The translations under genes were made by a program, and so were the position numbers. Positions 1 to 40,854 of a DNA stretch of 40,854 bases are shown in pieces. Position 1 is the first letter of the stretch; every line of letters begins with the position of its first letter. The notes under the pieces were generated by a model that saw only the letters and a program-made list of their open reading frames with translations, was not told where the DNA came from and ran no database searches. Source of the DNA: a virus; the IMG/VR virus record IMGVR_UViG_3300009285_008493, positions 1 to 40,854 of that record; one strand, 5' to 3'.

Positions 1-77
1 GGACAACGCTATTTTCCCACATGTCCTGGACAACGCTATTTTCCCACATGCGCTGGACAACGCTATTTTCCCGCATG
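1..77 (-). repeat. 27-bp in-frame tandem repeats (three copies)
   Basis: The unit starting GGACAACGCTATTTTCCC begins at 1, 28 and 55, a period of 27 bp (9 codons). Copies differ at one base within the core (CACATG versus CGCATG) and in the last codon. The array encodes the MWENSVVQ repeat of the overlapping gene and probably extends left of the window. Confidence 0.85.
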
Positions 78-235
78 ATTATTTGCGCGGAGCCTCGCAC
101 AACAACAAACGCGTGTTCGTATTTAACTTTTAAAATCAGCGGATTTTCTTGAGTCCCGCCTTCGATGTAAATCGTGTCCTTGCAATCCAGCGGAATATTA
201 TCTAACTCCTTTTGTGTTTTAATTATTATTTCCAT
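1..235 (-). CDS. Repeat protein, cut by window edge
   Basis: The reading frame opens at ATG 235 and runs off the left edge, so only 78 N-terminal residues are visible. The first 50 or so form an unremarkable soluble region (MEIIIKTQKELDNIPLD start, then a KYEHAFVVVRG strand). After that comes a 9-residue tandem repeat, MWENSVVQ followed by D or R, which continues past the edge. I do not recognise the function. Short hydrophobic/Asn/Val repeats of this kind usually build elongated beta-solenoid structures in phage and surface proteins, but that is an inference. It lies 18 bp behind the zinc-ribbon gene on the same strand and is probably co-transcribed. No good Shine-Dalgarno sequence is visible. 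Confidence 0.6.
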   Translation of the reverse strand, partial: MEIIIKTQKELDNIPLDCKDTIYIEGGTQENPLILKVKYEHAFVVVRGSAQIIMRENSVVQRMWENSVVQDMWENSVV

Positions 236-253
236 GTTAAATTTTAAATTATT

Positions 254-728
254 TTATTCGCTGACTAATTGCGGTTTAGCGCTACAATCAGGGCACTTTA
301 TTTTATTCGGTGGAATTGTGCTGATAAACTTAAACCCGCACTTACCGCATTCATAATTAAACCTCTCTTTTCCGCTTGCTATTTTGTCCTCGTCATCTCC
401 ATCATTCTTTTGAAACTTGCCTGCTTTTTTCATGTAGTTCTTCCGCGCATAGAATGCCGATGGCTTCATTTCGTATTCTCCGCATACATCAATAACAGAT
501 CTGCCCTTGCCAACTTCTTTCACCATATCCATAAATACTTCCTCCGAAATACTGCTCTTGCCCTTTTTCTTTTTTATTCCTTTAAATGCCCCCCCCCCGT
601 TTGGTTTTCACTTTCGGCATTTCAACCGGCTTCGTTTCCACCAGCTCTGGATTTTTATCTGCCTCAACAAATAGCTTATTATTAAAAACCAGGAATTCTT
701 TATTTAAAATTTGATAAATATTAATCAT
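254..728 (-). CDS. Zinc-ribbon/HTH-like protein, frameshifted at a 10-G tract
   Basis: The reading starts at ATG 728 (MINIYQILNKEF) and goes through a Pro/Lys linker into ten consecutive G residues (589-598), then stops at 582-584. The frame that continues as a plausible protein is one base off: removing one G joins the two parts seamlessly (KTKRGG to AFKGIKKKGKSS). The second part can be read alone from ATG 532, which has a GGAGG site 8 nt upstream. It holds a basic helical segment resembling a helix-turn-helix and a C-terminal zinc ribbon (YECGKCG and IKCPDC). The intact product would have about 157 residues. The shift could be a sequencing error, phase variation, or two separate genes. Function unknown; nucleic-acid binding is likely. 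It follows the 3D-domain gene by 3 bp. Confidence 0.6.
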
Positions 729-731
729 TTT

Positions 732-1184
732 TTATTGATAAATTATTACCTCCTCATTATGCTTGCCCGACAGCCTGGCGTTTTCGCAATCGTCCATAAA
801 AATATCAAACCTGTCATCGTACTTTCGCGCCAGCCTGTCTTTACAAACGAACTCATAACCATCGACTTTTATTTTTGTTCCAAATGGGATGGCGCGTGGG
901 CAAGCCGCGGCCCCGTAATATGCTTTTTCTCCATTGGCCATAATGCAATCAGGGTCATCACAGCTATTGGGGCAATAAGCAGTAACAACCGCGTTTATTT
1001 TTGAATATTTTTCAACCTTATCCGCGGACAAAGCCTTTGTTTCAACCGGTGCCGAATATTCAAAGCTGGCCAAAGACGGGATAGATAATAATAAATCAAT
1101 AAAATATCCAATAAATAATCCGAATGCTATCGCAGTCAAAAATAAAATATAATTAATAATTCTTTTAGGATTTTCTGCAATCAT
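732..1184 (-). CDS. Membrane-anchored 3D-domain (RlpA/MltA-like) protein
   Basis: 150 residues. A hydrophobic segment at about 12-35 should anchor the protein in the membrane with the rest outside. Residues about 65-145 match the 3D domain, a double-psi beta barrel named for three conserved aspartates and found in lytic transglycosylases and cell-wall enzymes. Visible marks are VTAYCPN, GEKAYYGAAACPRAIPFGT, and the aspartate-rich DDRFDIFMDDCENA near the end. Paired cysteines suggest disulfides, consistent with export. A peptidoglycan-acting role is the family-based expectation. It is placed in the early/replication block rather than with the lysis genes, so it might modify the wall during infection rather than at lysis. 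The start overlaps the previous stop. Confidence 0.75.
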   Translation of the reverse strand: MIAENPKRIINYILFLTAIAFGLFIGYFIDLLLSIPSLASFEYSAPVETKALSADKVEKYSKINAVVTAYCPNSCDDPDCIMANGEKAYYGAAACPRAIPFGTKIKVDGYEFVCKDRLARKYDDRFDIFMDDCENARLSGKHNEEVIIYQ

Positions 1185-1525
1185 TATTTTTTTTGCTCAA
1201 TTTGTCTTAAAACGCTCACTTTAGGCATAGATATATATTTCGGATCATCCTGATAATTAATTTCTTCAAAATTATTCTGTTCAAGATAAACTCTTCTGCC
1301 TTCCCTATAAAAATACCAGTTGCCCTCTTTGTCTTGAGAAAGCGGATAATAATTCCAATGAGGTTTTTTGTCCGGCTCGCTAATTCGCTCAATTGCTTTA
1401 GTGTTTATCAAGTCGCCATTGGCTAATGGAATAAAATCGCTATTAACAATCATTTTCTTGATATAATCCGCCTCATCATCATCTAAGAAATATTCTTTTC
1501 CTGAAATTAACTTTAAAATTTTCAT
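1184..1525 (-). CDS. Hypothetical protein in replication block
   Basis: 113 residues, not recognised. The N-terminal half (MKILKLISGKEYFLDDDEADYI, then a segment NGDLINTKAIERI) has the look of a small beta-strand and helix fold. The middle is rich in Trp and Tyr (HWNYYPL, GNWYFYREG). No cysteines and no membrane segment. It overlaps the replication initiator upstream by 4 bp and touches the 3D-domain gene downstream, so all three are probably translated from one message. Typical of small accessory proteins in phage early operons. Confidence 0.7.
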   Translation of the reverse strand: MKILKLISGKEYFLDDDEADYIKKMIVNSDFIPLANGDLINTKAIERISEPDKKPHWNYYPLSQDKEGNWYFYREGRRVYLEQNNFEEINYQDDPKYISMPKVSVLRQIEQKK

Positions 1526-2289
1526 TCTTTTTGAAATGGCGCGGCCACTTTAACTTTTGCCTGCTGTTGTCGCTGGACAAAAGCTATCAAACTGCCCAAT
1601 TTATTTTTTAACTGCAAGGGTGTTGTTATAACCGGCGCGAATTTTTGGTTTATTGTCGCCGGTAAAATCTTTAAAGTTCTGGTTATTTTCTCAACCCCGT
1701 GTTTTTCTACCAATTCTTCTAACGCTTTGCGCTGAGTTTTATTTTTATAAATATCCGTATAATTTGGATTAACCGGCTTAAAAAATTCAATAAAAAAATT
1801 TAGATTATTATTTTTGGGCAAGTCCGCCGAAGGCGGTTTGCTAATTATATTCTTATCTTCTCTATTCTTATCTACTCTTATCTTATCTAGACATACCACC
1901 TGTTGACCGCTGGTTGCCACTTGGTTGACCGCTGGTTGACCGCTGGTTGCCAATGGAGATGGGCAATTTTTGGCTCTAATTCTATCTTTTCTTGGTTTAT
2001 TATATTTAGTCCATTTAATAAGTTGGACATAAACCTCATCCTCTACTTGATATGTTTTTAGCTTGTTTTTTCGCTCCAAATTCGCCACATAACCATAAAT
2101 TTGCGCATCCGACACGTCATCGTACGGAAAAATCATCGCGCGCAACCACTTCGGATTTCCTTTCAACCTGCCAAAATCGTCTGAAAAAACTATCAATCCA
2201 ATATAAAAAAATCTTATCTGTAAAGGCATTAATCCAAGGTCATCATTTTCAAATAAAGAAGTATAAATTTTACGCCATTGATTTCGCAT
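1522..2289 (-). CDS. Phage replication initiator / replisome organiser (DnaD/O-like)
   Basis: 255 residues. The N-terminal 100 residues resemble the winged-helix domain of phage replisome organisers: LIRFFYIGLIVFSDDFGR-type core, then a helix with WLRAMIFPYDDVSDAQI and a wing leading to YVQLIKWTKYNKPRKDRIRAK. A low-complexity linker follows (Q/V/S repeats, then DKIRVDKNREDKN) and a C-terminal helical region at about 165-240. This layout is that of initiators that bind an origin lying within their own gene. The linker DNA indeed carries 11-bp iterons and AT-rich repeats (see those entries). It follows the 132-residue gene by 2 bp and sits next to the ERF/YqaJ recombination pair, fitting an early replication operon. 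The family assignment rests on pattern, not on alignment. Confidence 0.65.
   Translation of the reverse strand: MRNQWRKIYTSLFENDDLGLMPLQIRFFYIGLIVFSDDFGRLKGNPKWLRAMIFPYDDVSDAQIYGYVANLERKNKLKTYQVEDEVYVQLIKWTKYNKPRKDRIRAKNCPSPLATSGQPAVNQVATSGQQVVCLDKIRVDKNREDKNIISKPPSADLPKNNNLNFFIEFFKPVNPNYTDIYKNKTQRKALEELVEKHGVEKITRTLKILPATINQKFAPVITTPLQLKNKLGSLIAFVQRQQQAKVKVAAPFQKE
1845..1900. other. AT-rich direct repeats, candidate DNA-unwinding element
   Basis: Directly beside the iterons the plus strand reads as repeated TTCTTATCT/CTCTTATCT blocks at roughly 13-bp spacing, AT-rich and pyrimidine-biased, resembling the 13-mer unwinding repeats of bacterial and phage origins. On the coding strand they specify a repetitive DKNR peptide. 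A small GC hairpin (CCGCC-GAA-GGCGG, 1824-1836) lies on the far side. Confidence 0.45.
1902..1956. repeat. 11-bp iterons, candidate replication origin
   Basis: Five 11-bp units lie end to end: GTTGACCGCTG at 1902, 1924 and 1935, with degenerate copies GTTGCCACTTG at 1913 and GTTGCCAATGG at 1946. The period equals about one helical turn, so bound protein subunits would stack on one DNA face. They fall in the linker of the initiator gene, as the lambda origin lies within gene O. Because 11 is not a multiple of 3, the repeat is not explained by a repeated peptide. Confidence 0.55.
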
Positions 2290-2291
2290 AT

Positions 2292-2690
2292 TTATGTTTG
2301 ATTTATTAACACTCGCCTAACCGTATTCCTATCAATTTCCTCAATTCTATATTCTAATTTTGGAGCTTCAACCTTTTCAATTTTCACTTTTTCCGGTAGT
2401 TTTAATCCTCCTATCAGCCGAAAATAAGCATTAGTCCTTTCAATTTCATATCCGAAAGCATCTTTTTCAATCCCCTCAGCCAATAATTCTCTGCCTCTTT
2501 TTCTCTCTAAAATTCCTGCCGGATTATTTTGTGTTTTAACAAGTTCCCTCGCTCTCCTGTCTCCAGATTGTCCGATATAACCTTCTGTTGTTTCGGATCG
2601 TATAAGAAAAGAACTCCTCATCCAGCCAGGATATTTTTTACAAAATTCTATTATCTGCTTATGCATTGTGGTTTTCTTTTCGCTATTCAT
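2292..2690 (-). CDS. Hypothetical protein, possible DNA-binding
   Basis: 132 residues, not recognised. Basic N-terminal half with a segment around 35-70 (TEGYIGQSGDRRARELV) that could be a winged-helix or similar DNA-binding unit, followed by a hinge and a charged C-terminal part rich in Lys and Glu. Overlaps the upstream gene by 4 bp and precedes the replication initiator by 2 bp, so it is part of the early operon and may work with replication or recombination. Confidence 0.65.
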   Translation of the reverse strand: MNSEKKTTMHKQIIEFCKKYPGWMRSSFLIRSETTEGYIGQSGDRRARELVKTQNNPAGILERKRGRELLAEGIEKDAFGYEIERTNAYFRLIGGLKLPEKVKIEKVEAPKLEYRIEEIDRNTVRRVLINQT

Positions 2691-3040
2691 TGAAGCTTGT
2701 CTTTAACGTTGTTAATAAATCCCTCCATAATTTTCCGGTAATATTCTTCAAACTTTTCCGGTAATATCCCTTTTTGTTTTGATAGCAAAAAGACAACCGC
2801 GCGTAATCTTTGGCTTGGGCTTTTCTGTTCGTCAGACGGCGCGTTATCCTTTGGTATTTCAACTTCTTCAAAAATATTTTCTTTAAATAACAACCAGCCG
2901 TATTTTTGGTTATATTCCATCAATAAGGCTTTTTCCTCGTTAGATAGTTCTTGTGTATGAAAATTTAGGCTTAGGCCTCCGTCAGACAGCGTTCCAACTC
3001 TGGTAAGTATGGCCGGGGCCTGAAATGTTTTTTTATCCAT
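2687..3040 (-). CDS. Hypothetical early phage protein
   Basis: 117 residues. The opening MDKKTFQAPAILTRVGTLSDG and the later LSNEEKALLMEYNQKYGWLLF resemble small proteins commonly found beside recombination genes in phages, where a beta hairpin strip is followed by a helix and a Gly-Trp motif. The C-terminal 50 residues are helical and highly charged. I cannot name a function. It lies just downstream of the exonuclease gene, separated by 77 bp that hold two small hairpins. Confidence 0.7.
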   Translation of the reverse strand: MDKKTFQAPAILTRVGTLSDGGLSLNFHTQELSNEEKALLMEYNQKYGWLLFKENIFEEVEIPKDNAPSDEQKSPSQRLRAVVFLLSKQKGILPEKFEEYYRKIMEGFINNVKDKLQ

Positions 3041-3055
3041 AATCTTGGCAAGTAA

Positions 3056-3104
3056 GATTAGTTTCTAATCCCCGCGCTCCAAAAGGATGTTTAAAGAAGC
3101 GCGG
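3056..3104. repeat. Two hairpins between exonuclease and next gene
   Basis: GATTAG-TTT-CTAATC (3056-3070) and CCGCGCT/AGCGCGG (3072-3078 with 3098-3104). Neither has a following U-tract on the minus strand, so they look like mRNA structures or processing sites rather than terminators. Confidence 0.5.
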
Positions 3105-3117
3105 AGGTAAAAACCTA

Positions 3118-3717
3118 TCAGAATGTCAATTGTTTTTCTATTTCCTCAATTTCTTTTAAAACCTGCTTTTCCAGTTCAAGATATTCAATAACTTTTTCCT
3201 TAACATCTTTCCGTTTAACTGAAAAATAAAAGAAATCTTTGGGCATGCGCGGGTCATAGAACACAAAATACAGAGTTTTAAGCGTGTCGTTGACTATAAA
3301 GTATTGAAGGACTTGCTCTTCGTAATCTTTGGGTATCTCTTTGGTAAGCAATGCCTCAATATGCCGAGCAGAAGATAAGCATTTGCACTCAACGGCCTCT
3401 GTTTTGCCGATATAACCATCCGGAGAAATGGCTATATCTTTATTGTCGTCTCTCTCCCAAATAACCAAATCAGTATTAACTTTCTTCTTGGTTTCTTTTT
3501 CAAATCTTTCGACTGCCTCTTTTTCAATTCTTTTTCCCCTATCCATAGCTGGCTCGCTATCAGCCGGCAAAGCAACCCTTTCGGCAATCAATTCATAAAA
3601 TCCAATCTTTGGCTTTCCGCCTCTTTTGTTTATTAAATCTTTAAGCCGCGTTCCGGTTATCTTCCCTCGCCGCGCGTCAAGCCATTCCCTTTCGTCATTA
3701 AACTTGACTATTTTCAT
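3118..3717 (-). CDS. YqaJ-like exonuclease (lambda Exo fold)
   Basis: 199 residues, the usual size of phage YqaJ/alkaline exonucleases. Recognisable blocks in order are WLDARRGKITGTRL near residue 12 (the W..R...ITGT entry motif), AMDRGKRIEKEAVERFE at about 57-73 (the conserved G...E helix), then ISPDGYIG and EAVECKC at about 96-112, which supply the catalytic D..ExK-type residues of the PD-(D/E)XK nuclease family. It would resect double-stranded DNA 5' to 3' and load the ERF annealing protein encoded just upstream. The start lies inside the 3' end of the ERF gene, implying translational coupling. Confident on family. Confidence 0.88.
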   Translation of the reverse strand: MKIVKFNDEREWLDARRGKITGTRLKDLINKRGGKPKIGFYELIAERVALPADSEPAMDRGKRIEKEAVERFEKETKKKVNTDLVIWERDDNKDIAISPDGYIGKTEAVECKCLSSARHIEALLTKEIPKDYEEQVLQYFIVNDTLKTLYFVFYDPRMPKDFFYFSVKRKDVKEKVIEYLELEKQVLKEIEEIEKQLTF

Positions 3718-4441
3718 ATTCGTCCCTTTCTTTAACCAAGGCCTCTAAGCGACTAACTATCTCCGCATAGTTTTTTTCAGAGAGGGGTAATTGAACTAAA
3801 TCCTTAATGGATTTTTCTACTTCCGCTTTGGTTTTAGATTCGCGCCCAAGAGTTCTAAGCAGAAGCATTATCTTCGCTTTAGTAGATTTAACATCTGGCT
3901 CTTTATTAACATCAGTGGCATCCGTATCCTCGTCAGCTGTTGAAATTCCTAAAACATCGCAAAAAGCATATCGTTTGGCGAATGTAAGAGCCGAAGCGTA
4001 TTTCTGCGGCGCAGTCATAAATCCCTCTTTGTCAATCGGAACTTCAAAAGAGCTTGTTTCGGAGTGTCCGGCAATATGAGAAACAATAGCAATAGCGCGA
4101 ATAGCATTTTCTTTATTCTCAACCTCCCATTTATAAGAAAGGCTATTGTCCGATAATATCCCTTTAATCTGCTCAATAATCGCTTCTAACGGCGCGTATT
4201 GATACCGGATGGTTCGTCCATCCTTATTTAGAACCTTTTTTGTCTTAGCAATAACGGGGCAACTTTTTTGAAAATTTGATATTGCCTCGTCAAAGGCTTT
4301 CTTGGCCTGATTTTTTTCCCATCTCTCCTGCAACGTCATCAACTTTTCCATTGTTTCAACGGAAACGCCTTTGTCTATTGCCTGAGAGATTAGTCCTTGC
4401 GCTGATTGTTTAACCGGCACAAGTTTATTTTGTTTGTCCAT
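3698..4441 (-). CDS. ERF-family single-strand annealing protein
   Basis: About 247 residues from ATG 4441. The family-typical core is present: YQYAPLEAIIEQIKGIL (about 75-91), a strand with IVSHIAGHSETSSFEVPID, then QKYASALTFAKRYAFCDVLGI and the acidic ADEDTD. ERF proteins anneal complementary single strands during phage recombination and pair with an exonuclease, here the overlapping YqaJ gene. A longer reading from GTG 4495 exists, but its extra 18 residues coincide with a strongly folded leader, so I prefer the ATG. The C-terminal 70 residues are a charged helical tail often used for protein contacts. Confidence 0.88.
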   Translation of the reverse strand: MDKQNKLVPVKQSAQGLISQAIDKGVSVETMEKLMTLQERWEKNQAKKAFDEAISNFQKSCPVIAKTKKVLNKDGRTIRYQYAPLEAIIEQIKGILSDNSLSYKWEVENKENAIRAIAIVSHIAGHSETSSFEVPIDKEGFMTAPQKYASALTFAKRYAFCDVLGISTADEDTDATDVNKEPDVKSTKAKIMLLLRTLGRESKTKAEVEKSIKDLVQLPLSEKNYAEIVSRLEALVKERDEYENSQV

Positions 4442-4450
4442 TTTTTTAAG

Positions 4451-4516
4451 AGTTGAGGAGAGGCGAATGACGCCAAGCGGATCTGCATAACGCACTCGCT
4501 TGTCTCCCCCTCAACT
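4451..4516 (-). promoter_or_regulatory. Structured mRNA leader before the ERF gene
   Basis: On the minus strand AGTTGAGG (4516-4509) pairs with CCTCAACT (4458-4451) and encloses two more helices: CAAGCG/CGCTTG (4502-4497 with 4479-4474) and GGCG-TCATT-CGCC (4474-4462). The helices fit a compact multi-branch fold 9 nt before ATG 4441. It could be a translation-control structure. No match to a known riboswitch class was recognised. Confidence 0.5.
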
Positions 4517-4534
4517 AATCCCCTTGTTAATTAA

Positions 4535-4705
4535 CTATTTGCTGTAATCGAAGATAAGCATTGAAGCATCAATCTCCGATAAAAAATCAAAGTTTTTGCT
4601 CCAATCTTCTTTCTCAAAAACATTGGTAATAAATTTTAGGATAGCCGGATTTTCTAAATCCTTAACCCTAAATTTTTCTAAGCACTTTATTTGATTTGCA
4701 GTCAT
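4535..4705 (-). CDS. Small hypothetical protein, 56 aa
   Basis: 56 residues starting MTANQIKCLEKFRVKDLENP. Soluble, helical, with many aromatic residues in the second half (FVFEKEDWSKNFDF-type pattern). Not recognised. It overlaps the stop of the 33-residue membrane peptide upstream by ATGA, which supports real translation, and it precedes the structured ERF leader. Confidence 0.6.
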   Translation of the reverse strand: MTANQIKCLEKFRVKDLENPAILKFITNVFEKEDWSKNFDFLSEIDASMLIFDYSK

Positions 4706-4803
4706 ATCTTTTTAACAATTTTCCAAACCAACGGCGATAACGCGAGGGCTATCATAGTTGGCAGGAAAAGGATGTCTAAGATTAACCAAGCTGTATGTGT
4801 CAT
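4702..4803 (-). CDS. Tiny membrane protein, 33 aa
   Basis: 33 residues, MTHTAWLILDILFLPTM then a hydrophobic run ending in the basic tail WKIVKKI. It fits one transmembrane helix. Start lies 8 bp after the sigma-like gene and the stop overlaps the next start by ATGA. Too short for a family call; the gene arrangement is the main support. Confidence 0.5.
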   Translation of the reverse strand: MTHTAWLILDILFLPTMIALALSPLVWKIVKKI

Positions 4804-4811
4804 TTTTTTAT

Positions 4812-5009
4812 TTATTGGTTTTTATTTTTATCGACCTTTGAAAGTTCTATCGCCCTTTTTTCAGCATTAACAATTTGTCTAACTCTTTCCGCGGTAATTC
4901 CGTCAAACATTTCTCCAATTTCTGCCAAAGTAAAATCCGTATGCTTTCGCACCTTATAAATTTCGTGTCTTCTTTTTTTAGCGTCTCTCCATTTGTATGG
5001 TTTTTTCAT
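4812..5009 (-). CDS. Sigma-70 region-4-like HTH protein
   Basis: 65 residues. Residues about 26-52 (TLAEIGEMFDGITAERVRQI) closely follow the region-4 helix-turn-helix of sigma factors, in which the recognition helix contacts the -35 element (bacterial sigma: TLEEIGE.F.VTRERVRQIE). No other sigma region is present, so this is a stand-alone region-4 module that could act as a small transcription regulator, an anti-sigma partner or an appropriation factor. It is the first gene of the early operon, immediately after a consensus-like promoter and an attenuator-like leader whose terminator ends at this ATG, so it is probably a controlled early regulator. Confidence 0.7.
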   Translation of the reverse strand: MKKPYKWRDAKKRRHEIYKVRKHTDFTLAEIGEMFDGITAERVRQIVNAEKRAIELSKVDKNKNQ

Positions 5010-5143
5010 AAAAAATAGGCGAGTTCCTTATTGAAACTCACCCATTTTTATAATAAACTGATAACAGAGTTGGCTATCTCTTACACTCAGTTGATAGTTT
5101 ATTTTTTAAAGCCCTTTTTGGCTTCTAAAATTGGTGAGTTTCA
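5010..5143 (-). ncRNA. Attenuator/riboswitch-like 5' leader RNA
   Basis: In minus-strand RNA the arm GGTGAGTTTC (5042-5033) has two possible partners. Upstream, GAAACTCACC (5142-5133) pairs perfectly and closes a domain of about 90 nt with inner helices AAGCC/GGCTT and AATAAACT/AGTTTATT. Downstream, GGAACTCGCC (5027-5018) pairs with two G-U wobbles and a 5-nt loop, followed at once by U-A-UUUUUU and the start codon at 5009. The second fold is an intrinsic terminator and also covers the AAGGA ribosome site. The two folds exclude each other, as in a transcriptional riboswitch or attenuator. The class is not recognised. Confidence 0.6.
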
Positions 5144-5155
5144 GGTTGTGCTTAG

Positions 5156-5184
5156 ATATTAATCTATTCTGCAAATGCTGTCAA
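5156..5184 (-). promoter_or_regulatory. Sigma-70-type promoter for the early operon
   Basis: Minus strand TTGACA (5184-5179, perfect -35), a 17-nt spacer and TAATAT (5161-5156) as -10. The predicted start near 5149 lies a few bases before the first arm of the structured leader. Confidence 0.75.
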
Positions 5185-5258
5185 TAGTTTTTCAATGCTC
5201 TAAAAAATGGCTTTGTTGTGCTTATTTTTTTATTCTCAAAAGAAGTTATCCACATTTG

Positions 5259-5283
5259 CCCCGCAAGCGCGGGGTGTTTTTTT
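5259..5283 (+). terminator. Plus-strand intrinsic terminator
   Basis: CCCCGC-AAGC-GCGGGG followed by TG and seven T on the plus strand; no U-tract on the minus strand. It sits at the 3' end of the convergent 72-residue gene. No plus-strand gene precedes it, so it may end an antisense or read-through transcript. Confidence 0.6.
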
Positions 5284-5500
5284 ATTTAGGAATTGCAATC
5301 TTTGCATTAGTAATTCGCCAAATAAAAAATCTTATTCTGCCCGGAAGTTTTTCAGCAAGCTCATTTAGCGCCTGTCCGGTTAAGCCGATTTTTTCACGGC
5401 AGTTTTGGCAATATCCAACGCAATATTTTATATTGCCATCGTCAATAAACATACTGCCGAATCCGGCCGGCCGCCCGTTTTTAGTAATAATTGCTCTCAT
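5282..5500 (-). CDS. Hypothetical protein with CxxC, 72 aa
   Basis: 72 residues starting MRAIITKNGRPAGFGSMFID. It contains a single CVGYCQNC cluster at about 27-34 and a basic, aromatic C-terminal half (RIRFFIWRI). The start has a GAGAGGTG ribosome site at good spacing and a candidate promoter about 60 bp upstream, so it is probably an independent transcription unit between the lysis terminator and the early promoter. This position is where phage regulators often lie, but no HTH is visible, so I do not assign a role. Confidence 0.6.
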   Translation of the reverse strand: MRAIITKNGRPAGFGSMFIDDGNIKYCVGYCQNCREKIGLTGQALNELAEKLPGRIRFFIWRITNAKIAIPK

Positions 5501-5525
5501 AATTTCACCTCTCTTTCCTCCGGCA

Positions 5526-5567
5526 AGTGGTATTTTTTATTTACCACTCCCCCACTCTCTTTGTCAA
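5526..5567 (-). promoter_or_regulatory. Candidate promoter with inverted-repeat operator
   Basis: Minus strand TTGACA (5567-5562), an 18-nt spacer, then TAAATA (5543-5538). The -10 overlaps the inverted repeat AGTGGTA/TACCACT (5526-5532 with 5542-5548), which could be a repressor site or a 5' hairpin. It drives the 72-residue gene at 5500. Confidence 0.4.
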
Positions 5568-5711
5568 GTAAAATTAGCCGAGGAATATATCAACTCACTA
5601 AATTTGCGGGGCTATAAAGCGATTTTATTGCATCATTTTTTCTTAAAAACCCAAAAGCCACCCGAAAGTTGCTTATGTATTTTTTATTTTGATTGTGATT
5701 ATTTTCCAAAT

Positions 5712-5760
5712 AAAAAACCCCGATAAGAATTACCGCGCGGATTATCTTATAAGGGTTTTT
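5712..5760. terminator. Bidirectional intrinsic terminator after lysis genes
   Basis: A-rich arm AAAAAACCCC and matching GGGTTTTT flank the inner stem ATAAGA/TCTTAT with the self-complementary CCGCGCGG at the tip. T-tracts follow on both strands. It closes the lysis operon 11 bp after the small membrane protein's stop. The stretch from here to the candidate promoter near 5567 holds no convincing gene. Confidence 0.7.
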
Positions 5761-5770
5761 CCCAGGGGAA

Positions 5771-5989
5771 TTATTTCCTATAACCGAAAAATGTTTTTCC
5801 AACTAAATTTTGATGATTTGCCCACCACTTGCTTACCTGCGCCAATAATAATCCGATCATTGTCGTGACTAGCGGCGGCAATTCAAGCAATCCAATATTA
5901 TCCGCAATCCATTCTATCGCAAATGCAATAACAACATATAATAAATTCCATCCGAAAGTTTTTAATCTTTTAAGTAATTCTGTGTTCAT
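5771..5989 (-). CDS. Small membrane protein, holin-like
   Basis: 72 residues with two hydrophobic segments (about 14-32, LLYVVIAFAIEWIADNIG region, and about 37-53, LPPLVTTMIGLLLAQV) and a basic C-terminus (HQNLVGKTFFGYRK). That topology and its position directly after the endolysin, with overlapping start and stop codons, fit a second holin or antiholin. Holins are too diverse to confirm by eye. The operon terminator follows. Confidence 0.65.
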   Translation of the reverse strand: MNTELLKRLKTFGWNLLYVVIAFAIEWIADNIGLLELPPLVTTMIGLLLAQVSKWWANHQNLVGKTFFGYRK

Positions 5990-7407
5990 GTAAAATAACC
6001 AATTAGTTTTAAGTCCGCAGGCCGACCAGTTCTGCGGCTAATATATCCCCTCTTATAGTTCGCCTCAACTATTGTTATCTCGCCTGGATTTGATTGATCG
6101 CCCATAAAACTTTCAACTATCCCGCAATGACCAATCCATCCGGTATTCATAATGGCCACACAGCCAACTTGAGGAGTAGAAGAGTTTATAATCGCCCTCT
6201 TTTGGCGCAGATTCCATAATCCCTCCGGCAAGTTTGGATAATGCGACCGAGCATACAACACGCAATTATATCCCAACCTATGCCTGCCCAAGAATTCTAT
6301 ATTTCCTCCAAATTTAATTTTTCCAAAAAGCTCTGATATTACTTCAATTAAAAACTGGAATACTCCTACAACCTTATCAATCGGCTTCGGGCTATATTTA
6401 ATTTTCCATTCAGCTGGCGACAAATTAAAAAACTCCTTGAAAGTGTCAATCCGGTCTTCGGTTATCGGGGAAGCAAGAGCATAGCCATTAAACTCATGTT
6501 CGCTTATTTCTTGAACCTCGCTAAAACTCAACCCTAACAAGTCCATAATCTTATTTCCCACTATTTCAAATTTCATTCCACAATAAATAACCCAGCATTT
6601 TGGGTCGTCTTTCGTTTTAACAACTTTCTCAATATATTTAGGCCGGTTTATTTTATTCGGCGGATTGGGCAAATCAACAAGCGAAGTGATATCAAATATC
6701 TTAGCTCCGCGGTTAACAATAAATTCAGAGTATTGCATATCAGAACCCTCGCCGTAGCTTCCTATTGTTCCAACATACTTTTTGCCTTCTGGAGTTAAGC
6801 CGTATTCGCAAAAATATTGGCAATGTCCGGAGTAGCCGGCCACAAAGCCGTGATATTGCCAAACAAGCTGTTTCATGTTCTCCCAATCTTCATTAGTTAG
6901 AGGAAATGATACCGGCAGGTTAACGAATTTCTTTGATTGAAAAGTTAAGGCATTGTCTTTCATTGACTGAATGATATTGCCAGAACGCATAAATTCCTCG
7001 CTTGGATTTTTTCCGTTATCATAAGACAAGCATAATTTTTCCTCGCAATCCCCCTGCCCCACTGCGAGCTTTGCCCCGTCTCTAATATATGCTCCCCCAT
7101 TCGACTGAAAGATTTGTCGGTAAACAAATTTAGCGGACAAGTCAGTAATTTTTTTATTCTCAACCAATTCCAACATTTCCAAATATTTGCTCCAGCCCTG
7201 GCCCACGCAGGAAGAACTCGAGCCCTGATGTTCTCTTTTTAATTTGCCGAAAGTTTTTTCAACAGAATATCCCTGCTCCCAACTTGGCGCGCGTGGGTCA
7301 GCTTTGAAAACTTCTGGAATATCGCCAAAAACTATATAGCGCGCATCTTTCGGATTTGGCAAACAGCCATTATAATTGTCATCTAAAATTGGATTATATT
7401 TATTCAT
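5986..7407 (-). CDS. Endolysin: papain-like peptidase plus CHAP
   Basis: 473 residues in two catalytic parts. Residues about 1-250 resemble a C1-type papain-like cysteine protease, with the nucleophile block QGSSSSCVGQ (Cys67) and a later SGHCQYF that could supply the histidine. The usual NSWG motif is replaced by IGSYGEG, so activity there is uncertain. Residues about 375-473 form a CHAP amidase/endopeptidase with Cys382 (YNCVLYAR), His427 (WIGHCGIV) and Asn450 (VEANYKRG). CHAP domains cut peptidoglycan amide bonds. No signal peptide is seen, so release should depend on the holin. It lies in the lysis block upstream of a small membrane protein with overlapping codons. Confidence 0.82.
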   Translation of the reverse strand: MNKYNPILDDNYNGCLPNPKDARYIVFGDIPEVFKADPRAPSWEQGYSVEKTFGKLKREHQGSSSSCVGQGWSKYLEMLELVENKKITDLSAKFVYRQIFQSNGGAYIRDGAKLAVGQGDCEEKLCLSYDNGKNPSEEFMRSGNIIQSMKDNALTFQSKKFVNLPVSFPLTNEDWENMKQLVWQYHGFVAGYSGHCQYFCEYGLTPEGKKYVGTIGSYGEGSDMQYSEFIVNRGAKIFDITSLVDLPNPPNKINRPKYIEKVVKTKDDPKCWVIYCGMKFEIVGNKIMDLLGLSFSEVQEISEHEFNGYALASPITEDRIDTFKEFFNLSPAEWKIKYSPKPIDKVVGVFQFLIEVISELFGKIKFGGNIEFLGRHRLGYNCVLYARSHYPNLPEGLWNLRQKRAIINSSTPQVGCVAIMNTGWIGHCGIVESFMGDQSNPGEITIVEANYKRGYISRRTGRPADLKLIGYFT

Positions 7408-7454
7408 AAGTTTAACAATAGTTATTTATAGATTATTGGTTAACATAGAAAGGG

Positions 7455-7476
7455 GGCAGTTTTTCAGAGAACTGCC
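7455..7476 (-). repeat. Hairpin upstream of endolysin gene
   Basis: GGCAGTT/AACTGCC with an 8-nt loop, in the 81-bp gap between the 67-residue gene and the endolysin. The following minus-strand sequence CCCCTTTCT is only weakly U-rich, so it may be a weak terminator or a message-stabilising hairpin. Confidence 0.45.
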
Positions 7477-7488
7477 AAACTCGTTTTG

Positions 7489-7692
7489 TCAGGCATCAGA
7501 GAATACCGCCTGCTCTGCGAAAAATAACTCGTCATTAGCAGACTTTATGCCCTGAATTGCCTGATAAAGTTTATCCGCTTCTTGGTGGCGGAAGTTCTTG
7601 CTCTTGGAGTGGGCTTTTTTAGTTAAAGTAAGAATAAGCCCCTCTAAAAGTATCCTTTGCCGGTTAATCTGCTTGCGGGCTTCAGTGCACAT
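7489..7692 (-). CDS. Small helical protein in lysis block
   Basis: 67 residues, entirely helical and charged (MCTEARKQINRQRILLEGLI to the C-terminal FFAEQAVFSDA), no membrane segment. The ribosome site AGGAGG sits 7 nt before the ATG. It overlaps the stop of the 24-residue peptide upstream. Function unknown; a coiled-coil accessory of the lysis proteins is possible. Confidence 0.65.
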   Translation of the reverse strand: MCTEARKQINRQRILLEGLILTLTKKAHSKSKNFRHQEADKLYQAIQGIKSANDELFFAEQAVFSDA

Positions 7693-7756
7693 TGTAGCCC
7701 CTCCTCGCTGGTTCTAGTAAAAACCACGCAAGAAATTTAAGCAGTAATGTTTTCAT
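7682..7756 (-). CDS. 24-residue hydrophobic peptide
   Basis: ATG 7756 is preceded by a perfect AGGAGG at 4-5 nt and encodes MKTLLLKFLAWFLLEPARR plus five residues. The hydrophobic run could be a signal-like or single membrane segment. Both ends overlap neighbouring genes (TGATG upstream, ATG of the 67-residue gene downstream). It may be a functional lysis peptide or only a coupling leader for the next gene. Confidence 0.4.
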   Translation of the reverse strand: MKTLLLKFLAWFLLEPARRGYNVH

Positions 7757-7980
7757 CAAACCTCCTGCTTTTCTCCGGTGATGTGCAACTGCCACATTCC
7801 GTTTTCAATTTCCTCCCAAATCCGGAAGCGGACAAAGCCCCTTTTGGCTTCTTTCCGGCAATGTTCTTGCGTTGCCAGATACCTAACTTCTTCCCTCTTT
7901 TGCTCGCTTACTTCTTTCCACTTATCCAACGGAATTTGCAAGACAAGCACCCACATAAAAAGAACCAACCATTTCCGCAT
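7756..7980 (-). CDS. Small protein with N-terminal signal/anchor
   Basis: 74 residues. MRKWLVLFMWVLVLQIPL is a membrane anchor or signal sequence, followed by a charged soluble part with one cysteine (EHCRKEAKRG). Ribosome site GGAGG lies 6 nt before ATG 7980. Its position between holin and endolysin and its anchor-plus-soluble layout would suit a spanin-like or lysis-inhibitor role, but nothing identifies it. Confidence 0.6.
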   Translation of the reverse strand: MRKWLVLFMWVLVLQIPLDKWKEVSEQKREEVRYLATQEHCRKEAKRGFVRFRIWEEIENGMWQLHITGEKQEV

Positions 7981-7981
7981 A

Positions 7982-8140
7982 TCATCCTCCCCTATTCGTT
8001 AGATATAAACCATAAAGAACTACTGCTATCGCTCCAAAAATTAAACCTTTAATTATCGGTATTATGATATTTTTCCGAAATCTCCTGTGCCACCGCTTTC
8101 CGCTATTATCGGAATAATAATCTTCTTTTAAGTTGCTCAT
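7982..8140 (-). CDS. Small membrane protein, 52 aa
   Basis: 52 residues: a basic, soluble N-terminus (MSNLKEDYYSDNSGKRWHRR) and one membrane helix (IIKGLIFGAIAVVLYGLYL). The start overlaps the holin stop by ATGA and the stop is 2 bp before the next start. Probable holin accessory; no family recognised. Confidence 0.6.
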   Translation of the reverse strand: MSNLKEDYYSDNSGKRWHRRFRKNIIIPIIKGLIFGAIAVVLYGLYLTNRGG

Positions 8141-8418
8141 ACTTTATGAACTGAGTTTTGGATTACTCTAAAAATCCAATCCATTCCTTCTCTCCCAAAC
8201 CACCCTCCTAAACCGGCCATTGATGCAGTCCAGTATTGATTATCGGAAATAAACGAGGCAAAGCAGAAAAATACTATTCCGACAAATGAACCGATAATTC
8301 CACCGATAAAAATCTTGGCCAAAGTAGGCGTATCGTGGTCAGAAAGATAGCGGGATATTCCCCCGACAAAAGCGACTATTGCGTGTATTGCTATTTTTTC
8401 GAACATTTTTTCCGGCAT
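8137..8418 (-). CDS. Holin, LydA/phage_holin_3-like
   Basis: 93 residues with three hydrophobic segments at about 8-23, 35-58 and 64-85. The Gly-rich ends IFIGGIIGSFVGIVFF and MAGLGGWFGREGMDWIF match the pattern of LydA-type holins (two Gly-rich helices, then G..GWLG.E). Such holins open the inner membrane for the endolysin. First gene of the lysis block; the upstream region is shared with a divergent plus-strand promoter. Confidence 0.7.
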   Translation of the reverse strand: MPEKMFEKIAIHAIVAFVGGISRYLSDHDTPTLAKIFIGGIIGSFVGIVFFCFASFISDNQYWTASMAGLGGWFGREGMDWIFRVIQNSVHKV

Positions 8419-8422
8419 AGTA

Positions 8423-8451
8423 TTGACAGATTTTTAATTAAGAATTAGAAT
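8423..8451 (+). promoter_or_regulatory. Consensus-like plus-strand promoter
   Basis: TTGACA (8423-8428), exactly 17 nt, TAGAAT (8446-8451). Predicted start near 8458, just before the first arm of the downstream RNA structure. A 10-bp palindrome TATAGCTATA follows at about 8486. Confidence 0.75.
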
Positions 8452-8459
8452 TTAATCAT

Positions 8460-8555
8460 ACTTATTCAAGGGACATTTTAATAATATAGCTATAGAAAAA
8501 ATCGAAAGATTTTTATCACCGACGCACCTTGAATAAGTTAGTCGGTGATTTTTTT
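8460..8555 (+). ncRNA. Terminator/antiterminator leader RNA on plus strand
   Basis: ACTTATTCAAGG (8460-8471) is a perfect complement of CCTTGAATAAGT (8527-8538). A second stem, ATCACCGAC (8515-8523) with GTCGGTGAT (8541-8549), is followed by six or more T: an intrinsic terminator whose loop contains the second arm of the first stem. Only 2-4 nt separate the strands of the two stems, too few to bridge an 11-12 bp helix, so they should exclude each other. A third hairpin AAAAATC-GAAA-GATTTTT with a GNRA loop (8497-8514) lies between. It is either a switch controlling the genes at 8721 and 9052 or a short stable RNA. Confidence 0.6.
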
Positions 8556-8686
8556 ATAAAAAAAGAAAATCCCAATCTTTTTAATCTATCCGAGGACAGA
8601 GAAGATAATGGATGAATAAAAACCTTTCTGTCAAAGGCACAATATAATTTTTCTCCGTATTTGATTATTGATTCTTTTTTTGGCAT
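8516..8686 (-). CDS. Possible 56-aa protein opposite the leader RNA
   Basis: A minus-strand frame of 56 residues begins MPKKESIIKYGEKLYCAFDR and continues with a plausible basic helix. No ribosome site is visible and its 3' end coincides with the plus-strand terminator, so it may be chance. Included because the composition is protein-like and the space is otherwise empty. Confidence 0.3.
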   Translation of the reverse strand: MPKKESIIKYGEKLYCAFDRKVFIHPLSSLSSDRLKRLGFSFFIKKSPTNLFKVRR

Positions 8687-8720
8687 AAGTTTGTTAGTTA
8701 TTTAATTTTTTGTTATATTT

Positions 8721-8903
8721 ATGATTGACCTTGAGAGGGATTATAAGCTTCTATTAAAGGAATTTACGAAAAAATCTCAAGTTCTAGCGGAAATAAAAAG
8801 AGCCGTCTATAACGGCTCTAATCCTGAAAAAGTCATTGCCTCTGTTAAGAAAGCTTTGGAGCGCTTGAAAAAACCCGTCGGTAATTCCAAGAAAACCCCA
8901 TGA
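8721..8903 (+). CDS. Small helical protein on opposite strand
   Basis: 60 residues, MIDLERDYKLLLKEFTKKSQ then two amphipathic helices ending in a basic tail (LKKPVGNSKKTP). It is not recognised. It lies 165 bp beyond the plus-strand terminator and is one of only two convincing genes on this strand. A GC-rich hairpin, AGAGCCG/CGGCTCT, sits inside the coding sequence. No clear ribosome site. It might be an accessory (moron) gene or a regulator transcribed during lysogeny. Confidence 0.5.
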   Translation: MIDLERDYKLLLKEFTKKSQVLAEIKRAVYNGSNPEKVIASVKKALERLKKPVGNSKKTP

Positions 8904-9051
8904 GTTCTGATTAAAGTTAATCCCGTCGGAGTCTTTAAATCAGATTTGCTCAAGCTTCCTTATTTAAGCCTGCTTAACAGAAGCAACTACTTAATATAAG
9001 TATAGCCGTTATAGTCTATTGGTCAAATATTTTAAGGTGCTGTGATAAATT

Positions 9052-9273
9052 ATGAAGCAATTCATTCGGGAAAATTGGTTTAAAATTTTACTTCTACTGG
9101 CTATTATTGGTTATGGTTTAATATGGTCATTCGGTGAGTATCGGAAAGCCAAGGAATATGAAATGAATACGTTTAGACGGGCAGAATTATCTTGTGAGAA
9201 AGAAAAAAACAAACAGAGATGCATAGAAATATTTTATCAGAATCATAGACCACATTTATTTCTCTTCAAATAA
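9052..9273 (+). CDS. Small membrane-anchored protein on opposite strand
   Basis: 73 residues: MKQFIRENWFKILLLLAIIG is a membrane helix with a basic start, followed by a charged helix containing two cysteines (ELSCEKEK, QRCIEI). The opening resembles small membrane proteins seen often in Parcubacteria genomes, suggesting host origin (pattern memory, not a search). It ends 1 bp before the stop of the convergent 1319-residue gene. The 148 bp between it and the 60-residue gene hold only a short direct repeat of CCCGTCGG and no gene. Confidence 0.6.
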   Translation: MKQFIRENWFKILLLLAIIGYGLIWSFGEYRKAKEYEMNTFRRAELSCEKEKNKQRCIEIFYQNHRPHLFLFK

Positions 9274-9274
9274 T

Positions 9275-12200
9275 TCACTTTTTAACATGAATTGACGGCA
9301 ATTCCTTTTGCTTCTCTTTCTTTTTGGTTCTGATCCCATATTTCTTTTTCAATATTTCTTTCGCTTCATCCGAAATTAACTCTATCTGTTTATCAAAAAT
9401 CTTTTTCTTTGTTTCAATGTTTTTTTCTTTATCAACAAGCCGGAATATTGCTGGGGAATTAACTTTAATTAATTCACCCCTTATTCTCGTATAATCAAAT
9501 AGTTGTTCTCTCGTCATTTGTTCCCCTTCAAGCGTTGTAGTCTTAGCAGGAACATTAACTACAAAACCTCTTTGCTGAAATTGTTTTGCTAAATTTTCTT
9601 TCTCCTGAGAAGGCGCAATGCCATAAATTAAATCATTTCTTATCTCCTCGCCTAATGCCGTCAATCTTGGTGTTAGGTCTTTTGTTATTCCTAATTTATA
9701 TTTAATCGCTTCCATTAAAGTTTGCGTATCCATTTGTCGTCTATCAAAAAGTTGCGTGGTTTGAACGTACATTGCCGGGATTGGGATAAATCCTGCAATT
9801 AAACGATTAGCGTATTTCCCTGGATCAACTTTCCCGCCTAAAACATCCAATAAATCGGCAACCCCGCTTAAAAAAGACATCGTTATATTTCCTTGCGCGA
9901 AACCTATTAACCCTCTTGCCACCTTTTCCGGTACGCTTTCTTTAGCTTTTCCATAATGAACCGCGTCATGGACAGAGCCAACAGCGGCAAATACTCCGCT
10001 TAATGGTCCCAAGTAAAGATAAGGAACCCAAGTATTGCCTATTTTGATCGAATAAGGCCTCCAACCAGTATTTTCAAGCTGCTTTTTCTCATTCAGATTA
10101 GTCGGGCCATCTCCAGATATTTTATCGTTTTGCGCTAAGGCGTAAGCTCCTGTAGTCACCATTGTCCCTAAATATAATCTTCCTAACTGTTGTTGCCTTA
10201 ATCTCTTGATTATAACTGGTCTTAATACATCAAATTTACTCGGAGGAATATTAGTTTTTCTCAAAATTATATTAGCTTCTTCCATTAAATATTTTTTCCC
10301 AAAAGTCCGCGACAAATTTAGTAAAGGCAAATAATCAATTTTCCTATCAATAACATTTGAGACAACCCTTGTGAAAGGAACAAGAAATTTTAATTCTTTT
10401 ACTTGTTCTGTGATTTTTCCCACTCCCCCAGAGATTTTACCTAAAATTCCTAATGGCTTATTCCTAAATGTATTTCTTTCTGCGAATTGCTCTAAAATAG
10501 CATCATTTAATTGAATAGCGGTTCTTTCGTCTATGCCCGCTCTTTCCATTTGTTTTGCGAAAGCGCCAACTGCTTTTTCCGCTTCTTTAATGCTATTAGA
10601 AGATACAACGTCTTGTGCTTCCAGTGCCCTCCCTGAGATTTCAGTCAAAAGAAGATTAACTTTTTTATTTTTGAAATATGGCTCTACTGATTTTGAATAA
10701 CTAAATTTTCCCTGTGCCATTTCTTTGCCGATTAAAACATTCCATGCCTTGCCAAATGACTCCGGCAATGCTCTTAAATGGTTGGCTACAAAAAATGGTA
10801 CTTCTTTTATGGTGGTGGGATTGGAAAGTTTTGAAAATGTTTCAGTAGTTAAAATACCAATATTGTCTAGAATATTTCTTGTCCACGTTTTCCAGCCGGA
10901 AAGAATAGAGTTATACCAAATTGCCTGGGCTTTTTCTATTTTTGTGGGAGTTGTGATTTTACGGGCTTTATCTAAAAATTTGAAAGTATCGCCGTCTGCT
11001 TCATTAAGGATTCCCTTTAATTGCCTTGCCAAATCAGTCATATTCTCTCCCTCAAACGCTTCTATTCCCATACTTCGCAATAAATGAGATGATTCCGTTC
11101 TTAATCCCGAAAATGCTTTAGCAATTGCTTCTGTTCTTAAATATTTATTTTTTACCAAATTTAGTTGTTCTTTATTAAGGTTTCCAGTATCAATCGTTTT
11201 TAAATAATTCATTAAATCGTTCGCGCTGTCTATCATCGATTGCTTCAGTTTCTGGGCAACATTGGCATTGGGCATATTTTTTAATAGATTATCTAATGAC
11301 TGTGGATTATTTACATCAACGCCTACTATTCGAGCTCCCTCAATAATATCTTGATTGGTTCTTGAAGGTCTGACTTTCGAAAATTGCTGATTTTCCGCAT
11401 AAATTGATTTCAAAATATTTTCCGTATCTTCCGAAGTATTCACTGATTTCCAATTTATGCCGTCTGTTTTTATCTTCTTGCGAGGTATTGTACCAAATTT
11501 ATTTTTTTGAATATTTTCTATAATTGGTTCTCCCCTCTTGACAATGTTTTTGTTTTGGGATAATCTTTCAACATTAGTAGTTTTCTGAAACGCAGAAATT
11601 TCGGATTCTGCTCCGCCAATTATTGGCGTGGATGGAGGGACGTCCGGCCTCCCAGAAATATCTACTATTTTGTCATAAGTTTTCTTGTCTATTAAATAAG
11701 CACTCACAACCTGATTTCCCTCGGGTTTTTTTGTTACTTCTAAAATAACGCCCTTGGCTCTGCCATTCATTTTGGCGAAAAGAAAACTATTTTCTCTTTT
11801 TGCTGAATTATCAGCTATTTTAGATGGATTATTTAAAACCTCTGGAATAGATTTTATGATCTCTTTTGCTGCTTTTCCTCTCTGTTCAACAATATGCTTT
11901 AATGCTTGGCGCGTTATAACAACATCCCGTATTCCTAAGTCTAATTTACTAACCACTTCATCAGATATTTTAGTGACATTTATTATTGATTGTGGATTCT
12001 CTATAATTTTCCCTTTAGGTATTTTAATAAATTCATCGGAAATATTAGCTAAATTATTACCTTCTCTTAATGTCGCCATAGATATATCTGGTATCATGCT
12101 TTCATCTAATTTAATCCCCATATTCTCTACAGCTTGCGTTAATTTGGGGGCTTTTTCTCTACTTGTCGGATTTATTAAAACTTCCTTAACTGCAAAAGCA

Positions 12201-13234
12201 AAATCTTCATTAAGATTATTTCTCCCACCGGATAAAGCTACCACTTCATCTTTAAACATTTGTGGCATTTCTGGTTTTCGTTTCTCAATATAATGCCCTA
12301 TCTCATGCGCAAAATGTTCGTCTTGGACTTTTGGGGTTACCAATAAAGCTCCTCTTTTATTCTTGTAATCCCATTCTAGGCGCGAAACAATTTTATCGCC
12401 ATTTATATCTTTACCAAGATTTTTTACTTCGGCTATTTTTAAATCTGGCCGAGTGGCAACATAATCAACTAATGGTTTTTGTTTTCCTATAATTTTTACC
12501 GCTTCTTCTGGTTGAGTCATTATTGTTTTCTTCCTTTCAAAAACTTTTCCAATCATTCCGGTTGTTCCACCCAAAACTAATCCGGCGCCAACTCCAGTAA
12601 TTGTACCTTTGCCAATTTCTTTCAAAATATCTTTTGGCCGCCCAGTTTCTAATGTTGAAACTCCTCCATAACCCCCTCCATACAATCCGCCAATTTTAGC
12701 CCCCTGTAATGCGCCTTGAACTATTTTCCCTCCTTTTAAAACCTTAACTCCCTTTGCTGGAGCGATAGCCAAAGAAGTAATATCTAGCACTGCTTCGCCC
12801 ATCGGAGCCAGAATAGAAGAAAGGGGCTTTTTTCCTTCTACAATATCTGATGCTGTTTCTTGTGCCTGCCTTTGATAGGTTTTAACTTCTCCTAATCCTG
12901 GAATATTTATTGGATTAAAAGTTTTCTTTCCCAATGTCGCCAAATTGAAAGGAACTTCAGCCGTAGATATAAGAGGCTTAACTATGCTTTTTCCAATAGA
13001 TTGTAATATTCCTTTCCCTGTTTCTAATAAACCTTTTGTTGCATCCTTTGCTATAGTTTTTATATTTTCTGCCTTGCGTTTTTCCTCTTCTAATTTAGCT
13101 ATTTCAGCTCTTTGGGATTCCAGCTTAGATGCTTTTGCTCTTGCTTCAATATTTTTCTGTAAGGTATTATAATAATCTCCTAAATTTATTAGACTAGGTT
13201 TCGACTTAGCTGTTGTTCCTTGGATTAATTTCAT
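9275..13234 (-). CDS. Giant polyvalent protein with HExxH and PBECR-like nuclease
   Basis: 1319 residues, the largest single frame. N-terminus (about 1-70) is a charged coiled coil. Gly-rich hydrophobic stretches lie at about 180-235. HEIGH at 310-314 is a zinc-metallopeptidase motif. Residues about 440-535 (ITRQALKHIVEQRG, IPEVLNNPSKI, GVILEV) match the PBECR group of barnase/EndoU/RelE-like nuclease domains described in phage polyvalent proteins. Residues about 770-1250 form a long helical region with further hydrophobic stretches (YLYLGPLSGVFAAVG), as in large virion-ejected proteins. Such proteins are usually packaged and injected with the DNA to act on the new host. It overlaps the 546-residue gene by ATGA at the end of the tail operon. 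Confidence 0.65.
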   Translation of the reverse strand: MKLIQGTTAKSKPSLINLGDYYNTLQKNIEARAKASKLESQRAEIAKLEEEKRKAENIKTIAKDATKGLLETGKGILQSIGKSIVKPLISTAEVPFNLATLGKKTFNPINIPGLGEVKTYQRQAQETASDIVEGKKPLSSILAPMGEAVLDITSLAIAPAKGVKVLKGGKIVQGALQGAKIGGLYGGGYGGVSTLETGRPKDILKEIGKGTITGVGAGLVLGGTTGMIGKVFERKKTIMTQPEEAVKIIGKQKPLVDYVATRPDLKIAEVKNLGKDINGDKIVSRLEWDYKNKRGALLVTPKVQDEHFAHEIGHYIEKRKPEMPQMFKDEVVALSGGRNNLNEDFAFAVKEVLINPTSREKAPKLTQAVENMGIKLDESMIPDISMATLREGNNLANISDEFIKIPKGKIIENPQSIINVTKISDEVVSKLDLGIRDVVITRQALKHIVEQRGKAAKEIIKSIPEVLNNPSKIADNSAKRENSFLFAKMNGRAKGVILEVTKKPEGNQVVSAYLIDKKTYDKIVDISGRPDVPPSTPIIGGAESEISAFQKTTNVERLSQNKNIVKRGEPIIENIQKNKFGTIPRKKIKTDGINWKSVNTSEDTENILKSIYAENQQFSKVRPSRTNQDIIEGARIVGVDVNNPQSLDNLLKNMPNANVAQKLKQSMIDSANDLMNYLKTIDTGNLNKEQLNLVKNKYLRTEAIAKAFSGLRTESSHLLRSMGIEAFEGENMTDLARQLKGILNEADGDTFKFLDKARKITTPTKIEKAQAIWYNSILSGWKTWTRNILDNIGILTTETFSKLSNPTTIKEVPFFVANHLRALPESFGKAWNVLIGKEMAQGKFSYSKSVEPYFKNKKVNLLLTEISGRALEAQDVVSSNSIKEAEKAVGAFAKQMERAGIDERTAIQLNDAILEQFAERNTFRNKPLGILGKISGGVGKITEQVKELKFLVPFTRVVSNVIDRKIDYLPLLNLSRTFGKKYLMEEANIILRKTNIPPSKFDVLRPVIIKRLRQQQLGRLYLGTMVTTGAYALAQNDKISGDGPTNLNEKKQLENTGWRPYSIKIGNTWVPYLYLGPLSGVFAAVGSVHDAVHYGKAKESVPEKVARGLIGFAQGNITMSFLSGVADLLDVLGGKVDPGKYANRLIAGFIPIPAMYVQTTQLFDRRQMDTQTLMEAIKYKLGITKDLTPRLTALGEEIRNDLIYGIAPSQEKENLAKQFQQRGFVVNVPAKTTTLEGEQMTREQLFDYTRIRGELIKVNSPAIFRLVDKEKNIETKKKIFDKQIELISDEAKEILKKKYGIRTKKKEKQKELPSIHVKK

Positions 13235-14871
13235 ATATCGTCAGGGTTAATATAATCTTTAAACTTTGTGAAAAAATCTAAAGCGGACATTCCAGAATTT
13301 ACCCAATTATTAAATAATGGCTTCCAATCATCTGGATTAAGATAGTTATCCCAGTTAGACCCTTCAACTTTTTTGCGATTATTTTTAGCAGTTTGCATAG
13401 CTTGAAAAATTGTATTTTCATTAGCTGTTTTGATATCGTTATCAGATAGCCCCCCCCCTCCTGCCACATTAACCGCAGTTCTAATTTCCCCTGTTTTTAA
13501 GTTTTTCTGCACTAAGTCTCCGCCTAAAGAATAGGGGTCGCTCCATTTTTCTTCATCCCCTGTTCCAACTTTTGCCAGCTTCTCATTAATCAATTCCCAA
13601 GTATCATTTAATCCAATGCTGGCTTGGGGATATTTAGAGATTAATTCTTTTTTTCTATCAACGTCCGCTTCAACTTTTCCGGTTTCTTTTTCTGTCGTGG
13701 CCTCGTCTTTTTCTCGCATGCCAAGTTGAGCCAAAATATCTTCCTTTTCCCGGCCCATAGTTTCTAAAATCTGCGATCTGCCTGTCTGCGAAGATTTAAT
13801 TAAGTCAAGCAAATCATTCCGGTTCATAGAAGCGTCTTGCTCTAATTCCTGTTGGCGGCCGGTGATAAGCTCCATAGGGGATAATCGCGATTCTTCGCGT
13901 GATTTGCCAAGCCGTATGCGCGCGTCTAAATCAGCCAATAAATCGCTTGCTTTTTTAATCTCCTCGTCAAAAGTTCCAATCTGAGTTTTCATTTGCGGTA
14001 TTCCCGCCTGTTCCTGCATGGTTTTATACGAGGATTGATAACTTCCTGCCGGAGCGGAGTAAGTTGTAGAGGGCGGAGCTGATGTTGCCGCGCCAGCAGT
14101 AGAAGCCCCTGAAGCAAGTCCGCTTAATATCTGGTCTTTGGCGGTTGAGCCGGAAGCTTTTTGTTCAATAACTTTTTGTAAAAGATTTCCGCTTTGGCCA
14201 TAAGTTTCAGGATATGCTTGATCCATTGTCTGCGTCTTATATTCAACTCCAGGCGGTTGATAAAGTATTTTGCCGGTAGATTTATCGTAGATTATCCCCG
14301 AAGCGTCAGTAATGGAATTTTGAAATGTAGGAGCTTTCTCTGTTAAGGCCGCCTGTGATGTTGGTTTTGCTTCAGGAGCTGATTTAACTATATTCCCAGC
14401 CATATAATCAGCCAATTGAGATGACGACATTTGTTTTCCATTAACAAGCGGGCCGGTATAATCAGCGCCACCGCTTAGCTTAGCAACTGAGGGAGCTTCT
14501 GTTAATCCAGCCATGCCCTCTGGAACGTATTGACCGGCTATTTGCGGCGCATATTGCTGTAAAGACGGATATAACTTCTTCATTGCTTCGTTTATCTGTG
14601 AATATTGACCACCAACATCAACTCCCATGCGGGATTTTGTTAAAAGAGATGTTATGTCAAAAGACGGCAAAAAACCTTGATTTGCCCATGCCTTAAAGGT
14701 ATTTTGATCTGTTAAAGCAGAACCTGGGATATTCAAATAACCCGTTCCGCTTAATGCTTGCGCCAATGCTTTTTGTTTATTCCAATCTTTTTCCCTAAAT
14801 ACCGTATTGCCTATATTCTCCCAGGCGTTTGCTATTTGTTGGACTTTATCTTGGTAATCGTTTTGTGCCAT
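13231..14871 (-). CDS. Probable internal virion/ejection protein
   Basis: 546 residues, not matched to a named family. N-terminal part is helical and rich in Gln/Ala/Tyr (ADYMAGNIVKSAPEAKP), the middle (about 250-280) is Ala/Ser/Thr/Pro-rich and flexible, and residues about 290-400 form a coiled coil (DEEIKKASDLLADLDARIRL). A short Gly run (VAGGGGLSDND) precedes a C-terminal helical segment with aromatic residues. Composition and place, between tailspike and the giant polyvalent protein, resemble the internal or ejection proteins of podoviruses. Role inferred from context. Confidence 0.55.
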   Translation of the reverse strand: MAQNDYQDKVQQIANAWENIGNTVFREKDWNKQKALAQALSGTGYLNIPGSALTDQNTFKAWANQGFLPSFDITSLLTKSRMGVDVGGQYSQINEAMKKLYPSLQQYAPQIAGQYVPEGMAGLTEAPSVAKLSGGADYTGPLVNGKQMSSSQLADYMAGNIVKSAPEAKPTSQAALTEKAPTFQNSITDASGIIYDKSTGKILYQPPGVEYKTQTMDQAYPETYGQSGNLLQKVIEQKASGSTAKDQILSGLASGASTAGAATSAPPSTTYSAPAGSYQSSYKTMQEQAGIPQMKTQIGTFDEEIKKASDLLADLDARIRLGKSREESRLSPMELITGRQQELEQDASMNRNDLLDLIKSSQTGRSQILETMGREKEDILAQLGMREKDEATTEKETGKVEADVDRKKELISKYPQASIGLNDTWELINEKLAKVGTGDEEKWSDPYSLGGDLVQKNLKTGEIRTAVNVAGGGGLSDNDIKTANENTIFQAMQTAKNNRKKVEGSNWDNYLNPDDWKPLFNNWVNSGMSALDFFTKFKDYINPDDI

Positions 14872-14885
14872 AGTTTTATTGTTAA

Positions 14886-17153
14886 TTATCTTGGTAAAAA
14901 TAATATTTTAGTTGCTGACACTGCTGCTCCGCAAAACTGGATAGAATCTGGAGCAGTCGGTAATGTTGATGTTAATTGCCCAGAGCCATATGGTACGTCT
15001 TTTGCGAATACCGGCGTACCGCTTCCAGTCAAATCATTATTATTCGCCGTCTGGTCTAAATAATCACCATCAAATTTCCAACTTGCCTGTAAGTTTGATT
15101 CTGTCCCTACAAGATTGGCTGTCATATATTCTGTTATTTCCGCATTAGTCCGAATATCATTCCATACTCTTAAATTCCTAAGTTTTCCATCAAAATATGA
15201 TTCTCCCAAATCACCTCTTGCGCCAACATAGAAAGCTGCCGTGCTGTTATAAATAGATGTCTTCGTTCCTGTTTTGTCCGCGCCTGATTGCGTTGCATCT
15301 ATGAAAAATTCAACGGTTGAAGATGCTGCGGTAAATCTTACTAAAACATGATACCAAGTTGCAGTTGAAAGATTGGCAAAAGTATCAGATTGTATGACTT
15401 CCGCATTTGCATCCGTTCCGTCTGTTGATAATGTAAAATTAAATCTTTGGTTGCTTGCATCTACATATGCCAGCGCGAACATATAACTTCTTTGATTTCC
15501 TGCTGCCGTATATTTCGCGCATATTGCTTGTGTACTAGTTATCGCAGTCGGCAAACTTTCTAATTTAATATTACATTCAATCGTGCAATCTCCGGTAAGC
15601 GATAATGAAGCGCTATCAGCACAAGAAGCATATTGCGTACTGCTCAATTCTAAATCTAAACTTTGCGAAGGGTGTAAATATAATGATTGCCCAGCAGTCC
15701 ATGCCCAACTTGAATTAGAAATTTCCCCATTTAATAGAAAACTACCTTTTTCGTCTATGCTTAAACTGCTTTTAGATATTACGAATATATTAGCCATTGA
15801 CGAAGTGCTCGCATCTCCTTTAACCATTTTTCCAGATGAATTAAGATAACATGATTCTCCTGCGTTCAGATGCTCTCCTGCGGTAAATTCCGTAGCAAAT
15901 GACGAAACATCTGTTTCAGTGTCTGTTCCACTATCTGAATATTCTCCTGATGTATTATTATTATATCTGTTTCCTCGAATTGAGTTTTTATCGCAAGTTG
16001 AGGCGGCAATGTTAATTCCATATCCTCCATTGTCCTCTAAAACATTTGCTCTCGTTACGCATCTATCTGAAGTTGCGGTAAATTTCATTCCGTCTGAGCC
16101 GTTTCCCGATGCGTTATTTCCCACTAAAATTATATTCGTATTTCCTGAAACCATTTCATATCCTATTGCAGTATTGTTTTCTGAAGTATTTGCTGAAAAG
16201 TTAATATTATCGCCATTCGTTACTGAAACACCATTTGTTGCTGAACCTGCAATATAATTTGAAAATATGGAAATGTTAGAGCAATTAGTAAAATTAAATC
16301 CTGCCCCTACTGTTGTGATAACAGAACCGCAAAATTCAACCACTGTGTCCCACGTATTATTTAAATCTAAACTTTTTCCGCAGGCAACGCATCTGACTGT
16401 ATCAATAGTATGAGGGGAAGCATAATTTGAATAAATTCCAGTTCCGCAACTAATTATTTGCATTTCTTTTTCAAAAGTCCAGTTAGAATACCGCATATCA
16501 ACCGCAGCACCTGTTGCATTTTGGACTGTGAAATGATCCATTTGAACGTCATCTATAGTTGTTGCTATCATATAACTCGCTCCAGAAAGAGTAGCGCGCG
16601 CGTAATTTAATCCAATTGTTAAATGAGTTGTATCTGTAACAGCAGTAATGGGGTACCAAGAACCACTCAAGAAAATTGACCTCCCAACCATAGCGGCAGT
16701 CCAAGTTGTGCCAGAACCAGTAACGGCTGTTCCGCCTATTGTTACTGATACCGTTCCGGTTGAATAAGCATTTGATCCCCATACTTTGATTGAATATGCC
16801 GCGCTCCCAAAATCTATAATCGTATCTTGCGTGTTTTGTCCTACTAAATATATCCCGGAATAAAGTGTCAAATCTGCTCCTGGAGAATGTGTCCCATTAG
16901 ATAAAGTAATTCTTCCTCCTCCTTGTGAATTAACAAAATTAATAGCATCTTGTATATTATCCCCTAGCTGAACAAAATAATCAGTCCCTGTTGTATCTAT
17001 CCTTCTTGGAGTTAATCCTTCGGTTTGTATTCCACCCCTTATTATCGGATTGCTTAATTCCAATCCCTCAACCTGATTGGACCTGTGGGCGGCCAAAAAC
17101 TCCTGGAAATTTCCATTAGAGACAACCTTTTGATTGTATAATTTTTTTACCAT
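14886..17153 (-). CDS. Tailspike: beta-helix plus LamG-like domain
   Basis: 755 residues. After a short N-terminal adaptor segment, residues 55-110 hold a pectate-lyase-3-like opening (VQLGDNIQDAINFVNSQGGG), residues 130-200 carry a small beta module with WTAAMVGR at 151-158, and residues 200-410 form an Asn/Gly-rich right-handed beta-helix (NISIFSNYI, NINFSANTSENN, NIILVGNNASGNG). Residues about 500-720 resemble a concanavalin/laminin-G domain (LTGDCTIECNIKLESLP, WYHVLVRF, GKLRNLRVWND). Together they suggest a receptor-binding spike that binds and perhaps cuts surface polysaccharide. It overlaps the adaptor gene upstream. Confidence 0.78.
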   Translation of the reverse strand: MVKKLYNQKVVSNGNFQEFLAAHRSNQVEGLELSNPIIRGGIQTEGLTPRRIDTTGTDYFVQLGDNIQDAINFVNSQGGGRITLSNGTHSPGADLTLYSGIYLVGQNTQDTIIDFGSAAYSIKVWGSNAYSTGTVSVTIGGTAVTGSGTTWTAAMVGRSIFLSGSWYPITAVTDTTHLTIGLNYARATLSGASYMIATTIDDVQMDHFTVQNATGAAVDMRYSNWTFEKEMQIISCGTGIYSNYASPHTIDTVRCVACGKSLDLNNTWDTVVEFCGSVITTVGAGFNFTNCSNISIFSNYIAGSATNGVSVTNGDNINFSANTSENNTAIGYEMVSGNTNIILVGNNASGNGSDGMKFTATSDRCVTRANVLEDNGGYGINIAASTCDKNSIRGNRYNNNTSGEYSDSGTDTETDVSSFATEFTAGEHLNAGESCYLNSSGKMVKGDASTSSMANIFVISKSSLSIDEKGSFLLNGEISNSSWAWTAGQSLYLHPSQSLDLELSSTQYASCADSASLSLTGDCTIECNIKLESLPTAITSTQAICAKYTAAGNQRSYMFALAYVDASNQRFNFTLSTDGTDANAEVIQSDTFANLSTATWYHVLVRFTAASSTVEFFIDATQSGADKTGTKTSIYNSTAAFYVGARGDLGESYFDGKLRNLRVWNDIRTNAEITEYMTANLVGTESNLQASWKFDGDYLDQTANNNDLTGSGTPVFAKDVPYGSGQLTSTLPTAPDSIQFCGAAVSATKILFLPR

Positions 17154-18097
17154 GTTCCGCCTGAATTATAATCATAATTTTTTATTGACAAATCACCTAA
17201 ACTTGGTTCTGTTGGTTGAAGTTCATCCATATAAACTCCCTCGGCCGTTCCGCTATAAACATCCATCATTTGTTTTAGTAATCCGCCGATATCCTTTGAC
17301 CGGCCCATTTCATATCCGCCGTCATATCTCATCCAATATCTATCAGAGCGCGCCACGTCATCTTCTTCAAGATAAATGGCCAAAGGCCGCCATAATAATA
17401 AATCAGAAAATTCTCCAGGGATAAGAGGCATTTCACCGATAGTATATGCTTCAGAGCCGGCCGCAATAGCAGTACCTTCGAAGTTCTTAACTGTTTTGAT
17501 GGCTGTATTTGCCGATCGCGATGCTATCTCATACCAATATCCATCTGAAGTTATTCTAATATACCGGCCAACCATAGCAGCCGTCCAAACTGTGCTGTCT
17601 CCAGTAATATCATCATCTCCATTAGCCCAAGTAGTAATAGTGCCAGTTGTATAATCATCTGCCGTCATATCTTTGATAATCTTTCTTGCGCGTACGCGAA
17701 TAGTTAAACTTGCCGTTGCCGGAGTCGGCCAAAGATATATTTTCTCGTCATAAATATAATAATATCGACAAACATCCGAAGCTGAAGTTGCTAAACTTTG
17801 TAAATATTCCCAAAAATCAGGATTATGTATTGGTTTAGGCAAGTAAATAGTTGAAGAATCAACTCTGTATTGAACCGAAATGACTTGATTGTTTCTTATT
17901 GTTGCTGGCAATTCATAGGAATTTTGACTTGCCACTGTGGTAATATCAGATGTTTTTTCTAAAAATGGCCACGGAAAAGATGCCAAAACTAAACGATGAG
18001 TAGCATTCATATCAACCTTAAACTCAGCTAATTGGGTTGTTCCCGAATCGCGCGACTTCCGCTGTAATGATGTATAAAGTGTATTAAAAGATTTCAT
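17147..18097 (-). CDS. Head-to-tail adaptor (SU10/gp4-like)
   Basis: 316 residues. The N-terminal helix with NATHRLVLASFPWPF, the strand SYELPATIRNNQVISV, and DFWEYLQ then RYYYIYDEKIYLWPTP follow the usual order in podovirus adaptor proteins that bind below the portal (YxLP...V, then YYI...I.LWPTP). Residues 145-225 are an inserted beta module with WTAAMVGR at 171-178, the same octapeptide as in the tailspike. The C-terminal third is helical and acidic. It lies between nozzle and tailspike genes, as expected. Family call by pattern only. Confidence 0.62.
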   Translation of the reverse strand: MKSFNTLYTSLQRKSRDSGTTQLAEFKVDMNATHRLVLASFPWPFLEKTSDITTVASQNSYELPATIRNNQVISVQYRVDSSTIYLPKPIHNPDFWEYLQSLATSASDVCRYYYIYDEKIYLWPTPATASLTIRVRARKIIKDMTADDYTTGTITTWANGDDDITGDSTVWTAAMVGRYIRITSDGYWYEIASRSANTAIKTVKNFEGTAIAAGSEAYTIGEMPLIPGEFSDLLLWRPLAIYLEEDDVARSDRYWMRYDGGYEMGRSKDIGGLLKQMMDVYSGTAEGVYMDELQPTEPSLGDLSIKNYDYNSGGTW

Positions 18098-19539
18098 TTG
18101 AAGTTTTTGCCTTTGATTATTGTATTTCTAACGGCGACTGGGTTTGTAGCGCTTCCGTTAGTATGATCTATTTTTAGAAGAATATTTTCTCCCGCCACTT
18201 TTGGAAAAAATCTTTTTTTGGTAACTGCTCCATCTGTCGCGTAAGAGACTGAATCAGTCCATAAACTAGTTCCTGCATTGTCAATCAATGTTAAGTCAGC
18301 TTTTGCTCCCGTGGCTAATTTATTAACATTTATCTGAACTTCATCAACTTTGCTTATCCTAGTCTCTTTGCTAGTTTCGAATAATAATGTTTTATAATAT
18401 GAATCTAACGCGTATCCATTCTCTTTTTCCAAACTATAATTAGTCGTTGCGTTAGAAGCGATTAAAACTTCTCCAAAAGGCGAAGATATTCCACCGCCGG
18501 TAGCATATTGCGGAGACATTAATTGAAATAAATCAGATTCTACCTCGCTTGATAGTGGCCCAAAGGCATATAATCTTTGTCCAGACAACCAAATAATAAA
18601 ATCACTCATTTCTCCCACTTGATAATACAAAGGAAGAGTTCCAGAAAAAGTCCTTATTGGAGTAATTTGCAATCCGGATAACATTCCGAAAACTAATCTA
18701 GATGAACCATCAATAAATTCTTCATGCCAAGTATATGTAACCCCATTTTTTGTATATAGAGCGCCTATCCTGCCGTTGACTTCAGCCGGATCACCCTCCC
18801 AAGAGGAAGCGTAACCATTCCATCTATAAATTCCTGATTGATTAAAATTCGTTCCAGATACATTGGGCCGGTTAACCGCGACAATAACCCGATTATAATT
18901 CCAGGTAGCAGAAGAAACTTGTGCGTTCGTCCAAAAATCCAATGCAGTAGCATTAGCGGTAGTTCCGTCTAAATAAGCCATATATTGTCCGTTTGTGATA
19001 TAAAGAACATCGTCTCCACCATTAATAAGTTGATGTGGCGCGCTTTGCAAGGCCGCGCCTCCTGTTGCCGCAGCGTTGAAATAATCGTCGTCAAAGGTAG
19101 TTGATAAATCATACTGGCCCATATCCCCTGCCGTTCCTGAGTGATTATAAGAGTAATAGAGCTTGCTTTGATAGTAAGCAACATCTTCGCCATCTTCTCC
19201 AGTAACTGTTGCTTTATCAATCGCGTGAGGCCAAATACCGGCATTAGTAACGGCAGTAGCGGAAAAAGTATAAAGCTTAGCGCCCCCAACAGCATAAGAA
19301 GAATTTGAACTAACAGCGTGTCTTAAAATCCCCTTAATCAATGTTGTTACTGCTCCGGCCTGGTCTCCTGCAGTAAGTTCGGCCATTCCCGGCCCGGGCT
19401 TCATCGAACTCGGATCAATCAAAGATATGTTTCTCATATCGCTTGCTTGTTCTTTATTGCCATAAGAAGCGTATGAATTTTCATACCATTTTGGGCAAAA
19501 CCCTCTATGTTTATCAATTGTAATCTCCCATTTTTCCAT
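18094..19539 (-). CDS. Tail nozzle, beta-propeller-like
   Basis: 481 residues, almost all beta structure. It opens MEKWEITIDKHRGFCPKWYE, followed by SLIDPSSMKPGPGM as in podovirus nozzle proteins that begin by listing a path of segments. Repeated blades follow (YAVGGAKLYTFSATA, VAYYQSKLYYSY, DVLYITNGQYMAYLDG, FIIWLSGQRLYAFG). The C-terminal 90 residues form a sandwich (ISKVDEVQINVNKL). It would form the distal ring of the short tail. It overlaps the adaptor gene by ATGA. Confidence 0.6.
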   Translation of the reverse strand: MEKWEITIDKHRGFCPKWYENSYASYGNKEQASDMRNISLIDPSSMKPGPGMAELTAGDQAGAVTTLIKGILRHAVSSNSSYAVGGAKLYTFSATAVTNAGIWPHAIDKATVTGEDGEDVAYYQSKLYYSYNHSGTAGDMGQYDLSTTFDDDYFNAAATGGAALQSAPHQLINGGDDVLYITNGQYMAYLDGTTANATALDFWTNAQVSSATWNYNRVIVAVNRPNVSGTNFNQSGIYRWNGYASSWEGDPAEVNGRIGALYTKNGVTYTWHEEFIDGSSRLVFGMLSGLQITPIRTFSGTLPLYYQVGEMSDFIIWLSGQRLYAFGPLSSEVESDLFQLMSPQYATGGGISSPFGEVLIASNATTNYSLEKENGYALDSYYKTLLFETSKETRISKVDEVQINVNKLATGAKADLTLIDNAGTSLWTDSVSYATDGAVTKKRFFPKVAGENILLKIDHTNGSATNPVAVRNTIIKGKNFK

Positions 19540-19862
19540 TATTTTGTTTTCAAATTTTCGTTTAATTTATATGGTAAATTGTTCTTAATGTCTTTGATTT
19601 CTTTATCCCCATATTTATTAAGCATGTCTATATATTCAAAGACTTCGTTTGGCTCTATTAATCCTTTGTCGTATTTCTTTGTTAATTTTTCAATCTTCAA
19701 TTTATCATTATCATTTGGGATAATTCCTTTTGGAGTATTGCCGATCTGTCTTAATTCCTTAGGTAAATTATTTGATTTTTCATCAATTTTCAAAAATCCT
19801 AATAAAATTAATAAGGATAGAATAATCAGCGTGCCTATGAATGATTTTAGTATAAAGCTCAT
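19539..19862 (-). CDS. Small membrane protein in tail operon
   Basis: 107 residues from ATG 19862, which overlaps the fibre stop by ATGA (a start 24 bp further upstream is less likely). Membrane helix at about 8-27 (IGTLIILSLLILLGFL), then a Lys/Asn/Asp-rich soluble tail with GIIPNDNDKLKIEKLTKKYD. Stop overlaps the nozzle start. The tail resembles helical spacer segments; no family recognised. Another example of a membrane-anchored protein within virion genes. Confidence 0.6.
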   Translation of the reverse strand: MSFILKSFIGTLIILSLLILLGFLKIDEKSNNLPKELRQIGNTPKGIIPNDNDKLKIEKLTKKYDKGLIEPNEVFEYIDMLNKYGDKEIKDIKNNLPYKLNENLKTK

Positions 19863-20536
19863 TTTAGTAATAATCTTAATAACCAACTTGCTTTTAATTC
19901 GTTTAAAATTTCTTCCTTAACTTCTGCTTTGATTTCTGCTTTTAATTTTTCTTTATCAAAAGTTTCCAGCAAGCCGTTAAATCCAACTTTTGCGTTTTCT
20001 AATAACAAAACTCTCTCGTCTAATTGTTGTATAGCCCGTAAGTTTAGCTGAATTGATTTGCCTAAATCTCTGCCTGTAAAATTCTCACCAACAAATTTAA
20101 CTCCCTCTGGCAAGGTGTCGTGGTCAACTTCCGCCCAATCGCCAATTTTACTGCCCTCTTCTGAACGGATATTGCGGATAGCGGATATTGCGTCTCCCTC
20201 AAAGAAAGGCGAGTAATCAATATAGCCCTCTGCTAAAACATTTCCTTGCACGGATAACTTTTGAGATGACGAAGTCGTCCCGATCCCCACGTTGCCGCCA
20301 CTTGTGATTCGCATCCTTTCGCTTATCGCAGTGGCGCCGTTAGGATTGGTATAAAACGCTAGATACGCCGGATAGTCATTTGTATCCGCGTTCCAGTTGT
20401 CATCTGCATACCCGACAATCTTCGCGCCGACCCCGTTCTCACCCGCGAACTTGTCATTTCCGGCGAATTTAATCTCACCCAGTATATAATCAGTTGTCGC
20501 GTTTATTCCAACAGAAGTATTGCGGAAAGTCAGCAT
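19859..20536 (-). CDS. Tail fibre, C-terminal fragment
   Basis: 225 residues read from an internal ATG created by a 77-bp duplication; in the undamaged gene this continues from the shaft fragment. It has one more NVGIGTTS repeat, then a C-terminal domain (GDAISAIRNI, ENFTGRDLGKSIQLN, AIQQLDERVLLLENAK) resembling the trimerising or intramolecular-chaperone ends of fibres. A coiled coil (FDKEKLKAEIKAEVKEEILN) finishes it. The assembled protein would be an elongated trimeric fibre. The tail of the gene overlaps a membrane-protein gene by ATGA. Confidence 0.7.
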   Translation of the reverse strand: MLTFRNTSVGINATTDYILGEIKFAGNDKFAGENGVGAKIVGYADDNWNADTNDYPAYLAFYTNPNGATAISERMRITSGGNVGIGTTSSSQKLSVQGNVLAEGYIDYSPFFEGDAISAIRNIRSEEGSKIGDWAEVDHDTLPEGVKFVGENFTGRDLGKSIQLNLRAIQQLDERVLLLENAKVGFNGLLETFDKEKLKAEIKAEVKEEILNELKASWLLRLLLK

Positions 20537-20612
20537 CCGGCGAATTTAATCTCACCCAGTATATAATCAGTTGTCGCGTTTATTCCAACAGAAGTATTGC
20601 GGAAAGTCAGCA
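20459..20612. repeat. Perfect 77-bp tandem duplication (fibre gene, 3' join)
   Basis: Bases 20459-20535 recur exactly at 20536-20612, offset 77 (the identity runs one base further). Since 77 is not a multiple of 3, the fibre frame breaks here. The shaft frame ends KFAGC and the next frame repeats the same peptide (MLTFRNTSVGINATTDYI). Probably an assembly join with an untrimmed overlap. Confidence 0.9.
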
Positions 20613-23367
20613 TTGGTCCGACTGTGTTCTCGCCTGTTTTGGCAATTTCAAACTGGTCTTCCGGCGTACTCGTCCCAATCCCAACATTTCCGCTGCCCGT
20701 TATTCTCATAACTTCGGCAAGGGATGCGCCGTTATAAGTAGAAAAAGATAAATTATAACTGCTTTCTCCAATTCTTGCGTTCCCCGCTCCCCAATCAATG
20801 TTTCTTGAAGAAGATAAATTCATACTATTGATTAAATTCAAAGCATAACTACTGCTCGGAGCTACCCCAATCCCCACGTTGCCGCTATCCCAAATAGTAA
20901 ACCTTTCCGCGTTGTTGCTATCCGCGATTACGAAAGCTCTCCCTGTCGTTGTGCCAGCTCCTGTGATGCTTAACTTTCCACTTGGACTCGTCGTCCCGAT
21001 GCCGACGTTGCCGTTCGATTTTATTCTCACAACTTCGTTTAAAGTAGCGTCTCTCATTAAATCAAAATGCATATACGAATCTGTTGCTGCATCACTTGCC
21101 CAATTGCTTTCTCCTTGCACCTGAATCCTTGCGGCTTCCAATGTTAGGTTTGAGTCAAAATTTTGAGTACTTAGAAATCGTATAGAACTCCCACTTCCCC
21201 CTAACCGAAGGTTTTCTATAGTCAAACCCGATAGAGATGCTTCGGTATTTGAGTGCGACAATGCCAATTTATTCCCCGGACTCATCGTCCATATCCCCAC
21301 ATTCCCGTTATTCAATATACTCACCGCTCTTGTGTCAGAAACAACCAACCTATCCGTGGTTGTGCCAAAAGAAAGAACTCCGGCGTTGTTTTCCATAAAC
21401 CAGTGTTTGTTGTTGGCTGAAGCGTTTGTATCTGTAAGATAGAGATATGGCAGGGTTGAAGCAAGATTTAATAGTCCTGCAGGAGTGGTTGTCCCAATGC
21501 CGACGTTGCCGTCGGTTGTGATTCTCATTCTTTCGCTAATACTAGCAGCCGAAGATGTCCAGAAAGTCATATTTGACAATGGCGCGGTGGCGTCTCTATC
21601 GCTGATAATCTTGATTGCCGATTGAACTTGGTCTCCATAAGTGCTATCATCGTCTACGTAGAATTCGATAGCGCTAAGTTGCTCTTGACCGCCATCGCCC
21701 CAAACACTGGATTGCAAGGTGTTGTTCAGACGTAAAACAGGACCGGTGTCCATATCTCCAACACCCGCAATACTATTGCTGGCGATTTCCAGTAATTTTC
21801 TCGGCCCCGTCGTCCCTATCCCCACATTGCCATTCTGCAAAACATAAAGCGAGCTTGCCACGGATAATCCCCCGCCAATGGTTGTTGTTGCCGTTGAAAC
21901 AGGAATATTCAAATTTCCGTTTTCCAGCATGCTCAACAAAGTTGTTGAAGCAGTGTTGGTTAATTCAAATATCCTTCCCGTTGTTGTGCCTGAACCCCAG
22001 ACAGAAAGTTTGGAGTAAGGAGTGGTTGTCCCGATGCCGACGTTGCCCTGTACTATCAATCCATTCGTCGGAGCAGCGGTAAGATAACTTGAACCTATGC
22101 TCATATTCCCAGCTACTGCTAATTTACTCTCAGGCGAAGTCGTCCCTATGCCGACGTTGCCATTCTCATCTATTCTCATTCTTTCCGCCAAAGCTCCAGC
22201 AACATCAGACGGGGTGGTGGAGAAAGTGAGTATTCCCGGGTTGATATCCGTTCCGATAGTCGATTTGGCTAACACTTTTATTTGAGCCGCTAGAGGATTA
22301 GTTAAAGTTTGATTGTCTCTCGTCAAAAAGTTTATCTGCCCGATAGTATCTCCTGCCGATACGGTCGTGTCGTTCCTGGACAAAGTAAATGACCCGCCGG
22401 TTGTTGAAGATACATCAAGAGTGCTGTAAGGACTCGTGGTCCCGATGCCGACGTAGCCGTCGGATGTGATTCTCATTCTTTCTGAACCATTTGTATCAAA
22501 CCTCATATAATCTCCATTATTCTGATACATGATTTTACCAATTTCGGCGTTTCCAGAATCTCCAAAATAAACACTTGCCGCATTACTCGTGCTACTCAAA
22601 ATATTCAATATCGTAATTCCGCTACTCTCAACGAGCATATCTGAACCGCTAGCGGGCAATCCTCCAGAACCGTCAGTTGCCACGTGCAGCGCTACCCTCG
22701 GACTCGTCGTCCCGATGCCGACGTTGCCGTTATGGATAATAGACAGCGCGGCTGTTTGTTCCACTGGACCGGCAGCAGTTTTTGCAACAGGCAAGAAATC
22801 AAGACGAGCCCCGCTTATGACCGAATTAGTTCTAGTGCCTTTTATTCTTATGAAGTTTATATAATCATTATCCCCGCGACCGCCGATAAGGTCCAGCGAA
22901 GCAGTGTTCGTTTCTCCATAGCCGCCTCCTTCAACATAAATAACCGCGTTGTCACGATGTATTCCCAAATCAATAATTCCATAAGTTGTGTAGGGAGCTA
23001 TGCCGCCAATATCCAACTTCGCCTCCGGACTCGCTACCCCAATCCCCACATTTCCGCTTCCCTGCTGAACCACGAATTGAGATGAGCCGACTGTAAAGCC
23101 CTGTCCTGTGGCTATGGTAGTTGTTCCAGTAGTCCCGCTCACAGTTAAAGTCCCGCCAATAGTTGCGTTGCCTGATGTCTGTAAAGTTCCTGCTGATGTA
23201 TTAACTAATCCCACTCCTAATCCCCCTGTAAGATAGCCAGAACCATTGACTGACAGAGTTGTTGCGGGCGAAGTCGTCCCTATCCCCACGTTTCCGTTAT
23301 TCAATATAGTCAGAGCTCGATAGGAACTGGTATCAACAAGCCCATCTGTGGTTGTTCCAATAGTCAA
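20530..23367 (-). CDS. Tail fibre, repetitive shaft fragment
   Basis: 945 residues made of more than a dozen irregular repeats, each ending in a version of NGNVGIGTTSP and containing strand segments such as ERMRITSDG and ALTILNNGN. These repeats are frequent in long surface or fibre proteins and probably form a beta-solenoid or trimeric shaft. Repeat unit lengths vary from about 30 to 80 residues, with motifs such as KHWFMENNAGVLSFGTTTD recurring. It is the central piece of one gene broken at both ends by 77-bp duplications, with the first residues (TIGTTTDGLVDTSSYR) shared with the N-terminal fragment. Likely host-attachment fibre. Confidence 0.75.
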   Translation of the reverse strand: MTIGTTTDGLVDTSSYRALTILNNGNVGIGTTSPATTLSVNGSGYLTGGLGVGLVNTSAGTLQTSGNATIGGTLTVSGTTGTTTIATGQGFTVGSSQFVVQQGSGNVGIGVASPEAKLDIGGIAPYTTYGIIDLGIHRDNAVIYVEGGGYGETNTASLDLIGGRGDNDYINFIRIKGTRTNSVISGARLDFLPVAKTAAGPVEQTAALSIIHNGNVGIGTTSPRVALHVATDGSGGLPASGSDMLVESSGITILNILSSTSNAASVYFGDSGNAEIGKIMYQNNGDYMRFDTNGSERMRITSDGYVGIGTTSPYSTLDVSSTTGGSFTLSRNDTTVSAGDTIGQINFLTRDNQTLTNPLAAQIKVLAKSTIGTDINPGILTFSTTPSDVAGALAERMRIDENGNVGIGTTSPESKLAVAGNMSIGSSYLTAAPTNGLIVQGNVGIGTTTPYSKLSVWGSGTTTGRIFELTNTASTTLLSMLENGNLNIPVSTATTTIGGGLSVASSLYVLQNGNVGIGTTGPRKLLEIASNSIAGVGDMDTGPVLRLNNTLQSSVWGDGGQEQLSAIEFYVDDDSTYGDQVQSAIKIISDRDATAPLSNMTFWTSSAASISERMRITTDGNVGIGTTTPAGLLNLASTLPYLYLTDTNASANNKHWFMENNAGVLSFGTTTDRLVVSDTRAVSILNNGNVGIWTMSPGNKLALSHSNTEASLSGLTIENLRLGGSGSSIRFLSTQNFDSNLTLEAARIQVQGESNWASDAATDSYMHFDLMRDATLNEVVRIKSNGNVGIGTTSPSGKLSITGAGTTTGRAFVIADSNNAERFTIWDSGNVGIGVAPSSSYALNLINSMNLSSSRNIDWGAGNARIGESSYNLSFSTYNGASLAEVMRITGSGNVGIGTSTPEDQFEIAKTGENTVGPMLTFRNTSVGINATTDYILGEIKFAGC

Positions 23368-23471
23368 ACTCCCTGCTGTTGATTGAAAGAACCACGATAG
23401 GAACTGGTATCAACAAGCCCATCTGTGGTTGTTCCAATAGTCAAACTCCCTGCTGTTGATTGAAAGAACCA
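23318..23471. repeat. Perfect 77-bp tandem duplication (fibre gene, 5' join)
   Basis: Bases 23318-23394 recur exactly at 23395-23471. The flanking bases differ, so the repeat is exactly 77 bp. It moves the frame so that the N-terminal piece ends SSYRGSFNQQQGV instead of continuing SSYRALTILNNGNV. Same offset as the duplication at 20459. Confidence 0.9.
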
Positions 23472-23930
23472 ATGTTTTTGGTCAGCTGAGGCGGAAGTGT
23501 CGGAAAGATACATTTTTGGAGTTGTGCCTGAGACATGGAGCAAAGAATTGGGCGTCGCCGTCCCAATCCCCACGTTGCCGCCGTTGTCTATAATCATTCT
23601 CGCAGAATTGCCTGTATAAAGCCCTATTTTGTTATCTGATAGCCATTCCAGCCCCGTATCTGTGTCATATTGAAAGCGGAGGTCTGGGGTAGTGGAGGTG
23701 GCGAGGATTAAACCGCCTGAGGCGTAGGAGGAGACGGTGAGGACGCCTGTGGTGAGGTTGGTGAAATCACCACTTGAAATAGGACTTGTTGCCGATCCTA
23801 TTCCCCAATTTCCAACTGGAAATAAAGTATTAGAATTTAATTTCCATAAATTAAAACTTTGCGCGTGAGTTATTCCGGCAATTCCAAATACGCATGCTAA
23901 AATAATAATTGTAAGTTTTTTTACGTCCAT
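23364..23930 (-). CDS. Tail fibre, N-terminal fragment with signal peptide
   Basis: 188 residues. The first 24 form a textbook Sec signal: MDVKK, a hydrophobic core LTIIILACVFGIAG and a likely cut after THAQ. Next come beta-rich segments (NLTTGVLTVSSYASG, DTGLEWLSDNKIG) and the first NVGIGTATP repeat. The last dozen residues are out of frame because of the 77-bp duplication; collapsing both copies gives one protein of about 1305 residues spanning 23930-19859. A signal peptide on a virion fibre is unexpected, since virion proteins normally assemble in the cytoplasm. Either it is a surface protein borrowed from the host or the segment is used as an anchor. Confidence 0.72.
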   Translation of the reverse strand: MDVKKLTIIILACVFGIAGITHAQSFNLWKLNSNTLFPVGNWGIGSATSPISSGDFTNLTTGVLTVSSYASGGLILATSTTPDLRFQYDTDTGLEWLSDNKIGLYTGNSARMIIDNGGNVGIGTATPNSLLHVSGTTPKMYLSDTSASADQKHWFFQSTAGSLTIGTTTDGLVDTSSYRGSFNQQQGV

Positions 23931-24349
23931 ACGATTATAATTGCATAAGCGCTACCAGTCGGAGATTGAAAATATAATGTTTTACTTGTCAAATTTAATT
24001 TGCTTTCCTCGTGATAATTTCCTGGAAAAATAGGGATAAAAGCAGTCGCTCCAGCCGAGAAATAAAGTTTTAATAAATCTGTATGAAAAGAAGTTTTCGC
24101 ATTATCTACTGCGTATATCCTAAATTTGCGAGTATTGTCAGGAAGTGCTTGAGAATACTCTGTGTCGGCTAGAGTAATTGCAATATTATAAATAGTTGGC
24201 GCAGTTACTGATTTATCATCTGTTTCAACCAACATTCTTTTTGTTATAGAATCTACCCGAAATTGCAAAACATCCTGATCGGAATCATCAGAAACGCCTC
24301 CTCCAACAACTCTTGCGTTAGCATCATGTTTTAATACTTCATCTGCCAT
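23921..24349 (-). CDS. Small beta-rich virion protein
   Basis: 142 residues. MADEVLKHDANARVVGGGVS followed by DQDVLQFRVDSITKRMLV resembles the N-terminal strand pattern of phage structural proteins that carry a short parameter-like repeat before a beta-sandwich. The C-terminal 90 residues form such a sandwich (KFRIYAVDNAKTSFHTDLLK, TAFIPIFPGNYHEESK, LYFQSPTGSAYAIIIVW). Possibly a baseplate-like or fibre-attachment protein; it directly precedes the fibre gene and overlaps its start. Confidence 0.6.
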   Translation of the reverse strand: MADEVLKHDANARVVGGGVSDDSDQDVLQFRVDSITKRMLVETDDKSVTAPTIYNIAITLADTEYSQALPDNTRKFRIYAVDNAKTSFHTDLLKLYFSAGATAFIPIFPGNYHEESKLNLTSKTLYFQSPTGSAYAIIIVWT

Positions 24350-24351
24350 AT

Positions 24352-24801
24352 TTATTCATTTACTTTCTTGAATATTTTCTTCATTCTTGCTTCCCTTTCT
24401 CTTAGATTGTCATTTTTAACTTTAATCGCGATTTCTATATTTTGTAACTCTTCATCTTTTTTATTAAGTTCATCCATTTTCAATTTAGATTCTTTAATGA
24501 CGTTTTCAGCAGCCAAAACTTCTTCCGCCATACTGATTAATTTCTCGTCCAATGCTTTTAAATTAGATTCTACTTTCTTTGTCTTCTGGTTTAAATCAAG
24601 TAATTCGGCAGAAAACTTTTTAATTTCAAGCGTAAGTCCTTCCTTATTTTTTTCTTGTTCGGAAATTTTTGATTCAAGTGAGGTTTTTTTAATAGTCAAA
24701 TCTTCCAATGCTTCTTTCCAAGCTTTATTAAAATCAACTTCCATTTTTTTAAGCAAATGTCCAAATTCTGCTTTAAATTTTTCGTAGATTAATTCCATCA
24801 T
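24352..24801 (-). CDS. Coiled-coil protein
   Basis: 149 residues, nearly all one long coiled coil with heptad-like Leu/Ile spacing (DLTIKKTSLESKISEQEKNK onward). No cysteines and no membrane segment. It could be a tape-like, scaffold or internal protein; its short length argues against a tape measure. It overlaps the 119-residue gene upstream and lies 2 bp before the next. Confidence 0.65.
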   Translation of the reverse strand: MMELIYEKFKAEFGHLLKKMEVDFNKAWKEALEDLTIKKTSLESKISEQEKNKEGLTLEIKKFSAELLDLNQKTKKVESNLKALDEKLISMAEEVLAAENVIKESKLKMDELNKKDEELQNIEIAIKVKNDNLREREARMKKIFKKVNE

Positions 24802-25157
24802 ACGTTTTCAGCAACCTTTAAAATTTCTTCCCGGCGTTTTTTCTCCAAAAACTTCTGATAAGAAATCTCGTGCTGTTTTATTTCTTCCGCTAAAGTTAAT
24901 TCCTTTTGCAAGGTAGCTGTTTTAATTTCCGGACCTAAAATAGAATCTCTAATTTCCCCTAATGATAATGCTTTTTTTTCTTTTTTCTTTTTATTCCTTG
25001 AATAAACTAAAGTTGCTAATTGTATTGCAACATGTTCGGCGATATGCGATGGTAAGGCTCGTTTTTGTTCTATCTCAAAAACAATTTCCGTTCCGTTAAA
25101 ACAACCGACGAATGTTTCATCTAAAATATTTGTAACTTCTCTGGTGTTATACTTCAT
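24798..25157 (-). CDS. Structural protein, paralogue of 25205 gene
   Basis: 119 residues. The N-terminal 50 (FVGCFNGTEIVFEIEQKRAL, then PSHIAEHVAIQLATLVYSR and a KK-rich tail) follow the same order as in the larger gene at 25205: a short beta part with F.G, a Leu-Pro, an HVAI.LA helix, and SR.KK. The rest is a charged helix. Two related genes side by side suggest duplication and a joint role in the virion or its assembly. Its start lies 8 bp past a 14-bp hairpin. Confidence 0.62.
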   Translation of the reverse strand: MKYNTREVTNILDETFVGCFNGTEIVFEIEQKRALPSHIAEHVAIQLATLVYSRNKKKKEKKALSLGEIRDSILGPEIKTATLQKELTLAEEIKQHEISYQKFLEKKRREEILKVAENV

Positions 25158-25165
25158 TTTTTTGA

Positions 25166-25199
25166 TACCGGCAGGAGAATTTTACTTCTCCTGCCGGTA
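25166..25199 (-). repeat. 14-bp perfect hairpin between virion genes
   Basis: TACCGGCAGGAGAA/TTCTCCTGCCGGTA with a 6-nt loop (25166-25179, 25186-25199). No U-tract follows on the minus strand. An AGGAGAA Shine-Dalgarno-like sequence is buried in the 5' arm. Likely an mRNA-stability or translation-control hairpin. Confidence 0.65.
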
Positions 25200-25204
25200 A
25201 TTGC

Positions 25205-25729
25205 TTATTCTCCTTTCGACTCTAATTCCATTAATTGCTCCAATAATTCTTCTTTTGATTTTGAAACATCCACTTTCACCCCTCTGCTTTCTAAATCTTT
25301 AATAACATCTTTTTTAGTAACATCATCCGGAGTAACAATAGGAATTTCTTTTTTCTCGTATTTATTTTCTAAATTTTCGATATCTTCTTTTCTGGCCTGC
25401 TCCGCAGTAACTCGTTCCGGCTGTTCTTCAGCTACAAAAGAAAGAATTTTTTGTTTTAATTCAGCGATTTCTTTATCGTTGAATAATTGAACGCCCTTTG
25501 AATCATTAGCCGGCATTTTTGCTTTCTTTTCGCGAGAAAGAATCTTCCGGGCCAAATGAATAGCTAAATGATCAACTTCGGGAAGCCGGCCTACATAACT
25601 ATGCCCTTTTTGAATAGTGATAGAAATTCCTCTAAAAGAATGGGTAAAATCTTCACTATCAATATTAGTAAAGCGCATAATTTTGCGTTCCGATTCCTCT
25701 GCAATTTTTTCTATTGGATTATTTTCCAT
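25205..25729 (-). CDS. Structural protein with HeH/SAP-like C-terminus
   Basis: 174 residues. Residues 20-70 (DFTHSFRGISITIQKGHSYV, LPEVDHLAIHLARKILSR) resemble a conserved small phage virion protein in which a beta part precedes an H.A..LA helix. The middle is charged. The C-terminal 40 residues (VTPDDVTKKDVIKDLESRG then SKSKEELLEQLMEL) match the HeH/SAP/LEM-type helix-extended-helix fold often found at the ends of phage head and tail-completion proteins. The first 70 residues are paralogous to the gene at 24798. Confidence 0.65.
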   Translation of the reverse strand: MENNPIEKIAEESERKIMRFTNIDSEDFTHSFRGISITIQKGHSYVGRLPEVDHLAIHLARKILSREKKAKMPANDSKGVQLFNDKEIAELKQKILSFVAEEQPERVTAEQARKEDIENLENKYEKKEIPIVTPDDVTKKDVIKDLESRGVKVDVSKSKEELLEQLMELESKGE

Positions 25730-25789
25730 ACGTCTGATACTAATTTAATTAATTAAACTAATAGTTTACGACCTTTAATGCCCTTTAGG

Positions 25790-25824
25790 CGGATGCTATG
25801 GGAAGTTGCCCTCTTGAGCATCCG
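25790..25824 (-). repeat. Hairpin in virion intergenic region
   Basis: CGGATGCT/AGCATCCG (25790-25797 with 25817-25824), with an inner GGG/CCC pairing in the loop. It lies 12 bp after the stop of the 25836 gene. Not followed by a U-tract. Confidence 0.55.
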
Positions 25825-25835
25825 GCTATAACGCG

Positions 25836-26303
25836 CTATCTGTAGGAAAGAGTAAAATCAACTGCTGCTGTCGATGACGCATTCAGTCCATTCGAAAACG
25901 CTACATCATAACAATATGTTCCATGCGGCGCGGAAGCTTCTATAGAAGCGAATAAAGTTCCTGTACTTTTTGCTGTCGCGTCTCGTAATTCTATTGCCCC
26001 TGCAGCATCCGTATTAATCGTAATGCAATGCAAAAACCCAGCGCCTGTTTTGGCCTGGGTAGATGTTGCTGTCGAAGAAACCGCATAAGAAAATGGATAT
26101 ACCATTTTAACGTTTCCTGCTGAATCAACGTTTAATGCCGTGCCATCTCCATCTGATAAGGTTGGTTCTGTGGCATTATAAATTCCGGGCATTCCATATT
26201 TTTGGACTGCTCCAAAAAGATTGCCACCAGTAAAAACAGAAATAGCAGTTAAAATACTCAAAACCGAAATAGAAATAAGTAAGATGTTAGTTAGTTTATT
26301 CAT
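25836..26303 (-). CDS. Beta-rich protein with N-terminal membrane segment
   Basis: 155 residues. N-terminal MNKLTNILLISISVLSILTA is a signal or anchor helix. The remainder is a small beta domain with two cysteines (FLHCITINTD, GTYCYDVAFSNG) that could form a disulfide outside the cell. The C-terminus VDFTLSYR is a typical closing strand. It lies among head and decoration genes, where such an anchor is unexpected. Resembles short collagen-free surface or decoration proteins; not recognised further. Confidence 0.6.
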   Translation of the reverse strand: MNKLTNILLISISVLSILTAISVFTGGNLFGAVQKYGMPGIYNATEPTLSDGDGTALNVDSAGNVKMVYPFSYAVSSTATSTQAKTGAGFLHCITINTDAAGAIELRDATAKSTGTLFASIEASAPHGTYCYDVAFSNGLNASSTAAVDFTLSYR

Positions 26304-26311
26304 TGGTTCTG

Positions 26312-26335
26312 GGGGAGGAGGATATCCTCCTCCCC
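26312..26335 (-). repeat. 24-bp perfect palindrome before gene start
   Basis: GGGGAGGAGGAT/ATCCTCCTCCCC, self-complementary, 9 bp before ATG 26303 on the minus strand. It contains AGGAGG, so the ribosome site is inside the stem or the hairpin forms a physical block. Confidence 0.65.
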
Positions 26336-26344
26336 ATCTTAACT

Positions 26345-27046
26345 TTAGAGTAATTTAACCAAAGCCATACAAGCCTTATCAACAGTATCTTGAGCTGCAA
26401 CGCAAGTGCCAACCAAGAAAGCGTCGTAAAGATCGTTTCCATCGTCTATAACCAATCCTTCGCCTTCTGTGTCGTCACCAGGGCAAATGCCTCTATCTAA
26501 CGTTGCCGCCTCTCCCATCAATACTCCGCCAATACCGCGCTTCAAAAACCATCCATAATCAGCAGAAGCAAAAGTGACTTGCGCCACTCCTGTTACGTGA
26601 GTATAGCGATTTGTAATCGCAGTTTTTTCAACCTGAGTTGATGGAATAAGATATATCCCGGAATCAGCAACTGCTAAAACGCTAGTAAAAGCGTGTTCAA
26701 GGTAAAGTTCCAACGTGTCCGCTGAATTATCCTTTACTTTTCCGCTTTGCCCAACGCCCGTTCCGGTATAAACCAATACCCAATAATCTTGATACGCGCC
26801 AACAGTCCAACCGGCCGATGCCTCTGTGATGTAAACATATTTAGCGCTGTCAGTTAGCGAAGCAGCTGACGAAACTGTCGTCACGCCGGTATTCGCAGGT
26901 TGACTGCAAAGCATATGTTTAGTGATTGCCTCAGAAGCCTTGAAATATTCCCAAACTCTTCCATCAGGAGTTTGCCCGATTGAGTTTAGATTAGATTCTT
27001 TGGTTGTAGGCGTATCAAAGATTGACTGAAAATTAATTTGTCTCAT
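26345..27046 (-). CDS. Probable capsid decoration or head-fibre protein
   Basis: 233 residues, beta-rich. Opening (MRQINFQSIFDTPTTKES, then GRVWEYFKASEAITKHM) is reminiscent of phage decoration/head-stabilising proteins that begin with a short capsid-binding part and a W.Y.A...I motif. Several beta repeats follow (KYVYITEASAGWTVGAY, SGKVKDNSADTLELYLEHA). C-terminal segment carries GDDTEGEGLVIDDG. Located 1 kb downstream of the major capsid protein, the usual decoration position. Confidence 0.58.
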   Translation of the reverse strand: MRQINFQSIFDTPTTKESNLNSIGQTPDGRVWEYFKASEAITKHMLCSQPANTGVTTVSSAASLTDSAKYVYITEASAGWTVGAYQDYWVLVYTGTGVGQSGKVKDNSADTLELYLEHAFTSVLAVADSGIYLIPSTQVEKTAITNRYTHVTGVAQVTFASADYGWFLKRGIGGVLMGEAATLDRGICPGDDTEGEGLVIDDGNDLYDAFLVGTCVAAQDTVDKACMALVKLL

Positions 27047-27069
27047 TTCATTGTCTTTCTTTATTTAAT

Positions 27070-27127
27070 TAATCCGCTCGACCTTTCATCCTTCAAGGTT
27101 CTAAAACCTAAGGAAAAGCGCGGATTA
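27070..27127 (-). repeat. Nested hairpin in virion intergenic region
   Basis: Outer stem TAATCCGC/GCGGATTA (27070-27077 with 27120-27127), inner CCTT-CA-AGGTT-CTAA-AACCT-AAGG. It lies between the 52-residue gene and the 26345 gene; no U-tract follows. Confidence 0.55.
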
Positions 27128-27137
27128 TTTCCTACCC

Positions 27138-27296
27138 TTATTTCTTTCCCTTAATCTCTTTCATTGCGAATTTGAATTTGTCATCTGATAAAGAAACATT
27201 CTCGCCAGCAGGCAAATCAAATTTTTCCGGAACGCCATTCTTAACCGGCATGGTAACAGAGATATTTTCTCCCGAAATATTAACAATGGTTTTCAT
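27138..27296 (-). CDS. Small protein, 52 aa, in head region
   Basis: 52 residues starting MKTIVNISGENISVTMPVKN, then GVPEKFDLPAGENVSLSDDK and a short basic helix. A compact beta domain with a helical tail. It starts 7 bp after the membrane-anchored gene at 27304. Size and place suggest a minor decoration protein; no family recognised. Confidence 0.6.
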   Translation of the reverse strand: MKTIVNISGENISVTMPVKNGVPEKFDLPAGENVSLSDDKFKFAMKEIKGKK

Positions 27297-27303
27297 AAAT
27301 TTG

Positions 27304-27969
27304 CTAGTTGTCAAAGATATTTAACAGAATATCGAAATCAGTTGTCGCTTTTCTGATAAATGTTAAGACAGCATATTTACCTGGCGCTATTAATGCTGAT
27401 GGGGTTGATGTTCCTCTTATTAATGTTTCGCCAGCTCCAGCAACCAATGTTACATGCATATTGGAAGTACTAGTAGCATTTTTCAGCCAAACTTGTCTAA
27501 CATCACCCGTATTCGGCGCGACAGAAGAAAGAGTAGATGAAGCCGGAACAGTTACTGTAACAGCAGAAAGATTAGGCGTGTATTCGATTATGTTTTCTGT
27601 GTCGAAATAACTTGCCAATAAAGTTTCCGCTGAATTAACCGTGCTTGTCGCTGTTCTTCCCCCGCCCTGAGTGAATGTAGAAACATCAGTTGCTCCGCTA
27701 ACTGTTAGGTCTCCGGTAAGTGTTGAATCATCCGCAACCGTTAAGTCATCAGTCGCTGCAAGATCACCCGCAGTCATCGCGTCTGTCGTAGTAATTCCAA
27801 GAGCAGAATAAATTCCCTCATTGTATTTAACATACGGCAGATAGTTTTCGATTAGTTTTTCGCCAACCGAACCAAGCGATGTACTCGGACTATAAATTAA
27901 CACCACGGCGAATATAGATAACACCAAAGCCGCAGAAGCGAGAATGATTGGTAACTTTTGTTTGTTCAT
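27304..27969 (-). CDS. Beta-rich protein with N-terminal membrane segment
   Basis: 221 residues. MNKQKLPIILASAALVLSIF begins a membrane or signal helix at about 6-26. After a short linker, repeats of Asp-Leu-Thr (AGDLAATDDLTV, DSTLTGDLTVSG) form a small beta-solenoid like the opening of the tail fibre, followed by a beta-sandwich (TPNLSAVTVTVPASS, TLVAGAGETLIRG, KYAVLTFIRK). It lies directly after the capsid gene, so it could be a head fibre or a membrane-anchored surface protein. The combination is unusual. Confidence 0.6.
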   Translation of the reverse strand: MNKQKLPIILASAALVLSIFAVVLIYSPSTSLGSVGEKLIENYLPYVKYNEGIYSALGITTTDAMTAGDLAATDDLTVADDSTLTGDLTVSGATDVSTFTQGGGRTATSTVNSAETLLASYFDTENIIEYTPNLSAVTVTVPASSTLSSVAPNTGDVRQVWLKNATSTSNMHVTLVAGAGETLIRGTSTPSALIAPGKYAVLTFIRKATTDFDILLNIFDN

Positions 27970-28014
27970 GGTTTTAAAAGTTTTATTTTACTCGACCTTT
28001 GCCTAACCAATCAT

Positions 28015-29076
28015 TTAACCTGTAATTCCTGTTAATTGGCCTTGATACCTTGGGTTGTCGGACATAAAGTTTCCGACATAATAGAAATGCCCGACTTGAG
28101 CCGGCTGATTGCTAGAACGGATTAATCCAGACCAATTAAACCCTTTAGGAATCGGCAATGCTTGAGGCCCTTTAACATTCTTATCCGAAGTATTAAACTT
28201 TTCATACCCTAACTTTGCAGGCATGGCCATCCCAGCAAAGAAGAAATGATTTTCATTAATCATAAACATCTTTTGGGAAGTGCATTTCTCGTCATCAACA
28301 ATCGGCATGCCGCGGAACCACAAAGCATCGAAACCAATATCGCCCCTTAGCGCCTGTTGCGAAGGAACAACACCAGTTCGAGAAACTTGCGGATAACCAT
28401 TCATCTGATAACCGGCCCGGACTGTTGGCTGAAGCAATGCTTCATAAGCAGTCCAAATAGTGGCAGTCGTAGTAGCAAAAGACGGCTTTTCTGAGCCAAT
28501 CTTAACCGCATTATGAGCGGTTGCTAAATCAGAAATGGCTAATGTTCCGACTGAAGCAACATAATATCCTTTGATAGATGTATATGTGCTCCTTGATTGT
28601 CCGCCATAGGTAGCATAATTAGTGCTATCATCTGCGGCATTCAAGATTGAATCGAAAGAACTAGCGCCGGAACCGGCTCCTGTCCCTCGATAAAAATAAT
28701 CTCCAATATCGTCTGTCAGATCCTGGGCAATTGAATCCATTTCGGTTGCCAATAAATCTAAAACTCTTTCGTCTCCCTCGTTTACTGCTATTTCAATGTC
28801 GTCTATAACAACCGGTTTATGAATACGTTGCGGTTCAAATTGCATCTTAATCCGAGTAGAAGTTCTATCAGTATTTAATTCTCCACCAACAGGAACAAGT
28901 CCGCCTGTGGTTGATTTTTGATACTTGATAGGAAAATCCATTCGGTAGCCAGAACCCCATGGTTTTGCGTTACCGAGTATTCTTAACAAAGAAACATTCC
29001 CTGTAAGAATCGTATCGTTAACTGCAGGAACTATGGTCTCCCGTGTCACCGAAGTGACTACAGCTGAAAATTCCAT
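28015..29076 (-). CDS. Major capsid protein (HK97 fold)
   Basis: 353 residues. The pattern follows HK97-fold capsid proteins: an N-arm, E-loop region (VPVGGELNTDRTSTRIKMQFE), a spine helix (DERVLDLLATEMDSIAQDLT), the central beta region with FRGMPIVDDEKC and a closing strand with HFFFAGMAMPAK. No maturation protease or delta domain is seen; the separate scaffold gene lies 7 bp upstream. That order (portal, scaffold, capsid) agrees with the call. Main shell subunit. Confidence 0.78.
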   Translation of the reverse strand: MEFSAVVTSVTRETIVPAVNDTILTGNVSLLRILGNAKPWGSGYRMDFPIKYQKSTTGGLVPVGGELNTDRTSTRIKMQFEPQRIHKPVVIDDIEIAVNEGDERVLDLLATEMDSIAQDLTDDIGDYFYRGTGAGSGASSFDSILNAADDSTNYATYGGQSRSTYTSIKGYYVASVGTLAISDLATAHNAVKIGSEKPSFATTTATIWTAYEALLQPTVRAGYQMNGYPQVSRTGVVPSQQALRGDIGFDALWFRGMPIVDDEKCTSQKMFMINENHFFFAGMAMPAKLGYEKFNTSDKNVKGPQALPIPKGFNWSGLIRSSNQPAQVGHFYYVGNFMSDNPRYQGQLTGITG

Positions 29077-29083
29077 AATTTTT

Positions 29084-29806
29084 TTAATTATTTAATCTAT
29101 CGTAAGCAGCCCTCGCCTTGTCAACAATAGTCCCTCTCATCCCCCTAACATCAGACAAATCAGACCCACTCTCTCCGGGACTTCCCGGCGCGCCAACTTT
29201 ATCTTTCCTATTTTCCCGTCCCTTCCTTCCTTCCTCTTTGCCTATCTCAATTGCTTTCTGCAATTCGCTATAGGCGTTATAAACCATTTTCAGATCATCT
29301 TCTGTCCGGATAGGAAATTTATGCTTTACTGCATAATTAACAAAATCGTTTTGACTAAATCCCTTGTCTGTTTTTTTAACTTCGGAGACAAAATTATCAA
29401 GTGTTTCTTCAGCTTGTTTCATGGCATTCTCTTGAGCGCGGAGTATCTCAACCGCTTTGTTAGTTCCGCGTTCTTCGGCCATTTTAATAGCTTGTCGAAG
29501 CTCTTCATAATCTTTTGGCTCCCAATTTTCTTTTTCGTATGGGGGTGGTTCAGGTTTATTATCAACGGGCTGTTTTTCTAACTCGCTTAATCTTTGAGAT
29601 TTGCGAGTATAATCAGGTAGTAAGGCCTCGTAATGAGTTGCCTTCTTCTCAATTTCCATTAATTGGTCTGGGGTATATTCTTTATCCCCGACTTTAATGG
29701 GCTGAGGCGGATCTACCTTATCCGGCTGGTCTTTTGGCTGTTTATCTGTGGATTGATCATTGCTGATTTCCTCAGACGTCTCGGCATCTAAGATTTCATC
29801 TTCCAT
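29084..29806 (-). CDS. Scaffolding protein
   Basis: 240 residues. The N-terminal 90 are acidic and Pro/Gln-rich, the middle (about 60-190) is a coiled coil (MEIEKKATHYEALLPDYTRK), and the tail is basic and Gly-rich (GREGR-like, GAPGSPGESGSDLSD). This acidic-coil-basic layout and position just upstream of the capsid gene are typical of phage scaffolds that direct shell assembly and then leave. Confidence 0.75.
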   Translation of the reverse strand: MEDEILDAETSEEISNDQSTDKQPKDQPDKVDPPQPIKVGDKEYTPDQLMEIEKKATHYEALLPDYTRKSQRLSELEKQPVDNKPEPPPYEKENWEPKDYEELRQAIKMAEERGTNKAVEILRAQENAMKQAEETLDNFVSEVKKTDKGFSQNDFVNYAVKHKFPIRTEDDLKMVYNAYSELQKAIEIGKEEGRKGRENRKDKVGAPGSPGESGSDLSDVRGMRGTIVDKARAAYDRLNN

Positions 29807-29860
29807 TTTTTTGGCATATTGACTGAAAATAACGGATTATTCTAAAAAGAGTTCCGGTAT

Positions 29861-30043
29861 TTACTTGGTCTTTTTTGCCATTTTATTTGCTCTGCTATGT
29901 ATTGCTTTTTCTAATGGACTTTTTTTTGTTGGTTCCCATCCCGTCTTTCTCATTGTTCCATAAACATACGCATTCTTACGTTTTTCAGATAATCCTTTCG
30001 CTTTCGCGCGCCTCATTAGCGCTTGTTCCAGTGCTTTAGGCAT
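29861..30043 (-). CDS. Small basic phage protein, 60 aa
   Basis: 60 residues, strongly basic. MPKALEQALMRRAKAKGLSE and NAYVYGTMRKTGW follow a small conserved phage protein usually located beside the portal gene. A role in head assembly or DNA entry is assumed from that position only. Ends near the scaffold start; begins 2 bp after the portal stop. Confidence 0.65.
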   Translation of the reverse strand: MPKALEQALMRRAKAKGLSEKRKNAYVYGTMRKTGWEPTKKSPLEKAIHSRANKMAKKTK

Positions 30044-30045
30044 GG

Positions 30046-31905
30046 TTATGATAATTTGGTTAATTGATTCTTTAATTCCTTTAAAGCCAACTCTTGCTGA
30101 TCAGGCGGCAACTTTTGAAATTCTGGACTATCTGTTAATTCCTTGGCCTGTTGAGTAAATTGAGATAATTGTTGCGCCTTTTCCGCGTTTTGCTGTTCCG
30201 GAGTAGGCATAGTTCCGGCTGCTTGTTGCAGGTTGATATGCTCTTTTTCGCCTAATTCAATAATCGATAAAGGATTTATTTTATACATTATTGCTCTTTT
30301 AGCCATTTCAAGCGGATTATCTCGTCCGGTTTCCTCAAAATATGTTAACGGATCAATGATTCCTGCTATAACCTCTTCTTTGGCACGCTCGCCTTTGAAT
30401 AGTCTATCTTCCGGCATAACCTGTCCGGGAATAATCTTTACTTCAATTCCGTCCATCATTTCATCTCTCATTAAAGATAAAGTTCTAGTTGCTTTTTCTC
30501 CGCCAAGAGTTTTGATTAATCGCTTTTCCGTATATTTAACTAAAATCATCTGATACATCCACTCATAAATACCTCTATGAAGTTGATCGACTAAATCTAT
30601 GCATTCATCAAGCCGGTTATAACTCTGTTCGCGTAAAATAGATCGTCCGGTAGCTGTCTCAGTTCCGCCTTTCTCTCCGCGAAAAGTAGGCTGAGTTCCA
30701 AAAATATTATCAAGTTCTATCGTTGAGTGAACCATGTCGTCCTTGACAAAAGACGGCAATTCCTTTCCTGTTTCTATTGACACTCCATTTTTAACTCCTT
30801 CTCCATACCACATTCCGCGCGGATTTGATTTAGCTTTTTGCGCGTCTGCTTTAGAAATCTTGCAAAACTTTGTATCAATTTTATAAACTCCATTCATCAT
30901 TTCCGCATTATCGGAAATTTGTCTTTTTCGTTTATCGATTTCTTCCTGCAATGGCTCAACCTGTTCGATTAAAGATGTGGTGCCAACCGGCCCCTCTTCA
31001 ATATCGAGAATAGTTCCAAAAATATATGGTGGTAATGGATTATCAAAATAATTATAAAGATATGTTTCATATCCCTCTGTCATGTCCTTTCTTTCTTCCT
31101 GTTTTCCTTTTATATCTTTTGCTATTGTTCCCCTTTTCTCTCCCTCTGTTTCTCTAAAATCAATCATCTCTTGAGTATTCATTTTCATTCCATCCCAATC
31201 CCAATACGGATGAGGATCACAACCAAGAATAATTCCCGAATACTCCCAAATAACATATCCATCAATCCAACACTCTTTATACGTGTCTTTAGGATTATCA
31301 ATCACAAGTTGCTCTTCTTTATACCCTGATTTTTTTAAAATATTTTCCTTTTTTTCTGGAAACTTCTCAATCAAATCAGAGATAGAAGTTCCATCGATTT
31401 CCTCAATAACAAACTTCGTATCGTACATAGACGTTGCTTTTCTTGAAACTCTTATCTTTCGCGGATCGCAAACTCGCAAATCAAAATCGTCTTTATCCTG
31501 ATGCCAAAATACTTTAAAACATATAAATCGCGAGAGAAACAACCATCTTAATCCTTTCCTCATTTTCCCCTTAATCTTCAAATCTTGATATTTAGTTAAA
31601 AAGAAGTCTTGCAAATCATTTGCGATAACTTTCGCTTCTTTTGTTTCTTTGTCAGCAATGACGTTAGGTTTTGATGGCCGGCCGGTAAGAGTATTAATAA
31701 CACTCTCCATTGCAAGGAACACTCTATTATCCCGGGCCTTTGACCTCTTCTTCGGGATTTCTTTAAGCCATTCCGGATTATTTTTCCAAATCTTTAGATT
31801 CTTTTCGAATGTTTTTTCAACGACAGAAAACAAATCAGCTGATTCATCCCATCTATTTTTTATCAACCTTATTTTTTCATCATCTTTTAAAGTAGAAATA
31901 TTCAT
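30046..31905 (-). CDS. Portal protein
   Basis: 619 residues, the size of podovirus-type portals. Segments that fit: N-terminal wing helices (NRWDESADLFSVVEKTFEKN), clip-adjacent PPYIFGTILDIEEGPVGTTS, the stem-type helix EQVEPLQEEIDKRKRQISDN, an insertion with MWYGEGVKNGVSIETG, and GGTETATGRSIL leading into the crown helices. The C-terminal tail is Gln-rich (LQQAAGTMPTPEQQNAEKAQ). It forms the 12-subunit ring through which DNA is packaged. Context: terminase upstream, scaffold and capsid downstream. TAATG overlap with a tiny gene. Confidence 0.8.
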   Translation of the reverse strand: MNISTLKDDEKIRLIKNRWDESADLFSVVEKTFEKNLKIWKNNPEWLKEIPKKRSKARDNRVFLAMESVINTLTGRPSKPNVIADKETKEAKVIANDLQDFFLTKYQDLKIKGKMRKGLRWLFLSRFICFKVFWHQDKDDFDLRVCDPRKIRVSRKATSMYDTKFVIEEIDGTSISDLIEKFPEKKENILKKSGYKEEQLVIDNPKDTYKECWIDGYVIWEYSGIILGCDPHPYWDWDGMKMNTQEMIDFRETEGEKRGTIAKDIKGKQEERKDMTEGYETYLYNYFDNPLPPYIFGTILDIEEGPVGTTSLIEQVEPLQEEIDKRKRQISDNAEMMNGVYKIDTKFCKISKADAQKAKSNPRGMWYGEGVKNGVSIETGKELPSFVKDDMVHSTIELDNIFGTQPTFRGEKGGTETATGRSILREQSYNRLDECIDLVDQLHRGIYEWMYQMILVKYTEKRLIKTLGGEKATRTLSLMRDEMMDGIEVKIIPGQVMPEDRLFKGERAKEEVIAGIIDPLTYFEETGRDNPLEMAKRAIMYKINPLSIIELGEKEHINLQQAAGTMPTPEQQNAEKAQQLSQFTQQAKELTDSPEFQKLPPDQQELALKELKNQLTKLS

Positions 31906-32021
31906 TAGAATAAAACAGATTTAATTATTTCGTATAATAAAACTCCACAACCTAGAAATAGAAGTATTGCTACAAACGCCACTAAACCAAACTTTGTATT
32001 ATCGAGAGACCCATATCCCAT
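31905..32021 (-). CDS. Tiny membrane protein, 38 aa
   Basis: 38 residues starting MGYGSLDNTKFGLVAFVAIL, a single hydrophobic helix to about residue 30 and a short tail ending KSVLF. Its stop and the portal start share TAATG, implying coupled translation. No family recognised. Confidence 0.5.
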   Translation of the reverse strand: MGYGSLDNTKFGLVAFVAILLFLGCGVLLYEIIKSVLF

Positions 32022-32027
32022 AGTTTT

Positions 32028-32103
32028 TGTTCTTCCGGGGGACTACCCCGTTGCAGTAAATTGAGTACACCGCGAATAGTTGGGCTAAAGCCCCGGAAAA
32101 ACA
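32028..32103 (-). other. Bistable structured element before portal genes
   Basis: On minus-strand RNA TGTTTTTCCGGGG (32103-32091) pairs with CCCCGGAAGAACA (32040-32028): 12 Watson-Crick pairs and one G-U that would be a mismatch on the plus strand. Each arm can instead form a local hairpin: GGGC-TTTA-GCCC and GGGG-TAGT-CCCC. The two states exclude each other. Located between the Com-like gene and the tiny membrane gene. Possibly a translation or packaging-associated RNA. Confidence 0.5.
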
Positions 32104-32106
32104 AAA

Positions 32107-32179
32107 AGCCCTGCAAACATCAAAAAATCACTTCCGACAAAAAAATATCGAAAGAGATTTCGCGACGTATCGCAGGGCT
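32107..32179 (-). terminator. Terminator-like long-loop hairpin
   Basis: AGCCCTGC (minus, 32179-32172) pairs with GCAGGGCT (32114-32107), followed by TTTTGTTTTT. The 57-nt loop contains a smaller CGAAA/TTTCG hairpin. The long loop makes efficiency uncertain. It may attenuate transcription between terminase/com and portal. Confidence 0.45.
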
Positions 32180-32198
32180 CTTGAACGTATTCTATACC

Positions 32199-32369
32199 CT
32201 ATACTCGTATTGAAATTTTAAGATCGTGTGGCGGCAATACCATCAACCGGCCGCATTTCGGACATTTAATTTCCTCTTCTTTATCATCCACGTGTCGCTT
32301 CTTGTATAAAATCTGATTGCACTCTTTACACCGGATAATAATTTCTATTTTTTTACATGATTTTAGCAT
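32199..32369 (-). CDS. Com-like zinc-finger protein
   Basis: 56 residues from ATG 32369; a TTG start 24 bp upstream is possible. The spacing and flanks of the two CxxC pairs (IIIRCKECNQILYKK, Cys14 and Cys17; EIKCPKCGRLMVL, Cys36 and Cys39) closely follow the Mu Com protein, a small zinc-binding protein that activates translation of the mom gene by unfolding its mRNA. No mom-like gene is visible here. A strongly structured RNA with alternative folds lies immediately downstream, which could be its target; that link is my inference. Confidence 0.65.
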   Translation of the reverse strand: MLKSCKKIEIIIRCKECNQILYKKRHVDDKEEEIKCPKCGRLMVLPPHDLKISIRV

Positions 32370-32417
32370 GAGCGATTTTTTCTTATTTGTCAATATGCCA
32401 ACTTGTGGAAAACTTTT

Positions 32418-34007
32418 TTATTCAAAATCTCCCCTATTTTGAATTAGTTCTTTTAAATCAACCATCTTCATAGTGCCATCAAAATCTTGAGTAATAATTT
32501 TTTTCTTTTCGTCTTTTTCTTCTAAAAACTCTACCTTTCGTCCTGTGCCGCGCTTAACAGCCAACCAATAAAACCAAGTAGCTGATGCCCAATGGTTAAC
32601 GCCAGTAATAGATTCCCAAACATATCTTTTGCCAAATGGAGTATCTTCTGGTACCCGGCGCATCGTTTCCCAATGCTGGATATATCTTTCAAGTTCATCT
32701 TTTGGCAAATTGAAAAATATTTCTCCTCGCTGCATGGCGTAGACAACAGCATCAATAACCCTATTACGATCAATCCATAAATATCCTAAATTTTTTTCAT
32801 CCTCGAAAGTTCCCTTATCTCCGCCCCACAAAACCATTTCTGGCAAATTCCTGTCTCTCCGGTAAAAGCATAAATTCACTTTTGGAAACTTTTTTTGAAA
32901 CTCCTCTGCCCATGTTCTTTCTGGACCGGAATCGATAACAACGAATGGATTATAACGCGTAATAATTGCCTCAAGCGATTCCCTACTCTCGCATGCGCCA
33001 ATCTTGAATATCCCATACTCTGAACCCAATACCCAATGCTTAACCTTTCCAACATCAATCCCCATGTATAACGAGCCTCTATCAAGCGGTTGAAATATAG
33101 TTGAATCAATAATCGCCTGCCTAAAATTAGCGCCTTCGCCTGGAGAATATGGCTCTCCCAAAACGAAATTACGAAAATACTCAACACCCTTTTTTTCTTT
33201 GGCCTCAATAATTTCATCAGCTGTATGCCGGACATACATTAAATGAGAAAAATGATAGCCAGACCATTTAGCGCCAAATTTGCCGGTTGACTCCCACCAT
33301 CCCAATCTCCTCTCTTTATCTGTTAATTCCTTATTGCAGTTCCGGCAAACAAACACTCTTCTAACTTCGTCTATATTATCTTCATATGTTAAAAATTGCT
33401 TTTCTCCACATCCCTCGCATTTAATAAACCATTCTTTTTTGTCTGATTCGCGCCAAAATAAATCAATGCCAACCTTCTCAACCGATGGATTAGAAAGAAC
33501 AACAGTCATCTTTTCTTTAGAATCAGCTATGCGGCTTTCGTAAAATTCAACAATTTTCTGATCAGACCTGTCTATCTCATCATGAACCCTCCTGTCCGCC
33601 GTGGTTGAAATAGGCGCGGCTTTAGAACGCGTGCCTTTAAAATAAATAAATGTTCCATTCTTAGCTTGTTTAAGCCCAACATTATCTAGTGTAAGATTAT
33701 CTCTTATACAAGGATTACTTTGAAATATCGGATCAGTTTTTGTTTTGGAAAACTCCTCAACATCAGAATCGCTTGGCATGGTATATATCGTGGTTATCTT
33801 TCTTTTATCAGCAAAAAAAAATGTTTTTAGATTTTCAGAGACTGAACCGCCAATCTGAGCGCATTTTTTAGCACAAATATTTTTAGAATTATCCCGAAGA
33901 TAATCAAATAAAAACAAATGGTCTTTGAACTCCAATTGCTCGCCTTTCTCATTTTTTAGTTTATTCCTAAAAATCCATGCAATTATAGAATAATCAGTTA
34001 TATCCAT
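32418..34007 (-). CDS. terL: Terminase large subunit, GpA-like
   Basis: 529 residues. ATPase part: Walker A-like region KKCAQIGGS near 48-56 and Walker B with VHDEID at 141-146. A zinc-ribbon insertion (Cys197, Cys200, Cys221, Cys224) is typical of the lambda gpA branch. Nuclease part: acidic residues in MGIDVGK (Asp318) and VVIDSG (Asp359), with a later acidic position near LWIDRNRVIDAVV. Cuts and pumps DNA into the head with the small subunit encoded about 0.85 kb upstream. Downstream are the Com-like gene and portal. Confidence 0.88.
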   Translation of the reverse strand: MDITDYSIIAWIFRNKLKNEKGEQLEFKDHLFLFDYLRDNSKNICAKKCAQIGGSVSENLKTFFFADKRKITTIYTMPSDSDVEEFSKTKTDPIFQSNPCIRDNLTLDNVGLKQAKNGTFIYFKGTRSKAAPISTTADRRVHDEIDRSDQKIVEFYESRIADSKEKMTVVLSNPSVEKVGIDLFWRESDKKEWFIKCEGCGEKQFLTYEDNIDEVRRVFVCRNCNKELTDKERRLGWWESTGKFGAKWSGYHFSHLMYVRHTADEIIEAKEKKGVEYFRNFVLGEPYSPGEGANFRQAIIDSTIFQPLDRGSLYMGIDVGKVKHWVLGSEYGIFKIGACESRESLEAIITRYNPFVVIDSGPERTWAEEFQKKFPKVNLCFYRRDRNLPEMVLWGGDKGTFEDEKNLGYLWIDRNRVIDAVVYAMQRGEIFFNLPKDELERYIQHWETMRRVPEDTPFGKRYVWESITGVNHWASATWFYWLAVKRGTGRKVEFLEEKDEKKKIITQDFDGTMKMVDLKELIQNRGDFE

Positions 34008-34053
34008 TATTTTGGCGCGTTTAAATCGCTTTATAGCCCTTACTTTACTCGTC

Positions 34054-34566
34054 TTACTTCCTAATATTTCTAAGATGTTCTTGCGTTGCCAAACTCAACC
34101 CCTTTAATCCCTTTTCCCTCTCCATCCGGATAATCCTTTCTTCTTTCGCTTTTAAATCAATATCAAATTTTTTGAACGGATTTTCGTAATATGTTTCAAA
34201 TCCGAACTCCTCATGTTGCAATACCTCAACCGCATATTGATTGCGATCACTAATTATCCTCTCAGAAAGATTATAATAATTATCATGGTCTCTATGCGAA
34301 ACCAGCCGGACACATTCTTGCCCGCATTCCGGACATTCCGCACGATACGTAATTATTGGATCACCATATAATCTATGAACCACTTTATATGCTTCAGAGC
34401 TAAAATCAATATCACAATCCTCACACCAAAAATCATAACTTGATATGAAATCCGGCGTATCTTCGGCCATCCGCTCATTAGGCGTAGGCTTATGCAATTC
34501 TCTTTCTCTTGCAAGCGAGGCCTGTTGATCTTTAACTCTTTGTTCTAATCTTTTTTTATCGTCCAT
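34054..34566 (-). CDS. Zinc-finger protein between terminase subunits
   Basis: 170 residues. N-terminal helix, then a zinc-binding core (FWCEDCDIDFSSEAY and RAECPECGQEC, two CxxC pairs), followed by a His/Asp-rich part (VSHRDHDNYYNLSERI) and a charged C-terminal helix ending TQEHLRNIRK. Not recognised. Its place between terminase small-subunit candidate and large subunit suggests a packaging accessory. Confidence 0.6.
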   Translation of the reverse strand: MDDKKRLEQRVKDQQASLARERELHKPTPNERMAEDTPDFISSYDFWCEDCDIDFSSEAYKVVHRLYGDPIITYRAECPECGQECVRLVSHRDHDNYYNLSERIISDRNQYAVEVLQHEEFGFETYYENPFKKFDIDLKAKEERIIRMEREKGLKGLSLATQEHLRNIRK

Positions 34567-34598
34567 TAAAATGATATTATTATATCAATCATCAAAAT

Positions 34599-34847
34599 TC
34601 ATTTCTTTTTAAACTGATTTAAAAACTTCCATAATCTCGGTTTATTTAATTCCTCTAATTCTTCCCGCGTAGCATCTTCTAAAAACTCTACCTTCCCTGC
34701 CGCGCTCTCCTGCTCTAAGACTAATTCTTTTTCTTCCTCGTTAAATGTTAACTTCCATTTGCGCTTATGCCAAAGATAATTTGAAACTAGGACACCGCTA
34801 AACCCTGAAAGAAACACTAAACATAAAGTAAAAATTAATATATTCAT
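34599..34847 (-). CDS. Small membrane-anchored protein
   Basis: 82 residues: N-terminal membrane helix (MNILIFTLCLVFLSGFSGVL), then an acidic helix (EEEKELVLEQESAAGKVEFL). The KVEFLE segment recurs in the terminase C-terminus (GRKVEFLEE), probably by chance. Lies between terminase-related genes; unknown role. Confidence 0.6.
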   Translation of the reverse strand: MNILIFTLCLVFLSGFSGVLVSNYLWHKRKWKLTFNEEEKELVLEQESAAGKVEFLEDATREELEELNKPRLWKFLNQFKKK

Positions 34848-34851
34848 TTTT

Positions 34852-35286
34852 TTATTCGCTTTTTATTTCTTCTTCTAATTCTTTTTTAATTTTATCCTCG
34901 GCATCGTTAATAAGCTGTATAACTTTTTCATGCTTATGAAAATGGATATGCTGTTCTGGCGGCTTTTCATCCGGCGCGCTTCTCTTTTTCATTCCTAAAA
35001 TCTCAGCGCCCAGATTTAATTCCATAACACGCTTTTGTTTCTTTTTCTTAATATCAGCAGTTAAAGCCGATGCAATTAATCCTTCCGTCAATCCGCATTC
35101 TTGAAGCAATTTTTTATAACCCTCGCTTTCAGTTAACTTTTGTGGCGCAACAGCAGTAGCTTCTGAATAGCCCGCCTGAACCATTGCTTCGCCTTTTGTT
35201 ATCCCCTTGCCTTTTCTGCCGTTTTCTACCATAATTTCAAACGCCTTTCTTTGCTTATTTGTAGGATTAATTTTTCTTTTCGCCAT
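34852..35286 (-). CDS. Terminase small subunit candidate
   Basis: 144 residues. The N-terminal DNA-binding part (NKQRKAFEIMVENGRKGKGI, then GEAMVQAGYSEATAVAPQKL) follows the usual pattern of phage small terminases (a helix, then GYS.ATA..P.K and a later S.G...LL). The second half is helical with a charged end. Binds packaging sites and recruits the large subunit. About 0.85 kb upstream of terL with two accessory genes in between. The name is based on pattern and position, not on alignment. Confidence 0.65.
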   Translation of the reverse strand: MAKRKINPTNKQRKAFEIMVENGRKGKGITKGEAMVQAGYSEATAVAPQKLTESEGYKKLLQECGLTEGLIASALTADIKKKKQKRVMELNLGAEILGMKKRSAPDEKPPEQHIHFHKHEKVIQLINDAEDKIKKELEEEIKSE

Positions 35287-35509
35287 TTTTACTTTGAATT
35301 AAATCCGTTATTATAATTACTGGTTCATTTCGCCAAGATAAAAAATCATCAACCATTCTTACTTCAATCTTTCCTTCCCTAATAATTTCCTTTATCCGCG
35401 CAAAAGAAATATCCAGCAAATCACCTTCTTTTTTGTCATAAAGCTCTGCATATCTATCAGTTTCTATAATCACTTTAGCATAAAAGGAAGTAGCATTTTT
35501 TTTAATCAT
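35267..35509 (-). CDS. Small hypothetical protein after groL
   Basis: 80 residues from ATG 35509, which overlaps the end of the chaperonin gene (a start 24 bp earlier is less likely). MIKKNATSFYAKVIIETDRY begins a beta-alpha fold; the middle (SFARIKEIIREGKIEVRMVD) is helical and charged. Not recognised. Its stop overlaps the small-terminase start. Confidence 0.6.
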   Translation of the reverse strand: MIKKNATSFYAKVIIETDRYAELYDKKEGDLLDISFARIKEIIREGKIEVRMVDDFLSWRNEPVIIITDLIQSKNGEKKN

Positions 35510-37085
35510 TTTTTTTCTCCTTTTCAACTTCATTAATAATCACAGCTTCAGCAATAAGAAACATACTGACAACTGATACCGCATTTTCTAAAGCGCAACG
35601 CACGACCTTTGCCGGATCTATAACACCGGCTTTTATTAAATCAACATATTCGCCGGTTGCGGAATTGAACCCTTGCCCCTCGCATTTAGACAAAACCACA
35701 TCCGGCTTATGACCGGCATTAAGAAGTATCTGCCGAGCCGGATCAATAATGCTTTCCGCAATTATTTCCATTCCAACACGAAAAGATAAATCCGTTTCGC
35801 TTGATAACCTTTCCTGAACTGCTTTTGAACACTCAACTAAAGCCATTCCACCGCCTGGAACAATCCCTTCGTCTAATGAAGATTTAGCTGCCTTAACCGC
35901 GTCCTCAATACGATACCGCCTTTCCATATTTTCCGCTTCTGAAACTGATCCGACCTTTATAACGGCAACTCCGCCTTTTAACCTGGCAAGTCGTTCCTCT
36001 TTTCTCTCCCTTTCATATTCCGACCGCTCCAGTTCTATATCTTTTTTAATCTGCGCGGCCCGGCTATCAATATCCTCTTTCTTGCCTTTGCCATCGATAA
36101 TAATGGTGTTATCTTTGTTGATTATAATCCGCGTGGCCTGGCCCAAATCCTCCAAATCAACATCTTCAACTTTTTGCCCCATTTCCTCTGAAATAAACTT
36201 CGCGCCGGTTAATGCGGCAATATCTTTTAATTGCTCCCTTTTCTCATCTCCTATCCCAGGACAAGCAACAGCGGCAATAGCCATTATTCCCCTCGCTTTA
36301 TTCATGACCAATGAAGCAAGCGCCTCTCCTTTAACAGTATCGGCAACTACAAAAAGACTTCTATTGTCCGATTGGAAAACCGCTTCAAGAAATCTCATAA
36401 CATCCTGATTAGACGAAATAATCTGCGAAGTAACTAGAACATATGGGTTTTCCAAAACCGTTTCTCCCCTTTCCGCATTAGTAATAAAATATGGAGAAAT
36501 ATAGCCCTTCTCTAACTTCATTCCCTCGACTATTTCAGAATATAATCCAACAAGTTTTCCTTCCTCAACTGCAATAACCCCTTCTTTCCCAATATTATCA
36601 ATTATTTCAGCGATTAAATCTCCAACTTCCCTGTCGCGCGAAGAAATTGTCGCAATATCGGAAATCTCCTGTTTTGTGCTAACCTCAATCGATAAATCCT
36701 TGATTGTTTTTTTGGCTATTCCAAGCGCCTCTTCCATTCCTTTTTTCATTTTCGTATGATCAATCCCGGCCGATAGAGCTTTAATGCCCTGCGATAAAAT
36801 ACTCTGGGCTAAAATCGTCGCCGTTGTTGTTCCATCCCCGGCTTCTTTATCTGTCTTGCGCGCTACATCCATCACTAGCCGCGCGCCCATATTTTCTGCC
36901 TGATCCTTCAGCTGAATCTCTCTAGCAACGGTAACTCCGTCTAAAGAAAAAATAGGTGTTCCTCTTTCAAACACAACGGCTTTGCCTTTAGGGCCAAGCG
37001 TTACTTTAACCGCATTAGCTAATTTATCAACTCCGCGTTTAAGCGCCGCGCGCGCATTGTCATTATAAATAATTGTTTTACTCAT
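35502..37085 (-). CDS. groL: GroEL chaperonin, full length
   Basis: 527 residues. All main parts are present: TLGPKGKAV (nucleotide loop), LKDQAENMG (Asp52 equivalent), AGDGTTTATILAQ (Asp87 region), apical GYISPYFITNAE with the substrate-binding aromatic residues, hinge region and RIEDAVKAAKSSLDEGIVPGGG (Asp398 equivalent). The C-terminus ends in charged residues (NEVEKEKKND) and lacks the Gly-Gly-Met tail of bacterial GroEL. It refolds proteins in a closed chamber with GroES, encoded about 0.4 kb upstream. A complete pair is unusual for a phage of this size and may help fold the capsid or fibre. It overlaps genes on both sides. Confidence 0.95.
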   Translation of the reverse strand: MSKTIIYNDNARAALKRGVDKLANAVKVTLGPKGKAVVFERGTPIFSLDGVTVAREIQLKDQAENMGARLVMDVARKTDKEAGDGTTTATILAQSILSQGIKALSAGIDHTKMKKGMEEALGIAKKTIKDLSIEVSTKQEISDIATISSRDREVGDLIAEIIDNIGKEGVIAVEEGKLVGLYSEIVEGMKLEKGYISPYFITNAERGETVLENPYVLVTSQIISSNQDVMRFLEAVFQSDNRSLFVVADTVKGEALASLVMNKARGIMAIAAVACPGIGDEKREQLKDIAALTGAKFISEEMGQKVEDVDLEDLGQATRIIINKDNTIIIDGKGKKEDIDSRAAQIKKDIELERSEYERERKEERLARLKGGVAVIKVGSVSEAENMERRYRIEDAVKAAKSSLDEGIVPGGGMALVECSKAVQERLSSETDLSFRVGMEIIAESIIDPARQILLNAGHKPDVVLSKCEGQGFNSATGEYVDLIKAGVIDPAKVVRCALENAVSVVSMFLIAEAVIINEVEKEKKND

Positions 37086-37504
37086 TTTTGTTTTTCCTCC
37101 TTTTTATTATGGTTTATTATTTTTTCGACATCAGTCAAAAACTCCTCGTCAATCTTTTTGTCCAAATCCTCAAGGTCAAGCTTGTGAATGGTTCGTAATA
37201 TTCTTTGCTGATTTTTATATCTATTCTGTTCAATAGTAAATGCTTCCCCAACCTTAACTTTAATTTGCAGTTGGCTTCCGTCTGGCTGCCTTGGCCCAGG
37301 CCGGGTAAAAGCAGTCGCATTCTTATCTGAAATTTCCGCCCATATATTCATGTTAATTAACGCAGAAATTAACTCTTTCAAATGATAATTATGAAAATCA
37401 TTTAAAATATCTGTATGATTTTGCCGGCCAAGCAACTGACCGCGCAATGATAATAAAAATTTATTTGCTTCTTCCGCCTCCGGAGGATAAAATGGATTAT
37501 TCAT
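37082..37504 (-). CDS. Unknown protein between groS and groL
   Basis: 140 residues from ATG 37504, which overlaps the groS stop; a start 9 bp earlier (MQF) is also possible. Charged and helical, with NPFYPPEAEEANKFLLSLRG near the start and a beta segment QLQIKVKVGEAFTIEQNR in the middle. Not recognised. It overlaps groL by 4 bp. Its stable place between the two chaperonin genes suggests a linked role, such as a client or cofactor. Confidence 0.6.
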   Translation of the reverse strand: MNNPFYPPEAEEANKFLLSLRGQLLGRQNHTDILNDFHNYHLKELISALINMNIWAEISDKNATAFTRPGPRQPDGSQLQIKVKVGEAFTIEQNRYKNQQRILRTIHKLDLEDLDKKIDEEFLTDVEKIINHNKKEEKQK

Positions 37505-37751
37505 AAATTGCATATACGTCCTTTTCGCGCACGACATAAAACTTCTTTCCGTCAATTTTTATCTCGCGCACAATAAAAGGATTAAAAATTACTACATCAT
37601 TAACCTTTATTTTTTCAACCTGATCGCCAACTCCGGCAACAATAGCGGTTGATTTTTTATCTTTGGATATATCCGAAAGGATAATCCCATCCTCTTTGTC
37701 TTTTTCCTTGGCATAAGACAAAAGGATATAATCATTAAGTGGTTTAATCAT
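37497..37751 (-). CDS. groS: GroES co-chaperonin
   Basis: 84 residues, slightly short for the family. MIKPLNDYILLSYAKEKDKE is the usual first strand. The mobile loop keeps its hydrophobic tip (DGIILSD; bacterial GGIVLT). Later strands VNDVVIFNPF and KFYVVREKDVYAIYE match the closing barrel. Forms a seven-subunit lid for GroEL. No CIRCE (HrcA) element is seen upstream. The 104 bp upstream contain no gene that I can support. Confidence 0.9.
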   Translation of the reverse strand: MIKPLNDYILLSYAKEKDKEDGIILSDISKDKKSTAIVAGVGDQVEKIKVNDVVIFNPFIVREIKIDGKKFYVVREKDVYAIYE

Positions 37752-37855
37752 TCGACAGAAAGCCGACTATAATCCCTTGTTATTATCGCGCGAAAGAACA
37801 AGAGAAAAAGCAAGCCTTAATTAAATTGCTTCTAAATTTGTTTTATTCTTCATAC

Positions 37856-37993
37856 TCAGCAATCCTCCTCTCTGTCAAACAGCCAGCCATAAACAATAGC
37901 ACCTAAGCATATAACCGGCAAAACGATAATAACAAGCACAGCAATAAACACTTCGGATATTGTTTGTAGAATTGTTAGGATTTTATTTGTCAT
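37856..37993 (-). CDS. Tiny membrane protein, 45 aa
   Basis: 45 residues: MTNKILTILQTISEVFIAVL, one membrane helix, then an acidic end FDREEDC. Start overlaps the stop of the 53-residue gene (ATGA). No family recognised; arrangement supports translation. Confidence 0.5.
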   Translation of the reverse strand: MTNKILTILQTISEVFIAVLVIIVLPVICLGAIVYGWLFDREEDC

Positions 37994-38151
37994 TTATTTT
38001 TACATCTCTCTAACATTTTACTCAACTTCTCATACGCCGCGCAATCGCAGAACCAAACATCAACTCTGCCTTCCTCTATTTTCTCGGTATACCAGCCCCT
38101 ATCCTCGCAACGCTCACAAGTTATTATTCTTGGCTCTTCCGATTTTTTCAT
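37990..38151 (-). CDS. Tiny zinc-ribbon protein, 53 aa
   Basis: 53 residues with a CERCEDRGWY pair and a FCDCAAYEKL pair, a usual four-cysteine zinc site, and a basic tail. Start overlaps the previous stop (ATGA). Such mini zinc ribbons are common in phage early regions; function unknown. Confidence 0.6.
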   Translation of the reverse strand: MKKSEEPRIITCERCEDRGWYTEKIEEGRVDVWFCDCAAYEKLSKMLERCKNK

Positions 38152-38405
38152 TTGAATCCATAATCCCTCGGATACTGCGACCTTTCACTCTGGCTATAAT
38201 TATCCTGCCTCTCATAATTCTTGCGCCTGAACTGCTTTGCCCCGGGACAATCAATAAAATGTGACTCCAGCCCCAGCGTAACCGGCATAATCTTGCCGTT
38301 GTGGGTCTTCATAAAAATAATTTCCCGCTGGCAATTTCTGCACGGCCGGATTTCAATACTCATCTTATTTAATTTTTCTTTGACTTGCTGTTCTAATGTT
38401 TGCAT
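38148..38405 (-). CDS. Small zinc-binding phage protein
   Basis: 85 residues. IRPCRNCQREIIFMKTHNGK and then SHFIDCPGAKQFRRK match a frequent small phage protein with C..C, a GK..PV strand and a late H...CP. The tail is Asn/Gln/Arg-rich. Probably a nucleic-acid-binding or nuclease accessory; no experimental role known to me. It starts 18 bp after the ParB-like gene. Confidence 0.68.
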   Translation of the reverse strand: MQTLEQQVKEKLNKMSIEIRPCRNCQREIIFMKTHNGKIMPVTLGLESHFIDCPGAKQFRRKNYERQDNYSQSERSQYPRDYGFK

Positions 38406-38423
38406 GGTGGTTTAGATTATTGG

Positions 38424-39845
38424 TTAAAGCTTTTTCACCGCCTTATTAAATTTATCCATGTAATTCTCTGACGGATGCGGCATTAAGAGTCCGAAGATTA
38501 TTTGAAGCTTTCCCGATGATCCGTTCTTTTCCGCCCAAGCGCGCAATGTTGCTTCATAACTTGTCCGCATTATTTTTTTCTTACCATCCCAGCTTTTCTC
38601 CTCTTTCTTAACTATCTCTGCTTTGAGAAATTTAGCCGTTGGCTGTTGAAAAGAAACTCCACAACGATGAAAGGCAAAATCAAATAATGCGTCCAGTTGC
38701 TCCTCGCTTAGCGGAAATTTTATTTTTTGAATCGCCTCTTGGAATTTTTGGGCATATTCCTCTGCTCTCTTTTTAGCCTGCTCCGCCTCTTTTTTTCTCC
38801 TTGCTTTTTCTGCCGGGCTTAAAGTATATCCGGACTGGCTACTTCCGTGTATTTTACATTCTTTGTTCGAGCAAATGTCTATTCTCTGTCCGACATCTGA
38901 TCCTGAAACAACTATTGCCGCATGTACGCTATCGCAACGGCCTTTTCCCTTTGCCGCGACAACCACGTAGTCGTTCTTTTCTAAAATCTTGCCGTATGAT
39001 CCGGCCTCTTTTTTGCCATAGCTATATCCATAATCGCTTGACACCTTTGTTCTCTTTTCTTTCTTGGCGATGTAATTCAAATAATTTGCCATTTTTCTAT
39101 TCCAGCATTTCAAATCTGTGCATGCGCCCTCTTTAATCGGCCCGAATAATGTCATCTTTTCCGGCTTACACTCAACACACTTTCCGGCCGCCTCCATTAA
39201 TTCTTTTGACGTGAGCCATGGCTGAAAATCCATCGGCGAGTAAATATGTTTTGTTATCCAATCTTTCAATTCTTGAACGTTCAGCGCATTATATCTGTCT
39301 ATTGTTGCCTTCAACGCCGCCAGCTGGTCTCCGGACGAAAGCTTCGCGATTAAAACAGCATGGCCATCGTTTATTTTCCCGGTCCGGTATACATCCTTAA
39401 CTTTTTGTTCAAGGTTGGTTAAAAATAATCTTTGCTTAATATATGATTCGTTCTTGCCAACCTTAGCGGCAATCGCGGAGATCTCATATTTTGAAACTTC
39501 TTTTAGTTTCCTATAAGCCTCACCCTCGTCAATCGGATGAACGTCTTCTCTTTGCAAATTTTCTATAATCTGCACTTCGCAGGCTTGTGTGTCGTTCATC
39601 TCTTCTACTCGCGCCGGGATATCTTTGAGGCCGACCAGTTCCGCCGCTCGAAAACGCCGATTACCCGCCACAATTTCAAACGTATATTTCCCCTTAGTCG
39701 GCCGGACTATAACCGGAACTAAAACTCCTTTTTCTTTAATGCTCGCAATCAGGTCGTTAAAAGACGGCCCCTCAAAATTTTTGCCGCGAGGATTTGTTTT
39801 TGACTCACAGACTTCCGCTATTTTGATGTTTTGCAATTTAATCAT
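38424..39845 (-). CDS. ParB-like DNA-binding protein with extended C-terminus
   Basis: 473 residues from ATG 39845, one base after the recombinase stop (a longer reading would overlap it). N-terminal ParB domain: NPRGKNFEGPSFNDLIASI, VAGNRRFRAAELVG and QIIENLQREDVHPIDEGEAY. A helix-turn-helix follows (EISAIAAKVGKNESYIKQRL). The middle has cysteine pairs (CVECKPE, CTDLKCW) and the end is a coiled coil and a basic domain. No ParA gene is seen. ParB-like proteins partition plasmids or regulate phage genes; here it may support plasmid-like prophage maintenance or transcription. Confidence 0.82.
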   Translation of the reverse strand: MIKLQNIKIAEVCESKTNPRGKNFEGPSFNDLIASIKEKGVLVPVIVRPTKGKYTFEIVAGNRRFRAAELVGLKDIPARVEEMNDTQACEVQIIENLQREDVHPIDEGEAYRKLKEVSKYEISAIAAKVGKNESYIKQRLFLTNLEQKVKDVYRTGKINDGHAVLIAKLSSGDQLAALKATIDRYNALNVQELKDWITKHIYSPMDFQPWLTSKELMEAAGKCVECKPEKMTLFGPIKEGACTDLKCWNRKMANYLNYIAKKEKRTKVSSDYGYSYGKKEAGSYGKILEKNDYVVVAAKGKGRCDSVHAAIVVSGSDVGQRIDICSNKECKIHGSSQSGYTLSPAEKARRKKEAEQAKKRAEEYAQKFQEAIQKIKFPLSEEQLDALFDFAFHRCGVSFQQPTAKFLKAEIVKKEEKSWDGKKKIMRTSYEATLRAWAEKNGSSGKLQIIFGLLMPHPSENYMDKFNKAVKKL

Positions 39846-39846
39846 G

Positions 39847-40668
39847 TTATACATAGCTCGGAGCAAAGCGCTGGTAATCATTTTTGACACCAAATGTAAT
39901 TGACCTTAAATACAAAAATGTCGTGTCAATCCATGCATGCCTGAGCTGTTCCTTAATTATAAATATTGACGCGCCGCGATACAGCATGTTCGTGGCAAGA
40001 GAATGTCTAAAAATATACGGATATACTCTCTTTTTTATTCCCGTCCTTCGCGCTAAAACTTTTACAAATTTCCGCAAATCGTTCTCGTTATATCTATTAT
40101 TCCGAACTAATGTCGTGAAAAGATAATCATCCGGGCCGCGAGGAAAAATCATTAAATACTCAATAACGATTTTTGTGCATTCCCCTGAAACATACGAAAG
40201 CCCGTCTTTGATTCCCTTGCCCTCAATCACCCGGATAACATTATTGCCCAAATCCACATCCCGGGTCCGCAGATTACAGATTTCCTTGGGTCTGATTCCT
40301 GAATAGGCCAGGACAGCTAAAATGGCCTTCTCCCGCGCGTTTCGCGTGTGGTGCATCATGTTAACCACCTCTGCCTCGGTTAACGTATCTTTGACAATAG
40401 GCTTGGGCTTTCTCATCCGACCCAGCTTCATCGGCCGGCCGATGAAATCCATCCACAATTCGGCTGACCGGATTGAATTATGAATATACGAAAAAGAGTA
40501 TTTCCTATCGTGCATCCATGCAATATATTCTATAACCTGATTATGAGATGGTTTCTCTCTGCCTATATGCCGGAGCATGATATCGATATTTTTCATATAT
40601 CCGGCAATCGTAACAAAACGCAACCCTTTCCTCACCAATAAATATTGGCGAAACTTTTCGTTTTTCAT
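39847..40668 (-). CDS. Tyrosine recombinase (integrase/Xer-like)
   Basis: 273 residues from ATG 40668. The alternative start at 40740 would add 24 residues across a hairpin region, so I prefer the shorter form. N-terminal SAM-like domain is followed by the catalytic domain: Arg126 (YSGIRPKEI), Lys151 (EGKGIKDG), Arg221 and His222 in YIFRHSLATNM, His244 (LRHAWIDTT) and Tyr253 (FLYLRS). The first histidine of the usual HxxR motif is Tyr218. It would catalyse site-specific recombination, probably for integration or for resolving genome multimers. No excisionase gene is visible next to it. Confidence 0.85.
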   Translation of the reverse strand: MKNEKFRQYLLVRKGLRFVTIAGYMKNIDIMLRHIGREKPSHNQVIEYIAWMHDRKYSFSYIHNSIRSAELWMDFIGRPMKLGRMRKPKPIVKDTLTEAEVVNMMHHTRNAREKAILAVLAYSGIRPKEICNLRTRDVDLGNNVIRVIEGKGIKDGLSYVSGECTKIVIEYLMIFPRGPDDYLFTTLVRNNRYNENDLRKFVKVLARRTGIKKRVYPYIFRHSLATNMLYRGASIFIIKEQLRHAWIDTTFLYLRSITFGVKNDYQRFAPSYV

Positions 40669-40690
40669 ATACAACTGAAGCCTATCAAGA

Positions 40691-40748
40691 CAAGCGGAGT
40701 TGTATATGCCGCTGGTTGGTAATGCCAACCAGTGAAACATGCCGCTTG
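40691..40748. repeat. Nested inverted repeats upstream of recombinase
   Basis: Inner perfect hairpin CTGGTTGG-TAATG-CCAACCAG (40712-40732) and outer arms CAAGCGG (40691-40697) and CCGCTTG (40742-40748). ATGCCGCT also occurs twice in direct orientation (40706, 40739). Could be an attachment or regulatory site for the recombinase, or an mRNA hairpin; a small 26-codon frame crosses it and is not supported. Confidence 0.45.
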
Positions 40749-40778
40749 CCTGGAAAGACTTCCATATTAAATTTTACT

Positions 40779-40854
40779 TCACCACTCCTCTTTAGGAACT
40801 TCCCTCAAAACTTTCAACTGGCTTGTCCGGCATTTCCCGTTGCAGTCTTTAGCA
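40779..40854 (-). CDS. End of a gene cut by the right window edge
   Basis: The last 24 codons of a minus-strand frame read AKDCNGKCRTSQLKVLREVP and end KEEW. Two cysteines in CNGKC suggest a small metal-binding end. Everything upstream lies outside the window. Joining it to the left edge as a circle does not give a matching frame. Confidence 0.4.
   Translation of the reverse strand, partial: AKDCNGKCRTSQLKVLREVPKEEW

Follow-up and report, generated by a model that had tools for sequence, protein, structure and literature searches.

What controls the early genes of a phage whose early promoter is separated from its first gene by a structured leader? This question is raised by positions 5010–5184 of IMG/VR record IMGVR_UViG_3300009285_008493, which was analysed over its whole length of 40,854 nucleotides (40.8 kb), referred to here as the window. 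The initial annotation of this segment read it as a riboswitch-like attenuator of the early operon. The leader is here considered most probably to be an attenuator of early transcription controlled by the occupation of its upstream arm, most likely by an antisense RNA, a reading given a probability of about one half.

The early promoter and the anatomy of the leader

All of the elements named in the initial annotation are present where it placed them, on the minus strand. The features of the promoter and leader are, in order of transcription:

5156–5184, minus strand: early promoter, with −35 TTGACA at 5184–5179, a 17-nt spacer and −10 TAATAT at 5161–5156; transcription start expected near 5149
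5127–5143, minus strand: arm A, TGAAACTCACCAATTTT, with core GAAACTCACC at 5142–5133; 5' strand of the anti-terminator helix
5108–5125, minus strand: inner hairpin 1, of 6 bp, from computed folds
5052–5103, minus strand: inner hairpin 2, of 8 + 3 + 4 bp, interrupted by internal loops and capped by an apical loop of 14 nt, from computed folds
5032–5048, minus strand: shared arm B, AAAATGGGTGAGTTTCA, with core GGTGAGTTTC at 5042–5033; 3' strand of A:B or 5' strand of B:C
5028–5045, minus strand: possible leader peptide, a 5-codon ORF (ATG GGT GAG TTT CAA TAA) that overlaps arm B and the terminator loop
5010–5027, minus strand: arm C, GGAACTCGCC, at 5027–5018, and the U-tract TATTTTTT at 5017–5010; 3' side of the intrinsic terminator

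The promoter is among the best-scoring minus-strand matches of a 9-kb scan and is correctly positioned; by itself the match is not significant, with 29 such matches found against 25 expected. The leader that follows is approximately 140 nt long (5149–5010), with the ATG of the first gene at 5009. Its A and B cores are perfect complements, and the extended A:B helix pairs at 16 of 17 positions with a single mismatch. As had been described, this pairing closes a domain of about 90 nt with at least two inner helices, since the interval between A and B holds both the 6-bp hairpin and the long interrupted hairpin.

The alternative pairing of B is with C. The terminator in the initial annotation is present, but it is longer than the 10 bp assigned to it, the extended B:C helix having 17 continuous pairs, two of them G-U wobbles, because the U-tract also takes part, pairing with the A-run that precedes B. 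Such wobbles are tolerated by RNA and would not be kept by a DNA palindrome. The terminator has an AATAA loop and the tail TATTTTTT, and ends one base short of the start codon. The only candidate for a leader peptide is the 5-codon ORF inside arm B, the upstream context of which is A-rich.

A terminator and an anti-terminator that exclude one another by sharing one arm are found between a promoter and a gene, which is the arrangement that defines an attenuator. The leader is thus probably an attenuator whose termination is regulated in one way or another, and this part of the original reading is well supported by the anatomy and by the folding energies.

The operon, the phage and its host

The identified genes of the phage are all on the minus strand. 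Those of the early operon are:

4812–5009, minus strand: first early-operon gene, encoding a small HTH protein of 65 aa with a Sigma70_r4 match (E 1.9e-5)
3698–4441, minus strand: ERF recombinase, a single-strand annealing protein
3118–3717, minus strand: YqaJ/RecE-like exonuclease
1522–2289, minus strand: replication initiation protein (match to replication initiation protein phrogs, E 1.3e-15), approximately 3 kb downstream of the leader

Small ORFs are also present downstream of the leader. Both the sigma-region-4-like nature of the first gene and the presence of replication and recombination genes downstream, which had been read from the sequence alone, agree with these matches.

A tyrosine integrase is encoded at 39847–40740, which suggests that the phage is temperate. 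The one cellular relative of the ERF protein that was found is in a Patescibacteria genome (58% identity), and it is only this relative that suggests a Patescibacteria host; when the ERF profile was run against 380 Patescibacteria genomes, solely the genome already known was matched. A GroEL-like chaperonin and a GroES-like co-chaperonin, judged by eye from the translations, are also apparent on the minus strand at 35502–37085 and 37497–37751.

Two alternative folds

The 140-nt leader folds at −39.9 kcal/mol, compared with −21.2 ± 3.0 kcal/mol for shuffled sequences (z = −6.3), and the leader window has the lowest z among the 815 minus-strand windows of a sliding fold scan. Within the window, a scan for an arm shared between a terminator and an upstream helix gave only the leader and one weak match, and no such case occurred in 20 dinucleotide shuffles of the whole 40.8 kb. 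Under a stricter rule there are three strong intrinsic terminators in the 40.8 kb: that of the leader, one at 8819–8799 on the minus strand, and one at 5257–5276 on the plus strand.

For the full leader the terminator fold (−39.9 kcal/mol) is favoured over the A:B fold (−37.4 kcal/mol) by 2.5 kcal/mol, these energies being rough values from the standard model at 37 °C, a temperature from which that of the host may differ. As the transcript lengthens, A:B is the better fold between roughly nt 112 and nt 136, with a lead of 8.3 kcal/mol at nt 125 and 4.7 kcal/mol at nt 131. The order of the two folds is reversed at nt 137–140, once the U-tract is included. Because the last bases are still inside the polymerase at the U-tract, and A:B is favoured until then, read-through is the predicted default, the co-transcriptional order being taken from equilibrium energies.

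Relatives of the phage and of the leader

Searches with ERF or YqaJ identified related phages that are 48–71% identical in ERF, and in one of these (L002) the gene order of small HTH gene, 56-aa gene and ERF is retained. The leader is missing from all of the relatives found. In L002, L003, L041, L044, L064, L073 and L092 the −10 hexamer and the start of the first small gene are 6 nt apart; the distance is approximately 15 nt in L045, compared with 146 nt in this phage. A spacing of 6 nt implies that the early mRNA of those relatives is nearly or fully leaderless. Since the equivalent gene in relatives usually starts about 6 nt past the −10 box, the leader looks like a lineage-specific acquisition. 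Long structured early regions are present in L045, L071, L068 and L077, with sequences unrelated to the leader.

The leader could not be linked to a known family. Rfam 15 gave no matches for the whole window at the gathering score and none at E≤1; for the leader at E≤10 the best leader-type match was L20_leader, at 18.5 bits against a threshold of 58.7, and no relevant family was found in seven related loci. This agrees with the original observation that no known class is recognised. The covariance search proposed there as a check used a model of the A:B domain, R1, made from a single sequence entered twice and therefore a weak model in which absence is not proof; it found no relative, matching solely itself and its own reverse complement in 65 loci, nothing in 17 phage records, and one sequence at chance level (E 0.03) in 380 genomes. 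Comparison of the leader DNA with 14 related records returned just short matches at chance level, a search of phage records for distant DNA similarity returned one irrelevant 38-nt match, and pattern scans of 2.9 million viral contigs gave five unrelated matches to the terminator and two to the A..B pair. No relatives of the 65-aa protein or of its 72-aa upstream neighbour were found in viral contigs. With no Rfam match and no homologous leader, a conserved ligand pocket is not shown, and the riboswitch or ligand part of the initial annotation is not upheld. A shared-arm candidate in L014 was judged to be due to chance, its upstream match being in a coding region and its pairing partly G-U.

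Other structured sites were seen in the window and in relatives. A strong hairpin of 60–75 nt without a U-run lies directly before the ERF start codon (4516–4451, minus strand), and comparable pre-ERF hairpins of unrelated sequence, with z of about −4 to −7, are found in L002 (1545–1636), L003 (5820–5925) and L042 (5105–5195), the last having two helices that interleave in a pseudoknot-like manner. The gap before the gene at 30046–31905 (32220–31985, minus strand) contains two strong helical domains in tandem, AGCCCTGC..GCAGGGCT and GTTTTTCCGGGG..CCCCCGGAAGAACAAAAAC; between them is a U-rich stretch that pairs with the latter, so that this is perhaps another switch. Strong intergenic hairpins of unrelated sequence occupy the same gene junction at 25199–25166 of the window and near 11766 in L014. 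In L077 a very structured gap of 345 nt (3656–3997, −128 kcal/mol) contains a pair of related elements, GTAGAGTTACTCT..AGAGTAACTCTAC and GTAGGGCTATTCT..AGAATAGCTCTAC, whose differences compensate one another. An ORF in L068 (3084–3383) that by eye resembles a KH-domain RNA-binding protein adjoins a highly structured gap of 340 nt. No paper on structured RNAs in Patescibacteria phages was found in a limited literature collection.

The opposite strand

Two features of the plus strand bear on what might occupy arm A:

5257–5283, plus strand: strong intrinsic terminator, GCCCCGC-AAGC-GCGGGGT (hairpin 5257–5276) followed by T7; candidate 3' end of an antisense RNA
5031–5059, plus strand: weak site resembling a promoter, TTGAAA-17-TAAACT, together with a perfect TATAAT at 5049–5054; candidate antisense start near 5061–5067

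Of the strong terminators in the window, the hairpin at 5257–5276 alone is on the plus strand. It lies immediately behind the early promoter, is oriented back across the leader, and has no plus-strand gene to serve. A strong terminator in this location, with no gene, suggests that an antisense RNA crosses arm A. The promoter-like site is not a significant match, and such matches occur by chance. A putative transcript from 5061–5067 would be complementary to A and to most of the inner domain, and not to B or C. Relatives L002, L003, L041, L042, L044 and L076 also have a hairpin upstream of the early promoter, with its U-run on the early strand and therefore in the opposite orientation, as expected of a late-operon terminator. 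The plus-strand hairpin could instead be a degenerate late-operon terminator, and the putative antisense RNA is the least secure step of the mechanism set out below.

The only perfect DnaA box of the window (TTATCCACA, 5246–5254, plus strand) is in the same region, 62 bp upstream of the −35 of the early promoter. The same 9-mer is found close upstream of an early promoter in L002 (1156 and 4436), L042 (4475), L044 (4925), L064 (3296) and L073 (2746), and in the corresponding intergenic region of L004, L048 and L067.

Proposed mechanism

RNA polymerase would start near 5149, and A would pair with the emerging B before C exists, so that read-through occurs by default. Occupation of arm A, or anything that keeps the upper domain apart, would let B:C form, and the 17-bp hairpin with its U-tract would stop transcription just before the first gene. 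The occupier of arm A would most likely be an RNA, an antisense transcript starting near 5061–5067 and ending at the plus-strand terminator at 5257–5276. By covering arm A and not B or C, this RNA would follow the logic of the pIP501 and pT181 antisense attenuators. Such a switch may hold off replication and recombination in lysogeny, or may provide feedback with copy number. That an RNA on arm A is the signal is plausible, at somewhat under even odds; that this RNA is a cis-antisense transcript is put forward tentatively, as a possibility only.

If this mechanism is correct, such a phage has all of its replication and recombination genes behind a compact RNA switch, at a point where the mRNA of related phages has almost no leader. 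The mechanism predicts an antisense RNA ending near 5283 and a short sense RNA ending near 5010. A broader and speculative proposal, considered rather unlikely as a whole, is that a plasmid-type antisense attenuator was gained by a probable Patescibacteria phage between its early promoter and a gene that is leaderless in relatives, so that the whole block of replication and recombination genes would respond to the copy number of the phage or to its lysogenic state; the unrelated structured leaders of relatives would then indicate that RNA gates of this kind are fast-evolving and replaceable.

Alternative explanations

The leader may instead sense a metabolite or an RNA-binding protein that stabilises or destabilises the A:B-closed domain and so sets read-through. 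A multi-helix domain closed by the switching helix, with a terminator directly before the gene, is indeed the layout of transcriptional riboswitches. This explanation is nevertheless unlikely, given the lack of an Rfam match in the window at E up to 1 and of any relative found with R1, and given the strength, for a ligand-gated P1, of a closing helix of 11 + 5 bp (−18.1 kcal/mol); no RNA-binding role is known for the small HTH protein. The hairpin at 5049–5011 could also be an ordinary terminator that mainly ends transcripts arriving from the lysis genes, the A arm being incidental or permitting unregulated read-through and the 140-nt product perhaps being a small RNA. There is no strong minus-strand terminator from the lysis genes to 5010, whereas relatives have one upstream of the early promoter. 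However, a terminator placed after the early promoter would shut off the early genes as well, and a 16/17 complement of a 5' arm just past the start site is not expected by chance, making this explanation quite improbable.

Complementarity of B to one upstream and one downstream segment also recalls the CI RNA, seqA and seqC of satellite phage P4 (PMC4825925), and a processed arm-B piece of the leader might act in trans on nascent arm A to shut the early operon in a lysogen. The tyrosine integrase of the phage is consistent with such immunity, but no processing site is recognised, B would be locked in B:C within the terminated RNA, and a crude scan of the P4 record did not cleanly isolate seqA, seqB and seqC; this is held to be very unlikely. 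Poorer still are the prospects of a DNA element, in which the three 10-bp repeats would be protein-binding sites, either operator half-sites or origin iterons, near the DnaA box at 5246–5254. The three related 10-mers do occur in both orientations close to that box, and the iterons of the P4 origin show the same alternating pattern. Against this, further copies of the 10-mer are at chance level (27 found against 26 expected, with 2 mismatches), there is no reversal of GC skew in the leader and DnaA-box region, and the complementarity beyond the 10-mer, the G-U wobbles and the U-tract make sense solely in RNA.

Comparison with known systems

RNAIII of pIP501 and the antisense RNA of pT181 are antisense attenuators that act on leader targets (PMC4981023; PMC3753616). 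As in those systems, the leader described here precedes a set of genes that includes a replication initiator (1522–2289), there is a choice between anti-terminator and terminator, and a candidate antisense transcript would cover the upstream part of the leader. A gene for a small DNA-binding protein is nearby, as is that for CopR in pIP501 (PMC4981023; PMC3753616). Unlike these plasmids, this is a phage, in which the antisense RNA is putative and the operon opens with an HTH protein gene and reaches the initiator several genes later; the likeness is one of layout, with no sequence relation seen.

Among phages, the replication genes of P4 are blocked by RNA-controlled premature termination, in which CI RNA pairs with upstream seqA and downstream seqC (PMC4825925). 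The initial annotation was therefore not right to regard as new the control of a whole early block in a phage. Here too a segment complementary to both upstream and downstream segments lies in the leader of a phage replication operon. The downstream pairing here differs in forming the intrinsic terminator itself, and a processed RNA of the P4 type is not known in this phage. The HK022 put RNA, which binds RNA polymerase and suppresses distant terminators, is similarly a structured RNA just past a phage early promoter that affects termination (PMC9378689), whereas the present leader carries its own terminator. The IsrK locus of Gifsy-1 is comparable in having a prophage promoter, a short RNA whose 3' end is set by an intrinsic terminator, and read-through into downstream genes; in the part of its description that was available, IsrK acts on translation of the read-through mRNA and no shared-arm switch is described.

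The shared-arm expression platform is common to transcriptional riboswitches and T-box leaders, from which the leader differs in having no family match and no conserved aptamer or T-box sequence that could be found. The leader works like known attenuators, yet is not assignable to any sequence family. It should most likely be seen as an on/off switch of the plasmid or phage type, rather than as a new riboswitch.
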